Shown: positions 1 through 64,000 of the stretch, one piece after another | How the letters are laid out: each line of letters opens with the position of its first letter | Numbering within the stretch: position 1 is the stretch's first letter | Origin: a bacterium | GTDB lineage: Bacteria; UBP4; UBA4092; JAOAEQ01 | Assembly (NCBI GenBank): GCA_026416715.1 | Contig: JAOAEQ010000005.1 | Coordinates: 65,190-129,189, forward strand | Reading direction: 5' to 3' | Length of the DNA stretch: 64,000 nucleotides | Notes under the pieces: model-generated | What the model saw: only the letters and a program-made list of their open reading frames with translations | Database searches by the model: none | What the model was told of the DNA's origin: nothing | Program-made: the position numbers and the translations under genes

Positions 1-1
1 T

Positions 2-511
2 TCGTTACGGAAACAAACGAAATTATTGTTTGATACCCATCTCATGATTTCTGAACCGGAGAAATATCTCAATGCATTTATCGATGCTGGCGCTGACCTG
101 GTAACGGTTCATATTGAAGTCTGTCCGGATATAAGAAAAATGATTCGGGTTATTCAGAAAAAGGGAGTGAAAGCAGGGGTATCACTCAATCCGGAGACAC
201 CGGTTGATTCGGTTTATCCGGCGATTGGATATGCGGATTTAATTCTGGTGATGAGCGTCCATCCTGGATTTGGCGGCCAGAAGTTTATCAAATATTCGCT
301 AGACAAACTCCATAAATTACGGTATCAGATAGACAAACAAAAAGCGAAAACCGTTCTAGAAATAGATGGTGGCATTAATGAACAAACTATCCCGCAAGTT
401 GTCAAATCTGGAGCGGATTGGCTTGTTATCGGGTCAGCCATTTTTGAAGCAAAAGATATCATTCGACAGATAGATAAGTTTAGAAATATGATTACCAAGG
501 CATTAAAATGA
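2..511 (+). CDS. rpe: Ribulose-phosphate 3-epimerase (5' truncated by window edge)
   Basis: Interconverts D-ribulose 5-phosphate and D-xylulose 5-phosphate in the cytoplasmic pentose phosphate pathway. The frame is open from base 2, so the beginning of the usual ~220-residue TIM barrel, including the first metal-binding strand, lies off the window. Visible are THLM (metal-ligand His; the family more often has DVHLM), the signature VMSVHPGFGGQKF, and IDGGI carrying a metal-ligand Asp, followed by GSAIF at the phosphate-binding end. A TTG at 26 could be read as a start, but the preceding codons still align with the family, so it is not the real start. It precedes gcvT by 86 bases on the same strand; co-transcription is possible but not shown. 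Confidence 0.93.
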   Translation, partial: SLRKQTKLLFDTHLMISEPEKYLNAFIDAGADLVTVHIEVCPDIRKMIRVIQKKGVKAGVSLNPETPVDSVYPAIGYADLILVMSVHPGFGGQKFIKYSLDKLHKLRYQIDKQKAKTVLEIDGGINEQTIPQVVKSGADWLVIGSAIFEAKDIIRQIDKFRNMITKALK

Positions 512-554
512 TTAAGAAATATAGTATACCCTATTTTGTGTTACAGGAGATTAA

Positions 555-572
555 CCTTGGTGTCTTGGTGGT
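555..572. repeat. Short-word spacer element (CCACNAAG type)
   Basis: On the minus strand this reads ACCACCAAGACACCAAGG, two or three degenerate copies of an 8-9 base word of the form CCANNAAG. The same word recurs, as an inverted pair, at 3581-3675 and in degraded form near 60367. It lies in the rpe-gcvT spacer just upstream of the gcvT ribosome site. No function can be read from it. Confidence 0.4.
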
Positions 573-597
573 AATATAGTTCTATTGAGTAAGGACC

Positions 598-1680
598 ATG
601 AATAAGCGAACTCCCTTATATGACGAACATTTGAAATTGAAAGGGAAAATCGTTGAATTTGCTGGCTGGCAGTTACCGGTTCAGTTTTCTGGAATTATTG
701 AAGAACATCAGCGGGTTCGCAGTGATGTCGGCATTTTTGATGTTTCACATCTCGGTAGAATAGAAGTGAGCGGTGAATCCGCACAACCGTTCTTAAATCG
801 GATTATAACCAATGATATCAGCAACCTAGAAATCGGCAAGATTCGATATTCTCTCATCTGTAACGAACAAGGCGGAATTATTGACGATATTCTGGTCTAT
901 CGCTTGCCAAAATATTTTCTGGTTATTGTTAATGCAATCAATACGGACAAAGTATATGAATTATTACTCTACTACGGGCAAATCGAGAATGTGTTTATCA
1001 GCAATCTAACTCCACATACTGCGATGATATCAGTTCAGGGACCGAAAGCAATATCTGTTCTGCAACCAATTACTACCGCTGATTTATCGTTATCGGCGTT
1101 TCCACATTATACAGTTACGGCAACTACAGTTGCTGGATTAAATGTTTTACTATCACGCACCGGATATACTGGTGCTGATGGATTCGAACTGATTATCGTT
1201 GGCGAAAAGGCACCGGAATTATGGAAGAAAATACTAGCAGCAGGTACATCGTCGAATATTCTCCCATGCGGATTAGGTGCACGGGATACGCTTCGATTAG
1301 AAGCTGGTAATCTATTATACGGACAAGATATGGATTTAACCACTAATCCTTACGAAGCGGGATTAGGGTTTGCGGTTAAACTCGATAAACCGGAATTCAT
1401 CGGACGACAGAAATTGATTGAACTTCATCAGAAAGGAGTTAGTCGAAAATTAGTCGGGTTCAAGATGATGGATGCTGCTATTCCACGGCATGGATATCAA
1501 ATCTATAAATCGAATCGGGAAATTGGCAAAGTTACCAGCGGGTCGTATATTCCATCCCTTAAATGCGGCATAGGATTAGGATATATCGCTCATGAGTATA
1601 CGCAACTTGATGTGCAGATAGAAATTAAAATCAGGGATACTTTGCATCCTGCAAAAATTGTTAAGAAAAAACATGTGTAA
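598..1680 (+). CDS. gcvT: Aminomethyltransferase, glycine cleavage T protein
   Basis: T protein moves the methylene group from the aminomethyl-lipoyl arm of GcvH to tetrahydrofolate, giving 5,10-methylene-THF and ammonia. The 360 residues match the usual family length of about 360-370. The N-terminus has the typical TPLYDEH and FAGWQLPVQFSG segments for folate binding; GGIIDD (Asp96/97) holds the catalytic Asp region; RTGYTGADGFEL and the LRLEAG segment of the GcvT fold follow, and the C-terminal barrel domain carries GKVTSGSYIPSL. The ATG is preceded by TAAGGA at very short spacing. First gene of a glycine-cleavage cluster on the plus strand. I looked for a glycine riboswitch upstream and saw none. 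Confidence 0.97.
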   Translation: MNKRTPLYDEHLKLKGKIVEFAGWQLPVQFSGIIEEHQRVRSDVGIFDVSHLGRIEVSGESAQPFLNRIITNDISNLEIGKIRYSLICNEQGGIIDDILVYRLPKYFLVIVNAINTDKVYELLLYYGQIENVFISNLTPHTAMISVQGPKAISVLQPITTADLSLSAFPHYTVTATTVAGLNVLLSRTGYTGADGFELIIVGEKAPELWKKILAAGTSSNILPCGLGARDTLRLEAGNLLYGQDMDLTTNPYEAGLGFAVKLDKPEFIGRQKLIELHQKGVSRKLVGFKMMDAAIPRHGYQIYKSNREIGKVTSGSYIPSLKCGIGLGYIAHEYTQLDVQIEIKIRDTLHPAKIVKKKHV

Positions 1681-1704
1681 TAAATCAATGGGAGAATGAA
1701 AAAA

Positions 1705-1800
1705 CGAAAGAACGGAAGAACAATATACTCAAATAATTTATTCCAGTTTGTTGTTTTTTCGGTCTTTCGGTTTTGCGATTTCCATTCCCGAAAGAACGGA
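1705..1800. repeat. Imperfect inverted/direct repeat in gcvT-gcvH spacer
   Basis: CGAAAGAACGGA occurs twice as a perfect direct repeat (1705-1716 and 1789-1800), and a GTTTTTTCGGTCTTTCGG stretch between them (about 1753-1770) is a rough inverted copy, so the spacer can fold into a long imperfect hairpin. The right-hand copy runs directly into the gcvH ribosome site (GGAGG at 1798-1802). It resembles the other reiterated-word spacers of this cluster. Confidence 0.5.
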
Positions 1801-1808
1801 GGTATAGA

Positions 1809-2189
1809 ATGGATTTAAGCCAATTTAAATTTAGTAAAACGCATGAATGGGTTAAACTAGAAGGCGAAATTGCAACGATCGGAATAACTGATTTCGCTCA
1901 GAAAGAACTCGGTGACGTGGTTTATGTTGAACTCCCGAAAGTAGGAGCTGAACTGGTTGCTGGGAAAGAGTTTGGAGTAGTTGAATCAGTTAAAGCAGCG
2001 TCGGATTTATATTCACCGATTTCTGGGACAGTGGTTGATGTCAATACTTCGTTAAATGATAAGCCCGCTTTACTCAATAATGACCCTTACGGTGCAGCGT
2101 GGTTGATTAAAGTTAAATGCAGTAATCCTGCTGAACTCGATTCGTTGATGGATGAGAAAAAATACAAAGAGTTGACAGAAGTATCTTAA
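1809..2189 (+). CDS. gcvH: Glycine cleavage system H protein (lipoyl carrier)
   Basis: Lipoylated shuttle protein that carries the aminomethyl intermediate from P protein to T protein. I start at ATG 1809 (126 residues, usual length about 125-130): GGAGG at 1798-1802 sits six bases upstream and the protein then begins MDLSQFKFSKTHEWV as in the family. A longer frame from 1773 has no ribosome site and would add 12 unrelated residues. The lipoylated lysine is Lys62 in ESVKAASD, followed by the SPISG turn. The protein ends in a normal C-terminal helix. It is the only lipoyl-domain protein in the window and the natural substrate for the LipM-type enzyme at 6566. Confidence 0.97.
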   Translation: MDLSQFKFSKTHEWVKLEGEIATIGITDFAQKELGDVVYVELPKVGAELVAGKEFGVVESVKAASDLYSPISGTVVDVNTSLNDKPALLNNDPYGAAWLIKVKCSNPAELDSLMDEKKYKELTEVS

Positions 2190-2243
2190 TAGTAATAGAA
2201 AACCTAAATATGGACTCATTTAGTTTTCGTTCATTCGTTTACT

Positions 2244-3593
2244 ATGAAGGAACATTATATACCTTTTTCAGAAGAAGAACGACAGCAGATGCTAAATGCA
2301 ATTGGAGTCAATTCAATTGCAGAGTTATTTTCCGATATTCCAGAATCCGTTCGATTAAAAGCCCCGGTATCTTTACCTCCAGTATTATCCGAACCGGAAC
2401 TGCTCGCTTATTTTGAATTTTTATCGGATAAAAATCTTGGAAAGAGATATATCTGTTTTCGTGGTGCTGGTGCATATGACCATTATATCCCTGCAGCAGT
2501 GGATACCGTTATTTCCCGGAGTGAGTTTTATACCGCTTATACTCCTTATCAAGCGGAAGCTAGTCAAGGAACGCTGCAGACAATATATGAATATCAATCG
2601 CTAATCTGCGAATTGACCGGAATGGATGTAACGAATGCGTCGATGTATGACGGGGCAACAGCATTAGCTGAATCCGCATTGATGGCAACTCGCGCTACTG
2701 ATACCTCTGAAATTTTAGTTTCTCGAACAGTTCATCCGCATTATCGACAAGTGTTGAAAACTTATTGTCATACCGCAGGTATTAAATTGACCGAAATTCC
2801 GTATCACGAAGGGATAACTGATGTAGGTGAATTGCAGAAACGGATACATCGTTCGATTGCAGCGGTTATTGTCCAGCATCCGAATTTTTTCGGGTTTCTT
2901 GAACCAGTGTTTGATATTAGCGCGATGATTCATCAACACGGTGGATTATTTATCAGTTTCGTCAATCCGATTTCAATAGGTATGTTTGCTCCGCCGAGCG
3001 ATTATCAGGCGGATATAACGGTTATGGAAGGACAGCCGCTAGGAAATCCGTTGAATTTCGGTGGCCCGTATCTGGGCATACTCGCTTGTAAACAAGATTT
3101 TCTTCGACTACTACCCGGTCGAATAGTTGGACTGACGAAAGATGCTGCAGGTAATCCCGGATTTGTTTTAACCCTACAAACTCGGGAACAACATATTCGC
3201 CGGCAGAAAGCAGTCTCGAATATCTGCTCAAACCAAGCGTTAACCGCACTAGCCGCAACGGTATACTTAAGTTTGCTCGGAAAACATGGACTACAAAAAG
3301 TCGCTGAACTGAACATTCAAAAAACCCATTACGTTAAACAACAAGTCGCGCAACTTAATGGATATGAAATTATCTGGGATAACCAACCGAGATTTAACGA
3401 ATTTATCGTTCGATGTCCGATATCTGCACAAGCGGTTAATCAGAATCTATTACAATCCGGAATCATCGGTGGGTATCAGTTGGAAACCCATTATCCTGAA
3501 CTTAAACATTGTTTATTATTCTGCGTAACGGAAAAAAGAACGAAACAAGAAATCGATAAACTCATAGACATTTTATCATCGCTAAGACACTAA
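2244..3593 (+). CDS. gcvPA: Glycine dehydrogenase (decarboxylating) subunit 1
   Basis: With GcvPB forms the split P protein, a PLP enzyme that decarboxylates glycine and passes the aminomethyl group to lipoyl-GcvH. At 449 residues it has the usual N-subunit length. Recognisable segments include the N-terminal YIPFSEEERQQML, the FRGAGAYDHYIP motif, TAYTPYQAEASQGTLQ, NASMYDGATALAE, and GGPYLGIL near the subunit centre. This half lacks the PLP lysine, as expected. No clear ribosome site precedes the ATG. The last codons and stop lie inside an inverted repeat (3581-3675). The split form of P protein is common in Firmicutes, Thermotogae and many candidate phyla, unlike the single-chain GcvP of E. 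coli. Confidence 0.96.
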   Translation: MKEHYIPFSEEERQQMLNAIGVNSIAELFSDIPESVRLKAPVSLPPVLSEPELLAYFEFLSDKNLGKRYICFRGAGAYDHYIPAAVDTVISRSEFYTAYTPYQAEASQGTLQTIYEYQSLICELTGMDVTNASMYDGATALAESALMATRATDTSEILVSRTVHPHYRQVLKTYCHTAGIKLTEIPYHEGITDVGELQKRIHRSIAAVIVQHPNFFGFLEPVFDISAMIHQHGGLFISFVNPISIGMFAPPSDYQADITVMEGQPLGNPLNFGGPYLGILACKQDFLRLLPGRIVGLTKDAAGNPGFVLTLQTREQHIRRQKAVSNICSNQALTALAATVYLSLLGKHGLQKVAELNIQKTHYVKQQVAQLNGYEIIWDNQPRFNEFIVRCPISAQAVNQNLLQSGIIGGYQLETHYPELKHCLLFCVTEKRTKQEIDKLIDILSSLRH

Positions 3594-3675
3594 GCCACTA
3601 AGATGTTTTCATTTAGAATTTAGTATTGAGTATCTTAAATTTCATAGTTCTTGGTATTCTCGGTGTCTTTGTGGT
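3581..3675. repeat. Imperfect inverted repeat of CACNAAG-type words
   Basis: Left arm (3582-3602) reads as an 8-base tandem (AAGACACT, AAGCCACT, AAGATG); right arm (about 3650-3675) is a degraded inverted copy containing CTCGGTGTCTTTGTGG. The left arm overlaps the stop codon of gcvPA, so it was either fixed into the end of the gene or grew out of it. The AT-rich loop holds no gene. Same word class as at 555-572. Confidence 0.5.
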
Positions 3676-3687
3676 AAAAAAGATTTT

Positions 3688-5139
3688 ATGGAATTGATTT
3701 TTGAAAAGAGTATACCCGGGCATAAGGGCTATTCGATTCCAGATTGCGATGTTCCGACTACTTCAATCGAAAGGCTTATCCCGACGAAATATCTACGGAA
3801 TAAACCGGCTGAACTTCCGGAACTAGCTGAACCAGAAATTATCCGACATTATGTTCGTTTATCGCAGAAGAATTATGCGGTTGACACCCATTTCTATCCC
3901 CTCGGTTCTTGCACCATGAAATATAATCCGAAAGTTAACGAACGAATCGCACGGTTTGCTGGTTTTACGGGTTTACATCCGCTCGTTGACGATTCTTTAG
4001 CGCAAGGAACCTTACAACTGCTCTACGAAATGGAACAGTGTCTCATAGAACTTTTTGGGTTTGATGCCTTCACGTTCCAACCCGCAGCAGGTGCTCATGG
4101 TGAACTGACTGCATTGATGATGGTAAAAGCTTATTTCAATGATATCGGGGAACGGCATCGAACTAAAATTATCATACCGCACACTGCCCATGGAACGAAT
4201 CCGGCAAGCGCAGCGTTATGCGGATTCCAGGTGATTGAAATCGAATCAAACGGGCATGGCAATATTGATTTTACTGAACTGAAAAACCAGTTAGACTCGA
4301 CTGTCGCTGGGGTGATGATAACTAATCCGAATACACTCGGATTATTTGAAGAACAGATTCTCGAAATCGCACATGCAGTGCATCAAGTTGGAGCGGTGCT
4401 CTACGGTGATGGTGCGAATGCAAATGCTCTCCTTGGTAAAACACGTTACGGCGATTTAGGATTCGATATGCTCCATCTGAACTTACATAAAACATTTTCT
4501 GCACCGCATGGTGGTGGCGGTCCTGGCAGTGGTCCGGTTGGAGTGAAATTGAGATTTGCGCCGTATCTACCTACGCCGGTGGTGATAAAAAATAATGAAT
4601 CATACTCCTGGGACTACAATCGTCCCAAATCCATTGGTCGGATACATTCATTTTACGGGAATATCGGCGTGGTAATTAAAGCGTATGCGTATATTCGTTC
4701 ACTCGGTGCATCTGGACTAAATGCGGTCTCCGACCAGGCAGTTCTTTCTGCGAATTATTTAAAGAAATTGGTTGAACAAAAAATCGAGGTACCGTATTCA
4801 CGAACATGTATGCATGAATTCGTCGCTTCCGGACAAAACATACTCCAGCAGACTGGAATAAAAACCGTTGATATCGCCAAACGATTGTTAGATTATGGAT
4901 TTTATGCACCGACGGTATATTTTCCATTAACGGTTAAAGAAGCGCTAATGATAGAACCGACGGAAACTGAAAATAAAGCAACGTTAGATGCGTTTGCGGC
5001 AGCATTGGAGAAAATAGTTCAGGAAAGTATGGATAATCCGGAATTAGTCAAATCCGCACCGCAGAAAACGCCGGTGCGCCGGCTCGATGAAGTTACTGCG
5101 GCGCGACAACCGAATCTTAAATTCAAAATACGGAGTTAG
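3688..5139 (+). CDS. gcvPB: Glycine dehydrogenase (decarboxylating) subunit 2
   Basis: Catalytic PLP subunit of the split P protein of the glycine cleavage system. The 483 residues match the family. LNLHKTFSAPHGGGGPG carries the PLP-binding lysine (Lys268) and the glycine-rich loop; FYPLGSCTMKYNP near the N-terminus and HTAHGTNPASA are family signatures, and the C-terminal MIEPTETENKATLD segment is intact. It follows gcvPA after a 94-base spacer filled by an inverted repeat and probably belongs to the same transcript. No obvious ribosome site is seen ahead of ATG 3688. The stop codon sits inside the next imperfect palindrome (5135-5195). Confidence 0.97.
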   Translation: MELIFEKSIPGHKGYSIPDCDVPTTSIERLIPTKYLRNKPAELPELAEPEIIRHYVRLSQKNYAVDTHFYPLGSCTMKYNPKVNERIARFAGFTGLHPLVDDSLAQGTLQLLYEMEQCLIELFGFDAFTFQPAAGAHGELTALMMVKAYFNDIGERHRTKIIIPHTAHGTNPASAALCGFQVIEIESNGHGNIDFTELKNQLDSTVAGVMITNPNTLGLFEEQILEIAHAVHQVGAVLYGDGANANALLGKTRYGDLGFDMLHLNLHKTFSAPHGGGGPGSGPVGVKLRFAPYLPTPVVIKNNESYSWDYNRPKSIGRIHSFYGNIGVVIKAYAYIRSLGASGLNAVSDQAVLSANYLKKLVEQKIEVPYSRTCMHEFVASGQNILQQTGIKTVDIAKRLLDYGFYAPTVYFPLTVKEALMIEPTETENKATLDAFAAALEKIVQESMDNPELVKSAPQKTPVRRLDEVTAARQPNLKFKIRS

Positions 5140-5195
5140 AAGCCAAGATTGAGAAACTAGGAACCCGTCCTAGATTCTATCTTTTTGATTCTAAC
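5135..5195. repeat. 28-bp-arm imperfect palindrome after gcvPB
   Basis: Arms 5135-5162 and 5168-5195 pair at 21 of 28 positions around a 5-base loop; both ends (GTTAGAA/TTCTAAC apart from one position) and the centre (CTAGGA/TCCTAG) pair best. The left arm contains the gcvPB stop codon. No T tract follows on the plus strand, so it is not a typical terminator; it may act as an RNA-stabilising or processing hairpin between two operon genes. Confidence 0.6.
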
Positions 5196-5211
5196 TTCGA
5201 AAACCATAATT

Positions 5212-6423
5212 ATGCTAAATGAAACGATTGTTCTCGAAGGGCACATCATCAATTCGCTAGCGTTAACTCGGGTACTTGATACCATTCTCGAATTAGGTGG
5301 AAATTTTACTATCGATGAAATTCGAATTGGTAAACAAAGTACTGACCCGAGTTTCGCACAGATAACCATTTCCGCTACTGATGAAACGACATTAAACAAT
5401 ATTCTTGGCAATATCCAGAAACTTGGTGCAGTGGTCAAAGAAAAAGCTGAAGTTCAGTTTATCCCTGCAGATATGGATGGCGCATTTCCAGAAAATTTCT
5501 ATGCTACCACCAATCTCGATACTTTCGTTTTCTATAAGGGAAAATGGATTCCGGTCGAGAACATTGAAATGGATTGCGGAATTGTTCTTGATACGAAACG
5601 GAATACAGCTCGATGTATTGCAATTAACGAAGTGCAAAAAGGGGATAATATCGTGGTTGGCCATCAAGGGATTAAAGTTATTCCGTTACCCCGAGAGCGT
5701 GAAAAAGAGATATTCAGTTTTATGACCAGTTCGGTTTCATCAGAGAAACCGAAAAAGCTGCTCATTAGTGAAATTGCGCAACGGATGAAATTGATACATA
5801 ACAAGAACGGAAAAATTCTAGTAGTAGGCGGTCCGGCAATCGTTCATACCGGTGCTGGAAAACATTTATCCGCATTACTCCGTGCCGGATATGTTAACGT
5901 TCTTTTTGCAGGAAATGCGTTAGCAGTTCATGATATCGAATCTGCGTTATATGGGACATCGTTAGGCATCTCGTTACAAGATGGACAGGTTACCACCGGA
6001 GGACATCGTAACCATCTCCGTGCAATTAATACGATTCGGCGTTGCGGGTCAGCGAAATCTGCTGTTGAACAGAATATTCTACGGCAAGGGATAATCTACG
6101 AATGCATAAAAAATCACATTCCGTTTATTCTTGCTGGGTCAATTCGCGATGATGGACCATTACCAGAAGTTATTACGGATACAATGCAAGCACAAAAACT
6201 AATGCGGGAATATGCGCAACAAGTCGATATGGCGCTGATGCTTGCGACTACGTTACATAGTATTGCAACGGGTAATGTTCTGCCAGCACGAGTTTTCACC
6301 GTTTGCGTTGATATCAACCATGCGGTTGTTACCAAACTTATTGACCGAGGTAGCGCACAAACGCTCGGAATTGTTACCGATGTCGAATCATTCCTTAGAG
6401 AGTTAGTCCAAGAACTGATATAA
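5212..6423 (+). CDS. LOR/SDH-domain protein, TIGR00300/COG1915 family
   Basis: Matches the conserved family of about 400 residues named after a lysine-oxoglutarate reductase/saccharopine dehydrogenase-like domain. An archaeal member has been reported as an ornithine cyclodeaminase, and the same domain forms the C-terminal half of cyanobacterial ArgZ/AgrE; the substrate here is not known. I start at ATG 5212 (403 residues, MLNETIVLEGHIINS); a TTG nine codons upstream lies inside the palindrome. The N-terminal third has the ligand-binding-like half with DMDGAFPENFYATTN; a Rossmann-like segment begins at KILVVGGPAIVHTGAG, followed by LFAGNALAVHDIE and a GSIRDDGPLPEV segment. It lies between gcvPB and the LipM gene, which suggests a role in amino-group or proline/arginine-related metabolism linked to glycine cleavage; that link is inference. 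Confidence 0.82.
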   Translation: MLNETIVLEGHIINSLALTRVLDTILELGGNFTIDEIRIGKQSTDPSFAQITISATDETTLNNILGNIQKLGAVVKEKAEVQFIPADMDGAFPENFYATTNLDTFVFYKGKWIPVENIEMDCGIVLDTKRNTARCIAINEVQKGDNIVVGHQGIKVIPLPREREKEIFSFMTSSVSSEKPKKLLISEIAQRMKLIHNKNGKILVVGGPAIVHTGAGKHLSALLRAGYVNVLFAGNALAVHDIESALYGTSLGISLQDGQVTTGGHRNHLRAINTIRRCGSAKSAVEQNILRQGIIYECIKNHIPFILAGSIRDDGPLPEVITDTMQAQKLMREYAQQVDMALMLATTLHSIATGNVLPARVFTVCVDINHAVVTKLIDRGSAQTLGIVTDVESFLRELVQELI

Positions 6424-6565
6424 GTTCTAAAGATTTTAACCGAAATAACGTAACGTATATTCGTTATACCCACAAAATGATATAAATTTCTTAGGTATTT
6501 TCTGGTTAGCTTTTCATTCAACATACATATGAAATTTGGATTTTGACATTTAACGTGTATTCTTT

Positions 6566-7432
6566 ATGATATGGAGACTTATACTTGACGGAGCTAAAGA
6601 TGCGTTCACCAACATGGCGATTGATGAAGCGATTCTACAGTATACGGTTAGCAACTCACTTCAATCCCCTACCCTACGGTTCTATACCTGGTCGAAACCG
6701 TCAATCAGCATCGGCAGATTCCAGAATATCGAGCAGGAGATAAATTTAACTGCATGCAAACAAGATAATGTTCCGGTAGTTCGTCGGCCTACCGGTGGTA
6801 GAGCGGTATTTCATAACTCTGAACTAACCTATAGTCTCGTTATTCCGGATAGCTATCCGAATATCCCGAAGAATATCACCGAATCGTATCGAGTTATCAG
6901 CGCAGCGTTTGTCAAAGGTCTGAAGTTATTAGGGATCAACGCGACACTCGAACGCCCGAAGCTTAAAAAGCAAGAGTCGGTAACTCGGAAAATAGAAGAC
7001 CGAACGGAAAACGCTGGTATCACCGGTTTCGTTTCGAAATCACCGCTCTGTTTCGCCGCTACGAGCCGATATGAAGTAACCGTTAACGGAAAAAAACTAA
7101 TCGGGTCAGCGCAACGCCGTATTCAAAACGCGATGTTGCAGCAAGGGTCAATCCTACTCGATTACGACCCGAAACAAGACCAGCGATATTTTCTTGCAAT
7201 CGCTAATGAAACTATAGCTCCCTGTGTTACTGCGATTAACCATCATCTTCCAACGCCGATTCAATTAGAGACTCTTATCAACCATCTCATCCAAGGGTTC
7301 GTAATTCAATTCCGAATAGATTTCGAACCGATTGAATTAACGAACTCTGAACGAACTCTTGCGGAAAAACTCCTTACCCAAAAATACCGTACTGATAGTT
7401 GGAACTATCTACGTGGAAAAACAGCTGAATAG
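6566..7432 (+). CDS. lipM: LipM-type octanoyltransferase / lipoate-protein ligase family
   Basis: A BPL/LplA-fold acyltransferase of 288 residues. RRPTGGRAVFH is the lipoyl/octanoyl-binding motif, and SPLCFAATSRYEV-GKKLIGSAQRR contains Cys162 at the position of the catalytic Cys of Bacillus LipM (SPVCF) plus the conserved GKK lysine. LipM moves octanoate from acyl carrier protein to GcvH; this fits its place behind the glycine-cleavage genes. An ATP-dependent lipoate ligase usually lacks that Cys and carries a C-terminal accessory domain, which is missing here, so transferase activity is favoured. A lipoyl synthase (LipA) should be encoded elsewhere. No strong ribosome site; a 142-base spacer precedes it. 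Confidence 0.85.
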   Translation: MIWRLILDGAKDAFTNMAIDEAILQYTVSNSLQSPTLRFYTWSKPSISIGRFQNIEQEINLTACKQDNVPVVRRPTGGRAVFHNSELTYSLVIPDSYPNIPKNITESYRVISAAFVKGLKLLGINATLERPKLKKQESVTRKIEDRTENAGITGFVSKSPLCFAATSRYEVTVNGKKLIGSAQRRIQNAMLQQGSILLDYDPKQDQRYFLAIANETIAPCVTAINHHLPTPIQLETLINHLIQGFVIQFRIDFEPIELTNSERTLAEKLLTQKYRTDSWNYLRGKTAE

Positions 7433-7552
7433 CACAACGAAGTTTGCCTCACGATTGAACCGGTTTTATGCATGTTCATTGCCAAATGGGTTCCGTTCAT
7501 ATTATAATCTATTGAGGAATACACAAATCTACATTTCAAGGAGATTACCCGA

Positions 7553-8803
7553 ATGGTTTACGCTAAATCGCTTAGATATAGATATGGTAAAGTTCTCTTC
7601 GTTTTTTTCGTTTTATCCTTAAGTAGTTATTTACTTTACGCTGCGCAACCGCAGCTGGATAATTCTCCTGAACGAATTATTTTGAATTTAACCGCAACAC
7701 CAGCGAATAGCGTAGCGGTTACCTGGCGGACTAACGCTGCGGTGATAAATCCGCAAGCACAGATTACACTCGCCAATGAATCAACGGATTTAACAAAAAG
7801 CGCGAAAACCGTTCCCGCGAAAACAGAATCAGTGCAATTAGATAACGGAACGACGGTATATCAGTATTCGGTTATATTCGATGCGTTAAAACCGAATACA
7901 CTCTATGCGTATCGAGTTGGTAATGAAAAATATTGGAGTGAATGGAATCAGTTTAGAACCGCAACGGATACCATTGCAGCATTTAAATTTATCTATTTCG
8001 GCGATCCGCAGAATGATATCAAATCGATGTGTTCGCGAATATTTCGTGCAGCATATACGAAAGCGCCTGATGCTCGGTTTTGGCTCATAACTGGAGATAT
8101 AGTTAATAACGGTAATAAAGATGAACTATGGGCGGAACTATATGATGCGTTCGGTTGGATACCGCGAATGACCCCGATAATCTTACTCCCTGGAAATCAT
8201 GAATATCTGCCGAAACCTGGCGCTACCGAGACTACACCGGCGCTTACCTATCTATGGCGTCCGCAATTTACATTACCGGAAAACGGTCCTGCAGGATTAG
8301 AAGAATCCGTTTATTACCTTGATTATCAAGGGGTTCGACTAGTTATGTTAAATGGCAACGAAAAGCTCGAAGAACAGGCGCAGTGGCTGGACTCAGTTCT
8401 AGCGAAAAACCAGCAACGGTGGACAATTGTTGCGATCCATCAACCGTTTTATTCAACTGCGGTCAATCGAGATAATCCGCAGTTACAAAAGCTGTTCTTA
8501 CCGATTTTCGATAAATATACCGTTGATTTAGTTCTCCAGGGGCACGACCATACCTACGGTCGAACTTATAAACTGCGCAATGGCAAGAAAGTTGCAGATA
8601 CTGAACCAGGAACGGTATATGTGGTTTCAGTTAGTGGAACGAAAGTGTATGGTCTAGGTCAGAAGTATAAAGATGTAATGGTGAAAATGGAAAACGGAAG
8701 GCAGTTATTTCAGGTTATCAGCGTAGATAAAAACAGCTTATCGTATGAATCGTATAATGCGTTAGGCGAATTATATGATTCTTTCAAATTGAAAAAGAAA
8801 TAA
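7553..8803 (+). CDS. Secreted purple-acid-phosphatase-like metallophosphoesterase
   Basis: Exported protein of 416 residues: basic N-terminus, hydrophobic stretch about 13-30, then a fibronectin-III-like domain (about 40-140; VAVTWRT, LKPNTLYAYRVG) and a calcineurin-type phosphoesterase domain. Metal motifs in order: FGDPQ, TGDIVNNG, LPGNHEY, AIHQPFY, and GHDHTYGR. This is the architecture of purple acid phosphatases, but the Tyr that normally follows GD (GDxxY) is replaced by Asn, so the iron-tyrosinate colour would be absent and the metal pair may differ. AAGGAG lies upstream of ATG at proper distance. Likely hydrolyses phosphate esters in the periplasm or outside; substrate unknown. It stands apart from the gcv cluster by a 120-base spacer. 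Confidence 0.85.
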   Translation: MVYAKSLRYRYGKVLFVFFVLSLSSYLLYAAQPQLDNSPERIILNLTATPANSVAVTWRTNAAVINPQAQITLANESTDLTKSAKTVPAKTESVQLDNGTTVYQYSVIFDALKPNTLYAYRVGNEKYWSEWNQFRTATDTIAAFKFIYFGDPQNDIKSMCSRIFRAAYTKAPDARFWLITGDIVNNGNKDELWAELYDAFGWIPRMTPIILLPGNHEYLPKPGATETTPALTYLWRPQFTLPENGPAGLEESVYYLDYQGVRLVMLNGNEKLEEQAQWLDSVLAKNQQRWTIVAIHQPFYSTAVNRDNPQLQKLFLPIFDKYTVDLVLQGHDHTYGRTYKLRNGKKVADTEPGTVYVVSVSGTKVYGLGQKYKDVMVKMENGRQLFQVISVDKNSLSYESYNALGELYDSFKLKKK

Positions 8804-8875
8804 AAGTAATACTGCATAGATTATACAGAACTACCAACGTATTGTTTATCCATAGCGCACGCTGCGGTTAGTTTT

Positions 8876-9421
8876 TTACGGTTTAAATCCGAGCTTCGGA
8901 TATTGTCCAGTTTCTTTCCCAATTTTAAACCAGTGTTTGATATACATCGTTTGTCCGCTAGCGAATTCTATCTTTTTTGCGTAATCATTCCATAAGGATT
9001 TAATTGCGTCCGATTCATGTTTCCATTGTTGGCTAACCTGTTTAAACAGAGTCCGATGTTCAATTCGTTTTGCGGTGAGCGTGTTCTTCGGATTAACCCA
9101 TTTCCGAATATACGGTTTATGTTTTTCCGTACCGGGAACATAAACGATAGAACCTGCATCAGGGTCATCGAATTTCCCGCTAGCGGACAGCGAACCTAAC
9201 GGAAACTGTACCAGTTCTACAATCCCTTCATTCGCGAATTTTGATACCAGAATTTCGGATATTGCAGATTCAAACGAATTTATAACCTGATTTTTAAGTG
9301 CTGGATTAAGGTTAAGTTTATTTAATTTCACTTGAAACCTTGTTTTCGCTTCCCGGATAAACTTTTCTAATGGAATTTTTATTGTAACCTGCGGCGAATC
9401 AGTTGTTTTTTTCCTTTTCAT
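8876..9421 (-). CDS. Hypothetical protein with tryptophan/HMG-like C-terminal motif
   Basis: Not recognised. 181 residues from ATG at 9421, preceded by AAAAGGA; a longer frame to 9493 would run through a perfect hairpin and is rejected. The N-terminus is basic (MKRKKTT), followed by a helical segment, and a beta-like middle part (GIVELVQFPLGSLSASG, YVPGTEKHKPYIRKWV). The C-terminus has FKQVSQQWKHES-LWNDYAKKIEFASGQ-WF, a spacing of aromatic residues like the W-x-W-A-G pattern found in some small phage-structural or DUF6266-like proteins. That resemblance is only by eye. It is convergent with the phosphatase gene and follows the tRNA nucleotidyltransferase gene on the same strand. Confidence 0.6.
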   Translation of the reverse strand: MKRKKTTDSPQVTIKIPLEKFIREAKTRFQVKLNKLNLNPALKNQVINSFESAISEILVSKFANEGIVELVQFPLGSLSASGKFDDPDAGSIVYVPGTEKHKPYIRKWVNPKNTLTAKRIEHRTLFKQVSQQWKHESDAIKSLWNDYAKKIEFASGQTMYIKHWFKIGKETGQYPKLGFKP

Positions 9422-9445
9422 ATCCTTTTTATATCCTAGGTATAG

Positions 9446-9494
9446 AGTGGAGATGAACCAGTGTGCCTTTAACCCACACTGGTTCATCTCCACT
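9446..9494. repeat. Perfect 20-bp inverted repeat (hairpin)
   Basis: Arms 9446-9465 and 9475-9494 are perfect complements around a 9-base loop. On the plus strand a short TTTT follows directly, which looks like a terminator, but no plus-strand gene ends nearby (the closest stop is 640 bases upstream, past an opposing gene). On the minus strand it lies between the tRNA nucleotidyltransferase stop and the hypothetical gene, without a U tract. It could end or process the minus-strand transcript, or be a small palindromic repeat. Confidence 0.75.
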
Positions 9495-9599
9495 TTTACT
9501 TCAAGAAGTCATCAATTTAGCACTTAATATATATCTATATATTATTATAGCATAAATATTCCGGTAAGTTTATATTTATATTTTTATTATGCGATTTGT

Positions 9600-12413
9600 T
9601 TAAAGAGGAAAAACCTTGGAAAGATACTTCAATTCATCTTCTTTTGTCAGTACAATTCCATCTAATTTTGCAAGTAGGAGAGAGAGCAATATCTTCTTAT
9701 ATTCCGGACCAGGGGGATAACCGAGATTTAATAAATCGTTACCGGTAGTGAATATTTGGACAAATCGATATTCGGCTAAAAATCGTTTGATTTTTTCAGC
9801 AACCGGTTCTGATGCTTGAGCATGTCCCTGAATATACTGCTTACTAGCCGGCGATACCGTTTTCGCTAGCCAGAATAATACCGATTCGAGTTTCTTCTCA
9901 TAGAGGACTAGGTAGATTCGGCTCGGTTTATTTATTTCAGGTTCTGCAAGGTTATCGAGAACCGTATTCGTTTCGACCTTAACCTGTTTAACCACCGTAG
10001 TTGCATACATCGGCATAACCAACCGGTTACAAACGGTAAGCGCAGTATCCAAATCCAATTGGTCGAGTAACGCCAAAAAATATAATAACCAACTTTCAAT
10101 TGCAGAGTGCAAAGTGCAAAGTGCAGAGTGTTTCTCTTCTCGCTTTTCACCTGTCGCTTCTTGTTTCTGATTTTCCCAGTCTGACGGCTGAGTTCTGAGT
10201 TCTATCCTCTCGAAGTTCTCTCGGTACCAAGTCAGCGTTTCCTGAACCGAATTGAATAGCTGGGTCAATGCCTGATTGAGTCGAATCTGCGGATGGATAA
10301 ACTGCAAGATATTTAGTTCTTGCATACGTCGAATCGCTTTAATCGGATTAGGTTCACTTAATATCTGCACGAGTTCTTCGCGCACCCGCTGATTCCCGAG
10401 TTGCGCAAATAGCTCTAACTCTAATGCATTTTCCAAACAATGTCGGGTATGTTTATCTATCCGGAAATTATACCGCTGTTCGAACCGAATCGCGCGGAAT
10501 ATCCGGGTCGGGTCTTCAACGAAACTCAAATTATGGAGAACGCGTACAGTCCGTTTTTTTAAATCTCGTTGCCCGTTGAAATAATCATACAGCAGACCGA
10601 ATTCTGTCGGATTGAGTTTTATTGCCATGGCGTTAATGGTGAAATCGCGCCGGTATAAATCGTGTTTTATGGTACTCGCTTCAACTTGCGGTAACGCTGC
10701 TGGATATTCATAGAATTCGGTTCGGGCAGTAGCGATATCAATTTTTTGTACCGGAGCTAACATCCCTTCACCACGAAGCGGGTTTGCTAAAGTTACAATA
10801 GCTGTGTTAAACCGTTTATGCGATTTACAGTGCCCGTTAATGATTCGGGCGAATTTCCGTGCAAAGGTTATGCCATCACCTTCGACTACAATATCAATAT
10901 CATAGTTCGGAACATTCAGTAACAAATCACGTACAAACCCACCGACGACAAACGCTGTATATCCAATCTGGTCAGCTACCTCACCGATTTGTCGAAGGAA
11001 CCCAATAAGTTCAGCTGGTAATCGTTCGCGCATAAGTGCAGCGATATTCTGAAATTTAGCGGTGGCAGATTCGGGTAGCGGTAACGTAGTTCTTGAATCT
11101 GATTGTGGTTCTGCGGTTATGAATTCTTGATGCGTTATTTTCAACAAATCATGACGGGTAATAACGCCAATAAGTCGATTCGAATCGATAACTGGTAAAA
11201 GGTTAATATCATGTTCAAGCAACAAAGCGCGAACTTGATGTAACGAAGCGAGCGGGTCAACGGAAATAACATTGGTACTCATAAACTTATTAATCGGCGA
11301 TTGTGCCAATCCAAGGTGCATTGCCCGGTCTATATCGAATCGAGAAACAATTCCTACGACATTATTTCCTGCCATAACGGGAAAACTACTATGTCCATAA
11401 CGGAGAATAATCTTCCGCACCTGGTCAACAGTATGATTCGGCGAAACGGTCATTACCGGTGAACTCATCATATCTTTGGCACGAATTAAGGGAACGATAC
11501 AACCTTGGATAGTTTCAATTAACTGCTGTTGTAATTGTTCCGCCGTAATATCCTTAACCAACGCAGAGGCTGCGGTCCGATGTCCGCCACCACCGAAATG
11601 AGATAATACTTCTGCAACATTTAGCGCTTTCGTCTGGCTTCGAGCAATAACCTGGACACGGTCAGGGAGCTGAACTAAAGCGAAAATAACCGGTAGATTC
11701 TCGATATCCCGAAGTTTATGGACTAAATACGCTAAATCGCCGATATATTTCTCCGCACGAATTATTGAAATTGCAATTTTCACCCCGTCAATATAGTGTT
11801 CGGTTAACGCACGAATTAAATCACCTAACATCGGGATTTGTTCAGTATCTAAATCATGGAATACATACGTCGGGACTAGCGTCAAATCCGCACCGCAATC
11901 CAGCAAATATTTAACCGCATCAAGGTCAGCTTTTGTCGTGGAAAGAAAGGTTAGTGACCCAGTATCTTCGTAGATACCGAGCGCCATTAACGTCGCTTCT
12001 TCCGGAGTAAGGGTAAGGTTCTGTTTTTTGATGAGTTCGATCAAAATAGTCGTGGTAGCACCAACTTCTTGAATCACTTCAACATCTCCAGTAATATCAC
12101 CTTGACTTTTCGGATGATGGTCAAACACGGTAATTTTAACATTAGGACGATTCAATAATTCAGCGAAAATTCCAATGCGACTCGCATACCGAGTGTCGAC
12201 TAGAATCATCTCGGTTACCTCAGCTAAATTAATCTGTTTCGCTTTCACTGCAGGAACAAGCTGCGGATATGCAGCGAGATAATTTCGAACTGATTTTTCT
12301 TGCGACCCAGCGAAAACCAATTGCGCATGCGGGTAGAGTTTTTTCGCGGCTACCATTGACGCAACGACATCAAAATCACTATTGCTATGCCCAACGATAA
12401 TTGAAAGATTCAT
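9600..12413 (-). CDS. DHH-CBS-CBS-tRNA nucleotidyltransferase (CCA/A-adding) fusion
   Basis: A 937-residue fusion. Residues 1-310: DHH phosphoesterase (NSDFDVVAS, LVDTR, FDHHP, EDTGSLTF) ending in the DHHA1 motif GGGGHRTAAS. About 315-435: two CBS domains (MMSSPVMTV, MSTNVISV). About 470-930: class II poly(A)/CCA nucleotidyltransferase with GGFVRDLLL, DIDIVVEGDG (catalytic Asp pair), RRDFTINAMA and EDPTRIFRAIRF, then helical domains. It adds all or part of the tRNA 3' CCA; in lineages with this fusion, CC- and A-adding work is often split between two proteins, so this may be one of a pair. Both tRNAs here already encode CCA, so repair is the likelier role. The start MNLSIIVGHSN is chosen by family fit; no ribosome site helps. 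Residues about 735-771 look like an inserted spacer. Confidence 0.9.
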   Translation of the reverse strand: MNLSIIVGHSNSDFDVVASMVAAKKLYPHAQLVFAGSQEKSVRNYLAAYPQLVPAVKAKQINLAEVTEMILVDTRYASRIGIFAELLNRPNVKITVFDHHPKSQGDITGDVEVIQEVGATTTILIELIKKQNLTLTPEEATLMALGIYEDTGSLTFLSTTKADLDAVKYLLDCGADLTLVPTYVFHDLDTEQIPMLGDLIRALTEHYIDGVKIAISIIRAEKYIGDLAYLVHKLRDIENLPVIFALVQLPDRVQVIARSQTKALNVAEVLSHFGGGGHRTAASALVKDITAEQLQQQLIETIQGCIVPLIRAKDMMSSPVMTVSPNHTVDQVRKIILRYGHSSFPVMAGNNVVGIVSRFDIDRAMHLGLAQSPINKFMSTNVISVDPLASLHQVRALLLEHDINLLPVIDSNRLIGVITRHDLLKITHQEFITAEPQSDSRTTLPLPESATAKFQNIAALMRERLPAELIGFLRQIGEVADQIGYTAFVVGGFVRDLLLNVPNYDIDIVVEGDGITFARKFARIINGHCKSHKRFNTAIVTLANPLRGEGMLAPVQKIDIATARTEFYEYPAALPQVEASTIKHDLYRRDFTINAMAIKLNPTEFGLLYDYFNGQRDLKKRTVRVLHNLSFVEDPTRIFRAIRFEQRYNFRIDKHTRHCLENALELELFAQLGNQRVREELVQILSEPNPIKAIRRMQELNILQFIHPQIRLNQALTQLFNSVQETLTWYRENFERIELRTQPSDWENQKQEATGEKREEKHSALCTLHSAIESWLLYFLALLDQLDLDTALTVCNRLVMPMYATTVVKQVKVETNTVLDNLAEPEINKPSRIYLVLYEKKLESVLFWLAKTVSPASKQYIQGHAQASEPVAEKIKRFLAEYRFVQIFTTGNDLLNLGYPPGPEYKKILLSLLLAKLDGIVLTKEDELKYLSKVFPL
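10101..10208 (-). repeat. In-frame spacer-like insertion in nucleotidyltransferase gene
   Basis: On the coding strand this stretch is built of short reiterated words: GAACTCAGAACTCAGCCGTC at one end and, at 10130-10101, CTCTGCACTTTGCACTTTGC. Translated it gives the low-complexity ENQKQEATGEKREEK and HSALCTLHSAI, unlike the flanking helices. The words resemble those of intergenic spacers in this window. The frame is kept across it. Confidence 0.5.
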
Positions 12414-12489
12414 TGGAGAATGTAACATTAGCAAAGCACAATGTACAATTGAAATGCTAATTGTTGTTCAATGTTAAATGTGAAATGAA

Positions 12490-12945
12490 TTATAGCATGC
12501 TTTTCAGCATGACATACGCATCTTCGATAGGATTGTGATAGAAATTATGGCGAATAGCGATTTCGCGGAAACCGAATCGGCGATAGAGTTCAATTGCGGG
12601 AGTATTTGAAACCCGAACTTCGAGTGTGATCTTTTTTATCTTCCGTTTAATGGCAAGTTCAATGATATGCTGCATGAGTAAACTACCGATATGTTTTCGG
12701 CGATATTCTCGATGGATAGCGAAATTGCCAATATGCGCTTCGTCAAGTACTTGCCAGAATATCGCATATCCAATGACTTTACCGTTATCTTTAACGACTA
12801 ACGGTGTAGAAAATCCCTGTTCTTTCAATTCTGTAGCGAACATGCTCTTTTTCCATGGGTCGCTGAATGATTCTTCTTCAATCTGCACTACGGCATCTAA
12901 ATCCGATTCCTGCATGAGCATGATTTGGATATTATGCTCTACCAT
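12490..12945 (-). CDS. rimI: Ribosomal protein bS18-alanine N-acetyltransferase (RimI family)
   Basis: GNAT-fold N-acetyltransferase of about 151 residues. The core has ESDLDAVVQIEEESFSDPW (the RimI alpha-1 region), IGNFAIHREYRRKHIGSLLM (acetyl-CoA-binding R/Q-x-x-G-x-G/A region, here RRKHIG) and TLEVRVSNTPAIELYRRFGF, the RimI-type EVR-SN-AI-LY-GF block. It acetylates an N-terminal alanine in E. coli (bS18); other lineages may use it on other proteins. Start uncertain: ATG 12945 is used, GTG 12972 and ATG 12957 are possible, none with a clear ribosome site. It lies upstream of the nucleotidyltransferase gene in the same direction, 76 bases apart. Confidence 0.87.
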   Translation of the reverse strand: MVEHNIQIMLMQESDLDAVVQIEEESFSDPWKKSMFATELKEQGFSTPLVVKDNGKVIGYAIFWQVLDEAHIGNFAIHREYRRKHIGSLLMQHIIELAIKRKIKKITLEVRVSNTPAIELYRRFGFREIAIRHNFYHNPIEDAYVMLKSML

Positions 12946-13085
12946 TGCTAAAAACATTAACCGTGATGACACGTAAAGATGTTCTTTCTGTATTATACTT
13001 CAGCGATTGCTGTGTGTCTTTTACGGTTAATTTTTTGTGTTAATCTCGAGTTTCAAATTTCGATATTCACATTTCGTTTAGAATT

Positions 13086-15506
13086 TTACGGTGCATCTGT
13101 CGGAGGCGCTTCCGCATCAATTTCCCCTGTCGAAATTGGAGTTAATCCGGTATGTTCGGAATCGCAATATTCCCTAGGTTCGGTACCTTCTTTGAATGCT
13201 TCTCGATATATATAGAAGGTTTTCCCGCCATCTAAATCAGAGGCTTCTTTACATCGCGCGGTCGCCTTTTTCCCAGTGGCACTGCATAAATCAACAAAAA
13301 CAATTCCCGGCGGAACTGGGAAATCAGTTACTTCTGTTCCTTCTAATACTCGCAGCATAAAATCTCGCCAAATTGGTCCGGCACAACGACCGCCAGTCAT
13401 CGCATGTCCGAGTGGAGCGCGTTTATCATACCCGACCCAGACGCCAACCACTAAATTCGGCGTATACCCAATAAACCACGCATCAGAATAATCACTCGAG
13501 GTTCCGGTTTTCCCGGCAGCAGGTCGATTGAATTTACTTCCAACATAATAGGCAGCGGTTCCGCGTTTGATAACCCCTTTCATCATATCGGTTATCAGAT
13601 AACAGGTTTGTGGACTGATTACTTCCTTCGATTGTATGGTAAACTCTTCAATCACCCGCCCACTATGGTCAGCAATTGACCGAAATATGTTCGGCTGATA
13701 CCACGTTCCACCATTGCAGAAAATCGCATAGACTGAAACGAGTTCTATCGGCATAACATCGCAACTTCCAAGCACCAACGATAAATCCCGATTTAATGTT
13801 CTATCTTCCGTATCCGGTATTCCTAACCGATGTGCATATTCGAGTATCGTATCAATCCCTATCTTCGACCCGAGCCGAACCGTAGCGGCGTTTAACGAAT
13901 GCTCTAATGCATATCGAAGCGTTACTGCCCCGCGATATTTCCCATCATAATTTTTTGGTGCCCAGGTTTTATTACCGAACGTGAAACTAATCGGTGCATC
14001 CGTGATAATATCCGAAGGAACATACCCATTATCTAACGCAGCAGCGTAAACAATCGGTTTAAATGCAGACCCCGGCTGACGATACGCCTGTATTGCACGG
14101 TTAAACTGACTTTCATTAAAATCATATCCACCAACCATAGCTTTAATTCCACCTGTCTGTGGGTCAATCGCAATCAATGCCGCTTGGACATGCGGTTCTT
14201 CGACTAAAACAAGCACAGGATCACCTTTAGCATCAACACTAACCAGTTTAACCAGCAGATAATTCGCTGGTTTCAAAATATTCTCCGGCGCTAACCACGG
14301 CAACTCCTCCGGAAGTTTTAGCGTCACTTGTTTTCCAAGAGCATCTACGATAACCGATTTCGGAAATTTTCGGGTTTTCAAATCGATTGGTTCAGATAAT
14401 CGGACGATTTTAACCAATCCAGTCTGATTCAATTTCAATGCGGTTTTTTTACTCTTGCCAGCGAGATTCCGCAATTCCTGTTGTTCTTGTTCAATTCGCT
14501 GTAAATGGAGTTTGATTAACTCTTGGGCAGCTAATTGCATTTGCATATTCATCGTGGTATACACACGGAGCCCTTCTTTATAAATTGCATTCGTTCCATA
14601 GTTCGGATCGCTTTCCAACTCGCGCCGTACCTGTTCAGTAAAATATGCAGCTGCGGTAAATCGTTCACGGCGTTTGGACAAGATGATTGCAGAAAGTTGC
14701 GCCCGCGTTGCAAGATTTTTAGTGATATAACCTTCTTCGAGCATTCGAGAAATAACATAATTCCGGCGTTTTTTCGCTCGGTCAAGATTCCGAAACGGCG
14801 AATAATATTCCGGAGCGCGAATTAATCCAGCTAACAACGCGCATTCTGCTAGATTTAATTGTGTAGCAGATTTCCCGAAATAGAGATTTGCCGCTGCTTC
14901 AACTCCGTATGCGCCATGACCAAAATAAATCTGATTCAAATAAATTTCAAGGATTTGTTCTTTCGAATACTTTTTCGATATCTGCATCGCTAGTACTGCA
15001 TCTTTTATTTTCCGTTTAATTGTTCGTTCTCGACCGGTATAGAGGATTTTCGCTAGTTGCTGCGGGATCGTTGACCCGCCTTGAACCACTTTCCCTGCTA
15101 ATAAGTTCCGCCAGGCAGCCCGAACTAATCCACTATAATCTATCCCATGATGTTTATAAAAATTTTTATCTTCAACAGCAATAACCGCATTCTGCAGATT
15201 TTTGGGGATTTTCGAGAGTGGTATGCGAATTCGGTTCTCAATGGCAAGTTCGCCAACCAGTTCATTCGTATCGGAATATATTTTGGTTACCTGAAATGGC
15301 TGATATTGCATTAGAGCGTCCAGGTCAGGCGTTTTGAATACCGCCGGTGCAGTTATCGCGAATACCACCCCAGAAACTAAAATGAGTCCGATTAACACTA
15401 AACAAATAATTAACATTCGACGGAACCACGGATGTCGATGACGCCAAGTACCGCTCGTTCTCTGAAGATATCTAGGCGGGTTCCGTTGCGCAAAATCCTT
15501 TCCCAT
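13086..15506 (-). CDS. Class A penicillin-binding protein 1A (transglycosylase/transpeptidase)
   Basis: Bifunctional peptidoglycan synthase of 806 residues anchored in the inner membrane. Short basic cytoplasmic tail, TM about 31-53, then GT51 transglycosylase with catalytic Glu112 in AVEDKNFYKHHG and the GGSTIPQQLAK motif; transpeptidase with SxxK at Ser480 (GSAFKP), SxN at 537-539 (SLN) and KTGTSSDYSDAWF. An OB-like insert lies between them (about 350-440), as in PBP1A. The C-terminus ends in a Cys-containing tail (CSATGKKATARC) and an acidic-proline end. Start ATG 15506 is set by GAGGA seven bases upstream; a TTG two codons earlier is discarded. Faces away from the MscS gene. Confidence 0.94.
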   Translation of the reverse strand: MGKDFAQRNPPRYLQRTSGTWRHRHPWFRRMLIICLVLIGLILVSGVVFAITAPAVFKTPDLDALMQYQPFQVTKIYSDTNELVGELAIENRIRIPLSKIPKNLQNAVIAVEDKNFYKHHGIDYSGLVRAAWRNLLAGKVVQGGSTIPQQLAKILYTGRERTIKRKIKDAVLAMQISKKYSKEQILEIYLNQIYFGHGAYGVEAAANLYFGKSATQLNLAECALLAGLIRAPEYYSPFRNLDRAKKRRNYVISRMLEEGYITKNLATRAQLSAIILSKRRERFTAAAYFTEQVRRELESDPNYGTNAIYKEGLRVYTTMNMQMQLAAQELIKLHLQRIEQEQQELRNLAGKSKKTALKLNQTGLVKIVRLSEPIDLKTRKFPKSVIVDALGKQVTLKLPEELPWLAPENILKPANYLLVKLVSVDAKGDPVLVLVEEPHVQAALIAIDPQTGGIKAMVGGYDFNESQFNRAIQAYRQPGSAFKPIVYAAALDNGYVPSDIITDAPISFTFGNKTWAPKNYDGKYRGAVTLRYALEHSLNAATVRLGSKIGIDTILEYAHRLGIPDTEDRTLNRDLSLVLGSCDVMPIELVSVYAIFCNGGTWYQPNIFRSIADHSGRVIEEFTIQSKEVISPQTCYLITDMMKGVIKRGTAAYYVGSKFNRPAAGKTGTSSDYSDAWFIGYTPNLVVGVWVGYDKRAPLGHAMTGGRCAGPIWRDFMLRVLEGTEVTDFPVPPGIVFVDLCSATGKKATARCKEASDLDGGKTFYIYREAFKEGTEPREYCDSEHTGLTPISTGEIDAEAPPTDAP

Positions 15507-15831
15507 CTTCAATTCCTCTTTCCTAAAATAATAGTTAAACCATAATATATGAGCAAAAAATACACCAAGATATTAATTGGATTTTAGTAGATACATTTTT
15601 AATTGATTTTATTTAAGTTAGAAAAAATATTCAATTTGTTTATTTATATAATTAAGAATACCCTGAATTCTGTTCTGTGTCAACTTATCTACATAACAAA
15701 AAGATAACGTTTGATATTAACCAATTTACATTTTTTTAAGTTTAGTTTTGTACCAATCTTTTACAACGATTTTATCCGATAAAAATTAACGTTATCTCTA
15801 TTGTTATGAAGATTATATTGTCAATAAATTT
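15507..15831. other. Divergent AT-rich intergenic region (325 bases)
   Basis: Non-coding stretch between the minus-strand PBP1A gene and the plus-strand MscS gene; it must hold both promoters. It has runs of A/T and a possible minus-strand promoter at 15528-15556. I see no RNA gene, inverted repeat or small open frame with a ribosome site. Confidence 0.6.
15528..15556 (-). promoter_or_regulatory. Possible sigma-70 promoter for PBP1A gene
   Basis: On the minus strand TTGCTC and TATTAT are 17 bases apart. Transcription would begin about 15 bases ahead of the ATG, just enough to include the GAGGA ribosome site. Matches are partial and the region is AT-rich, so chance is possible. Confidence 0.3.
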
Positions 15832-16767
15832 ATGATATACTATTCATTAATTTATAAAACCGGCAAATATTACTTGATATACAGTATGACGTCAAATACC
15901 ACGAGCCAGTATTCAGGTCAAACTACGATAAATTTCTTTGATTTCCATCAAGTTATTTTGAATTATATTGACCGATTTTTTAATCTTTTACCGAATATTT
16001 TCCTCGGTCTACTCATTTTCCTACTATTTTATCTCCTATATCGGTTTTTGCGGGTAATTTCAGAACGCGCAATGCAGAAAGCGAAATTAGCCCCTTCGGT
16101 TATTGACGCGCTCCTATCTCTATTAAAATATTCAGTGCTCGGGTACGGTATCATTCTCGGTTTAGAACCGATTTTCCCGCGGATAACTTCGCTTCTCGCT
16201 GGATTAGGAATTCTCGGAATTGCTATCGGTTTTGCTGCAAAAGATACACTGGCGAACCTTATTGCCGGATTTAGCATTTTTTGGGACAAACCATTCGAAA
16301 TCGGCGATATTGTTACACTCGATGGCACTACAGGGAAAGTTGACCGGATTACCCTTAGAACAACTCGATTGGTTACTCCGGAAAATTATATGGTTAGTAT
16401 TCCGAATCAAAATGTAATTAATAATAAAGTAATTAATCTAACTAAACTTAAAAAACAACGCATTGTGGTTCCGTTTTATATCGAATATACTGATTCGATA
16501 GAAAATATGCGCAGTGAAATTCAGGCATTATTCAATCAATGGCAAAAAGAAAATCGGATACTTGCAGAACCAGCTCCACAAATTGTCGTGACCGAACTAC
16601 GCTCTCCACTTCCCGCTCAACCGATTGCGACATTGGAAGCGTGGGTATGGATAGACCCGACAGATAATAAGGCTTTAACTCCGTTTATCCTACGGGAAAA
16701 AATACTAGCGATACTCACATATTATCGTAAGATAACCGGACAAAAATCTTCGAATAACGTTAGTTAA
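15832..16767 (+). CDS. Small-conductance mechanosensitive channel, MscS family
   Basis: 311-residue inner-membrane channel that would open under hypo-osmotic stress. Hydrophobic segments near 50-75 and 95-115 precede the pore helix TM3 (about 118-150), which shows the Gly/Ala-rich LLAGLGILGIAIGFAAKDTLANLIAGF pattern in two parts. The soluble MscS beta domain follows (FEIGDIVTLDGTTGKVDRITLRTT, with IPNQNVINNKVINL), then an alpha/beta end. The N-terminus before TM1 is long and hydrophilic; ATG 15886 (MTSNTTSQ) is an equally good start. Neither has a ribosome site. Upstream of a polysaccharide block but with no obvious link to it. Confidence 0.92.
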   Translation: MIYYSLIYKTGKYYLIYSMTSNTTSQYSGQTTINFFDFHQVILNYIDRFFNLLPNIFLGLLIFLLFYLLYRFLRVISERAMQKAKLAPSVIDALLSLLKYSVLGYGIILGLEPIFPRITSLLAGLGILGIAIGFAAKDTLANLIAGFSIFWDKPFEIGDIVTLDGTTGKVDRITLRTTRLVTPENYMVSIPNQNVINNKVINLTKLKKQRIVVPFYIEYTDSIENMRSEIQALFNQWQKENRILAEPAPQIVVTELRSPLPAQPIATLEAWVWIDPTDNKALTPFILREKILAILTYYRKITGQKSSNNVS

Positions 16768-16820
16768 AAAGGTTACTGCTTTTTAGGTTTAAGGCTACAA
16801 GCAATATTGGATTCTTTGCA

Positions 16821-19325
16821 ATGACACGTTCTCTATTTTGGATTAGTTTTATTTTTTTCCTTATTGCTTTCGGTTTATTGCTTATCGACTCTGATTATCT
16901 CCCCTGGCTGGTTATCCTAATAACAATCGTATATTTATTTATTCTCAATCTGGACTTACTATCCGGTTTAATATTATTTATTTTTATTTTCCCAATGCTT
17001 ACACTTTTACCGACACAATTAAAGGGGTTTCCCATTTCGTTAGCTGTAATCATGTTATGTTGGTTAATGTTTATCACCTTATTTAAAAGAAAAGAAGCTA
17101 GAATCCTGAAAAAATCACCGTTGGATATTCCCCTAACCTATTTAGTGATTCTACTATCATTTTCAGTTGTTACTACACTTCTTACTCTTAGTTATGCACC
17201 GATAACATTCGTTTTCTTGAAATGGTTCCAAAGTATCCCAAGTATTTTTACGACTTATCCAGAAGACCGGTTTATCAGTGCTATTCACAGTTATCGAACC
17301 CTAGTTATCGGCATTGCGTTTTTCTATTTATTATTATTCTACCTGAAAGAACACGATAAAAATTGCGACCGTATTATCACTACGCTCTTAATTGCAAGCG
17401 GGTTTATGAGCGGGTACGGTCTCATTCAATACGTTACTCAATGGAATCTATTGGAATACTGGAAACACATTTCACCGAACTTAACCCGGATAAACTCAAC
17501 ATTCACTGACCCGAACACCTATGGTGTATATCTTATTCTCGTTATTCCGATAGTTATCGCAAAGGTGTTATCCGCTCGAGGGGTATCATTCATCAAATAC
17601 AGTGGATTAATCTTCTTATTATTGCTCAATTTACTTTGGACAGGCTCGCGTGCTGCTTGGTTTAGTTTTGTATTGAGTTCAATTTTCATGGTAATAATCA
17701 TTTCCTTTTCTCGAATGCGGAAAGAAATTTCATATCAGTTTATTCGAAACCATTTCACTAAAATTAGTATTATACTGCTGATTGTAGGCATATCCACCAC
17801 CATAATCCTGATTATCATTTCTACCCAAAATCCTACCACAACAGATTTAAGTCAACATAAATCGTATTGGGATGTGTTGAAATTTTCGCTTAATACCCAC
17901 GCGGACGCAGATACGATTCTCAAAAATCGGATTCCGTTATGGCAAGCAGCATTCGCTATGGTTACTTATCAGCCGTTGGTAGGAATCGGGATTGGTTCAT
18001 ATCCATTTTGGTTAGAATATTTCCTTAAACCGGGTGTAACCACTTTTTTGCGAATCGCATATGCCCATAATTATTATTTACAATTTGCAGCAGAACTCGG
18101 GTTAATTGGATTCGGTTTATTTCTGTGGCTGATTATCGTAATCTTCATTATTGGCTGGAAAGCGATTAGAAATAATGGATTGGTTCCCTTAGGGTTGTTG
18201 ACGGGGCTTATAGCATTCCTGCTAGCGCAATTAACCCAGCATTCTCTCGTTCAAGTTGAAATGCAACTTTTATTCTGGATCCCTGTTGCATTACTCACTT
18301 CGTTGTCCCCTGATTGTTCTTCGACTACAACGTTCCGACACGAAACGAACCTGCAAAGAAAAAATATAAATGTCATATCTGCAAAAGCGAACATTGGAGT
18401 ATTTATTCTTCTTCTTATCGCGGTTTATGGGTATAATTCTATTACTTCAGACAAAGTTAAAGACCGGTTGGATTATACGGTGGGAATGTATAAACCGGAA
18501 CAAAATTCCGGATATTATTTTCGCTGGATAAATAAACTTGCTTATAAAAAGATTGGTATCCGTGCGCGGAAATTTACGCTACCGATACTTACCTATCGAC
18601 TCGATACCACACAATATCCGGTTACTGTTTCAATTTATCTGAATCATACACTAATTGACCGATTGACTCTAACCCGAAATGGCTGGGGAGAATATGAATT
18701 TATCGTTCCGAATACTATTCCATCAAGTAAACCAGGGAAAAAAGATGCGGTATTATCCATTCTGGTTGATAAAACTTGGAATCCTTGGCAGAGGCAGGAA
18801 GGAACGACCATCTGGGATTACCGTCGGCTTGGGATAGGTGTAGCGCAAATTCAATGGGCACAACCGATGGAACCTACTGATCACCTCGAGCTCGATCTCG
18901 GTAACATCTCTGCTCGACCTTATCTGGCAACCGGTTGGTTTGCTGATGAATTAACAGCTGATAAACGAACTTCTTACATCTGGTCACAAGGAACCCGTTC
19001 AGAACTGTTTCTCCCGTTAATTCCCGAAAAAAATTATGCAGGAATACTTCGAGTTATGCCATTTGTTTACCCAAATGCACCGCCGCAAATAATTCATATT
19101 TTTATGAACAATTTCCCGCTACAATCAATTACTTTAAAAAATGAATGGTCCTGGCAGGAGGTTAAATTTTCAATACCTTCATATACCTTATCAACAACTG
19201 CAAATAATATTCTCAAATTGGAATATAGCCGTGTTAATGTGCCGAAAGATGTGATTCCGGATAGTATTGATACGCGGGAGATAGCGGTTTCGTGTGATTC
19301 TGTTATCGTTATACCTGAACCTTGA
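16821..19325 (+). CDS. O-antigen ligase/polymerase family protein with long periplasmic tail
   Basis: 834 residues. About a dozen membrane segments fill residues 5-500, and the Wzy_C/ligase core shows SRAAWFSFVLS and PLVGIGIGSYPFWLEYF, followed by YAHNYYLQFAAELGLIGFGLF, the usual H-x-x-Y-L-x-x-x-x-E-x-G-x-x-G pattern of O-antigen ligases and polymerases. Such enzymes transfer undecaprenyl-linked glycans to lipid A or protein, or polymerise them, in the periplasm. Unlike the typical 400-500-residue members it has a further ~320-residue beta-rich soluble part (about 515-834), possibly a glycan- or substrate-binding domain. First of four surface-glycan genes on this strand. Confidence 0.87.
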   Translation: MTRSLFWISFIFFLIAFGLLLIDSDYLPWLVILITIVYLFILNLDLLSGLILFIFIFPMLTLLPTQLKGFPISLAVIMLCWLMFITLFKRKEARILKKSPLDIPLTYLVILLSFSVVTTLLTLSYAPITFVFLKWFQSIPSIFTTYPEDRFISAIHSYRTLVIGIAFFYLLLFYLKEHDKNCDRIITTLLIASGFMSGYGLIQYVTQWNLLEYWKHISPNLTRINSTFTDPNTYGVYLILVIPIVIAKVLSARGVSFIKYSGLIFLLLLNLLWTGSRAAWFSFVLSSIFMVIIISFSRMRKEISYQFIRNHFTKISIILLIVGISTTIILIIISTQNPTTTDLSQHKSYWDVLKFSLNTHADADTILKNRIPLWQAAFAMVTYQPLVGIGIGSYPFWLEYFLKPGVTTFLRIAYAHNYYLQFAAELGLIGFGLFLWLIIVIFIIGWKAIRNNGLVPLGLLTGLIAFLLAQLTQHSLVQVEMQLLFWIPVALLTSLSPDCSSTTTFRHETNLQRKNINVISAKANIGVFILLLIAVYGYNSITSDKVKDRLDYTVGMYKPEQNSGYYFRWINKLAYKKIGIRARKFTLPILTYRLDTTQYPVTVSIYLNHTLIDRLTLTRNGWGEYEFIVPNTIPSSKPGKKDAVLSILVDKTWNPWQRQEGTTIWDYRRLGIGVAQIQWAQPMEPTDHLELDLGNISARPYLATGWFADELTADKRTSYIWSQGTRSELFLPLIPEKNYAGILRVMPFVYPNAPPQIIHIFMNNFPLQSITLKNEWSWQEVKFSIPSYTLSTTANNILKLEYSRVNVPKDVIPDSIDTREIAVSCDSVIVIPEP

Positions 19326-19395
19326 TACCAGACAGGTAATTTCGTAGACAAAAACTATGATACCTTACGATTCAATCAAATCCATTTAAAAATGT

Positions 19396-20577
19396 ATGAA
19401 AATAGCTATCGTTATACATCGGTATGGTCTCGACATAAACGGCGGCTCAGAACTGCATTGTCGATGGATTGCAGAACGACTCGCTAAAACCAATCAAGTT
19501 GATATACTAACAACCTGCGCGAAAGATTATATAACTTGGCGAAATGAGCTCCCGGAAGGAACCCAAGAACTCAACAGCGTTACCATCCACCGATTTAAGG
19601 TTGAGCGAGAACGGAATATATATGAATTCGCCTTGCAATCAAAAAGAGTATTTCGCAATCCGAAGATGAACTCTGAAAAAGCGGAACTTGCCTGGTTAAA
19701 ATCAGAAGGACCGTATGCTCCGAAATTGATTGAATATATAACACGATACCAACATAATTATGATATATTCATTTTCTATTGTTATCGTTATTATTTAAGC
19801 TATCATGGCATACTTACTGTTCCTAAAAAGAGTATCTTAATCCCAACTGCTGAACACGACCAGACGATATATTTAAAAATTTCGAAAACTCTGCTGAATA
19901 AACCGAAAGCCATAATCTATCTAACCCCGGAAGAAAAACAACTGATCGAAAGTATAACCCATAATGAATCGATACCAAATGCAATACTCGGGGTCGGAAT
20001 CACCCCTCCTGCTACTTTACAAATAGAAGATTTTAAAAAGAAATATCAGCTAAACGATGATTTTTTACTATATGTTGGCCGGATTGACCCGAATAAAGGA
20101 TGCGACCAGCTATTCCAATATTATTTGCACTATTTAAAAACTCATCGTGAAAGCAGACAAATCCCTAAATTGGTTTTGCTCGGGAAAAATGTAATGAAAA
20201 TCCCAAAACATCAGCAAATTGTTTATCTCGGTACTTTAAATGAGCAAGATAAATGGAACGCACTCGCTACCGCGAAACTATTTATCATGCCATCAAAATA
20301 TGAAAGTTTGTGTATAGCATTACTTGAAGCAATGAGTGTAGGAAAAGCAGTGCTAGTTAATGGAACCTGTGACGTACTTAAAGGGCATTGCCGACGGAGT
20401 AACGGCGGACTATATTATCAATCATACGAAGAGTTTGTAGCAACCCTAGACTATTTATTACATCACGATGCCGAACGAAGACAACTCGGCGTTCAAGGTA
20501 AAGAATATATAGATAAAAATTATTCTTGGGAAACGGTAGAATTTGCTTATCGTGAATTTATCGAAAAACACATATAA
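19396..20577 (+). CDS. GT4-family glycosyltransferase
   Basis: GT-B fold, 393 residues. N-terminal half begins MKIAIVIHRYGLDINGGSELHCRWIAERLAKT, typical of acceptor-binding domains of GT4 enzymes (given here as a start pattern, MKIAIVIHRYG plus GGSE). The C-terminal nucleotide-sugar domain has YVGRIDPNKGCDQL and the E-x7-E motif in SKYESLCIALLEAMSVGKAV. It transfers a sugar from a nucleotide donor in the cytoplasm to a lipid-linked glycan; donor and acceptor cannot be read from sequence. Only 22 bases before the next gene. Confidence 0.9.
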   Translation: MKIAIVIHRYGLDINGGSELHCRWIAERLAKTNQVDILTTCAKDYITWRNELPEGTQELNSVTIHRFKVERERNIYEFALQSKRVFRNPKMNSEKAELAWLKSEGPYAPKLIEYITRYQHNYDIFIFYCYRYYLSYHGILTVPKKSILIPTAEHDQTIYLKISKTLLNKPKAIIYLTPEEKQLIESITHNESIPNAILGVGITPPATLQIEDFKKKYQLNDDFLLYVGRIDPNKGCDQLFQYYLHYLKTHRESRQIPKLVLLGKNVMKIPKHQQIVYLGTLNEQDKWNALATAKLFIMPSKYESLCIALLEAMSVGKAVLVNGTCDVLKGHCRRSNGGLYYQSYEEFVATLDYLLHHDAERRQLGVQGKEYIDKNYSWETVEFAYREFIEKHI

Positions 20578-20599
20578 TCAATTCCATTCAATCTATTAC

Positions 20600-23347
20600 A
20601 TGCATCGGTTGCTAAAATACATTACAGAATACCTATTTCCATTAGTATTATTTTTGTTTATAGCTTTATTGATTTTTGGTAAACCTATTATTACCGGAAA
20701 ATGGTTGGTAGTCTTCGATGAATTTGATGAAGCATATCCGTTACAAAAATATTTTTTTGACTCTATAAAATCTGGTATATTCCCATTATGGAATCCATAT
20801 ATTCTTTCTGGATATCCTCTAATTTCACAGACGCAAGCAAGTATTTTTTATCCCTTAACCTGGCTGTTGTTAATCTTGCCGTATCGTATAGCAGCAAATA
20901 CTCTATTAACCTTACCTTATGTGTTAAGCGCTTTTTTCACCTATCTTTATTGTCGGGAAATCAAATGTAGTCGAATAGCTAGTATCCTTTCCGGTTTAAC
21001 CTTCGCTTATTCGGGATATCTTATCGGTCATTTTTCGTATAACCTCGGCGTAACGCATACTGCGATTTGGCTTCCGGTTATCCTATTTTTTGTTCAAAAA
21101 GCAATATACCAACATAATTGGATATACCTTTCCGGTAGCGCATTAGGTTACGGGCTAGCAGTATTAGCTGGACATGGACAAATTTTTGTATATACTGCTC
21201 TGTTGATAATTGGATATGGAATCTATATGAGTTATATTCAGAAACGTTTTTTCCCAATAGTATTTTGTTCGCTCACCATATTTCTTGGTGGACTCCTTGC
21301 CAGCATCCAAATTCTTCCTTCTTTCGAAGCATTACAACTTAGCATCCGGAGTAAATTATCCTACGCTGCATTTAGTGCAGGTTCTCTCAACCTGCCACAA
21401 ATCTTAAAAGCGATATTAGTTCCCATCACCATTTCACCCGATGCAAGTATATTCGTTTTACCTGTTTCTTTATTCCTCGTAGGTCTTTTGGTAATTGTAA
21501 TATTCACAAAACGAAACCATCTTGAATTAATCCATAACCAATTGGTTATATTTTGGGGATGCATAGCATTTCTAGCCTTACTGCTCATCGCGGGTCGACA
21601 TACTCCATTGTACCGTTTATTATACCTTGTGCCTCCATATAATTTATTTCGGGGTGCATTTCGGAATAGTTTTGAGTTTTGCTTTGCCCTATCTATTCTT
21701 GCAGGAATCGGATTTGATATTGTACAGAACCAAATTACTAAAACGCTCCAATGGAAATGGTCTTGTTACCTCGGGACGATTATTCTCTCTATCATTTTCA
21801 TTTTCTTATGTCTTTCCTCACAACTTGCGATGCAATATTCATTATGGTTTCTTATGTTGAAATTCATATTAGCTGGCAGTATAATCAGATTACTTTTTTC
21901 GATTAAAAAACCGGCGATACAACTTGGGTTAATACTGATTTTTCTATTCGAACCAACACTCTATTTAAAAACCTGGTTTATTCAATATTCACATACTTGG
22001 TTATCAACCTATACAGAATTACCGCTAGTTAAATTTCTTCGTTCACAATGTCCTGTTGAACGATATCGATACTTACCCTATAACTTTTTCGAAAATCTGC
22101 CACAAAATACTCGAGTGTTTGGAATGAACCTACCGAATCTTATCGCTGCAGGCAGTATCGCTGGTGTTGAACCGGTTATGCTGAAACGTTACGACCAACT
22201 TCTTGGCAATAACACTGGAACAATACCTCCTAGCATTGGAAGCAATACATTTTCTTTTTCTAGTATATTCCGAAATCATCAGCCCCTTTTAAATTTACTC
22301 AATACCAAATATGCCTTAATCCCACATGAATGCGAAAATCTACATTTTGAATATCCTGATGGCACTAGCGCTACCGGTAGAACAGTTGCTGTAGAAATTA
22401 AACCCACTTATATTTCTCGAGTTGATGTTGTTTCCTATCTCAGCAATGCGGTAGAAATCGCACAAAATGAACCTGTAGCTAATATATATCTCACTACTAC
22501 CCAAAATCAACAGATAAAAAAAACGATGCGTGCCGGGGTAGATACCGCAGAATGGGCTGCGGATAGACCAGATGTCACCTTGCGCTTAAAACATCAGAAA
22601 ACCGCAATTCAAACGAGTTTCCTGGTTGCTTCAACGTATCAAGGGCATATATATCGAACTAGCTTCAAACTTGATACCCGTTCAGAAATAAAACATATTG
22701 AATTTGAATTTATAGCACCTGTTCCGCAAATAGGGATTCATATTTGTGATATACTTGGATATGATGCATCAATAAAACAGGGCAAGCGATTTTTTATCAT
22801 CAAGACACTGATAGACCCTATTTGGCAAAAAATAACCACGATATCTCAAATTGAAATTTACGAAAATAGAAACGTTCTCCCTCGAGCCTGGTTAGTATCC
22901 CAAGTCAAAAGTTTACCAGCTGAAGAAATTTGGAGAACAATTTATACCGGAAAATTTGATGATGGTCATGAATTTAACCCTCATAACGAAGCGCTGATAG
23001 AACGTGAGGTAAATTTACAATTTGAGAAACCAACTCAACAACCATCGGTAAATATTATCAAGTATGTTCCAAATAAAATAGAATTAGAAACGTTCTCTCT
23101 TACTTCATCATTCTTAGTATTGAGTGAAATAGATTATCCCGGTTGGAAAGCGTTCGTAAACGGTAAAGAACAGCAAATATATCAGACGAACTATATTTTA
23201 CGTGGGCTCATATTACCTCCGGGAAATAACCGAATACAGTTTATATATCAACCAGTTTCATTTAGGGTTGGATTTATTATCTCTAGCATTACCTTCATTG
23301 TTCTTATGGGAATGATTGTAATTAACTTTCTTAGAAGGAAAGAATAA
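20600..23347 (+). CDS. YfhO-family multi-spanning membrane protein
   Basis: 915 residues from ATG 20600; this start avoids overlap with the upstream glycosyltransferase. About a dozen membrane helices fill residues 5-470; an exposed segment (DEFDEAYPLQKYFFDSIKSG, PLWNPYILSGYPL) matches the YfhO/GT-C-like proteins. A large soluble region follows (480-875) and ends with LSEIDYPGWKAFVNGKEQ and a last membrane helix, the hallmark of the YfhO family. Gram-positive relatives add sugars to lipoteichoic acid or act as GT-C glycosyltransferases; here it sits in a glycan block, which supports a lipid-linked sugar transfer role, though no catalytic residue is established. Confidence 0.85.
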   Translation: MHRLLKYITEYLFPLVLFLFIALLIFGKPIITGKWLVVFDEFDEAYPLQKYFFDSIKSGIFPLWNPYILSGYPLISQTQASIFYPLTWLLLILPYRIAANTLLTLPYVLSAFFTYLYCREIKCSRIASILSGLTFAYSGYLIGHFSYNLGVTHTAIWLPVILFFVQKAIYQHNWIYLSGSALGYGLAVLAGHGQIFVYTALLIIGYGIYMSYIQKRFFPIVFCSLTIFLGGLLASIQILPSFEALQLSIRSKLSYAAFSAGSLNLPQILKAILVPITISPDASIFVLPVSLFLVGLLVIVIFTKRNHLELIHNQLVIFWGCIAFLALLLIAGRHTPLYRLLYLVPPYNLFRGAFRNSFEFCFALSILAGIGFDIVQNQITKTLQWKWSCYLGTIILSIIFIFLCLSSQLAMQYSLWFLMLKFILAGSIIRLLFSIKKPAIQLGLILIFLFEPTLYLKTWFIQYSHTWLSTYTELPLVKFLRSQCPVERYRYLPYNFFENLPQNTRVFGMNLPNLIAAGSIAGVEPVMLKRYDQLLGNNTGTIPPSIGSNTFSFSSIFRNHQPLLNLLNTKYALIPHECENLHFEYPDGTSATGRTVAVEIKPTYISRVDVVSYLSNAVEIAQNEPVANIYLTTTQNQQIKKTMRAGVDTAEWAADRPDVTLRLKHQKTAIQTSFLVASTYQGHIYRTSFKLDTRSEIKHIEFEFIAPVPQIGIHICDILGYDASIKQGKRFFIIKTLIDPIWQKITTISQIEIYENRNVLPRAWLVSQVKSLPAEEIWRTIYTGKFDDGHEFNPHNEALIEREVNLQFEKPTQQPSVNIIKYVPNKIELETFSLTSSFLVLSEIDYPGWKAFVNGKEQQIYQTNYILRGLILPPGNNRIQFIYQPVSFRVGFIISSITFIVLMGMIVINFLRRKE

Positions 23348-23350
23348 CCT

Positions 23351-24493
23351 ATGAACGTTGCTATTGATGCTCGTGCATTAATACCTCAGCCGACGGGAAT
23401 TGGTGTTTATCTAAAACATCTGCTTGATGAATATGCGCAAATGACAGAGGAACATACCTATTATCTCCTTTCAAGTCGTAATATCTGTTATACAGCACCA
23501 GCAAACTTAGCACGATTTAATCGTATTGAACAATATGGTCTACCAGGTAATATCTGGCTACAACTACAGGTACCGAAATTGCTAAAGCGATTGGGAATAG
23601 ATATATTTCATTCGCCGTTCGGCGTAATCCCATTTCGGTGTCCCTGTGCCTCGGTAATTACCGTCCATGACTTAACGTTCCATTTTTATCCGAAATTAAC
23701 CGATATAAAGAATCGGTTACTCTTGCCGCGATTAATTCCTAAATCATTGAATCGAGCAACAGCAATCATTGTTGACTCAAAAGCGATAAAAAACGAGCTG
23801 GTTGAGCTTTACAAAATCCGAGAAAATCAAATCGAAGTTATTCATCTCGCTCCAAGTTCTTTTTCACGTCTTATCCCAAAAGAAACCGCTAGAAAATATC
23901 TTGCTGAGCGCTACGGTATTCAATCTCGATTTATCCTTTTTGTCGGTACGTTAGAACCACGGAAAAATATCGAAGTATTGCTAAAGACATACCACCAACT
24001 TCCTACAGAATTACGGGAAAAATATCAACTCGTTCTGGTTGGTAAAAAAGGATGGCAATATCAATCTATTTTTAAATTAATTGATGAATTAAATTTACAA
24101 AACCAGATCATTTTCATGAATTATGTTTCCGAAGAAGATTTACCTTTTTTTTATAATGCAGCAGCAGTGTTTGTGTATCCTTCACTCTATGAAGGGTTTG
24201 GATTGCCGCTGGTAGATGCACTCGCTTGCGGAACTCCGATTATAACCTCTAAAATCTCATCTATGCCGGAAGTTGTTTCGTATGCTGGAATTTTAATAGA
24301 TCCGAAAAATGAATCTGAGTTAATTAAAGCTTTATCCCGATTGCTCACCGACCAAGAATTAGCTAACCATTTATCGGAAAAAGCATTGAGTCGAGCACAC
24401 CATTTCTCTTGGCAGGATACCGCACGTAAAACGTTCGAGGTATACCGCAATGCGGTTCGGAAATTTACCGTCCAGCAATTTCAATCAAAATAG
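23351..24493 (+). CDS. GT4-family glycosyltransferase (mannosyltransferase-like)
   Basis: 380 residues, GT-B fold. N-terminus MNVAIDARALIPQPTGIGVYLKHLL is characteristic of the mannosyl/rhamnosyl-transferase-like GT4 branch (key part: DARAL-TGIGVY). The donor domain has FVGTLEPRKNIEVLLKTY and SLYEGFGLPLVDALACGTPII with the E-x7-E pair. AAGGAAAG precedes the ATG; the start lies three bases after the YfhO stop, so the two are co-translated. Together with ManC (29090) this suggests mannose-type sugars, but donor specificity is inference. Last gene of the glycan block. Confidence 0.91.
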   Translation: MNVAIDARALIPQPTGIGVYLKHLLDEYAQMTEEHTYYLLSSRNICYTAPANLARFNRIEQYGLPGNIWLQLQVPKLLKRLGIDIFHSPFGVIPFRCPCASVITVHDLTFHFYPKLTDIKNRLLLPRLIPKSLNRATAIIVDSKAIKNELVELYKIRENQIEVIHLAPSSFSRLIPKETARKYLAERYGIQSRFILFVGTLEPRKNIEVLLKTYHQLPTELREKYQLVLVGKKGWQYQSIFKLIDELNLQNQIIFMNYVSEEDLPFFYNAAAVFVYPSLYEGFGLPLVDALACGTPIITSKISSMPEVVSYAGILIDPKNESELIKALSRLLTDQELANHLSEKALSRAHHFSWQDTARKTFEVYRNAVRKFTVQQFQSK

Positions 24494-24513
24494 ATAAATA
24501 TAGAATTTTTCAC

Positions 24514-24542
24514 TTGACAAAAGCATGGGTTAGGAGTAAACT
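24514..24542 (+). promoter_or_regulatory. Strong sigma-70-type promoter
   Basis: TTGACA (24514-24519), 17-base spacer, TAAACT (24537-24542). It lies just after the glycosyltransferase stop, and the only thing directly downstream is a short transcript closed by a terminator at 24593-24638. Confidence 0.6.
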
Positions 24543-24548
24543 AAGAGT

Positions 24549-24638
24549 GGTAAATGGTTATAATCATACTGAGGGTATTCTTATGAAACAATAAACCCAC
24601 CGAAGTATTATTCAAGGCTACTGCGGTGGGTTTTTCTA
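24549..24638 (+). ncRNA. Candidate short RNA (promoter-to-terminator unit)
   Basis: About 90 bases between the predicted start (near 24549) and the end of a rho-independent terminator. The only open frame is a tiny ATG-AAA-CAA-TAA (24583-24594) preceded by GAGGG, which could be a three-residue leader. It may be an independent small RNA, or an attenuated leader for the winged-helix gene that begins 65 bases past the terminator. Nothing in it matches a known riboswitch or tmRNA/6S pattern that I can see. Confidence 0.45.
24593..24638 (+). terminator. Rho-independent terminator
   Basis: AAACCCACCG (24593-24602) pairs perfectly with CGGTGGGTTT (24624-24633); an inner AGTA/TACT pair extends the stem. 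TTTTTCTATT follows. It closes the short RNA and could also end read-through from the glycan operon. Confidence 0.85.
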
Positions 24639-24702
24639 TTGATAAAAATAAACCAACGGTTAATCCAGGGATTTGAGGGGGACGGCTAATGAGGTGAGCC
24701 AA

Positions 24703-25026
24703 ATGTATTATCCATTAAAAAAGAAGAATTTTTTGGATAGAATCAAACAGTCCCCAGATGAACAGCAAATCGTTAATTATTTCTATCATCATCCAAATGC
24801 TTGCCAGACTTTAGAAGAAATTGCACAAGACCTCGGAAAACAACCTGATGAAATCGAACCATTCGTCCGTGAACTGGAAGAACTCGGCGTGTTGCATAAC
24901 TGCGGTCCGTTATGGGGAAGTCCTTTCTATGCTAGCAGATATACCGAATTCTATTCTCTGTCAAAAAATGAAGAATTGCAAAAGGTTTTTGAAGAATTAA
25001 TTGATACCCAACTGCTTAGTTCGTAA
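24703..25026 (+). CDS. Small winged-helix-like DNA-binding protein
   Basis: 107 residues from ATG 24703, with GAGGTG six to seven bases upstream; a longer frame from TTG 24673 lacks a ribosome site. Residues about 20-70 form a wHTH pattern: SPDEQQIVNYFYHHPNA (helix 1), TLEEIAQDLGKQPDEI (helix-turn-helix), FVRELEELGVLHNCG (recognition helix into the wing). The C-terminal helix (NEELQKVFEELIDTQ) may dimerise. Likely a transcriptional regulator; target unknown. It follows the short RNA/terminator unit and converges with the gene at 25035, only eight bases away. Confidence 0.75.
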   Translation: MYYPLKKKNFLDRIKQSPDEQQIVNYFYHHPNACQTLEEIAQDLGKQPDEIEPFVRELEELGVLHNCGPLWGSPFYASRYTEFYSLSKNEELQKVFEELIDTQLLSS

Positions 25027-25034
25027 CTATCCTT

Positions 25035-25523
25035 CTATTGATATCGCGGGATATATCGTATCCAAATAACGGCTTCAACAATTTGCCTGCCGTCATTGTC
25101 ATACATTATCTTGTATCCTTTAGAGATATTTTCGATATCCCGTAGATTTATTCCACGTTCAATTGCATCAATAAAATTGAAAATATCGTTTTTATCCCGG
25201 GCACGTAGTCGCATTGTTACGGTACCGATTTGCAGTTCATCGAACGACAATATTTGCACCTGATTTTCATCCGCCATACGCCGTATCTTAAGGTATTCAG
25301 ATATCGGTTTTCCTAGCGGTGCAGATTGGGGTTGACTTGGCTGATAAACTTGCTGCGAATTAGGTTGTGCTTGGGTCGTGTTCGTCGCCAATTTCTTTTC
25401 TTGCTGTTTAATCGGATTAATCGAATCGCTGAAATATCCGATAACATTTTCCCGTGGAAAATAAAGATATACTAAAACCCCAACGGTTATCAATATTCCG
25501 ATAGTCACTAATTTTCTACTCAT
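25035..25523 (-). CDS. Membrane-anchored protein, PilO/GspM-like by eye
   Basis: 162 residues. A single N-terminal membrane segment (about 6-22) is followed by a Gln/Pro-rich linker (40-70) and a compact C-terminal alpha/beta part with QILSFDELQIGTVTMRLRARD and DIFNFIDAIERG. Single N-terminal helix plus a small ferredoxin-like half is the layout of PilO/GspM-type assembly proteins, and two PilT ATPases are in this window, but the level of match is weak and no pilus assembly gene is adjacent. Treat as unknown inner-membrane protein facing the periplasm. Confidence 0.6.
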   Translation of the reverse strand: MSRKLVTIGILITVGVLVYLYFPRENVIGYFSDSINPIKQQEKKLATNTTQAQPNSQQVYQPSQPQSAPLGKPISEYLKIRRMADENQVQILSFDELQIGTVTMRLRARDKNDIFNFIDAIERGINLRDIENISKGYKIMYDNDGRQIVEAVIWIRYIPRYQ

Positions 25524-25696
25524 AATTGCGAACGGCCTCTATTACGGTAAAAGTATAATACTAAACCAACTCTTTATCAACTAGTCTGTTAGTTACTCCC
25601 ATCCCAATATACAGTTCAATTAGCTTCCAAGCAAAAATTACCGTAGAATAAAATCGAAGCATTTGATAAATTCATCTCGACTCTTAATGAAACTGG

Positions 25697-26098
25697 TTAT
25701 AAGAGGATCAATTTTGCCGTAGCAAAAGCATACCGGATAGTTCGATCAGCTGAGAGAAGCTCAGCTTCCGTTTGGACTAATCGTTTATTCTGCTGGATTA
25801 GCTTTGATTCCGCTACTAACGGTGTACCTATTTTAACTGCTTTTTTATATCGGATATTAATTTCCGCGGTCATCACACGCAAACCAAGTTCATAAGCCAA
25901 GCGAACCATAACTTCGTCAAGAATCGTTGAAATTAATCCACCATGAAGATATTCTGCCCAACCCTGATGATATTCCCTAGGAGTAAATGTAGTTCGGAGA
26001 GAATTCTGGTCTATCCGAGTAAATTCCAAATGCAAACCGTAAGGATTAAGTTTTCCACAAGCAAAACATTTCTGTTCATCCTTCAAAGGAATTACCAT
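25697..26098 (-). CDS. PaaI-type hotdog-fold acyl-CoA thioesterase
   Basis: 133-residue single hotdog domain. CFACGKLNPYGLHLEF at the N-terminus, WAEYLHGGLISTILDEVMVRL (the HGG catalytic helix, with Asp in the following helix) and EINIRYKKAVKIGTPL are typical of the PaaI/4HBT family. Hydrolyses an acyl- or aroyl-CoA in the cytoplasm; substrate not predictable. Stands alone on the minus strand with spacers of 173 and 112 bases. The ATG is preceded by an A-rich run, no clear ribosome site. Confidence 0.85.
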   Translation of the reverse strand: MVIPLKDEQKCFACGKLNPYGLHLEFTRIDQNSLRTTFTPREYHQGWAEYLHGGLISTILDEVMVRLAYELGLRVMTAEINIRYKKAVKIGTPLVAESKLIQQNKRLVQTEAELLSADRTIRYAFATAKLILL

Positions 26099-26210
26099 AA
26101 GATTTTTTTCTTTAACAAAAGAATACCTCCATTAAGAAACGAATAACATCTATCTCGCCACAATTAGACCGATATCCAGCGTGAAGATTTGAATATAAAA
26201 TAGATTAAAT

Positions 26211-28952
26211 CTATAATTCTTTAACCGCATCAACAATTTTTGAATCTAATCCTTTGAAATTCTGGATATATTCAATTCGTTCAAGTCGTAATTGATGTAC
26301 TAATTCTTCTATTTTAACCTCGGGATAAAATTTTGTTAATTCAAATCGATTGATATCCATACCTTCTACACTGTTAGGAACCATCACATTCCAATATTCA
26401 TCTTTCTTCCATTCAATAGAACCTCGCGCAATACCTCGAATGATTGCAGCCATTTCTGGTATCTGGACTCGTAGTACTTTTTGTCGGACAACTTTTGTCC
26501 CCTCTTCAGAAATTTCGGTTATTTCACCTACTCCGCCAGTGTTCAATAAATAACAATGTACTTTCTCCGGATGTGATTTTAAAAAGTTGTAGAAAATATT
26601 GCCTTCTTCAGCTTCACTACCAACTATGAAAGGATTAGTTCCTACTTCACGCACGGATTCGCCAGCTCGGCGCGGGTCTGAACCCGAACTCTCGATTGAT
26701 TCTCCAAGCATAAACGCAGCTGCTGCTTGTTCGATAGTTAATTTGGATACGATTGGAACGACTGTATTCCTGCGAGTGATAAAAGCAACAATCATACCGT
26801 CAACTTCTTCTAACGGCGGTAAATTAATACTCGGACTTGCATAGGTACCAAAATCTGAGCGCTGCATAATTCCGCGTCCATTTCCGGTAAGCGTTTCATC
26901 ATCAAAAAGAACATTACCGAGATAATCTACCATAACATTTTCGAAAATAGCGTTGGGAGTTGTTGCCGCTTGATAGATTAATGGCTGGACTTCCGGATTA
27001 ACCCCTTCCGTTTTAAGATAGAACCCTTGTTCTGTTCCTAAACAAGCCCCATCTTTCCGTAATGCAACAAAATCATCCTGTACGATTTCTATTCCTTCAC
27101 CTTTTCCGGTCAAACCATGGTCATGACAGGAATGAGTTGTTTTCCCTGTGGCAGTTAATCCGAAAATAATCATACTATATTTACGAATCTTACCATCTAT
27201 ACCACGAGCTTTCAGGATTTTTGCGCCTGCATGTAACCCAAGCATACCTTGTTCTTTCGCGTGCCACATTGCCATCCGCAAAAATCCTTTTTTTGCTTCT
27301 CCATAATAATCTGACCCAAGCACATAGGTTATCCCAATTTCCGGAAACACCAATATCTGTCGGTCTTTTTCTTGCCATTCTGGAATATAAACGAGGTTAA
27401 GCAATGGTCCTTTTGTTTTTTCTTTTAAAGGCAACAATGTTTGGTTAATCATATGCGCTAACCGAACCATCTCTTTTCGATGAACGGAAACAAATAAACG
27501 GCATCGAGGCGCAAAATAATTATTATCTCCCATAGTTCGTTCAGTGCAGACGAATGGGGCTCGTTTTAAATATTTATTGACTTCTTCAATTGTTCGGGGT
27601 AGACTTTTTAATATTTCTTTCTGTCGCGGATTCAATTTTGACTGCATTACCCGTGGACTACCAACATACACGGTCAATCCTGCACTGCGATTTTTTACGG
27701 TAGAAACAAAATTATAATTCCCGAACCGAGTTTTCGTACCATAAGGTTCTGCCATGCGTTTCGCTTCAAGCGGAGTAATATGTTGTACATTCGACTGTTG
27801 ATATAATTCCGTTACAGCTGCACTTAATAATTTCGTATCAATCTGTGGAAGTTTTAATTCTAAAGCAACCGGCATAACAATTTCTTTCATCGGTTTCATA
27901 TATTCGCCGGAAATAATAATCTCGCGCATTTTCCGTTGGACTTCGAAAACCGGATGGACAGTATTAATTTGATATGCAGCCGCGAAATTGAATACTTCTT
28001 TAAAAAATTCGGTTTGTAATGCTTTCCGTTGATTGTTGATTACTAAAGCATGCGGATTAAAAAACGGCTGTTTGGCATTGACTAATAGAGATAACGCTTC
28101 TTCTGGTTTCAATCGCTTCGCTAATTTTGGATCATTCACGTCAGGTACAAGAAAAAAGAATAGTTTGATACGAGTCGTATCGAGGTATTTCTCCTGACCA
28201 CCGATCCAAAGTGGGTCGAGCATTATATATCCATCTTTTTCTTTACATTTTTTCAACAGTTCTTTAATTCGCGGATTAATTTTAGCTGTGCTGGATTTGA
28301 GATAAAATTTTCTATCAGAAACATGAGTGGATAACCGTCCTTTTTCACCACCAAGATGTTCAACATAAATCCATTCATTCGAATGAATCCGAGCGCGATC
28401 CATTTGTAATAATAAAAAACTATGAGTCGAACGACCACTATCGGTCAATCCGGTGATAACGACTCCTTCACCATTAACATCAACGAGTGCTCCCCGGATA
28501 AAATGTACCGCATTGTGCTCTTCAGAAATATCTAACGCTATGCCAAGCGCTAAAGACCGTACTTCACCATAAAAGTTTGAACTCAATATAAATCCGGTTT
28601 TACTTCCTGAATGATAAAATAACCCCGGTGCCATATCAGTTATTCCACTAATTGCATAGAGTGTCCCATGAGGACGTAGACTATGGTCAAGGAGTGCAGG
28701 ATACCAATTTTCACGCCAGAAATCATCTAGATGCGCATCATTAGTTCGTAATTGCAAAATTATCCCATTGAGGTTTGCGTTCCAAATATAAAGTGAGTCG
28801 TATCCGAGATATCGTTCAGCAAGTTTAATCAACTCATTTCGTTCCTGCAGTGAAATATTAAGGTTACGTGATATCGGTTTCGGTTCAGCCAATGGTATCA
28901 CTTCATTTACTTTTTCATGGCTTGGTTTTGGTTTATCTTTTTCTTTTTTCAT
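26211..28952 (-). CDS. Tandem PEP carboxykinase (ATP)-like protein
   Basis: 913 residues, far longer than the usual ~530. The C-terminal half (about 400-913) is PEPCK-like: TVYVGSPRVM, GSDYYGE (546-552), MLGLHAGAK, kinase P-loop GLTATGKTT (598-606), QDDFVA (metal/nucleotide), IFENV, FITRRNTVVPIVSKLT, and a C-terminal adenine loop (LLNTGGVGE). The N-terminal half (about 40-350) repeats the layout: SSNFYGE (124-130) and GLTDSGRST (168-176), where the P-loop Lys is Arg and other catalytic signatures are lost. So it looks like an internal duplication with one degenerate copy. Active half would interconvert oxaloacetate + ATP and PEP + ADP + CO2. AAGGATGG precedes ATG 28952. Exact substrate not certain. 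Confidence 0.72.
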   Translation of the reverse strand: MKKEKDKPKPSHEKVNEVIPLAEPKPISRNLNISLQERNELIKLAERYLGYDSLYIWNANLNGIILQLRTNDAHLDDFWRENWYPALLDHSLRPHGTLYAISGITDMAPGLFYHSGSKTGFILSSNFYGEVRSLALGIALDISEEHNAVHFIRGALVDVNGEGVVITGLTDSGRSTHSFLLLQMDRARIHSNEWIYVEHLGGEKGRLSTHVSDRKFYLKSSTAKINPRIKELLKKCKEKDGYIMLDPLWIGGQEKYLDTTRIKLFFFLVPDVNDPKLAKRLKPEEALSLLVNAKQPFFNPHALVINNQRKALQTEFFKEVFNFAAAYQINTVHPVFEVQRKMREIIISGEYMKPMKEIVMPVALELKLPQIDTKLLSAAVTELYQQSNVQHITPLEAKRMAEPYGTKTRFGNYNFVSTVKNRSAGLTVYVGSPRVMQSKLNPRQKEILKSLPRTIEEVNKYLKRAPFVCTERTMGDNNYFAPRCRLFVSVHRKEMVRLAHMINQTLLPLKEKTKGPLLNLVYIPEWQEKDRQILVFPEIGITYVLGSDYYGEAKKGFLRMAMWHAKEQGMLGLHAGAKILKARGIDGKIRKYSMIIFGLTATGKTTHSCHDHGLTGKGEGIEIVQDDFVALRKDGACLGTEQGFYLKTEGVNPEVQPLIYQAATTPNAIFENVMVDYLGNVLFDDETLTGNGRGIMQRSDFGTYASPSINLPPLEEVDGMIVAFITRRNTVVPIVSKLTIEQAAAAFMLGESIESSGSDPRRAGESVREVGTNPFIVGSEAEEGNIFYNFLKSHPEKVHCYLLNTGGVGEITEISEEGTKVVRQKVLRVQIPEMAAIIRGIARGSIEWKKDEYWNVMVPNSVEGMDINRFELTKFYPEVKIEELVHQLRLERIEYIQNFKGLDSKIVDAVKEL

Positions 28953-29089
28953 ACGTTATTAACCATCCTTATTTAATCTAACAATTGACTGATCTATTCA
29001 TTTTGTCAAATTAGAGAAAAATATAATTCCGTTTTATAGAACATTGTTAAAAATTCAATAGATAAAAGTAGTTTAAAAAATTAAAGATA

Positions 29090-30175
29090 TTACAAATATC
29101 GACCATATTTGGGATCTGACGCTAATTGGGTAACAATCTGTTTAACTTCCTGGGTTCGCTCCTTAGGGCAAATCAAGACCACATCTTTCGTTGCTACAAC
29201 CACCATATCTTTAATTCCTATCGCTGCCACTAATTGGTTGTCAGAAACTATAATATTATTTTTAGTATCTATCCCTAAGTAATCTCCAAGCGCAACGTTT
29301 CCATCCCCATTTTTTTCTCGAATTAAATCTAAGGTCAACCAAGAACCAATATCTGACCATGGAAATATACTTTTAACTACTGCAACTCGGTCAGATTTCT
29401 CCATAATTCCTTTATCAATCGGTATTTTATCGAGGTTACGATAGACAGCGTGAATAACTGATTGTTCCTGTGGCGTTCCAATAACCGACTGGATTTTTTG
29501 TAAACCATTATAAAGCTGCGGCATAAACCGCTGGATTTGTGCAAGGATAGTTGACGCACGCCAGACAAACATCCCGCTATTCCAAAAATAGGTTCCGCTG
29601 ACGACATAGCGTTCCGCAGTCGGTTTATCGGGCTTTTCAATAAACCGTTTCACCCGATACACTGATAAACCATTGGAAGTAAGTAACATATCTCCGGATG
29701 CGATATATCCAAATCCAGTTTCGGGATAACTCGGATTTATCCCAAAAGTTACCAAATAATCATGCTGTTCAGCGATTTGCACCGCTAACAAGAGATGTTG
29801 TCTGAAACTATCACCATCCGGTATTAGATGGTCGGCACAAATAACCGCAATGATCGCATCCGGATATTTCTGGGTAATATATACCGTTCCTAATCCGATA
29901 CAAGCAGCGGTGTTTCTTCCCATCGGTTCGATAATAAGATTCTTTGCTGGAAATGTCTGCGGAAGAACCGCACAGATCGGTTTCGCAACCGATTTTTCAG
30001 TAACAATAAAAATCCGCTCTTGCGAGATCACAGGGGTTAACAGATTCAGTGCACTGTTGATAAGGGGTTGTCCATTGAATAAGGTTAAGGTTTGTTTTGG
30101 GGATTTCTTTCTACTTTTCGGCCAGAATCGTTCTCCTCGCCCTCCAGCCATGATGAGTGCAGTTAATGTCATCAT
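29090..30175 (-). CDS. manC: Mannose-1-phosphate guanylyltransferase
   Basis: Makes GDP-mannose from mannose 1-phosphate and GTP for glycan synthesis. 361 residues from ATG 30175 (MMTLTALIMAGG); the longer frame to 30217 adds 14 unrelated residues. Signature GGRGERFWPKSRKKSPKQ, EPMGRNTAACIGL, ICADHLI, and the metal-binding FIEKPDKPTAE and NSGMFVWR blocks are present; PWSDIGSW is family-typical. The length corresponds to the short GMP form without the cupin-like phosphomannose isomerase domain. It lies 53 bases after rpoN on the same strand and likely supplies the glycosyltransferases in the window. Confidence 0.93.
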   Translation of the reverse strand: MMTLTALIMAGGRGERFWPKSRKKSPKQTLTLFNGQPLINSALNLLTPVISQERIFIVTEKSVAKPICAVLPQTFPAKNLIIEPMGRNTAACIGLGTVYITQKYPDAIIAVICADHLIPDGDSFRQHLLLAVQIAEQHDYLVTFGINPSYPETGFGYIASGDMLLTSNGLSVYRVKRFIEKPDKPTAERYVVSGTYFWNSGMFVWRASTILAQIQRFMPQLYNGLQKIQSVIGTPQEQSVIHAVYRNLDKIPIDKGIMEKSDRVAVVKSIFPWSDIGSWLTLDLIREKNGDGNVALGDYLGIDTKNNIIVSDNQLVAAIGIKDMVVVATKDVVLICPKERTQEVKQIVTQLASDPKYGRYL

Positions 30176-30228
30176 ATGTTGTCCCTGCTGATTTGTAACG
30201 TATAATGTTTTTCCCAATTCTTCCGTTT

Positions 30229-31758
30229 TTAGGTAATTCGTTTCCGCATATGCGCAGGTAGTATTTTCATTTGTTCCCGATATTTTGCGACAGTCCGGCG
30301 TGCGATGTTTATTCCTTTCGCGTTGAGAATATCCGCAATAGTCTGGTCAGATAACGGCTTTTGGGGATTTTCATTTTGGATTAATGATTGAATCATCTGC
30401 CGAATACTCCGTGCAGAAACCATATCACCGCCATCACTATCAACGCCGCTGCTAAAGAAATATTTTAATTCGAACAATCCATGCGGTGTCTGAACATATT
30501 TATTGGTAGTTACTCGCGCTACCGTAGATTCATGGACACCAACCTGTTCGGCAATTTCCCGTAGTTTGAGCGGTTTTAAAAATTCTATTCCTTTTTCAAA
30601 AAAATCACGTTGCATTTTAACGATACTTTCAGTAATCAGTAGTATAGTCTTCTTTCGGCGTTCAATATTGCGAATCAAATTTTTCGCTGATTTATACTTG
30701 TCAAGGAGAAATTCATATTGTTCTTTCGATAGTTTCTCTCGGTTACGTAGCATCGATTGATACACCGGACTAATCCGCAACTGCGGAATATCATCATCAT
30801 TCAACCGAACCTGATATTCACCGTCAACTTTTTCTACAATAACATCAGGAATAATTGTCTGCGGAACAATTGCAATAAATTGCCGACCTGGTTTAGGTTC
30901 TAATGTAGAAATAATATCGATTGCTTTCTGAATGCGACTTAACGGTACTTTCAACTTTTTGGCTAATTGCGGATATTTATGTCGTTCTAACTCTTGGAAA
31001 TGATTCGTTAATATTTCTTTTACAATCGGGTCATCAATTTTTCTTGCTGGGAGTTGAAGCAGGAGACATTCTTGCAGAGAACGCGCTGCTACCCCTGGTG
31101 GGTCAAACTGTTGGATTTGATCGAGAACTTTCTGAACCTCTTCTGCCGTTATATCTTGTAATCCTTGGATACCGCGTTCCGCTGCTTCTTTTTGTACCTC
31201 TTGAACAATTTCCTCGATGGTAACATTCAAATAACCATCAACATCAATATTACCAATAATTGTCTCTGCAATCAGCGATTCGCGCTTAGATAACTCGGCG
31301 AAACTAAGTTGGGAAAGCAGATATTCTTGTAAAGTCTGGCCACGAGTTGCTATATTAGAAATATATCCGCCCCGTTTTTCTTCACTATATGGTTCAACTT
31401 CTGATGATGTACTTTCCCAAATTCGGTCATCCGAAAATAAATCATCCCAATTTATCTCTTCAACGGCTTTTAAATCATCCGCGGTCAATTGTTCACTCGA
31501 ATCTGACCCTTCGGTTCGCTCAGGTTCTGATAAAGGGGGAACGCTGATTGATGTATCTACCTCATCAGAAGCCACGGTCGGTTCTTCTTCCGGTTCAATA
31601 GCCTCAACCTGCTCTAGCATCGGATTCTGTTCCATTTCTTGTTCAATCAACTGGGCAAGTTCCATGGTTTGCAGCTGCAAAAGTTGGATCGCCTGCTGCA
31701 TTTGCGGTGTCATGACCAATTTTTGAACCTGTCGTTGTAATAACCGTTGAGTAAGCAT
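30229..31758 (-). CDS. rpoN: RNA polymerase sigma-54 factor
   Basis: 509 residues from ATG 31758 (MLTQRLLQRQVQKLVMTPQMQQ). Region I is the Gln/Leu-rich activator-binding segment (QAIQLLQLQTMELAQLIEQEMEQNPML), shown here in parts; region II is acidic (about 55-130); the core-binding domain and the HTH (LREIAEQVGVHESTVAR) follow, and the RpoN box ARRTVAKYREQ is perfect. Directs transcription from -24/-12 promoters with AAA+ activators, none of which is in this window. Starts a new unit after the terminator behind cpoB. Confidence 0.97.
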   Translation of the reverse strand: MLTQRLLQRQVQKLVMTPQMQQAIQLLQLQTMELAQLIEQEMEQNPMLEQVEAIEPEEEPTVASDEVDTSISVPPLSEPERTEGSDSSEQLTADDLKAVEEINWDDLFSDDRIWESTSSEVEPYSEEKRGGYISNIATRGQTLQEYLLSQLSFAELSKRESLIAETIIGNIDVDGYLNVTIEEIVQEVQKEAAERGIQGLQDITAEEVQKVLDQIQQFDPPGVAARSLQECLLLQLPARKIDDPIVKEILTNHFQELERHKYPQLAKKLKVPLSRIQKAIDIISTLEPKPGRQFIAIVPQTIIPDVIVEKVDGEYQVRLNDDDIPQLRISPVYQSMLRNREKLSKEQYEFLLDKYKSAKNLIRNIERRKKTILLITESIVKMQRDFFEKGIEFLKPLKLREIAEQVGVHESTVARVTTNKYVQTPHGLFELKYFFSSGVDSDGGDMVSARSIRQMIQSLIQNENPQKPLSDQTIADILNAKGINIARRTVAKYREQMKILPAHMRKRIT

Positions 31759-31819
31759 AAGATATGCCAAATTATGTTGTTTTGACTAATATCTTACCAT
31801 AATCTACCTATTCTGATAA

Positions 31820-31864
31820 ATAAAAAATGGGAGTGAATACATTTTTCCGAATGATTCACTCCCA
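31820..31864 (-). terminator. Rho-independent terminator of the tol-pal operon
   Basis: Arms 31828-31838 and 31854-31864 (TGGGAGTGAAT/ATTCACTCCCA) are perfect; on the minus strand TTTTTTAT follows. It lies between the cpoB stop and the rpoN start. Confidence 0.85.
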
Positions 31865-31890
31865 AATTATGTCTCGCTAACTGTTAGAAT

Positions 31891-32829
31891 TTATTTTTCT
31901 GATTTCAATTCATCAATGGCAATTTCTGCTTCCGGAGACAAGGGATACTTTTTAATCAACGATTTCAATTCTGCAACGTATTCTGTATCCTTTTTTTGTT
32001 CGCGGTATATATATGCTCGTTTCAACATCACAGCAGGAATTTTATCGCTTGTTGGTGTCTGTTTAATAATTTTATCAAATTCAGCTAATGCCAAGTCATA
32101 TTGCTTTTTGTTGTAATAGCAATCACCTAGCATATAGCGAATAGAATGCGCGTTTTCGGATTCAGGAAAATGTTGAAGATAGAGTATCATTTGTTCAATT
32201 GCTATATCGTAATTCCCTTTGACGTAATCACTATAAGCGGTACGATACAATTGGTCTGGATCGGGTGGTTCAGTAGTATCAATCGTTGGATTAACTCCAG
32301 TAGTATCACTGATTGGTTCAACAACACCACTCGTTCCACTAGCAGCAACTTTTGCTTCCAACGTATCAATCCGTTTATTAATCGTTGATTTTAATGAATC
32401 TAGTCGTTTCCCTAAATTCACTTCAATAGTATCAACTTTTTGCGCGGTAGCAGTAATTCGGTCTTTATATTCATCCAATTTCCCTTGAACGACACTAATA
32501 TCTTGACTTAACCCATTGATTTTCATATTCATTTCCGCCTGATTCTTCTGGATCCGATCTATATTATCTCTCAATGCTGCTGTTTCTGCTTTTAGCTCTT
32601 TCGTATTCTGGGTTAATATTTTTGCTGTTTCTTCTTTATTCATCAGCATATCTTTACGTAACGTTGCAAAATCATCACGGTTTTGAGCTAATTGTTGTTG
32701 AATTAATCTTAAATCTATGGACATCTGTTCAGCTTGTTGAGTTGTTACACAACCGGAAAAAAGTAATAATATAGCTATACCTGAGATACCTATAATGATG
32801 CCAGTATTATTTTTTATGAATGTCTTCAT
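31891..32829 (-). CDS. cpoB: Tol-Pal coordination protein CpoB/YbgF-like lipoprotein
   Basis: 312 residues from ATG 32829. Lipobox LFSGC with Cys27 marks a lipoprotein; a long coiled coil follows (about 30-165) and then a Ser/Thr/Pro linker and C-terminal TPR repeats (about 195-312: DQLYRTAYSDYVKGNYDIAI, YNKKQYDLALAEFDKII). That is the YbgF/CpoB layout: N-terminal trimeric coiled coil and TPR domain that binds TolA and PBP1b regulators in E. coli. The N-terminal coil is longer than in E. coli. Last gene of tol-pal, separated from pal by a hairpin that may reduce its expression. Confidence 0.9.
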   Translation of the reverse strand: MKTFIKNNTGIIIGISGIAILLLFSGCVTTQQAEQMSIDLRLIQQQLAQNRDDFATLRKDMLMNKEETAKILTQNTKELKAETAALRDNIDRIQKNQAEMNMKINGLSQDISVVQGKLDEYKDRITATAQKVDTIEVNLGKRLDSLKSTINKRIDTLEAKVAASGTSGVVEPISDTTGVNPTIDTTEPPDPDQLYRTAYSDYVKGNYDIAIEQMILYLQHFPESENAHSIRYMLGDCYYNKKQYDLALAEFDKIIKQTPTSDKIPAVMLKRAYIYREQKKDTEYVAELKSLIKKYPLSPEAEIAIDELKSEK

Positions 32830-32887
32830 AAGAAACGTAAGAAAGAAGCTGAAGGTTTTATTTATAATATGCATAAAACCTTCAGCT
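32830..32887 (-). terminator. Hairpin between pal and cpoB (terminator/attenuator)
   Basis: Arms 32847-32861 and 32873-32887 (AGCTGAAGGTTTTAT and complement) form a perfect 15-bp stem; on the minus strand TCTTTCTTACGTTTCTT follows. The tract is only partly U, so partial termination is likely, with cpoB expressed at a lower level than pal. Confidence 0.65.
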
Positions 32888-32926
32888 ATACTCAATCTGG
32901 TTTAACAAATACAGCACAGCAAGATA

Positions 32927-33532
32927 TTATTGAATTTCTTTGACGGTCTCGCTACGTCGATTTTTCGCCCAAGCTTCTTCGTTATGTCCAGGATCAATCG
33001 GTCGTTCTTCACCGTAACTAATAATACGAATACGACTTTTATCAATTCCAGCAGAAATATAGTAATCCCGGACAGCTTTCGCTCGCCGTTCACCTAACGC
33101 CATATTATATTCAACTGTCCCCCGTTCATCGCAATGTCCTTCAACGACTACTTTCAGGTCCGGATTCGCTTTCAGCACTGCAACGTTTTTATTTAAGGTT
33201 GCTATTGCTTCAGGAGTTAAATCCGATTTATCAAACGCAAAATATACCGGCAATAACTCGATTGCTTTCGGCGGTGCTGGCGGTGGCGGCAATTTAACCT
33301 CTTCTTCAGTTGGTGGCGCTGGTGGTGGCGGTTCAGGTTTCTCCATGGGCTCTTCCGGTGGTTTCACCGGTGGTTTCGCTGGTGGTGGCGGCGGTGGTGG
33401 TGGTTGCTGTTTTACTTCCGGTTTCGCTTCAACCTTTTTTGCTTTTTTAAAACAACTACAACCGAATGAAAAAATCAACACTACTACCAACGTTGTTACC
33501 ACCATAAACCACATCGTTCGTTTTAAGGTCAT
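32927..33532 (-). CDS. pal: Peptidoglycan-associated lipoprotein Pal
   Basis: 201 residues. N-terminal hydrophobic signal with Cys25 or Cys27 as the likely lipidated residue (SFGCSC, not a perfect lipobox), a Lys/Pro-rich linker (about 35-90, including eight prolines in a row) and the OmpA-like peptidoglycan-binding domain: YFAFDKSDLTPEA, VEGHCDERGTVEYNMALGERRA, and YGEERP. It tethers the outer membrane to peptidoglycan and pairs with TolB. The proline linker is longer than in E. coli Pal. Good ribosome site (AGGGGGGAG). 136 bases downstream of tolB. Confidence 0.95.
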   Translation of the reverse strand: MTLKRTMWFMVVTTLVVVLIFSFGCSCFKKAKKVEAKPEVKQQPPPPPPPPAKPPVKPPEEPMEKPEPPPPAPPTEEEVKLPPPPAPPKAIELLPVYFAFDKSDLTPEAIATLNKNVAVLKANPDLKVVVEGHCDERGTVEYNMALGERRAKAVRDYYISAGIDKSRIRIISYGEERPIDPGHNEEAWAKNRRSETVKEIQ

Positions 33533-33668
33533 AAATCGTTCTCCCCCCCTTCAAAATTAATTTTCTTAAACAACACAATTAACTATACTATATCAAATTT
33601 TAATAGTTTTGTAAACATAAATCGGATGATTTTTTTGTCTTTTTACCCGATATAAACAGTTATAAGTA

Positions 33669-34979
33669 TCATTTCGTCCAGTCAGGTTCGGTATTATTCC
33701 CTTTCAAATTGCTCAGCTGAACAATATGGTTATCGGAAACTCTCACTGCAAAAATCTGTTCACTCCCATATCGATTTGAACTGAAACAGATATGCCGACC
33801 ATCGGGAGACCACGAAGGATTTTCGCAATTACCATATCCAGTAGTCAATTGTCGTAATCCTTGCCCATCAACTTGAATAATACAAATATTCAATTCATTT
33901 CCCTGCATGGTAACATAACTGATATAGTCACCTCGCGGCGACCAGTTCGGCGAAGCATTATATTTCCCTTCAAAGGTTAATCGGCGGAGATTACTACCAA
34001 TAGCATCCATAATATAAATTTGCGGACTCCCACTCCGGTCAGAAACAAACGCAATTTGCTTGCCGCTCGGAGACCAACACGGAGATGTATCAATCCCGCG
34101 GTCAAACGTCAATCGGCGTGGAACACCATGTCCATCAGCAGGAATTAAGTATATTTCCCCATTCCCATCTTTGCTCAACGATGCGGCAATATATCGTCCA
34201 TCAGGGGACCACGCCGGTGCTGTATTTTGCCCTTGAAACGAAGCAATACATTTCGTCACTCGAGACGAAACATCAATCACATATAGATCCGGATTTCCGC
34301 GTTTATAACTTACATAGGCGATTTTTGTTGTATCCGGAGACCACGATGGTGATAACGTGATAGATTTATCGTTAGTTAACTGGATGACATTATAACCATC
34401 ATAATCCATCATGTATAACTCTTTATTTCCTTTCGCATTGGAAATGAATGCAATTTTACTATTTCCAATACCAGATAGACCAAAACTTGCTAAAATAGTA
34501 TCAGATAACCGATGCATTATTTCCCGTTGTGATTCTACATCGCCGGTATATCGTTTGCCCCAAATCATCGTTCCTTTCGCCACATCATAAACTTCCGTGT
34601 CAACCTGCAATTGCTCCCCTTTCAGCGAATAGGTTCCTTTCGTCGCAACGATCGCTTTCAATTCACGTAAAAACGGATAATCGAGCTCCGCAGTTAATTC
34701 CTGACTGGTAGTTATCACATCAAATAATCCGGTAAACTCTAAATCAAATTTTGGAATTGCAGATAAATTCTTCACTGAGTAATGTGAAGGAGATGATTCG
34801 GATCCAGATTGTGCTAACCATTCATTCAAAACCACTACTATTTTCCGAACCGTGCCTTCCGTTTGCAGATATACATCCTGCGTATGAACTATACTTCCAA
34901 AAAGGAAAATGAGCATGATAAGTATTAATAATTTGAATGTTATTTTCTGTTGTACAATTATTTTATATTTCAATGCCAT
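33669..34979 (-). CDS. tolB: Tol-Pal system periplasmic protein TolB
   Basis: 436 residues: signal segment (about 13-33), N-terminal TolB domain (residues 35-165, with IPKFDLEFTGLFDV and KGTYSLKGEQL), and a six-bladed beta propeller marked by repeated SWSPD/SWSPDG-type motifs (PSWSPDTTKIAYVS, PAWSPDGRYIA, PCWSPSGKQIAFVS, PNWSPRGDYISYV, PSWSPDGRHICFSS). Links Pal to TolA in the periplasm. 17 bases downstream of the TonB-like gene. Complete and ordinary. Confidence 0.95.
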   Translation of the reverse strand: MALKYKIIVQQKITFKLLILIMLIFLFGSIVHTQDVYLQTEGTVRKIVVVLNEWLAQSGSESSPSHYSVKNLSAIPKFDLEFTGLFDVITTSQELTAELDYPFLRELKAIVATKGTYSLKGEQLQVDTEVYDVAKGTMIWGKRYTGDVESQREIMHRLSDTILASFGLSGIGNSKIAFISNAKGNKELYMMDYDGYNVIQLTNDKSITLSPSWSPDTTKIAYVSYKRGNPDLYVIDVSSRVTKCIASFQGQNTAPAWSPDGRYIAASLSKDGNGEIYLIPADGHGVPRRLTFDRGIDTSPCWSPSGKQIAFVSDRSGSPQIYIMDAIGSNLRRLTFEGKYNASPNWSPRGDYISYVTMQGNELNICIIQVDGQGLRQLTTGYGNCENPSWSPDGRHICFSSNRYGSEQIFAVRVSDNHIVQLSNLKGNNTEPDWTK

Positions 34980-34996
34980 ATGTTTCTCACTTTCGG

Positions 34997-35698
34997 TTAT
35001 TCTGCATAGTAGACGAACCCAAAATGGATCCGTAGTACCTCCGATTGAAACCCTTGTGGTAATGGCGGTAATGGGTCAGCTAATTGCACTGCACGAACTG
35101 CCGCCGCATCAAGCTGTATCGAGCCAGAACTCTGTTCAACTTGAATATTAGTTATCCGTCCAGTTCGTTGTATCTGAAAAAAAACAACGGTTTTTGATTC
35201 ACGTGAAGCGGTAGCTCTCGCTGGCGGTTGCCAATTTTCACTAATTTTATTCTGAACGGCGACTAGATAATATGGATACGGAAACGGAATCCCATCGGTT
35301 GCAAGTCCGGTCCCTGCTGGACCGATAACAATGGTTGGAGATTCTCTACCAGCAGAACTTACGGACGGAACATTCGTCCCTGGTATTGATTCTTTCAGGA
35401 ATGACGTGGATATTTTCGGTTCAGGAATTTTCGCAACGATGACCGGAATTTTTTCTTCTTTACTTATTTTTGGCGTAATATTAATTTGAGGAATTTGTTT
35501 CACTGTCGGTTCTACTAGCTGTGGTGCCGCTGCATTCGGCACGAAAAAGCCTACACCTGATGGTAAATCAACTAAACTAACATTATATACCGGTACATAG
35601 TGTGGTTTCGGTTTTAATGTAGTGCCCCAAACCCATAGCATCGAAATGAAAAGTAAATGTATTGCCGTTGAAAATGATAATGAAATTCGCATGTTCAT
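34997..35698 (-). CDS. TonB/TolA-type energy transducer
   Basis: 233 residues: one N-terminal membrane helix (about 6-24), a Pro/Lys/Ile-rich periplasmic linker (30-130), and a TonB C-terminal domain with NKISENWQPPARA, VVFFQIQRTGRITNIQVEQSSG and AVRAVQLADPLPPLPQGFQ. The position between tolR and tolB says it plays the TolA role. It is much shorter than E. coli TolA (421) and lacks the long alpha-helical middle domain, like many non-proteobacterial TolA proteins. Start overlaps the end of tolR closely (4 bases between). Confidence 0.9.
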   Translation of the reverse strand: MNMRISLSFSTAIHLLFISMLWVWGTTLKPKPHYVPVYNVSLVDLPSGVGFFVPNAAAPQLVEPTVKQIPQINITPKISKEEKIPVIVAKIPEPKISTSFLKESIPGTNVPSVSSAGRESPTIVIGPAGTGLATDGIPFPYPYYLVAVQNKISENWQPPARATASRESKTVVFFQIQRTGRITNIQVEQSSGSIQLDAAAVRAVQLADPLPPLPQGFQSEVLRIHFGFVYYAE

Positions 35699-35702
35699 AA
35701 TC

Positions 35703-36122
35703 TTATTGGGTTCCGGTTATATCCGGACTCGTTACAATACCTAACCGATGTATTCCGGCTTTCTTAATAACATCCATGACCTGAACTACATAGCCATACG
35801 ATACTCTTCGATCCGCACGAAGAAACACCTCAGCACTTGATGTAGTCTGTCCAATCGCATTCATTTTCGATGCTAGTTCAGATAAGGTAATCGATTTATC
35901 ATTCAAATAAATCTTTTTATCATCTGCGATGGTAACCACCCACTTGCCGGTCACTTCGGTTCCTTGCGATTTGGTTTTTGGTAACTGAACGTTTAAACTC
36001 TGATGTAATACCGGCGTAACTATCATGAAAATAACTAATAATACCAACGCTACATCTATCAATGGAACCACATTGATAGTTGACATTGTTGTAATCGAAT
36101 CATTTTTTTTATTGAATGGCAT
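35703..36122 (-). CDS. tolR: Biopolymer transport protein ExbD/TolR
   Basis: 139 residues. Cytoplasmic stub, single membrane helix (about 20-40: VPLIDVALVLLVIFMIV) carrying the conserved Asp of the proton path (IDVALVLL), then the periplasmic ExbD domain (NVQLPKTKSQG, VFLRADRRVSYGYVVQVMDVIKKAG). With TolQ makes the proton-driven motor for the TolA-like protein. 55 bases downstream of tolQ. Confidence 0.95.
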   Translation of the reverse strand: MPFNKKNDSITTMSTINVVPLIDVALVLLVIFMIVTPVLHQSLNVQLPKTKSQGTEVTGKWVVTIADDKKIYLNDKSITLSELASKMNAIGQTTSSAEVFLRADRRVSYGYVVQVMDVIKKAGIHRLGIVTSPDITGTQ

Positions 36123-36177
36123 AATGATATTAAAGCAAAATGGTAATATTCAACATAATTTTTAGATTGTTTTGGTT

Positions 36178-36927
36178 TTACTGTTTTTCAACGAGACTTA
36201 ATATTTCTGACCCTACTTGTTCCATCTGTCGACTGATAAATTTAATTTGTCCGATAAAATAGTTATAGGCTATTAACGCAGGGATAGCTGCAGTTAATCC
36301 CGCAGCGGTCGCAATCAGCGCTTCAGCTAAACTTGGACCGATAGTTGTTATACTTGCGGTTCCTGCAGAACCCATAGTATAGAAAGCACTTAATATTCCC
36401 CAGACAGTTCCGAGTAATCCCCAATATGGACAAGCGCTAGCGGTTGTCCCTAAAAAATTTAAATATTTCTCCAATTGCGCTACTTGCATTTGCATCACCC
36501 GGGTTAATACTCGGTCAAGATTTCGCAGTTTACTTTCGTTCTCTAACGGATTCGAGACTGAGAGATGCGGTCCTATTTCGTGATACGCAGCTCGGACTAC
36601 TGCGACGACCGGATTATCCGGTACCTTTTCCAATTCGGTTACCTCCGGCAAACGACCTATCCTTGTCCAAATAGCATTGATAAAATTAACTGCTCGTGTT
36701 TTTGCTCTATGAATAACGAAAAAACGATTGAAGATAATCGCCCAGGATACTATCGAATAGAATAATAAAATTAACAGGATAAGTTTACCGACTGGTCCGC
36801 TATGGATAACTGATTGAACGATAGTTTGTATAAATATATTCCATGCACTATTATTGTTCGCCACATCAATCAATTGGACATTTTGTTGCGTCTGGATATG
36901 AGCAATACTGAAAAAAAAGGTTAGCAT
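36178..36927 (-). CDS. tolQ: MotA/TolQ/ExbB proton channel protein
   Basis: 249 residues. Three membrane helices: about 44-66 (GKLILLILLFYSIVSW), and a C-terminal pair (about 155-180 and 195-220) with YWGLLGTVWGILSAF and ALIATAAGLTAAIPALIAYN, the TolQ/ExbB signatures. Cytoplasmic loop holds a family-typical NRFFVIHRAK. Forms the pentameric ring of the Tol motor with TolR. AAGGAG lies 11 bases upstream of the ATG. Follows the DUF4340 gene by 15 bases, so the two are co-transcribed. Confidence 0.95.
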   Translation of the reverse strand: MLTFFFSIAHIQTQQNVQLIDVANNNSAWNIFIQTIVQSVIHSGPVGKLILLILLFYSIVSWAIIFNRFFVIHRAKTRAVNFINAIWTRIGRLPEVTELEKVPDNPVVAVVRAAYHEIGPHLSVSNPLENESKLRNLDRVLTRVMQMQVAQLEKYLNFLGTTASACPYWGLLGTVWGILSAFYTMGSAGTASITTIGPSLAEALIATAAGLTAAIPALIAYNYFIGQIKFISRQMEQVGSEILSLVEKQ

Positions 36928-36942
36928 GGTACCTATAACTCC

Positions 36943-38328
36943 TTATTGAGATTTTGACTCTGATTTCTGTTCCTGTAACTCTGTTTCATCAACCTTTAGC
37001 TCTTGGAATATACTGGCATCAAGTTGAAACACAAAATCTTTATCACTACTCTGAGCATACAGTAACCCAGATTTATGATCTATCGTACCAAAAGATAATG
37101 TTGGTAATTCTATATTACCTGTTCGCAACTTGATGATGAGAGAAGGTTTACTTAATCCATATCGAGCAAGGTTTTTCGGGTTTGTTTCCCCGAACTCTTT
37201 AATAGTTATACCATTTATTTGCCAAATAAGCTCGTCTATTTTCGACGCATCCGCTTTGCATGTTTTCGGTGAGATTATATACCATCCCCTTTTTTCCTTA
37301 TTACAGATAATAGTTTTATTTGGGTATTGCAATTCAATTCGCGTGATACTATCAACATCAAAGGTTAAAACCGTCCGATCACGCAATTCGGTTAGTGAAC
37401 GAACCATCAACTCGTTAATCGCAGATGTTTCTATACTAAATATATACGATTTATCTGCTGTTTTTGCATACACCGCCTTAGATTGCGCGTCTATTTTCCC
37501 AAGCGATAGTAAATATATTTTTCCATCCGGCGATTGCAATTTAAACTCTGCTTGCGGTTTATCTAATCCATACTTGCGCAATTCGTTCGGCGATTCATCA
37601 ATAAACTGTTTAACTTCCAATCCTTGAATTTTCCAGAGAATATCATTGAGTTTATTCCGGTCAGCTTTAACTCTTACTGGTTTAATTACCCACCATTCAT
37701 CTTTTTGTTTTTCGCAGAGAAATTCAGTATTCGGGTATTTTAGGTTAACCTGAACGATACTATTCGACTCAAACTCGAATACTTTTTTATCCCGTAAATC
37801 TATCGGTTCTTTTTTCCACTGATTGATACTATGAGCCGGAAGCAAATATATTTTGTAAGGTTCATTTTCCCGCCGAACATAATAATCTTCATCATTCGGC
37901 GTTTTATTCCCGACATAGATATTTACGGTAGAACGTTGCACGGTATTGAATGTTAGTCTAATACTCATTGCTGGACTATCGAGTCCATACGTTGCCATTT
38001 CCAATTCTTTTCCTTCAATAATTCGTGATGGTTTAAGCTCTTTGAATTCATTAATAAGACTATCCACTTCAAATTTATCTGCTTTTGCGACAACCGGCAA
38101 TTTCATTTCCCATTGATTATCTTTTGTCCGTTCAACTCGAATTATGTTCGTGGTATCCTGCTGAATAATTTCAAACTGCACTACTGCTGCTGGGTCATAT
38201 TTAGCAATAAACGGTTCGCTCGGTTTACCCGGTTCCTGCTCCGGAATAGGTTTTCGTTCAAAAACATAGATATAACTACCGAGTAAAATTACAATAATTA
38301 TTGCAATGATGGTGTTTCGATATTTCAT
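36943..38328 (-). CDS. DUF4340-family membrane-anchored protein
   Basis: 461 residues: N-terminal membrane helix (about 6-22), then three tandem DUF4340-like units (about 45-185, 190-325, 330-450). Each has a beta strand ending in ADRNKLNDIL-like helices and a KYGLDKPQ/RYGLSKPS segment (YGLDSPAM in the first). DUF4340 proteins are often coded with gliding/ABC-2 GldG-type genes, but here it heads the tol-pal operon. It faces the periplasm. A specific role is unknown; the context points to envelope function. Confidence 0.83.
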   Translation of the reverse strand: MKYRNTIIAIIIVILLGSYIYVFERKPIPEQEPGKPSEPFIAKYDPAAVVQFEIIQQDTTNIIRVERTKDNQWEMKLPVVAKADKFEVDSLINEFKELKPSRIIEGKELEMATYGLDSPAMSIRLTFNTVQRSTVNIYVGNKTPNDEDYYVRRENEPYKIYLLPAHSINQWKKEPIDLRDKKVFEFESNSIVQVNLKYPNTEFLCEKQKDEWWVIKPVRVKADRNKLNDILWKIQGLEVKQFIDESPNELRKYGLDKPQAEFKLQSPDGKIYLLSLGKIDAQSKAVYAKTADKSYIFSIETSAINELMVRSLTELRDRTVLTFDVDSITRIELQYPNKTIICNKEKRGWYIISPKTCKADASKIDELIWQINGITIKEFGETNPKNLARYGLSKPSLIIKLRTGNIELPTLSFGTIDHKSGLLYAQSSDKDFVFQLDASIFQELKVDETELQEQKSESKSQ

Positions 38329-38580
38329 AGTTTGGAAATAAAAAATAATAGGTTAATATTAATATCAGATTATTTTACACGAAAATGGCGGAATCCTGCT
38401 AGCGATATGGGTTATATACTTTCAGGGTTCAGAACGACTCAGTGCTTAATGAACGAATCACAACGAAGTTGCGCCCAGATAACCATGGGGTAAAAATCAT
38501 TAGGGTTTCAACGTTGACTTCTCATCCCTTGAAAGTGGGGTGGAATGGATAGTGTTGCAGGATGCAGAACAACCATGGAG

Positions 38581-39678
38581 CTAATGGAGATATTTTTTAG
38601 GATTGAGGGTAATTTCTTTCATGCGATTCAAGTAATACATATAATGCTCAAATGAAACATCTGGCGGTACTAAATGGTCACACCACGGAACATATCCCCC
38701 GGATACACATAAATACGGTAATTTCGTTTCCAGTTCCTGGTCAATCGCCTGTTTCCCTTGCGCTAGAGCGCGTTTATCTATTCCGCCGAGTAACTGGAGG
38801 GTTTTACCATATTTTTTCCGTAACGCAACGGGATCCATTCCGCTCGCTACTTCTATTGGATACACTCCGGTAACTCCGCCTTCTAGCCATAACGGAATAA
38901 GTTCTTCGATATTACCATCGCAGTCAACCAGAATAATATCTATCCCATGCTCTATTAGGAAAGACGTAACTTTTTTATAACAGGGAAGAATAAATTCTTT
39001 AAACATCGCTGGAGATAATAACGATGCGGTTTTATAACACATATCTTCCCACATCGTTGCGTAATCTATATCCGGAATTTCTACAACTGCACGACGAATG
39101 ACCTGAATATAGAACTCGGTCAGATACTCCATCATTTCGTGAACGAACTCTGGCGAGTCATAGAACATCAGCGAGAAATTTTCCACACCAATCCAATTCC
39201 GTAGAACACCATAGAAACTCCCCGCATGGATTGATATTGGATAATCCCGCTCTTTCCACATACGTTTACGGTCTTCCCAATCATAAGGGTATCGTCGGGG
39301 TGAATTCGGATTAAGCCGTTCTTTTTTCAATTTCTCCCAATCAGCGCGAGTTTTTATCGGATATTCGAGAAATAACGGCATCGTTGCCCGACCGTGCTCT
39401 TTAAACTCTTGACGTTTAACGCCGTTCCAATCGATAAAAATGCGGTATTTATCCGTTTCTTCCAACGTTGTTTCTTTAAACGCAGGAACCAAACCGGTAT
39501 TAACACCGACACTTTCTCTACGATCAACACCGAAGTAATCTAAAAGATGTACATCTTGCGGTAACCCTTCTTGATACCATCTTTCTACCGTATCGTCCCA
39601 ATACCACAGTTCCCACCACGGCGGGCGGTCAACCTCCTGAAATCGCATGGTACGGAGAAATCGTTCTCGTGCATTCAT
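38581..39678 (-). CDS. Uroporphyrinogen decarboxylase-like (URO-D superfamily) protein
   Basis: 365 residues from ATG 39678, with GAGGA six to seven bases upstream (that GAGGA overlaps an earlier in-frame ATG at 39696, which is therefore unlikely). TIM-barrel URO-D fold: MNARERFLRTMRFQEVDRPPWWE at the N-terminus in parts, IDIILVDCDGNIEELIPLWLEGG, LLGGIDKRAL and GGYVPWCDHLVPPDVS. The VDCDGN and GGYVPxxDHxVPPD motifs mark the methyltransferase-like subgroup common in anaerobic and candidate-phylum bacteria, not true HemE. Lies alone between two spacers; substrate not known. A corrinoid or methyl-transfer role is inference from the superfamily. Confidence 0.8.
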   Translation of the reverse strand: MNARERFLRTMRFQEVDRPPWWELWYWDDTVERWYQEGLPQDVHLLDYFGVDRRESVGVNTGLVPAFKETTLEETDKYRIFIDWNGVKRQEFKEHGRATMPLFLEYPIKTRADWEKLKKERLNPNSPRRYPYDWEDRKRMWKERDYPISIHAGSFYGVLRNWIGVENFSLMFYDSPEFVHEMMEYLTEFYIQVIRRAVVEIPDIDYATMWEDMCYKTASLLSPAMFKEFILPCYKKVTSFLIEHGIDIILVDCDGNIEELIPLWLEGGVTGVYPIEVASGMDPVALRKKYGKTLQLLGGIDKRALAQGKQAIDQELETKLPYLCVSGGYVPWCDHLVPPDVSFEHYMYYLNRMKEITLNPKKYLH

Positions 39679-39732
39679 ATATTTTTCCTCTTTCATAATA
39701 ACGATTTAAACTTCAATCGTAAATTTTCAATC

Positions 39733-40803
39733 TCATCGAATCCAACCACCACCGAGAACAATATCGTCTTGATAGAATACTGCCGCTTGACCGGGAGTAA
39801 CCGCACGTTGCGGTTGGTTAAATTTAACGATAACGGAATTAGCAAGTCTAGGATTCGGAGTTATAACCGCATCCGCAGGTTCGTGTTTATATCGGATTTT
39901 AACCTGCGCTACAATCGGTTCAGTCAGCGTATCGAACGCTATCCAATTCAAGGTATCTACGACCAGTTCATCACGATATACATCCTCCGCCCCGCCAACG
40001 ATTACTTCATTTTTCTTGGCATCTATGCCAACGACGTATAATGGCCGTCCGGCAGAGATTCCTAACCCGCTTCGCTGTCCGATGGTATACCGATAAATCC
40101 CCTGGTGTTTCCCCAGTTTTCTCCCCGCAAGGTCAACAATGTATCCTTCTTGTGGTTGCAACGCTAACTCTTTTTGAATGAATCGGATATAATCATTATC
40201 CGGGATAAAACAGATTTCTTGACTATCCGGTTTATCAGATACCGGAAGACCGAACTGTCGCGCTAATTTCCTCGTTTGCGGTTTCGTATATTTCCCCAGC
40301 GGAAACTGAATCCGTGCAAGTTGCTCCTGTTTCATTGAAAATAATGCATAGGATTGGTCTTTTGCCTTATCAACACCTTTTTTGAGTAGATACCGCGATT
40401 TCTGGGAATCATACTCGATATTCGCATAATGACCGGTGGCAAGTTGTTCTATCCCAAGTGCTGCAGATTTATCCAGCAAAAAATGGAATTTTATTTCCTG
40501 ATTACAGAGAATGCATGGATTCGGAGTCCGCCCGTTAACATATTCGCGGCAGAAATAATCAATAACATACAGTTTAAATTCTTGTTCATAATTCATCACA
40601 TAAAACGGGATATCTAGTTGCGTGCAGACACGCCGTGCATCATCGATATCGCCGACTCCACAACATCGGCTAGCTTCAGACCAGAGTCGCATGGTTATCC
40701 CAACCACGGTATACCCTGACTGTTTCAAGAGCGCTGCTGCCGTGCTACTATCCACGCCGCCGCTCATAGCGACAGCTATTTTCGGTTTATTCCGTTGCCT
40801 CAT
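39733..40803 (-). CDS. mnmA: tRNA-specific 2-thiouridylase MnmA
   Basis: Thiolates U34 of tRNA-Lys, -Glu and -Gln. 356 residues. PP-loop AMSGGVDSS near the N-terminus, GRTPNPCILCNQEIKF (first catalytic Cys and zinc/iron-binding CxxC pair), SQEICFIPDNDY (second Cys), and the C-terminal RYTIGQRSGLGIS and TPGQAAVFY signatures. The window also contains tRNA-Lys(TTT) and tRNA-Glu(TTC), both MnmA substrates. Start ATG 40803 has no clear ribosome site. Complete. Confidence 0.96.
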   Translation of the reverse strand: MRQRNKPKIAVAMSGGVDSSTAAALLKQSGYTVVGITMRLWSEASRCCGVGDIDDARRVCTQLDIPFYVMNYEQEFKLYVIDYFCREYVNGRTPNPCILCNQEIKFHFLLDKSAALGIEQLATGHYANIEYDSQKSRYLLKKGVDKAKDQSYALFSMKQEQLARIQFPLGKYTKPQTRKLARQFGLPVSDKPDSQEICFIPDNDYIRFIQKELALQPQEGYIVDLAGRKLGKHQGIYRYTIGQRSGLGISAGRPLYVVGIDAKKNEVIVGGAEDVYRDELVVDTLNWIAFDTLTEPIVAQVKIRYKHEPADAVITPNPRLANSVIVKFNQPQRAVTPGQAAVFYQDDIVLGGGWIR

Positions 40804-40950
40804 ATATAGTTACTAAATGATTAATAATGATACAATACGATTCGGGAGAAATAATAACCGGAATAGACACGTGGAGGCAAGATTGATTATTTGATATTTT
40901 TTACGTAGAACCTGGCTCTTCGTCCTTGACACTCTGAGCAGTTGAGTATC

Positions 40951-41664
40951 CTACCACCAAACCATACTTCGTAAATCTTCAATCCGATGGATAACAGCAT
41001 CACGGACTTTAATCGCTTGTTGGAACAGGGTATCGGTTTGTGATGGTAAGACGGTTTCAGTTTGTTTAATTTTTACTATTGCATCTAAGCAAATATTGAT
41101 ACTACGTAACGCACGTTTACATTTGGCAATATTACCAACAATCCCGTCGCGATCATATCCATATGCATGACCACCGGCAATATGCGCAGCAATCTGATAT
41201 CCGTGATAATGCAACTGACGGATTGACTCGTTCTCAAACGGGGTGTCGTAGAGTGGTTTAACGAACTGGTTGACTAAAATAGCGAACTCATATGCTATCT
41301 GGTATGCATAGATGTTATGGAAATCATCTAATTCTTCTTCGAATTCTTCTACCGTCCATGGCGGTTCTTCCGGTTCGTATTCGACTTCAGCTTCAACATC
41401 CGATTCATTAACCGTGTCGTCAATTTCAGCGGGAACTTCTGGAAACTCAGCACCTTCAATTTCAGCAAATAATTCGTTGAACGCCGCTTCAACCGGGTCA
41501 GGGGTTCCTGCTGCTTCATATTTTTTTAATGACTGTTCAAACTTTTTTAGAAAATAATCCGCTCGCCGGTCTTGCTCCTGAAAAAACGCTTCCCACTGGT
41601 CTTCAGTCCAATCAGCAGCATCATCCCAGTTATTGACTGAGTTCTCTTCTTCCCAAATCGCCAT
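40951..41664 (-). CDS. Acidic hypothetical protein
   Basis: Not recognised. 237 residues; the first 110 are strongly acidic and low in complexity (NWDDAADWTEDQWEAFFQEQ, EAEVEYEPEEPPWTVEEFEEEL), with repeated W-D/E patterns. The C-terminal half is a helical domain with HNIYAYQIAYEFAILVNQ, LHYHGYQIAAHIAGGHAYGYDRDGIVGN in parts, and KCKRALRSINICLDAIVKI. No signal peptide or membrane helix, so cytoplasmic. The helical half looks like a four-helix bundle with conserved-looking His and Tyr residues; a HEPN- or ferritin-like fold is conceivable but unsupported. It follows (minus strand) an imperfect palindrome and precedes mnmA by 147 bases. Confidence 0.65.
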   Translation of the reverse strand: MAIWEEENSVNNWDDAADWTEDQWEAFFQEQDRRADYFLKKFEQSLKKYEAAGTPDPVEAAFNELFAEIEGAEFPEVPAEIDDTVNESDVEAEVEYEPEEPPWTVEEFEEELDDFHNIYAYQIAYEFAILVNQFVKPLYDTPFENESIRQLHYHGYQIAAHIAGGHAYGYDRDGIVGNIAKCKRALRSINICLDAIVKIKQTETVLPSQTDTLFQQAIKVRDAVIHRIEDLRSMVWW

Positions 41665-41781
41665 AAAACAGTGTATGCAAAATGAGACGATTATTTCGGT
41701 TATATCTTCCGCTAATTAAGATAACCTGAAACCGGAAAAAAAGCAAGTCGAAAAATAATAATAATGAACCAACGACGAAAT

Positions 41782-41830
41782 AGCGGGGTAGAATGAGAAT
41801 TGAACCGTTCAATTCTCATTGAACTCCGCT
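41782..41830. repeat. 23-bp-arm imperfect palindrome
   Basis: Arms 41782-41804 and 41808-41830 match at 20 of 23 positions around a CCG loop; the inner 13 bp (AATGAGAATTGAA and complement) are perfect. No T tract on either strand. It lies in the 317-base stretch between the acidic gene and the 48-residue gene. The rest of that stretch holds the terminator at 41911 and nothing else I can see. Confidence 0.7.
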
Positions 41831-41910
41831 AGTGCAAAAGAGCGGAGAAACACCGTAACAAGATATTAACCCTATGTAAATCAATAATTTATAAACATAG
41901 GGAATGAAAA

Positions 41911-41951
41911 AGAATAAAAAAACCGACTTTGGTGATAATCCAAAGTCGGTT
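41911..41951 (-). terminator. Rho-independent terminator of the 48-residue gene
   Basis: Arms 41921-41932 and 41940-41951 (AACCGACTTTGG/CCAAAGTCGGTT) form a perfect 12-bp stem; on the minus strand TTTTTATTCT follows. It lies 30 bases beyond the stop of the small gene. Confidence 0.88.
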
Positions 41952-41981
41952 GTAGCTCAGATAGTATCGATTAAGTTCCGG

Positions 41982-42128
41982 TTATTTCTTAATATCAGCT
42001 GATTGTTTCGCCAAGAAAAATTCCATAGTCCGGAATATAACCGATAATGACCATGAAGCTAATCCGATAGTGATAAGCGTTATACTACTCATTACGATGA
42101 TGGTTGATATATTCATTATTTCTGCCAT
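41982..42128 (-). CDS. 48-residue single-span membrane microprotein
   Basis: Too short for most gene finders. From ATG 42128 the 48 residues begin MAEIMNISTIIV, then one hydrophobic helix (about 8-32: VMSSITLITIGLASWSLSVIF) and a short basic end (RTMEFFLAKQSADIKK). GAAGGGGGAG lies about ten bases upstream, among the best ribosome sites in the window, and a strong terminator follows 30 bases after the stop. That combination supports a real transcription unit. The SWSLSVIFR stretch resembles the first helix of TolQ/ExbB-type proteins, possibly by chance. The 243 bases between it and the next gene (42129-42371) are AT-rich and show nothing else. Confidence 0.7.
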   Translation of the reverse strand: MAEIMNISTIIVMSSITLITIGLASWSLSVIFRTMEFFLAKQSADIKK

Positions 42129-42371
42129 AAAGATACACTCCCCCTTCGTTAACTATTTATAGGAGCAATATTTATGCCAGAACCTATCTATATCGTAACT
42201 ATAATATTTACAATAAAATATAAAAATATTATTAGGGGATAACCTGCATTTGTGGCAGGGATTAGACAGGGGTGATAGTTCTACCTGTGGAGAAAAAGCA
42301 ACAGGGGTGTTTAAGTAAGTTTGATAATATCACTCAATAAATCTTAGGGGGAAAACTTGTTGAAGTCAGTC

Positions 42372-42920
42372 CTATGATTTTTTCTTTTCAGCAGTATCTT
42401 TTTTATTCTCAATGAACGACTCGAGCTTTTTCGTCCATTCTTCCAACTTTTTACTAACATTCCCGGCACCGGTTTCAACATCTTTATTTATCTCTTCTAA
42501 TTCTTTTTTAAGTTTTTCGATCCCAGGTTTAGCTTTTTCTTCTGCTGTTTTCGATGCGGCATCTAATTCACTACCAGCTTTTTCTAACAATCGTTTAACC
42601 TTTTCTTTACCTTTTTGCGTGGCAAGTTCCAACCGTGCCGCTGCAACTTCTGCTTTCGACTGCAACAGATGGAGTTTCAACTCTAATGTCTGTTCTTTTT
42701 GTCGCTGTTCATCGACCGCAGCAGCAGACTCTTGCTCTTTCTCCGATTTCATCGATTGCGATTGAAGCTCGCGAGAAGCAGCAGTTCGGTTTATCTGTTG
42801 TAATTCTTTAGTTTGAAAATAAACATATACCGCTAATCCTAACGCTACCAGCGCAATGAGAAACGTTAGAAATGTCATAATTCCGCCATAAGATTTTAAC
42901 CGTTGTTGTTCAAAGTTCAT
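42372..42920 (-). CDS. Membrane-anchored coiled-coil protein
   Basis: 182 residues from ATG 42920 (MNFEQQRLKSYGG), with GAGGGGAG upstream; an in-frame start at 42953 lacks one. One membrane helix (about 16-36: FLTFLIALVALGLAVYVYF), then a nearly continuous charged coiled coil rich in Glu, Lys and Gln (40-182), ending ENKKDTAEKKKS. No enzymatic motif. It faces, head to head, a second protein of the same layout at 43025. A role as scaffold, tether or stress-linked envelope protein is possible; unknown. Confidence 0.72.
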   Translation of the reverse strand: MNFEQQRLKSYGGIMTFLTFLIALVALGLAVYVYFQTKELQQINRTAASRELQSQSMKSEKEQESAAAVDEQRQKEQTLELKLHLLQSKAEVAAARLELATQKGKEKVKRLLEKAGSELDAASKTAEEKAKPGIEKLKKELEEINKDVETGAGNVSKKLEEWTKKLESFIENKKDTAEKKKS

Positions 42921-42973
42921 AGGTAAACTCCCCTCAAATAAAAATGTTTGCAAACGCGTTATTTTATGCTACC

Positions 42974-43002
42974 ATATTACCACTAAATTTGATACATTTC
43001 AA
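42974..43002 (-). promoter_or_regulatory. Possible promoter for the coiled-coil gene
   Basis: On the minus strand TTGAAA and TAATAT are 17 bases apart, about 50 bases upstream of the ATG. On the plus strand a weaker TTGCAA-N16-TACCAT (42948-42975) points at the gene at 43025, so two face-to-face promoters may share this 104-base gap. Confidence 0.35.
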
Positions 43003-43024
43003 TAACTTTTTTGAGAGGAATCTT

Positions 43025-43423
43025 ATGGAACTCACTCGCTCACAAAAAGGAAGTACGAATTGGATATTAATCGTTCTCTTAGTTATCGCTATTGTATTAG
43101 CGATATGCTTTTATACTCAAAAACGGATTATCGAAAAAGACCGGGATAATCTTGCTGCAGAATTACAGTCTTCCAAAGATACGACGAGTACGACGCTAAT
43201 GCACGGCGCTAATCAAGAACTAGAATCATTGAAAAAACAGAATCAAGATTTAGCTCAACAATTAACCTTTGCGCATGATAGTATCAAACAGTTACAATCG
43301 GAACTCGCTGACCTGAAAAAGAAACAGAGTCAACCGGATAAAAAACCAAAAACGACAGTAAAAAAACCCACCTCGAAAACTTCAACCAAGAAAACTACCA
43401 CCGCTAAAAAAACGAAGAAGTAA
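43025..43423 (+). CDS. Membrane-anchored coiled-coil protein with Lys/Thr-rich tail
   Basis: 132 residues from ATG 43025 (MELTRSQKGS), with GAGAGGA upstream; a longer frame from 42944 would overlap the divergent promoter region. One membrane helix (about 14-34: WILIVLLVIAIVLAICFY), a heptad-like coil (36-100: NQELESLKKQNQDLAQQ, IKQLQSELADLKKKQ) and a histone-like tail of Lys, Pro and Thr (QPDKKPKTTVKKP, TKKTTTAKKTKK). The basic tail could bind nucleic acid or anionic polymers. Unknown function; divergent from a gene of similar build. Confidence 0.7.
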   Translation: MELTRSQKGSTNWILIVLLVIAIVLAICFYTQKRIIEKDRDNLAAELQSSKDTTSTTLMHGANQELESLKKQNQDLAQQLTFAHDSIKQLQSELADLKKKQSQPDKKPKTTVKKPTSKTSTKKTTTAKKTKK

Positions 43424-43558
43424 TCGTATGCGGTGATAGATAGAAAATCATGCTGATGCTATAACAATAAACCTACCCAAAACTAGTTCCGAGACCAAAT
43501 CGGGGTTAAATCATAGTGCCGTCTTTCGCATCAGATAAATCTGCATAAATCAAGATTA

Positions 43559-43576
43559 GCCGGAGCAAACTCCGGC
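43559..43576. terminator. Weak hairpin between convergent genes
   Basis: GCCGGAG/CTCCGGC with a 4-base loop, followed by a second imperfect inverted repeat (43589-43610). It lies between the stop of the plus-strand gene at 43423 and that of the minus-strand regulator at 43673. The GC stem suits a terminator for either, but there is no proper T tract. Confidence 0.3.
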
Positions 43577-43672
43577 GTCTGGACTTTGATAAATCCCTAA
43601 TGTATTTAGGATTAGATAATCCGGATTTGTTGCTATATCAGTTCCGCTTGTCTCAGATAATGTTCTTCTCGA

Positions 43673-44953
43673 TTATTCCTGCAGTTTACTCACGTATTCA
43701 AGACATTTGAGCGCAGAATCGCGAATGATGGTTATTTTTTGCCGAGCGGTTATTTCCGGATGAATATATGGATTCCGAAAATGCTGGAGTTTAATCAACT
43801 CATGCGCTAGTTGCAGAATTTCATCTTCATTAGCCAACCCTTTCAATCCCAGCGGATTATAAATATCCACCGCTCCGTGGGTAGTTGGCGCTTGATATTC
43901 TCTACCGAAACAAAAAATGATAATGCCCATCGCTTTCAATCCATCGGGTTTATATCGTTCACCATGCTGTAACATTTTTTCGAACACCAGTTTAATTTTA
44001 TCTACCTGAAAATCAAGCGATTTATTCTGTTGCAATCGCATAATATATTGATAGAAAAATAAATCGATATTTTTCAAACGAGCATCATACAATTTCTGTA
44101 GTAAATCACGGAGCGTTGCAGAACGCAGAAATTTCGGGAGTTTATATCGGAACTTATGTTTCGTTTCATTTTCAACGGCAAAACAGTATGAGAATCCGAT
44201 ACTTCGAGTGAAATCATAGCCGGTCTCGAATTCTGTTTGATAGCGATATAAAAATTCTGCGGTTCGGATATTTTCCTTTGATTCCTCCTGCAATTCCGGA
44301 AACTGCGAAAATACCTTTTCAATATCGCGTTCAACCTGTTGGGGTAACGTAACTGTAGTCTGTAATTGTTGCGCTTGGTACAAAGCGGATTTCGTTTCTG
44401 CGGTCAAACTCGGAACGGAATACATATACAGTAATTCTATAGCTTCACTTTTCACGTAGTTACTTAACGTATCATCATTCAGAATATTCCGCAATTGCGT
44501 GATGATATTATCTACTTGGCTTGGTTCAACCGTATCCTTCCATTGTTCGAATTGATGGAGTAACCGGGTTTCTTTCTCCTGATGCGATATCGCACGTTCA
44601 ATCAGTTTAAATAAATGTTCTATTTCATTCCCGACTCGACTTTTACTAATCACATATTTCGCACCATATTCTTTCGCCAGCGCCCCTTCATCAAAAGTAC
44701 CGACTGCGGAGATAAGAATAATTGGTATTTCCGGTCGTTTCGCTTGCAGTTCTTTAATCAAATCTAACCCTTCGGTTCTGGTGCGCATATCCAAATCGGT
44801 AACGACCACCTGCGGCGTCTCGCGTTCGATTGTAGCCATCGCTTCGGTAGCGTTTTCCGCTTCAATGACATGATAGTTCCGAAGGAGCAGATTCCGTTTA
44901 ACTGCCTGACGATATAACGGGTTATCATCTACGATAAGAATCGTTTTTCGCAT
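43673..44953 (-). CDS. Response regulator with novel HEPN-like C-terminal output region
   Basis: 426 residues. Residues 4-120 are a receiver domain: VDD at 8-10, phospho-acceptor Asp53 in VVTDLDM, ISA switch region and the conserved Lys in KYVISKSRVG. No DNA-binding, GGDEF, HD-GYP or AAA+ output follows. The other ~300 residues are mostly helical; near the end LQHFRNPYIHPE (Arg393, Asn394, His398) matches the RN-x3-H pattern of HEPN domains, which in toxins, Cas proteins and RloC/PrrC-like enzymes forms an RNase site. A HEPN-type output would be unusual; other HEPN proteins are non-catalytic. It follows the kinase gene by 124 bases on the same strand and is presumably its partner. Confidence 0.8.
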   Translation of the reverse strand: MRKTILIVDDNPLYRQAVKRNLLLRNYHVIEAENATEAMATIERETPQVVVTDLDMRTRTEGLDLIKELQAKRPEIPIILISAVGTFDEGALAKEYGAKYVISKSRVGNEIEHLFKLIERAISHQEKETRLLHQFEQWKDTVEPSQVDNIITQLRNILNDDTLSNYVKSEAIELLYMYSVPSLTAETKSALYQAQQLQTTVTLPQQVERDIEKVFSQFPELQEESKENIRTAEFLYRYQTEFETGYDFTRSIGFSYCFAVENETKHKFRYKLPKFLRSATLRDLLQKLYDARLKNIDLFFYQYIMRLQQNKSLDFQVDKIKLVFEKMLQHGERYKPDGLKAMGIIIFCFGREYQAPTTHGAVDIYNPLGLKGLANEDEILQLAHELIKLQHFRNPYIHPEITARQKITIIRDSALKCLEYVSKLQE

Positions 44954-45077
44954 AATCTAAAACCTTATTCGTTGAATAAATCCATTATAATATCCAATAA
45001 AAATATAAAATGTTCAATAGTTTCGATCGAATATTAGTTCACCTTATTTCTAAGCGCAACAATTCCAACCTCTGATT

Positions 45078-47018
45078 TCAGGGTTCATGACTCGGTAATT
45101 CTATACAGAACGTTGCGCCACCAGTAGGATTATTCCGCGCACTAATTTTACCGCCGTGGAATTCACTGATAATTGTCTGCACCCACGCCAATCCCAACCC
45201 ACCAGCGGCATCTTTATCTTTCGTTGAATAACCATAATTGAATAACCGTTTAGTTTGCTCTTCAGGAATGAGATTACCGCGTTCATCGCGAATACCCCAA
45301 CCGTTATCTTTGATGAGAATCGTTATCCGACCATTTTCTTTATTGATGGTTGTTTGTAAGGTTACAGTTCCATTCAACGGTTGGGAAATACTCGCCAGTT
45401 TAATCGCTTCCAAAGCATTGGTTATGAGATTAAAGATTGCTAATTTGAATAAGCGTGGTTCTAGTTCGATTTGTGGGAGCTCGTTATCCAGCTCAAGTAA
45501 AAACTCTATTTTCCCGGCAGTAGATAATCGAAACAAATCTACCATACCCAGTAAAAGTTGATTCAGGTCAACCAGTTCATATTTCGGTTTTTTCAAATAC
45601 GCAAATGCGCGATAGATATCAACTATTTCTTGCAGGAATTCGGTATTATTTTTCAATCCTTGAATCGCATCAATAAACAATGTTTTTTGGTTCGGCGGTA
45701 ATGCGTTCGGGTCAAATTGTTCGATTAACGATTGTAAGGTATTTAAATCCCAGCGGGTTGCTGCAATGACATTGGTTAAATCGTGCCCTAAATTCCGGGC
45801 GAGATTGATACTCACCTGATTTTTCTCTTGGTCAATCAATCGGCGTTGATATTCTTTCTTTTGCAACGCCAAACTCATTTGCTGAGCAATAAACGTAACA
45901 ATTTCCTTATCTTGTTCGGTAAACGCGCTATATTTCTGGGACGAGCTGACTGCGAGTAATTCGATACTATCCTCTTTTGTACTCACGGGACAGAGGACTA
46001 AAGATTGCGTCTGAAAATAATCCAGCAGCACGTTTGCCGATTCTTCCGAACGATGGAGTATCATCGCACGATTCGTTTGTCCCAATTCTACTAAACGTTT
46101 ATATAATGGCGTATCGAGCGGAATTTTTTCTTTTACATGATATACTTCAAGTTGGTGCGTTTGCTTATCCAGAAGCAGCAGTGACACCCGGTCATATTTC
46201 ATCTGTTGTTCGACGATGTTACATATTTGCGCAATCGTTTCTTCAATAGTCAAATTCGGTTGGGATGCTACTAATTCCGCTATTTTTAAGTTTACGGTTA
46301 ACAGTTTGGTATTTCGTGCCATCCGATTATATACATGTTCAATCAACGTTTTCGGCTTCCGAATAACTTCGATTGTTTCAAGGTCTGGAATCGATAAATG
46401 GTCAACCACGCGTTTAACCGGCAGGAGAAACCAGCGCATGATTAATCCATAGAGCCCGATTAAACATATCGGGATCAATAGCGCATAGTGAACATACCGA
46501 CGGGTTAATTGCTCTATTTCCGGTGAATTGATTGGCGATGTATAATATGCAACTAATCGGCCATATTCCTTATCGCCAACACTAATACTAATCTGGGTTA
46601 AATGCGAAAAAGAACGGGAAATCAGGCAATTATTCCGATTATTCATCCGGCGGAACTTCGCTTTATCTTCATAACTAAATTTAACCGTATTATTATTGGT
46701 AAACAGTTCAATCCCATAAATGATACTTTCTGGATTCGCTACGATTTGTTCAACCAGTTTCTTGAATTCCAAATAATTTTGTGAGTTGCCTTGCGTTAAC
46801 ACCTGGATAGATAATTCGGTAAGTTGGGTGGTATAAGTCTGCCGCAGGTCGGCAAAATACCGATTCGGATTACTCACAATCAGACTATTTTTTTCCCGTT
46901 GAAAGGTTACTTCGAGATAATATAATACTGCACCAATAGCTAAGATTAACCCTAGCGTAGCAAATAGGATAACAGAATAATTTCGGAGTGTTTGAATAAA
47001 TCGAACGATTCGTTTCAC
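45078..47018 (-). CDS. Membrane sensor histidine kinase with GAF domain
   Basis: 646 residues, GTG start. TM1 about 14-34, periplasmic sensor region about 35-170, TM2 about 172-196, linker, GAF domain (about 240-395; LLLLDKQTHQLEVYHV, LVLCPVSTKEDSIELLAVSS), dimerisation helix with the likely phospho-accepting His in ARNLGHDLTNVIAA (an atypical H-D-L-T-N box, near residue 410), then a HATPase domain with N box NLITNALEAI, G1 DNGWGIRD and G2 GGLGLAWVQ. Signals sensed outside and a small molecule bound by GAF are inferred. It precedes the response regulator and follows argA by 33 bases. Confidence 0.93.
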   Translation of the reverse strand: MKRIVRFIQTLRNYSVILFATLGLILAIGAVLYYLEVTFQREKNSLIVSNPNRYFADLRQTYTTQLTELSIQVLTQGNSQNYLEFKKLVEQIVANPESIIYGIELFTNNNTVKFSYEDKAKFRRMNNRNNCLISRSFSHLTQISISVGDKEYGRLVAYYTSPINSPEIEQLTRRYVHYALLIPICLIGLYGLIMRWFLLPVKRVVDHLSIPDLETIEVIRKPKTLIEHVYNRMARNTKLLTVNLKIAELVASQPNLTIEETIAQICNIVEQQMKYDRVSLLLLDKQTHQLEVYHVKEKIPLDTPLYKRLVELGQTNRAMILHRSEESANVLLDYFQTQSLVLCPVSTKEDSIELLAVSSSQKYSAFTEQDKEIVTFIAQQMSLALQKKEYQRRLIDQEKNQVSINLARNLGHDLTNVIAATRWDLNTLQSLIEQFDPNALPPNQKTLFIDAIQGLKNNTEFLQEIVDIYRAFAYLKKPKYELVDLNQLLLGMVDLFRLSTAGKIEFLLELDNELPQIELEPRLFKLAIFNLITNALEAIKLASISQPLNGTVTLQTTINKENGRITILIKDNGWGIRDERGNLIPEEQTKRLFNYGYSTKDKDAAGGLGLAWVQTIISEFHGGKISARNNPTGGATFCIELPSHEP

Positions 47019-47051
47019 AGTATATCACTCGCATTGGAATACTAACCGTTG

Positions 47052-47525
47052 CTATGTCTTGATTTTCTTTTTCGTTAAGTCAATAATCAGTGGTACTTCC
47101 TTACAATCAGGGAATTTAACGCATTTAATACATTCAGTCCAGATTTTATGCGGCAATAATGAACGGTCAATTTTTCTGAAACCGAGTTTCATAAAAAATT
47201 TCGGTTTATAGGTTAATGCAAAAACTCGATAGACACCGAGTTTTTTCGCTTCGGTTAAACAGGCGGTAACCAGTTGTTTTCCTAAACCTTGATTCTGATA
47301 CGCACTCGATACCGCAAGTGATTTTAGTTCCGCTAAATCCTTCCAGGTAATATGTAAAGCACCGCAGGCAACAATTTTCCCGTTATGTTCAACCACAAAA
47401 AAATCTCGCAGATTTTCATACAGTTCACTCTGCGACCGTGGTAACATTTCATCTAACGCCGCGAAATGATTGATTAATTCTTGGATTTGGGTTACGTCTT
47501 GGATTTTTGCTTTTCGTAATTTCAA
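47052..47525 (-). CDS. argA: Short GNAT N-acetylglutamate synthase (ArgA-type)
   Basis: 157 residues, TTG start fixed by GGGAGGGG nine bases upstream. GNAT core LAELKSLAVSSAYQNQGLGKQLV (acetyl-CoA loop QNQGLG), VFALTYKPKFFMKLGF, and the distinctive C-terminal LPHKIWTECIKCVKFPDCKE, with three Cys (C-x2-C-x5-C), typical of the short bacterial N-acetylglutamate synthases found as free-standing proteins or fused to ArgH. It would acetylate glutamate in the first step of arginine synthesis. A general acetyltransferase is the alternative. 104 bases from the DUF4911 gene. Confidence 0.83.
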   Translation of the reverse strand: MKLRKAKIQDVTQIQELINHFAALDEMLPRSQSELYENLRDFFVVEHNGKIVACGALHITWKDLAELKSLAVSSAYQNQGLGKQLVTACLTEAKKLGVYRVFALTYKPKFFMKLGFRKIDRSLLPHKIWTECIKCVKFPDCKEVPLIIDLTKKKIKT

Positions 47526-47629
47526 CTAGTTTTTCCCCTCCCACATAGAGTATGACCAACGGTATAGATAAAGTTTTTCTTTCGTTACCGTTAGCAGGTA
47601 TCACAGACACACCGATAGAATATTATCCT

Positions 47630-47851
47630 CTACGATACAATGTCGATTATTTTTAAATACAATGAGTTCGATAAATCGTGTAAAATTTCAATAACTTCAG
47701 GATAAAAATCCGGCGAAACCCAAAGCTGAATCAACCCTAATTTCGCATCATCCGTTCGAACCACAGCAAACCCAGGATATCCCTCGAAAATATTGTTCAG
47801 ATATCCAATCTCCCGAGGGTTAATCTGACATCGGATAGTAATGGTATTCAT
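47630..47851 (-). CDS. DUF4911-family small protein
   Basis: 73 residues with the DUF4911 pattern: RCQINPREIGYLNNIFEGYPGFAVVRT in parts (PREIGYLNNIFEGY; VVRTDDAKLG), IQLWVSPDFYPEVIEIL and a C-terminal LKIIDIV. The fold is probably a single ferredoxin-like alpha/beta unit, similar in sequence rhythm to ACT-like domains. Members are often coded near translation or pilus genes in deep-branching bacteria; function unknown. Downstream of a PilT-type gene, 60 bases apart. Confidence 0.75.
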   Translation of the reverse strand: MNTITIRCQINPREIGYLNNIFEGYPGFAVVRTDDAKLGLIQLWVSPDFYPEVIEILHDLSNSLYLKIIDIVS

Positions 47852-47911
47852 CGCTTAAGGTCACGGTAATATTAGTACTTTGAACGGAATATTGACATGT
47901 GGATATACTTC

Positions 47912-49009
47912 TCACCGGATAGTTCTGATTTCCGCAGTATTCGATTCATTCGTTCGTAATCGTTCTATTTCCGCAGGGACACGGGCATGGAGTAACGCGG
48001 TTTCAAACGATATTTTTTCTTGTAAATATAACTCTTTGAGCGCTCGATCCATCGTAATCATTCCATCGCGCATCGAAGTCTCCATCTGGCTATGGAGCTG
48101 ATGCGTTTTATTCTCACGGATAAGACTCCCGATAGCAGGCGTGTTAATCATGATTTCTACCGCTAGCACCCGCCCTTTTTTATCCGCACGAATTAATAGC
48201 TGTTGTGCAACTACCGCTAACAATGTCGCCGCTAATTGAGTCCGCACCTGCGGTTGCTGATGTGGCGGAAAAACATCGATGATTCGATCGATCGATTGCG
48301 GTGCGTTATTCGTATGTAACGTTGCTAACACGAGATGCCCGGTTTCCGCTGCGGTTAATGCTGCAGAAATCGTTTCTAAATCTCGCATTTCACCTATCAG
48401 GATAACGTCAGGATCTTGTCGCAACACATATTTTAACGCGCCAGCAAACGATTCGGTATCGGTATTAACCTCACGCTGGTCAACAATACTTTTCTTATGA
48501 TGATGGACATATTCAATCGGGTCTTCAATCGCAATAACATGGCATCGGCGATGGTTGTTGATATAATCAATAATTGCGGCTAACGTTGTAGTTTTCCCAT
48601 GTCCAGTCGGTCCCGTGATCAGAATCAATCCTTGATGTCGTAACGCTAACGATGCAATCACCTTGGGTAAACCTAATTCAGCAAATGACGGGATACGCGA
48701 TGGGATAGCGCGTATTGCACAGGATAACGACCCGCGCTGGTAATATACATTGACCCGGAACCGATTCTCCTGATGGAATCCTAACGAGAAATCTAACTCT
48801 TTCTTCAGTTTGACTTTCTCTTGCTGTTCGATACTCAACATACTATTGATTAACCGTGCAGTATCTCCTGGGGTTAGGATACCAAAATCTGTCGGAACTA
48901 ATTCGCCATGGATTCGTAGTATCGGCGGTGCACCTGCGGTGAGTAATAAATCAGAAGCGTTCTTTTCAATCGCTAAATTTAATAACGTCTCTATTTTCAA
49001 TTCACTCAT
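47912..49009 (-). CDS. PilT/PilU-family type IV pilus retraction ATPase (paralogue 2)
   Basis: 365 residues. N-terminal PAS-like domain (SDLLLTAGAPPILRIHGELVP), then RecA-like ATPase: Walker A GPTGHGKTT (His where most PilT have Ser), Asp box CHVIAIEDPIEYVH, Walker B VILIGEMRDLET, His box TGHLVLATLHTNNA. C-terminal QQPQVRTQLAATLLAVVAQQLL arginine segment. Hexameric motor for pilus retraction or its accessory PilU. Tandem with a second PilT-like gene 56 bases upstream; similarity suggests gene duplication with specialisation. Other pilus genes must lie elsewhere. Confidence 0.9.
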   Translation of the reverse strand: MSELKIETLLNLAIEKNASDLLLTAGAPPILRIHGELVPTDFGILTPGDTARLINSMLSIEQQEKVKLKKELDFSLGFHQENRFRVNVYYQRGSLSCAIRAIPSRIPSFAELGLPKVIASLALRHQGLILITGPTGHGKTTTLAAIIDYINNHRRCHVIAIEDPIEYVHHHKKSIVDQREVNTDTESFAGALKYVLRQDPDVILIGEMRDLETISAALTAAETGHLVLATLHTNNAPQSIDRIIDVFPPHQQPQVRTQLAATLLAVVAQQLLIRADKKGRVLAVEIMINTPAIGSLIRENKTHQLHSQMETSMRDGMITMDRALKELYLQEKISFETALLHARVPAEIERLRTNESNTAEIRTIR

Positions 49010-49065
49010 AGTACTATCTTTTACCTGAAGGTTAGGAAACGTTCTCCTTTAAGGTTTGCTGACTA

Positions 49066-50163
49066 TTAATACATATCATGGACAGATTTCGCTTTCACGC
49101 CAGTAACGATACCTTCAACACTCTGTTTAAATTCTTCCGGACTCGTCGCATTAGCAATTGCTTCTTCATAGGTTATAAGATTCTTACGATAAAGTTTCAA
49201 AAGCGATTGATTGAAAGTCTGCATGCCATAGTATTCCCCTTGTTCAATATACGTCGCAAGTTCGGTAGTTTTCCCTTCTAAAAGCAGTTTTTTAATCGTC
49301 GGCGTAACTACCATAACCTCAACTGCAGGAACTCGACCGACACCACTCGCTCTCGGTAATAGACGCAACGAGATGACACCACGCAAACACAACGCTAATT
49401 CTAACCGAATCTGCTGCTGCAAATATGCCGGGAAATAATTGATAATCCGTTCGATAGTAGTTGTAGCGTCTATAGTATGCAACGTTGAAAAAACTAAATG
49501 ACCGGTTTCCGCAGCGGATATCGCCGTTGAAATGGTCTCTAAATCCCGCATTTCTCCGATCATAATCACATCCGGACTCTGCCGAAGTACATGCCGTAAC
49601 GCTTCCGCAAATGAAATGGTATCCAACCCGATTTCCCGCTGATTGATGATACTCAGATTATCTTCATGGACAAATTCAATCGGGTCTTCAATAGTCATAA
49701 TATGACATTTCCGAGTATTATTGATATGATTCAACATTGCCGCTAAACAGGTGGATTTCCCGCTGCCGGTTGTTCCAGTTACCAAAACCAATCCACGCGG
49801 TAATTCCGCTAATTCTTGCACGACCGGCGGTAGGGTTAATTCTTCAAACGTTAACGTCGGTCGTCGAACTAATCGTAGCACCATGCCCATGGTTCCGCGC
49901 TGACGGAAAACATTTATCCGAAACCGACCTACTCCACTTAACCCATAGGCTAAATCCATTTCCCAGGTTCGTTCAAACTGTGCTAGCTGTTCTTCGCTCA
50001 TTAACTTTTTAGCGATACTTTGCACATCTTCCTGTTTTAACGCAGTAGCTTTCATCGGATAGAGTTTTCCATCAACGCGCATCACCGGCGGTCGACCGAC
50101 TTTAATATACAAATCGGACGCATTCGAAAACGCCATTTTCTTAAGTAATTCTTCGATTTCCAT
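49066..50163 (-). CDS. pilT: Type IV pilus retraction ATPase PilT (paralogue 1)
   Basis: 365 residues, excellent ribosome site (AAGGAGGT, six bases before ATG). Domains as in the paralogue: SDLYIKVGRPPVMRVDGKLYP N-terminal domain; Walker A GTTGSGKST; Asp box CHIMTIEDPIEFVHED; Walker B VIMIGEMRDLET; His box TGHLVFSTLHTIDA; QQQIRLELALCLRGVISLRLLPRASG, the AIRNLIRE-like C-terminal region being less clear. Powers pilus retraction for twitching or DNA uptake. Canonical Walker A suggests this is the main motor. Heads the pair; follows two small membrane-protein genes. Confidence 0.92.
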   Translation of the reverse strand: MEIEELLKKMAFSNASDLYIKVGRPPVMRVDGKLYPMKATALKQEDVQSIAKKLMSEEQLAQFERTWEMDLAYGLSGVGRFRINVFRQRGTMGMVLRLVRRPTLTFEELTLPPVVQELAELPRGLVLVTGTTGSGKSTCLAAMLNHINNTRKCHIMTIEDPIEFVHEDNLSIINQREIGLDTISFAEALRHVLRQSPDVIMIGEMRDLETISTAISAAETGHLVFSTLHTIDATTTIERIINYFPAYLQQQIRLELALCLRGVISLRLLPRASGVGRVPAVEVMVVTPTIKKLLLEGKTTELATYIEQGEYYGMQTFNQSLLKLYRKNLITYEEAIANATSPEEFKQSVEGIVTGVKAKSVHDMY

Positions 50164-50228
50164 AATCTTACCTCCTTAACGACGAAACACCAAATCGTGC
50201 TGCCGATTGAACAATATGGTATTGCTCT

Positions 50229-50408
50229 TTATCGAGATAACAGAAACACCACTACTGCTAATGCAACCACACCGCCAACTAACTGACCGAAAACAACCAA
50301 ACCATGGTACACCTGTTTTTTGAACGTATCTTTCGTTAATGCTGCTACGACCACGGCAATAATTGCACTTAACGCTAAAAAATAAAATATATTCTGTATC
50401 GCTAGCAT
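50229..50408 (-). CDS. Small two-span membrane protein
   Basis: 59 residues from ATG 50408 (MLAIQNIFYFLALS); TTG 50414 is also possible and would overlap the upstream gene's stop by one codon. Two hydrophobic helices (about 5-22 and 35-57) flank a short basic loop (TKDTFKKQVYHG). No family recognised. Tight coupling to the DUF6677-like gene (a 2-base gap) supports real translation. Inner membrane; function unknown. Confidence 0.65.
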   Translation of the reverse strand: MLAIQNIFYFLALSAIIAVVVAALTKDTFKKQVYHGLVVFGQLVGGVVALAVVVFLLSR

Positions 50409-50410
50409 AA

Positions 50411-50908
50411 TCAAGTTTGGATTGCGGATTGTACGTTACGGATAGCGGCGCGATAAGTATCTAACGCATCTAACACTACAAAAAAGTTTAATGACCCGGA
50501 AACTACCATGTATAATGTTCCTACTTCGTAGGTAACCGCAGCGAGATTCCCGACATGGAACCACGGGGTTAATTCTAATAGAGACATCAATCCATTCCCT
50601 AAACCGAATATGAACACAAAAATATTGACGATATTAAATTCCGGTGAAGAAAGTTTTAATACCGGAAACGCTATTTCTCCTTTAAGCCACATCCCCCAGA
50701 GAAATAATCCGTTAAGTAACAGGAAAAAAAGCCAACCTTTTTTGATAAGTCCGAGATACCAATGCCCACTTCCTGGAACCAACCAACCTAAAATACACAG
50801 GAACACACAATGCCGTTTTTCTTTCCCAGTCAACGGCCGTTGTGCGGATTCAACTGGTTTTTGTTTTTTCGTCTCTTTGGAAGCAGTCCGTAGTCGTTTC
50901 GTCGCCAT
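50411..50908 (-). CDS. DUF6677-like membrane protein
   Basis: 165 residues. Basic cytoplasmic N-terminus (about 1-35), then CILGWLVPGSGHWYLG, the PGxGHxYLG-type motif of small TM2-like membrane proteins, three to four membrane helices (about 37-55, 58-78, 90-110, 128-150), and YEVGTLYMVVSGSLNFFVVLDALDT at the C-terminus, which fits DUF6677. Function is unknown. Placed between a sugar nucleotidyltransferase gene (18 bases) and another small membrane protein. Confidence 0.72.
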   Translation of the reverse strand: MATKRLRTASKETKKQKPVESAQRPLTGKEKRHCVFLCILGWLVPGSGHWYLGLIKKGWLFFLLLNGLFLWGMWLKGEIAFPVLKLSSPEFNIVNIFVFIFGLGNGLMSLLELTPWFHVGNLAAVTYEVGTLYMVVSGSLNFFVVLDALDTYRAAIRNVQSAIQT

Positions 50909-50926
50909 AGTGAGTTATATCAATCG

Positions 50927-51901
50927 TTAACTAAAATCAACTTCTGAAGAATCTCCAACATTCAGTTTATTAAATTTGCCATTTACACTCGCTTTATCGC
51001 CGACGACTGATTCTGCGAGTAAAATATTTTTAACCACCGCATTTTTATTGATGATACTGTTTTTGATCACCGAATTGCTGATAAACGAATTATCCGCTAT
51101 AGATACATAGGGACCGATAATTGAATTCTCTATGGTAACGGTATCAGCAATGAATACTGGCGGGATAATGATTGACCCTTCAACCGAAACTTCATGGTGG
51201 ATTTGTTCCAGAATATACCGATTGGTTTCCAGCAACGTTTCTGGTTTCCCGCAATCATACCAGCCGTCAATTAAAAAGGTTTTGATTTTTTCATCTCGTT
51301 CAATCATCATCTGGAGCGCATCGGTTAATTGATATTCCCCTTTCGTTCGAATATCGTTCGTAATCAATTCATCCAGACATTTAAACAACAAATTGCTATT
51401 TTTGATGTAATAAATCCCGACGATAGCTAAATCGGTTTTCGGTTCATCCGGTTTCTCAACCAGTCGGGAAATAAACCCATTTTTCATTTCAACGATTCCG
51501 AACCGATGCGGGTCGCGGACATTCTTAACGCCGATAGCGCTATATTCTCCATTCAGCACAGAGTGTAAATCCGCTTTGAATATGGTATCACCAAGAATAA
51601 TCAAGATCGGTTCATCTTTCACATAATATCGTGCGAGATGAATTGCATGGCCTAATCCTTTCAATTCTTCTTGACGGACATAATAGGATTTAAACCGATA
51701 GGTTGCATCAACGTATTCGGTGATCATTTCACCGAGATACCCGATAATGAAAATGATTTCGGTTACCCCTAACGATTCTAATTCATCTAATATATGGCCA
51801 AGAATCGGTTTGCCAGCAACATAAATCAACGCTTTCGGAACGGTATGAGTATGTGGTTTCAACCGGGTTCCTGCCCCGGCAACAGGAATAATTGCTTTCA
51901 T
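50927..51901 (-). CDS. Sugar-phosphate nucleotidyltransferase with beta-helix tail
   Basis: 324 residues. N-terminal nucleotidyltransferase with AGAGTRLKPHTHTVPKAL (NTP-binding loop, Lys of PKAL), LVEKPDEPKTD and GWYDCGKPETLLETN; C-terminal left-handed beta-helix hexapeptide repeats (about 245-310: IIPPVFIADTVTIENSIIG, ISNSVIKNSIINKNAVV). This is the RmlA-like/GlmU-N-like type that makes an NDP-sugar (dTDP- or UDP-glucose, or GDP-mannose); the beta-helix usually fixes oligomer or allosteric site. AAAGGA lies upstream of the ATG. Transcribed away from the aminotransferase-serA operon. Confidence 0.88.
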   Translation of the reverse strand: MKAIIPVAGAGTRLKPHTHTVPKALIYVAGKPILGHILDELESLGVTEIIFIIGYLGEMITEYVDATYRFKSYYVRQEELKGLGHAIHLARYYVKDEPILIILGDTIFKADLHSVLNGEYSAIGVKNVRDPHRFGIVEMKNGFISRLVEKPDEPKTDLAIVGIYYIKNSNLLFKCLDELITNDIRTKGEYQLTDALQMMIERDEKIKTFLIDGWYDCGKPETLLETNRYILEQIHHEVSVEGSIIIPPVFIADTVTIENSIIGPYVSIADNSFISNSVIKNSIINKNAVVKNILLAESVVGDKASVNGKFNKLNVGDSSEVDFS

Positions 51902-52028
51902 AGGTTTCCTTTATTTTAAATTCAATTTTATCAATTTAACTGTTGAATATACCATAACTTTCGAATGCTTTTCAAATCCACATACTGCTAAACGGAATCT
52001 GCATGTACATAAAACCGTTATTTCTCTC

Positions 52029-52057
52029 TTGACACAACTAGCTAATCTCGGTTAAAT
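52029..52057 (+). promoter_or_regulatory. Strong sigma-70-type promoter for aminotransferase-serA
   Basis: TTGACA (52029-52034), 17-base spacer, TTAAAT (52052-52057). The transcript would begin near 52064 with an ~80-base leader before ATG 52145. Confidence 0.65.
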
Positions 52058-52075
52058 TAGTTACTAAATTAGTTA
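52054..52075. promoter_or_regulatory. Direct repeat over the -10/+1 region, possible operator
   Basis: AAATTAGTTA occurs twice (52054-52063, 52066-52075) with a 12-base period, covering the -10 box and the predicted start. A repressor bound here would block the promoter. No regulator is identified. Confidence 0.45.
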
Positions 52076-52144
52076 AGTATATTGTATTCAATATATCAAA
52101 ATTTATCAAATCACTGCTAGATTTTTTGAAAGGAGTATCAAACG

Positions 52145-53281
52145 ATGAAAAAGAGATATTTATTAACTCCTGGTCCGGTAGAAGTCCCGCCGAAAGTTTT
52201 ACTCGCGATGGCACAACCGATGATTCACCATCGTGCGCCGGATTACATCCCGTTATTTCGTGAAGTGAATGAAGGATTAAAATATGTGTTTCAGACCAAG
52301 AATCAGGTATATACGTTTGCGTCATCTGGAACCGGTGCAATGGAAGCGGCAGTAGTCAACATTCTTTCACCTGGGGATAACGTTATCACGGTACAAGGCG
52401 GTAAATTCGGTGAACGATGGACTGAGATAGCTCGCGCATACGGTGCAAATCCGATTGTCATTGATGTCCCTTGGGGAGAAGCGGTATCCGCTGAAGTGAT
52501 TGACCAGAAGCTGAAAGAGCATCCAGACGTTAAAGCGGTATATATAACATTATGTGAGACCTGTACTGGCGTGGTAACTGATGCGCAAGCTATTGGCGCG
52601 GTAGTAAAAAACTATCCGGCAGTATTAGTGGTTGATGCGATTAGCGCGCTCGGTTCAATTCCCTGCAAAACTGATGAATGGAATTTGGATATAGTCGTTG
52701 CCGGGTCACAAAAAGCGCTGATGATTCCGCCGGGATTAGCGTTTTGTTCCGTGAGTGAAAAAGCGTGGCAACTCGTTGAAACAGCGAAAATGCCGAAATT
52801 CTACTGGTCATTTAAAGCGGCGAAGAAAAATCTGGAAAAAGACCAGACTGCGTTTACGCCTGCGATATCACTGATTGTTGGACTTAAAGAGTCGTTAGCG
52901 ATGATTAAAGAAGAAGGGCTCGAAAATGTTTGGGCGCGACATCATCGGCTAGCGAGTGCAATGCGGGCAGGCGTGGTTGCGTTAGGGTTGGAACTATATG
53001 CAAAAGTTCCTGCGGATACGGTTACGGCAATTAAGGTTCCGCAAGGGATTGATGGGAAAGCGTGGGTTAAGTTATTACGAGATAAATACGGTTTAACCGT
53101 AGCTGGTGGTCAATCGCAACTTGAAGGGAAAATTATACGGATTGCGCAAATGGGATATTCGGATACGTTCGATGTTACCATTGCGTTATCTGCATTAGAA
53201 TTATCGTTAAGCGATTTAGGGTTCCCGGTTAAACTCGGTGAAGGAATTAAAGCTGCTGAATCTGTTCTATTACAAAAATAG
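52145..53281 (+). CDS. Class V alanine/serine-glyoxylate-type aminotransferase
   Basis: 378 residues, fold type I PLP enzyme. N-terminus LLTPGPVEVPPKVL with PMIHHRAPDY, SSGTGAMEAAVVN, VDAISALGSIP and GSQKALMIPPGLAF with the PLP Lys. The family includes alanine-glyoxylate and serine-glyoxylate aminotransferases; members next to serA (as in Thermotoga and methanogens) are thought to supply the transamination step of serine synthesis in organisms without serC. That reading fits here since serA follows by 123 bases and no serC or serB is present in the window. AAAGGAG lies nine bases before the ATG. Confidence 0.9.
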   Translation: MKKRYLLTPGPVEVPPKVLLAMAQPMIHHRAPDYIPLFREVNEGLKYVFQTKNQVYTFASSGTGAMEAAVVNILSPGDNVITVQGGKFGERWTEIARAYGANPIVIDVPWGEAVSAEVIDQKLKEHPDVKAVYITLCETCTGVVTDAQAIGAVVKNYPAVLVVDAISALGSIPCKTDEWNLDIVVAGSQKALMIPPGLAFCSVSEKAWQLVETAKMPKFYWSFKAAKKNLEKDQTAFTPAISLIVGLKESLAMIKEEGLENVWARHHRLASAMRAGVVALGLELYAKVPADTVTAIKVPQGIDGKAWVKLLRDKYGLTVAGGQSQLEGKIIRIAQMGYSDTFDVTIALSALELSLSDLGFPVKLGEGIKAAESVLLQK

Positions 53282-53404
53282 CCGGGTAACCTGAATCGGC
53301 GATAACATAACCGTACGCTGGGATTGATTTTTTCCCGAACCGTGCTGTTTGTTCACAGTTCTCATTGGTTAGTTCTTTAATACTATTATCAAGGAGGTAT
53401 GCAA

Positions 53405-54985
53405 ATGAAAATATTAGTGAGCGACCCATTATCAGAAAAAGGATTAGAGATTCTTAAATCAGAACCTGGGATAGAAGTAGATGTGAAACCTAAAATGTCG
53501 AAAGAAGAATTGCTCGCCTGTATAGGGAACTACGATGCGCTGGTAGTCCGTAGTGAAACGAAAGTTACGAAAGAGGTTATTGAAGCGGGTAAAAATCTTA
53601 AACTAATCGGCCGGGCGGGAGTCGGACTCGATAATGTTGATGTAGAAGCGGCATCAAAACGTGGGATAATTGTTATGAACACGCCGGGCGGGAACACCAT
53701 TTCGACTGCAGAACAAACCATGGCGTTATTATTATCCTTATCGCGGAATATCCCGCAAGCGGTTGCTTCGCTGAAAGCGAAAAAATGGGATCGGAAAAAA
53801 TATACCGGCGTTGAAGTGAATGGGAAAACGTTAGGTATCCTTGGTCTCGGTCGTATCGGCGCTGAAGTCGCAAAACGAGCGCAAGCGTTCGGAATGAAAG
53901 TTATCGCGAATGACCCATTTATCGCACCGGAACGAGCGCAACAACTCGGGGTTGAACTAGTTAAAAAAAGTGATTTAATTAAACGGGCGGACTATATCAC
54001 GGTTCACACGCCACTCACTGCAGAAACCAAATCATTAATCGGTCCGGAAGAGTTTGAATATATGAAAGATGGGGTACGGATAATCAATTGCGCACGAGGC
54101 GGAATTATTGATGAAAAAGCGTTGTATGAAAATCTGAAATCCGGGAAAGTTGCGGGAGCTGCACTTGATGTGTATGAAGAAGAACCGCCGTTCAACAGTC
54201 CGCTACTGGAATTAGAAAATTGTATTACAACACCGCATCTCGGCGCTTCAACTGAAGAAGCGCAAGTCAATGTTGCAATTGAAATCGCCCAGCAGGTAAT
54301 AGATGCGTTGAAAGGGCGAACGGTTCGCAATGCGATCAATGTTCCGGCAATAGAACCGGAAGTATTAGCGTTAGTCCAGCCGTATCTGACGTTAGGCGAA
54401 AAACTCGGGAGTTTGCAAGCGCAACTTACTGAAGGGCGAATTCAGGAACTTCGGGTTCATTTCGGCGGTGAGGTATGTAAATGCAATGTTTCCCCGATAA
54501 CCACCGCTGTGCTCAAAGGAATGCTCGATCCGATTCTCAATGAAACAGTGAATTATGTTAATGCACCGTTCCTCGCAAAAGAACGCGGAATTAAAGTTAT
54601 CGAAAGTAAAAGCAGTGAAGCGGAAGATTTCGCGACGTTAGTTGCGGTAACCGTTAAAACGGAATCGAAAGAAAGCACCGTGGTAGGAACATTATTCGGG
54701 AAAAATGACCCGCGTATCGTTCGTTTTGACGGATTTCATGTTGAAATGGTTCCGTTCGGATACATTGTGATTATTACGAACGAAGATATGCCAGGTGTTC
54801 TCGGGAGTGTTGGGGTTATGTTAGGGAAACATAACATTAACATTGCCGGATTAACCCTCGGTCGGAAAGAAAAAGGTGGTTTAGCGTTCACCGGATTAAA
54901 TGTCGATGAGTCTGTTCCGGATAATGTGCTGAACGAAATCCGGAAACTACCGCATATCATTAGTGCGCGATTGGTTAAACTATAA
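53405..54985 (+). CDS. serA: D-3-phosphoglycerate dehydrogenase
   Basis: Oxidises 3-phosphoglycerate with NAD+, first step of serine synthesis. 526 residues, the long form. ATG 53405 is chosen: AAGGAGGT is six bases away, whereas ATG 53399 touches it. NAD domain with GLGRIGAEVAKRAQAFG; catalytic Arg in NCARGGIIDE, Glu in YEEEPP and His in TPHLGAST; then the allosteric substrate-binding (ASB) domain (about 320-445) and a C-terminal ACT domain (IVIITNEDMPGVLGSVG) that binds serine for feedback control. Serine feeds the glycine-cleavage genes at the window start. Confidence 0.97.
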   Translation: MKILVSDPLSEKGLEILKSEPGIEVDVKPKMSKEELLACIGNYDALVVRSETKVTKEVIEAGKNLKLIGRAGVGLDNVDVEAASKRGIIVMNTPGGNTISTAEQTMALLLSLSRNIPQAVASLKAKKWDRKKYTGVEVNGKTLGILGLGRIGAEVAKRAQAFGMKVIANDPFIAPERAQQLGVELVKKSDLIKRADYITVHTPLTAETKSLIGPEEFEYMKDGVRIINCARGGIIDEKALYENLKSGKVAGAALDVYEEEPPFNSPLLELENCITTPHLGASTEEAQVNVAIEIAQQVIDALKGRTVRNAINVPAIEPEVLALVQPYLTLGEKLGSLQAQLTEGRIQELRVHFGGEVCKCNVSPITTAVLKGMLDPILNETVNYVNAPFLAKERGIKVIESKSSEAEDFATLVAVTVKTESKESTVVGTLFGKNDPRIVRFDGFHVEMVPFGYIVIITNEDMPGVLGSVGVMLGKHNINIAGLTLGRKEKGGLAFTGLNVDESVPDNVLNEIRKLPHIISARLVKL

Positions 54986-55019
54986 TCGGGTTCAATTCGG
55001 GGAATACGCGCGTTTCATA

Positions 55020-55055
55020 AGCGACTCTTACGATGAGTCGCTAACTCTTCTTTAC
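55020..55055 (+). terminator. Possible terminator after serA
   Basis: AGCGACTC (55020-55027) and GAGTCGCT (55035-55042) form a perfect 8-bp stem with a 7-base loop; AACTCTTCTTT follows. The T tract is broken, so this may only reduce read-through into purA. Confidence 0.45.
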
Positions 55056-55066
55056 AGCTTCAATGA

Positions 55067-56395
<1,329 letters not shown>

Positions 56396-56528
56396 GTGTA
56401 AAATAGTATCCATCATTTGCGGTTGTTGAACGAACCCGACATTATTTCACGCTTTAATCATACGATAATAATCCACCGTAGTTGATGTGATTATATTCGT
56501 TTTTACACTTAAAACCGAATAATTAAAA

Positions 56529-56558
56529 TTGACAAAAATAACGATATTAGAGTAAAAT
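56529..56558 (+). promoter_or_regulatory. Promoter for the tRNA-Lys/tRNA-Glu genes
   Basis: TTGACA (56529-56534), 18-base spacer, TAAAAT (56553-56558), about 100 bases before tRNA-Lys. Between them a small hairpin CCCTGC-TACG-GCAGGG lies at about 56625-56640. Confidence 0.5.
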
Positions 56559-56663
56559 ATTTAGCTCAAAAACTCGATTGAACTGTTATGTTGATAAGCA
56601 GCGTTTAATTTCCGTGAGCTGTTGCCCTGCTACGGCAGGGAATGTTGCGTGAATACTGAATGG

Positions 56664-56738
56664 GGGCCGCTAGCTCAGTGGTAGAGCACCTGCCTTTTAA
56701 GCAGGGAGTCGAAGGTTCGATCCCTTCGCGGCTCACCA
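56664..56738 (+). tRNA. tRNA-Lys (anticodon TTT)
   Basis: 75 bases with encoded CCA. Acceptor GGGCCGC pairs with GCGGCTC (one G-U pair); D arm GCTC/GAGC; anticodon arm CCTGC-CTTTTAA-GCAGG with TTT at 34-36; T arm GAAGG-TTCGATC-CCTTC. U34 would be 2-thiolated by MnmA (39733). Confidence 0.97.
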
Positions 56739-56838
56739 GGTTTACCAGTTGTCAGTTGTTAGTTGAATACTCTCAGAAATTTCTATATATTTTAACATTT
56801 AGATTTGGGATGTTAGATTTCCCCTCATCGAGAGGTAT

Positions 56839-56916
56839 GTCCCCATCGTCTAGCCCGGTCTAGGACATCGCTCTTTCAAGGCGGTAACGTGAGTTCAAAT
56901 CTCACTGGGGACACCA
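56839..56916 (+). tRNA. tRNA-Glu (anticodon TTC)
   Basis: 78 bases with encoded CCA. Acceptor GTCCCCA/TGGGGAC perfect; D arm with the Glu-type GTCTAG/CTAGGAC; anticodon arm TCGCT-CTTTCAA-GGCGG with two G-U pairs; TTC at 34-36; T arm GTGAG-TTCAAAT-CTCAC. 100 bases downstream of tRNA-Lys. Confidence 0.95.
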
Positions 56917-56938
56917 ACCTTATTGTGCATTCAGGTTA

Positions 56939-56958
56939 CCCCGAGCTTAAGCTCGGGG
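56939..56958. repeat. Perfect 20-bp palindrome
   Basis: CCCCGAGCTTAAGCTCGGGG, fully self-complementary with no spacer, 22 bases after tRNA-Glu. No T tract on either side. Probably a small palindromic repeat or protein-binding site; too tight to fold as RNA without opening the centre. Confidence 0.7.
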
Positions 56959-56989
56959 CAATTCATTTCCTTGTAAATCCTTGTGAACC

Positions 56990-57029
56990 AGCTGACTAGC
57001 CCCTAGCTTTAGCTAGGGGCTAGTCAGCT
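56990..57029. repeat. Perfect 19-bp inverted repeat
   Basis: Arms 56990-57008 and 57011-57029 are perfect complements around TT; the centre CCCTAGCTTTAGCTAGGG is CTAG-rich. It shares the CCCC...GGGG centre with the palindrome at 56939 and has no T tract. Lies between tRNA-Glu and the helicase-nuclease gene. Confidence 0.75.
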
Positions 57030-57180
57030 CAACAAAAATGCATCGCTTCGTGGTTGTTCAACGAGGTTTGACCGCAAGAGTTCTAAATTGTTCAGGCTGA
57101 TTTTTCCCTATGCTTCCTCCGTGGTTTTACAGTATAATATAGTGTCGTACAACTTCATCAGAACTTCATTTCAATCTTCT

Positions 57181-60100
57181 ATGTCGGGTGAACCGATATT
57201 AACGAAAGATACCGAGTTGCAGTTCCCGAACTTTACTATCCTGAAAGCATCCGCTGGCTCGGGTAAAACCCATGCGTTATCGCTTCGGTTCGTCCAGTTC
57301 CTCTTATCCGAACAAATCCCGTATAACCAATTGCAAAATATTCTGGCGATAACCTTCTCGAATAACGCTGCAAAAGAAATGAAAGACCGGATTCTCGATT
57401 GGTTGAAAAAAATCTATTTTGCTGACCCGGATAAAACTGACGAGATTTTAGCGGTTACTTCCCTTGACAAAAATAGCTTGAGTCAAAAAGCGGAACAAGC
57501 GATAACCAATATCCTATCGAATTATACGGATTTACAAGTCCGAACGATTGATAGCTTTATGACCTCGATTTTTAAATCGTCTGCGCTCGACCTCGGGTTT
57601 CCGCCGGAATTCGATATTGTGATGGATAATAGCGAGTTGATTGAGTATGCGTTCTATCGTTACCTGCGTAATGTTAAACCGGGTACGGAACCAGCGGTTC
57701 TAATTGAATCAATCATCCAACGGATACAGGAACAAATCGGTAGTGAAAAAGGTTATGTTTGGGATCCGGCATCGAAAATATTGGAGGAAATTAAGCAACT
57801 CTATACGAAACTTTCCGCACTTACGAAACCACCAACGGTTTACGATTACCAGCGAGAAATTGAAGAAACGAAACAAACGATTGCTGACCGAGCAGAGAAA
57901 TTGTATCAGGCATTGCGTAACTCTAGTTTAGTTATCAGCGGGAAAAACACGTTTACCAAAATCTACGAGGCAATTCAACGGAACGCATACGCTGACCTGC
58001 TCGACTGTGGAATTAAGTCGAACCCGGTGAATCAACCAAAGGGTAACAATGCGAAGCAAAATGAAATGTATCAGCGGATTCTATCGTTATGGACAGAGTT
58101 AACCGATGCGATTCGGCTATATCGCGAATATCATGCGAAATCATTCTATTATCCCTATCTTAAAATGTATACGGAACTCATGGAAACCTTGAACCAGGTT
58201 AAACGACAGGAAGGAACGGTTTTCATTGAAGATATCAGTAAACGGTTGGTGGAATATATCAATGCAGAAATTATCCCGGATGTGTATTTCCGACTCGGAG
58301 ATAGAATTTATCACTATCTGATTGATGAATTTCAGGATACTTCCCCGATCCAATGGGAGAACTTAAAACCGCTCATTGAGAATTCGCTCGCTACCCAAGG
58401 GAGTTTGTTTATCGTCGGCGATACCAAACAAGCGATTTATGGATTTCGAAATGCGGATTTTCAAATCATGCAACGAATGGTTACCGGAGAAGTTCAACCG
58501 TTCGGGTCGGTTCACCAACAGGTAGATGAACTGCCGATAAATTATCGGAGTTATGAGAAAATCGTTGAACTTACCCGAACAGTTTTCCAGGGTATTCTAC
58601 CGACACTAAAAGATTCGCTCGCTGAATATCGTTCCGCAGGGGAACGCTCCGGATTAACGAGCTATCAACAATCGGTTAAAGATGAACATAAAAATAAAGG
58701 GTATGTTGAAATCAAACTATTCGCTAAGAATGCGGATGTTCCGGAAGAAAAAACATATATTCAATCGCTCGTGCAAGAATTAGCATCACGCGGGTATCGT
58801 TGGTCAGATATCGCCATATTAACCTATAAAAATGATAAGGTTACAGAAATTTCATCGTGGTTGAACGAAATCAGCGTCCCTTTTATTTCATATAGCGCGC
58901 TGGATATCCGGAAACAGCAGGTTGTTGGTGAACTGATTGCATTATTAAAATTTCTCGATTCACCGCCGGACGATTTATCGTTTGCAACGTTTATTTTAGG
59001 TGATATTTTCCAGCGAGCGTTGGCTCAGGATACTTCGCATTCGATCTCTATCGAGAGGATTCATCAATTCTTGTTTCAAACTAATACGCAAAAACTCCGC
59101 CCGATATATACCGCATTTCGGACGGATTTCCCCGAACTCTGGCAGAAATATTTCGACCCGTTATTTAGATCGGTCGGATATCTGCCGCTGTATGATTTAA
59201 TGACGGAAATATATCGGATATATTCAATACTACCACGGTATGCATCGAGCCATGAAGCGACGTTTATCAAACTGCTTGAAGTGATTAAAGATTTCGAAGG
59301 GAAAGGATTGAATTCGCTCGGCAGTTTTTTAACGTATTCCGCTGATGAAGAATCGGAAGATACCAGCTGGAATATTGCGGTACCGAAATCGGTTGATGCG
59401 GTATCGGTCATGAGTATCCATAAGGCAAAAGGACTCGAATTTCCGGTAGTGATTTCTGTCGTCTATGATGCTGATGCGATACGATTCGATTATGTAATGG
59501 ATGATTCTGGCGAAAATATCACGGTGTTAAAAATTACCAAATCACTGGCTGAAGCAACTGATTATTTACAGCAACGTTATGACCAAGAACGGTTGAAAGA
59601 ATGTGTGAATCGGTTGAATACGCTTTATGTCGCTATGACTCGCGCGATTGGAGAACTGTATATTATTGGGGTTAGCAATGACGAAAAATATTTTGCTGGT
59701 GAACAGACGGTTCCAGCTAAATTTCCGATGCCATTACTTCCGATATCCGATTATCCGCCGCAAAGTAATAAACCGCTGAAAACTATTGGAAAAGAAAGAG
59801 AAACACCGAAACGATTCACCCTGCGCCATACTTCTGCAGGGAAAACATTCCTATCAAAGCAGCAAGATAAGTTAACTGATGCGGTGCAAGAACGCGGTGA
59901 ATTAATCCATCGGATTCTATCGGAAATAGAGTTTCTAGATCAAGATAGTAACCTCGACCAGCAACTCAACGGAATTATCGATAAAGATACGACGTTATCG
60001 GATAAATCACTTGATTCGCAAGGATTGATTCAGAGTTTGATTCCGTTCTTATCGAATCCGGATGTTAAAGAATATTTTACGTCAAAACCTGGTCGGCGCG

Positions 60101-60339
60101 TTCTCCGTGAACAGGAATTGGTAGCGCCGGATGGACGATTATTCCGTCTGGATAGAATTGTTCTTGATGATGACCGCATTACCGCTGTCTCTTATAAAAC
60201 GGGAACGGAATCTGACCGTGAAGAATTATACCACGCACAGGTTAAGCAATATCTAGAATTAGTATCAGCTATATATCCGCATAAACCTGTTGAAGGGTAT
60301 ATCGGATATATTGATTTGAACCGATTAGTTAAAATTTAA
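57181..60339 (+). CDS. addA: AddA/UvrD-like helicase with altered nuclease domain
   Basis: 1,052 residues from ATG 57181 (MSGEPILTKDTE); a longer frame to 57088 lacks family match. SF1 helicase: Walker A ASAGSGKT (23-30), motif II YLIDEFQDTSPIQWE, VGDTKQAIYGFRNAD, NYRSYEKIVE, SIHKAKGLEFPVVI, LNTLYVAMTRAIGELYI. The C-terminal AddA-type nuclease has RGELIHRIL and FRLDRIVLD, but the (D/E)xK element reads VSYKTG, with Ser in place of the acidic residue, so cutting by this subunit is doubtful. The layout resembles the Bacteroidetes-type AddA. Partner of the nuclease gene at 60510; together they would process double-strand breaks for recombination. Confidence 0.87.
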   Translation: MSGEPILTKDTELQFPNFTILKASAGSGKTHALSLRFVQFLLSEQIPYNQLQNILAITFSNNAAKEMKDRILDWLKKIYFADPDKTDEILAVTSLDKNSLSQKAEQAITNILSNYTDLQVRTIDSFMTSIFKSSALDLGFPPEFDIVMDNSELIEYAFYRYLRNVKPGTEPAVLIESIIQRIQEQIGSEKGYVWDPASKILEEIKQLYTKLSALTKPPTVYDYQREIEETKQTIADRAEKLYQALRNSSLVISGKNTFTKIYEAIQRNAYADLLDCGIKSNPVNQPKGNNAKQNEMYQRILSLWTELTDAIRLYREYHAKSFYYPYLKMYTELMETLNQVKRQEGTVFIEDISKRLVEYINAEIIPDVYFRLGDRIYHYLIDEFQDTSPIQWENLKPLIENSLATQGSLFIVGDTKQAIYGFRNADFQIMQRMVTGEVQPFGSVHQQVDELPINYRSYEKIVELTRTVFQGILPTLKDSLAEYRSAGERSGLTSYQQSVKDEHKNKGYVEIKLFAKNADVPEEKTYIQSLVQELASRGYRWSDIAILTYKNDKVTEISSWLNEISVPFISYSALDIRKQQVVGELIALLKFLDSPPDDLSFATFILGDIFQRALAQDTSHSISIERIHQFLFQTNTQKLRPIYTAFRTDFPELWQKYFDPLFRSVGYLPLYDLMTEIYRIYSILPRYASSHEATFIKLLEVIKDFEGKGLNSLGSFLTYSADEESEDTSWNIAVPKSVDAVSVMSIHKAKGLEFPVVISVVYDADAIRFDYVMDDSGENITVLKITKSLAEATDYLQQRYDQERLKECVNRLNTLYVAMTRAIGELYIIGVSNDEKYFAGEQTVPAKFPMPLLPISDYPPQSNKPLKTIGKERETPKRFTLRHTSAGKTFLSKQQDKLTDAVQERGELIHRILSEIEFLDQDSNLDQQLNGIIDKDTTLSDKSLDSQGLIQSLIPFLSNPDVKEYFTSKPGRRVLREQELVAPDGRLFRLDRIVLDDDRITAVSYKTGTESDREELYHAQVKQYLELVSAIYPHKPVEGYIGYIDLNRLVKI

Positions 60340-60366
60340 ACTATACTGAAGAACAGAATTTTGTTT

Positions 60367-60395
60367 CACCGCAAAGTTCGCTAAAACCGCAGAGA
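60367..60395. repeat. Degraded short-word spacer
   Basis: CACCGCAAAGTTCGCTAAAACCGCAGAG reads (in parts) as loose copies of a CACNGCAAAG/CTAAAA word, similar to those at 555 and 3581. It lies in the 170-base gap between the two recombination genes. Confidence 0.25.
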
Positions 60396-60509
60396 AATAT
60401 TAGACTGGTTCTTTGTCAAACGTTCAGCTCGGCGGTAGAAAAATGAAATATAACCTCCAAAATACAACGGCACTAAGGTAGCAGCGGATGGAATCCGGTA
60501 CCGTATTCT

Positions 60510-63365
60510 ATGCAATATCAAATTATCTCAGCTAAAGAAAATTTCATTGAATGCATTGCGCATAATCTCATTGCTGATGGCAAAGATTATTCATCGAATC
60601 TGGTCGTGTTTCCGGGAAAACGACCTGCGCATTTCCTCCGGAAAGAACTTGCTCGGATAAACCAAACGAGTATTATCCCGCCGGTTATCTTTTCAATAGA
60701 TGAATTTATTGATTTTATATATATCGAAAAGTTAGGAAAATACGATCGGCACCTCGATGTCCTCGATGCAACTGCGCTCTTATTCAACTTACATACGCAA
60801 CCGACGGAAACCTACCAACCGCTTGGCGGTCAGTATTTTCTGACTGCGGATAATTTTTTCCCGCTCGGTATCAAGCTGTTTAATGATTTAGAAGAACTGT
60901 ATATCGAATCGGTTCCAGTTGATAGAATTCGGCAAATCGAACCAGCACTCGCTATTCCAGAACAAACCGCAGCGCGATTACAATCTTTATCCTATTTTTA
61001 TACGCAGTTCTATCAATCGCTCGCGGAAAAAGGATATTCAACTCGGGCGTATCGGTATCGAACTGTTGCGGAGAATATTTCGAAAGACTATCTTAACGAA
61101 TTCAACCGGATCATATTTGCTGGGTTCTATGCATTTACCGAATCGGAAAAACAAATCGTCCGAAAACTTAAAGGTGCTCAAACGGTTTTCTATTATTTCC
61201 AGCAGGGGGTTGGATTAGATACAAAACTTGAGGAATTGGGCTTTAAACAACCGCAGTTTCCGGAGCAACCGCCGGCTACTCCGCAATATTATTTTTATAA
61301 AAGTCCGGATACGCATGGGCAGGTGTTCGCTTTGCAAACGCTCTTACATCCTAATTCCGATATGGGAAAACAGACGGCGTTAGACGAAAAAACGGTAATC
61401 GTTCTACCGACATCAGAAACTTTATTTCCACTGTTACATCAGACATTATCGCAATTTGATGAATCCGCATATAACATTGCACTCGGTTATCCGCTGAACC
61501 GAACTCCGATATTCGGATTTTTCAATTGTTTAATGGAACTCATCAATTCGATTGATGATGAGGGCAGAGTCTATATCCCGCGATATATCGAGTTTATTCT
61601 CCATCCCTATACGAAAAACATTTATTTTAACGGAACGACAGCAACTGAACCGACTCGAATTCTAATGCATACGGTTGAAGAAATCCTTTTACAGAAACGG
61701 AACCGCACGTTCTGGACATTAACTGAAATCGAATCCGATTCCGATTTGCGAACAGCATTATCAAAAAAACTGGAAAATGTACCTGATTCGAACATGAACG
61801 CTGATACCTTACTAGCCCATCTGCAGTCCATCCATAAGGAAACAATCTTAAAATTAACCAAGTTCAATAATATCGCTGAATTCGCACAAAACGCTATCTC
61901 TATTCTGAAATATATTTATGACCATAGCACGGCAAAAATGCATCAGTTTTTTTATCCGTATTCAGAAGCGTTTATCGCTGTCCTCGATACGGTATCGAAT
62001 TCGCTCATTTCCAACCTGCAATTTACGGAAAAAAATAATTATTTTTTACTATTTAAAAAATATATTGAAACCTGTTCGGTTCCATTTTCCGGGACTCCGC
62101 TTCGTGGTCTGCAAGTGCTCGGTCTGCTCGAAACCCGAAATATCAAATTCGATACGGTCTATTTCCTTGATTTCAATGAAGGGATTATTCCGTCAACTAA
62201 ACGGGAAGATACGTTACTGCCGGTGAAAGTTCGTGAGCAACTCCATCTGCCAACGTATCGCGATCGAGAACAACTTCTCGCCTACTATCTCGATACCTTA
62301 TTTAAAGGAGCGAACTCGGTGCATCTCTTGTTCATCGAGACTGATGAAAAAGAAAAAAGCCGGTTCGCGGAACGATTGCTCTGGCAAAAACAACAGACGG
62401 AAAAAGTTAAAACTGCGGAACAATATATCCAGACTATCCAATATGCGGTAGATTTACATACTGACCAGCCGAAACCGATTGCGAAAACAGCGGATATGAT
62501 TAAATTCTTAGAGCAATTTGAATTCAGCCCGAGTTCACTGAACCGGTATTTAGTATGCCCGCTGCAATTTTACTTTGCGGATGTGCTCGGATTGCAGGAG
62601 AAAGAAGGGATTACTGACCAGACTGAACAACGAGAAATCGGAAGTATGGTGCATGATTTATTAAACAAATATTTCAAAGATTTAATCGGTCAGCCGTTAA
62701 CCGAACAAGCATTGTCATTAAACAAGTTAAGGCGGTTGGTTCAAGAACGATTCCGAGAAGATTATGGTTCAACGTTAACCGGGGCAAGCTATATGTTATA
62801 CCTTCAGGTATTGCAGCATCTACAAGAGTTTCTCGAAGAATACCAAAAAGAAATCATTAAAAATACTTCCGTAACTATTCTCGAATTAGAGCGCCGAATA
62901 GCCATAACTAAAAATGGTTTTGTTCTGAAAGGATACCTCGACCGAGTTGAATCTCGGGGTGACAACTATGTTATTATCGATTATAAAACTGCAGCGAATC
63001 CTAATAACTATAAGATTAAATTCGATAAACTCAATGTTACCGACCGTAACACTTGGCAGAAAGCGATTCCGACGGTGCAACTCCCGTTCTATCTCCTCTT
63101 ATATTCCGAGGATAAAAAGGTTCCATTATCTCAACTGCAGAGTATGTTCCTACTCCTTGGGAAAAATCGGTTAACCCCGAATTTAATCGAGTGTCCCCTA
63201 TTCGCTCAAAATGAGCCTGAACCAATGGATAAACTTTATGAGAAGTTAGAAAAGATTATTTTTTCATTACTAAAGGAGATTGTGGATCCAAAGGTTCCGT
63301 TTAAGCATACTGCGGAATCGAAAGAAACCTGCCCAACCTGTGAATTCTATCATATCTGTTATTAG
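60510..63365 (+). CDS. addB: AddB-like PD-(D/E)XK nuclease with iron-sulfur cysteines
   Basis: 951 residues. Helicase-like N-terminal scaffold without a Walker A Lys motif, as in AddB (LVVFPGKRPAHFLRKEL). C-terminal nuclease: SPSSLNRYLVCPLQFYF (Cys683), REIGSMVHDLLNKYF, FVLKGYLDRV and VIIDYKTA, so the D and (D/E)xK residues are intact. Cys683 with Cys941, Cys944 and Cys950 (ETCPTCEFYHIC) fits the 4Fe-4S staple of AddB/AdnB-type nucleases. Follows the helicase gene by 170 bases; a heterodimer is expected. In contrast to the usual AddAB, only this subunit seems able to cut. Confidence 0.85.
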   Translation: MQYQIISAKENFIECIAHNLIADGKDYSSNLVVFPGKRPAHFLRKELARINQTSIIPPVIFSIDEFIDFIYIEKLGKYDRHLDVLDATALLFNLHTQPTETYQPLGGQYFLTADNFFPLGIKLFNDLEELYIESVPVDRIRQIEPALAIPEQTAARLQSLSYFYTQFYQSLAEKGYSTRAYRYRTVAENISKDYLNEFNRIIFAGFYAFTESEKQIVRKLKGAQTVFYYFQQGVGLDTKLEELGFKQPQFPEQPPATPQYYFYKSPDTHGQVFALQTLLHPNSDMGKQTALDEKTVIVLPTSETLFPLLHQTLSQFDESAYNIALGYPLNRTPIFGFFNCLMELINSIDDEGRVYIPRYIEFILHPYTKNIYFNGTTATEPTRILMHTVEEILLQKRNRTFWTLTEIESDSDLRTALSKKLENVPDSNMNADTLLAHLQSIHKETILKLTKFNNIAEFAQNAISILKYIYDHSTAKMHQFFYPYSEAFIAVLDTVSNSLISNLQFTEKNNYFLLFKKYIETCSVPFSGTPLRGLQVLGLLETRNIKFDTVYFLDFNEGIIPSTKREDTLLPVKVREQLHLPTYRDREQLLAYYLDTLFKGANSVHLLFIETDEKEKSRFAERLLWQKQQTEKVKTAEQYIQTIQYAVDLHTDQPKPIAKTADMIKFLEQFEFSPSSLNRYLVCPLQFYFADVLGLQEKEGITDQTEQREIGSMVHDLLNKYFKDLIGQPLTEQALSLNKLRRLVQERFREDYGSTLTGASYMLYLQVLQHLQEFLEEYQKEIIKNTSVTILELERRIAITKNGFVLKGYLDRVESRGDNYVIIDYKTAANPNNYKIKFDKLNVTDRNTWQKAIPTVQLPFYLLLYSEDKKVPLSQLQSMFLLLGKNRLTPNLIECPLFAQNEPEPMDKLYEKLEKIIFSLLKEIVDPKVPFKHTAESKETCPTCEFYHICY

Positions 63366-63596
63366 GGATATACGAAGAGCAGTTTGCCTGCTACACTGCA
63401 CCGCATTAACTCCGACAGGAGCAAGTAATTCTACCCTAGTATTATAGTATTATAGTATGCTGGTTTTTTTTCTGGTGATTGAATTCGTCCCGAAAGATTC
63501 CGTCATCCCAAAAACCTATGACTGGCTTGAAAAAAATTGAATAGCGCTTGCGTTCTGCTGCAATATTCGGGTTCCATTCGTTCCATTCACGGTGAT

Positions 63597-64000
63597 TTAC
63601 ATGATTATTTTTATACATTTCGGTAGAATCGTATAGGTTGCAGTTGTTGCGGTTCCCATAAACTCACCATCGCATTGGATCGGTTGCTCGGATTCAGTTG
63701 TAATCGTAACATTCTTCCCGGAAAAATATGTTTTTGGGGTTAACGTTCCGTAAAAAGCATAGAGAATCCGCCAGCTTATTGATGCTGAAGACTCGGTTAT
63801 TGGCCGAATATGAATCAATCCATCGTTCCATTTTGCATACGGATTCGCTTTAATTCCATAACCATAATATGGATGTTTTCCTAGACTGATGGTGAGAATA
63901 TTATCGACCGATTTTTTTTCGCCATCAATTTCAATCGTTGCTGAAAACCGTGGTTCTCGGAACAGTATCCCTTTTGCTATCGGAATACCATACGCTAGCA
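63597..64000 (-). CDS. Diacylglycerol/sphingosine-type lipid kinase (N-terminus off window)
   Basis: C-terminal 134 codons of a DAGK-family protein running in from the right edge. IEIDGEKKSVDNILTISLG, a YYGYGIKANPYAKWNDGLIHI segment (family: GxGxxxxPxAxxxDGxL) and the final TESEQPIQCDGE followed by TYTILPKCIKI match the C-terminal beta domain of YegS/DgkB-like lipid kinases. The catalytic GGDGT motif must be off the window. It would phosphorylate diacylglycerol or a related lipid at the membrane. Convergent with the addB-like gene; the 231-base gap holds a short TAGTATTAT tandem and a T-run (63462-63472). Confidence 0.85.
   Translation of the reverse strand, partial: LAYGIPIAKGILFREPRFSATIEIDGEKKSVDNILTISLGKHPYYGYGIKANPYAKWNDGLIHIRPITESSASISWRILYAFYGTLTPKTYFSGKNVTITTESEQPIQCDGEFMGTATTATYTILPKCIKIIM

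Follow-up and report, generated by a model that had tools for sequence, protein, structure and literature searches.

Gene structure and domain organization

The window examined here, a stretch of 64,000 nucleotides, carries on its minus strand an open reading frame (26211..28952) that begins with an ATG codon and encodes a protein of 913 residues with two domains of the PEPCK fold. A candidate ribosome-binding site can be read from the sequence 5' of this ATG as the purine-rich segment AAGGATGG (28963..28970, minus strand), with AAGGA approximately 14 nt upstream of the start codon. The N-terminal domain, delimited by an AlphaFold model and fold comparison, spans residues 28-350 (27903..28871, minus strand) and is joined by a linker of residues 351-376 (27825..27902, minus strand) to an ATP-type PEPCK domain of residues 377-913 (26214..27824, minus strand). 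Part of the linker is modelled with low confidence, the mean pLDDT being 61 for residues 351-360 and 56 for residues 361-370. The AlphaFold model of the full-length protein had a mean pLDDT of 87.9 and a pTM of 0.65, and the placement of the two halves relative to each other is uncertain in it.

A promoter and terminator scan returned 8 promoter-like sites against a shuffle mean of 11.5, which is no excess. The neighbouring genes in the window (a hotdog thioesterase, a GDP-mannose pyrophosphorylase-like protein and sigma-54) were considered as functional partners and set aside, as nothing about them indicated a function for this protein.

The C-terminal PEPCK domain

PEPCK interconverts oxaloacetate and ATP with PEP, CO2 and ADP, and thereby governs how carbon passes between the metabolism of sugars and that of organic acids. 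The C-terminal half has the sequence, fold and residues of such an enzyme. Residues 419-866 match PF01293 (E 6e-52, 177 bits against a cut-off of 26.5), residues 381-911 match the PEPCK subfamily model NF006821 (428 bits, cut-off 369), and residues 377-913 of the AlphaFold model align with the Thermus PEPCK 2pc9_B with a Z of 35.6 (483 residues aligned, rmsd 2.9). The score against the TIGR00224 pckA equivalog reaches only 73 of the 590 bits at its cut-off, which marks this half as a divergent PEPCK.

Eight catalytic positions of the E. coli enzyme (Tyr207, Lys212, Lys213, His232, Lys254, Asp268, Asp269 and Arg333) align with Tyr549, Lys554, Lys555, His574, Lys604, Asp626, Asp627 and Arg693 of the C-terminal half, and all eight are invariant in 31 of 31 sequences, the window protein included. 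Tyr549, Lys554 and Lys555 lie in the substrate and metal motif YYGEAKK (residues 549-555; 27288..27308), Lys604 in the intact P-loop GLTATGKT (residues 598-605; 27138..27161), Asp626-Asp627 form an intact acidic pair (27072..27077) and Arg693 is encoded at 26874..26876, all on the minus strand. A counterpart of E. coli Arg65 was matched by eye only, at Arg422. We infer that the C-terminal half is probably a working ATP-type PEPCK, in agreement with the first-pass annotation, which had called the protein PEPCK-like. In the window genome, listed as 100% complete, this protein is the one PF01293 match at E<=1, and searches there with the GTP-PEPCK, PYC_OADA, PEPcase and PEPcase_2 families gave no match. 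As it is the only PEP-oxaloacetate enzyme found in the genome among the families searched, the way it is controlled would be important for the cell.

Fold and active site of the N-terminal domain

Modelled alone (residues 21-370), the N-terminal domain gave a pLDDT of 91.3 and a pTM of 0.88. All 50 matches listed by Foldseek were PEPCKs. In the VIA comparison the model aligned with 1ii2_B (Z 29.1, 321 residues aligned, rmsd 3.3), and its match to E. coli 2pxz (Z 27.5) extends over chain residues 60-477, so the likeness in fold covers most of PEPCK. Fold prediction had been named beforehand as the test of whether this half is PEPCK-like, and the fold obtained was that of PEPCK. No HPr kinase stood among the 50 matches listed for the N-terminal half in the fold comparison, an absence compatible with some likeness to that family.

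Sequence profiles place the domain differently. Searched against solved chains, a profile of the N-domain family picked out HPr kinases with E-values from 4e-5 to 1e-4 and, at E<=1, no PEPCK; it also matched the HPrK-like protein of the window genome itself (E 1.2e-8 over 64 columns), its match to the C-terminal half being both stronger and longer. No Pfam family exceeded its cut-off on the N-terminal half. The window protein scored 13.6 bits against Hpr_kinase_C (PF07475, cut-off 33.3 bits) and the best stand-alone member tested scored 29.3. The P-loop segment of the family can thus be aligned with HPr kinase/phosphorylase at the E-values given, whereas the similarity is limited to about 60-80 columns, the fold match takes in most of PEPCK, and the site in the window protein is dead.

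The two halves had been reported as alike from shared motifs, SxxYGE followed 43 or 51 residues later by GLTxxGxxTHS. Both spacings are confirmed by the motif positions, SNFYGE at residue 125 and GLTDSGRSTHS at residue 168 in the N-terminal half, SDYYGE at 547 and GLTATGKTTHS at 598 in the C-terminal half. The alignment check proposed at that stage was run and also supports the likeness. With composition correction, BLAST of one half against the other gave 37.4 bits at E 6e-7; with the correction left off it gave 35.4 bits at E 2e-6, a score reached by 0 of 2000 shuffled N-terminal halves (best 28.5 bits). A profile-profile comparison of the homologues of each half aligned 225 columns with a probability of 98.2 and an E of 3e-14. 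A chance match of motifs is ruled out by the shuffles together with the fold. The literal motifs nevertheless exaggerate the likeness of the halves, and it is the profiles and the fold on which their homology stands. In the set of 15 PEPCK fusions to which the window protein belongs, Gly and Glu of the N-terminal YGE each occur in just 2, and the window protein alone has GLT at the N-domain P-loop; SxxYGE and GLTxxG were rejected as family signatures, as the N-domain family does not conserve them.

The nucleotide site of the N-terminal domain is degenerate. Its P-loop reads GLTDSGRS (residues 168-175; 28428..28451, minus strand), and both the sequence and the family alignment confirm the replacement of Lys by Arg, at position 174, that had been noticed earlier. 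The acidic pair is Asn192-Glu193 (28374..28379, minus strand) where 24 of 24 stand-alone homologues have Asp-Asp; Arg153 stands at a conserved His and Ser133 at the equivalent of Lys213. Compared with the catalytic residues of PEPCK, the half has Arg174, Glu193 and Ser133 in place of the P-loop Lys, Asp269 and Lys213; compared with HPr kinase, it has GLTDSGRS and NE in place of an intact Walker A motif and Asp pair.

Distribution and architectures of the domain family

Relatives of the N-terminal domain were collected from one genome each for 84,980 species by means of two short peptide patterns, and the counts extend as far as those patterns reach. The scan yielded 88 relatives, of which 80 were kept. 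Fusions of the N-domain with PEPCK account for 14 of these loci and, by record title, come from 13 archaeal MAGs (Euryarchaeota, Altiarchaeales, Sigyn-, Jord-, Frey-, Hel- and Bathyarchaeota) and one bacterium (RBG_13_61_14), which provides the survey of the two-domain form that had been called for. The recurrence of this architecture in 14 other loci from separate records also led us to reject an assembly or fusion artefact in the window. The most numerous class, 62 of the 80 loci, consists of aspartate aminotransferase fused to the N-domain in records mostly titled Aminicenantes, with Zixibacteria and others. The domain stands alone at three loci (L042, L043 and L107), and L100 is cut by a contig end.

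Two further sets of genomes were searched. The domain occurs in 8 of 386 genomes selected for their relatedness to the window genome, itself included, and in 49 of 300 genomes from the phylum of L107 (a Bathyarchaeota record), mostly as open frames of about 310-350 residues holding little else. The stand-alone set used below (n=24) comprises 20 high-ranking members of these 49 positive genomes and 4 others, and is not a random draw. Neither the N-domain tree nor the counts of intact sites include loci L021, L022 and L024, which come from the genomes of L048, L093 and L036, or the truncated L100; L100 is included in the 25 stand-alone rows counted at the Lys213 equivalent. The N-terminal half is a member of a separate family within the PEPCK/HPrK superfamily, found stand-alone, fused to PEPCK or fused to aspartate aminotransferase.

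Evolutionary history

Both trees are quick searches with SH-aLRT support only. In the N-domain tree (101 rows) the PEPCK-fused domains form one branch (SH-aLRT 100) and the aminotransferase-fused domains another (97), so it appears that the N-domain was joined to PEPCK in a single event. The window domain lies within the mainly archaeal PEPCK-fused clade, at a fork of uncertain order (support 85) with a Euryarchaeota/Altiarchaeales group and a Bathyarchaeota group, and the Euryarchaeota record L028 is the row closest to it by path. This nesting among mainly archaeal sequences suggests that the window gene was transferred from archaea. L023, L036 and L037 are among the long branches of this tree.

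The PEPCK tree (71 rows) brings 51 domain-linked PEPCKs together in one group with a support of 99, made up of 15 fused enzymes, 33 encoded near an N-domain and 3 encoded elsewhere in genomes with an aminotransferase fusion. The 20 other PEPCKs fall outside it; they include 5 from aminotransferase-fusion genomes (L118-L122), which lie among ordinary PEPCKs. The group of 51 indicates that the N-domain tends to be accompanied by a particular PEPCK subfamily. Taken alone, the fused PEPCKs form one branch with a support of only 46. Long branches here include L007, L018, L025 and L026, and three genomes (G394, G404 and G418) each have a further NF006821 match of lower score that is not among its rows.

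Decay of the site and retained constraint

An intact GK[ST] motif together with Asp-Asp is present in 24 of 24 stand-alone proteins, in 0 of 15 PEPCK-fused and in 1 of 62 aminotransferase-fused proteins (Fisher p 2e-22, a value that ignores relatedness). Loss of the P-loop Lys by itself is less general, since this residue is kept in 8 of the 15 PEPCK-fused and 57 of the 62 aminotransferase-fused domains. The dead P-loop reported for the window protein is upheld for that protein, but it does not characterize two-domain proteins in general. Five of the 15 PEPCK-fused proteins keep Lys together with the second Asp and, given these counts, some PEPCK-fused N-domains may still bind or turn over nucleotide. 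The N-domain tree calls for at least 4 changes in Lys status and at least 7 at the second Asp. Close to the P-loop strand, every stand-alone protein (24/24) has a His, which is replaced by Arg in 15/15 PEPCK-fused and 55/62 aminotransferase-fused domains. The Lys213 equivalent is Lys in none of the 15 PEPCK-fused or 25 stand-alone rows, so PEPCK chemistry is not expected in these two classes; it is Lys in 14 of the 62 aminotransferase fusions.

Other parts of the domain are retained. The non-catalytic motifs WNAN, FWxENW and MLDPxWIGG are conserved in both fused classes. Selection was estimated on Asgard pairs in which the P-loop Lys has become Val, the window gene standing outside this test: dN/dS was 0.04 in the N-terminal and 0.085 in the C-terminal half for L033/L034, and 0.062 and 0.084, respectively, for L034/L035. 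The synonymous sites of these comparisons are near saturation (pS 0.49-0.98), and for L033/L035 and L032/L033 their saturation left the dN/dS of the N-terminal half unscorable. The low values in pairs that have lost the Lys indicate that the domain is kept without it. At these high synonymous distances, which call for caution, the constraint on the N-domain is estimated to be about as strong as that on the enzyme half.

Genomic context

A PEPCK gene lies directly after the aminotransferase fusion at 25 of 62 loci, and at 7 of these 25 the two open frames overlap. At 7 further loci it is encoded nearby on the opposite strand, and at 1 it lies elsewhere in the locus. At the other 29 no PEPCK was found in the stretch around the fusion, which extended at least 3 kb on both sides in 17 of them. 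Considering the 33 genomes without a PEPCK at the domain locus, an NF006821 match was found elsewhere in 9, and the remaining 24, whose completeness is not stated, gave none at E<=1e-5; hence, the N-domain does not always serve PEPCK.

Stand-alone members have carbon-metabolism neighbours at 10 of 24 loci. The domain directly follows an archaeal PEP carboxylase (PF14010) at L107 and L157, and it lies beside a phosphofructokinase at L164, a phosphoglycerate mutase at L170 and L175, and a carbohydrate phosphorylase at L163, L164 and L166 (by Pfam) and at L165, L167 and L171 (by eye). The loci with a phosphorylase neighbour are one close group and count as few events. Inspection by eye within the local open frames revealed no such neighbour at the other 14 loci. 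Genes resembling 2-isopropylmalate synthase occur near some archaeal fusions and were considered as a possible link to oxaloacetate through Re-citrate synthase; their best models are ordinary 2-isopropylmalate synthase and this link was rejected.

Functional interpretation

Our preferred reading, to which we assign a probability of roughly 0.6, is that the protein combines an active ATP-type PEPCK with a pseudo-enzyme N-domain of the same fold acting as an allosteric module of the PEP-oxaloacetate-aspartate node. The stand-alone members of the N-domain family look catalytically competent and may be described as HPrK-like 'mini-PEPCKs'. Such a domain would have been joined to PEPCK, apparently once, after which its nucleotide site would have decayed while the remainder stayed under strong constraint. 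The domain would now bind a nucleotide or a metabolite of the PEP-oxaloacetate-aspartate node and would determine how active its PEPCK partner is or in which direction it runs. Computation shows that the halves are homologous and have the PEPCK fold, that catalytic residues were lost, that the fusions form a single branch, that the domain is constrained and that it is linked to PEPCK and to aspartate aminotransferase; PEPCK activity, ligand binding, regulation and an archaeal origin by transfer are what we infer. A sensor domain is favoured because the enzymes with which the domain occurs (PEPCK, aspartate aminotransferase and, at two loci, PEP carboxylase) make or use oxaloacetate or PEP, because selection on the fold persisted after loss of the Lys, and because the non-catalytic motifs are common to the fused classes. 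The earlier proposal of a regulatory pseudo-kinase is strengthened in its first part by the lost catalytic residues and is the best reading overall; its regulatory part stays a matter of interpretation.

Alternatively, the N-domain may have a structural role without any ligand, either mimicking a second subunit in a pseudo-dimer or driving assembly. A copy of the partner's fold can mimic a homodimer, and the domain is under purifying selection without the P-loop Lys; we consider this role unlikely, as the same domain is found on an unrelated PLP aminotransferase, where mimicry of a PEPCK dimer makes less sense, and the sequence motifs WNAN, FWxENW and MLDPxWIGG are kept in both fused classes. 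That the domain is still an active kinase, working with Arg instead of Lys and Glu instead of Asp in an atypical site and phosphorylating PEPCK, the aminotransferase or a metabolite, is rather unlikely: the intact HPrK-like site of the stand-alone relatives, the profile similarity to HPr kinase (E 4e-5 and 1e-8) and the Lys kept by about half of the PEPCK-fused members speak for it, whereas in the window protein the Lys, the conserved His and each Asp of the pair are replaced, and on the tree Lys status and the second Asp changed repeatedly.

Oxaloacetate is the metabolite common to aspartate aminotransferase and PEPCK, and the domain could channel or buffer it between these enzymes without regulating either. 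The frequent adjacency of aminotransferase-fusion and PEPCK genes and the possibility that a PEPCK fold binds oxaloacetate are in keeping with such a role, which is made improbable by the PEPCK-fused form without an attached aminotransferase and by the 24 of 33 genomes in which no NF006821 PEPCK was detected. The first-pass annotation had seen an internal duplication; on this reading one PEPCK gene was duplicated and its first copy then decayed. They do share homology and fold, and the profile match between them exceeds that to one HPr kinase sequence in both E-value and length. Against this, the N-terminal half belongs to a family that also exists alone and on aminotransferases, with the PEPCK-fused members as one branch that apparently arose by a single joining, and the solved chains that its profile matches at E<=1 include HPr kinases but not a PEPCK; we regard duplication as highly improbable and have abandoned it.

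Extending the preferred reading of a pseudo-enzyme sensor, we entertain the more tentative idea that the whole family is an undescribed PEPCK/HPrK branch, possibly an archaeal central-carbon kinase and counterpart of HPr kinase, that was recruited for regulation twice, once by PEPCK and once by aspartate aminotransferase, and decayed in that role, giving these two enzymes of one metabolic node the same kind of sensor. A dead domain of the enzyme's own fold that strong selection keeps on PEPCK would clearly exemplify pseudo-enzyme regulation in central metabolism, and the three architectures would offer a natural series, from intact stand-alone to decayed fused forms, for how a kinase fold becomes a sensor.

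Relation to known systems

The window protein shares with ATP-dependent PEPCK (EC 4.1.1.49; PF01293, NF006821) the fold, P-loop, and metal and substrate residues of its C-terminal half, and differs from it by approximately 375 extra N-terminal residues that hold the second PEPCK-fold domain. It is best regarded as a variant form of an enzyme already known; for the stand-alone family that description may be too narrow. In the searches made of an open-access library, judged by titles and the beginnings of abstracts, a description of the two-domain architecture was not found. The PPi-type PEPCK, a large protein, is another long PEPCK. That type is reported to be absent from archaea, and a review describes the ATP-PEPCKs of bacteria as monomers with just some known allosteric effectors (PMC8100219). 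The same source describes malic enzymes in which a fused, catalytically idle phosphotransacetylase-like domain is needed for allosteric control (PMC8100219). In that fusion an idle metabolic-enzyme domain is attached to an enzyme of the same node, and the window PEPCK may work likewise, with the difference that the malic enzyme fusion combines unrelated folds whereas the dead domain of the window protein shares the fold of its partner.

Genomic context and architecture of N-domain relatives

Among aminotransferase fusions of the N-domain, the PEPCK-fold domain that forms the N-terminal half of the 913-aa PEPCK protein of the window, a flotillin/SPFH-family gene lies immediately 5' at 46 of the 48 loci with upstream room (L048, L050, L060, L072 and others), and the flotillin-type gene upstream at locus L021 matches Band_7/Flot. 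Because flotillin is found upstream and a PEPCK gene is often found downstream, the neighborhoods suggest an order of flotillin, aminotransferase/N-domain and PEPCK, with flotillin and PEPCK neighbors tallied separately. The upstream neighbor is a membrane scaffold gene.

The aminotransferase and N-domain fusion is retained at loci L059, L074, L076-L079, L084, L089 and L091 of Aminicenantes/Saccharicenans and related records, with GTKKT-like P-loops in most, and no match to the PEPCK subfamily model NF006821 was found in the genomes of these loci at E<=1e-5.

Stand-alone relatives and an HPr kinase-like gene

The archaeal genome G578 carries two N-domain copies (L129 and L160), one within a long frame of 904 aa, consistent with a PEPCK fusion, and one an intact stand-alone protein; these represent a natural pair in which dead and live forms of the domain can be compared within one genome. 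A bacterial stand-alone relative of 574 aa (L023:5420-7144) has an intact GTGKST motif and additional inserts, and weakly matches HprK-related kinase A. Apart from its two-domain PEPCK gene, the window genome has an HPr kinase-like gene whose P-loop is intact (L178:1087-2028, contig C7), flanked by ribosome hibernation factor-like and phosphoglycerate mutase-like genes, names that were assigned by eye.
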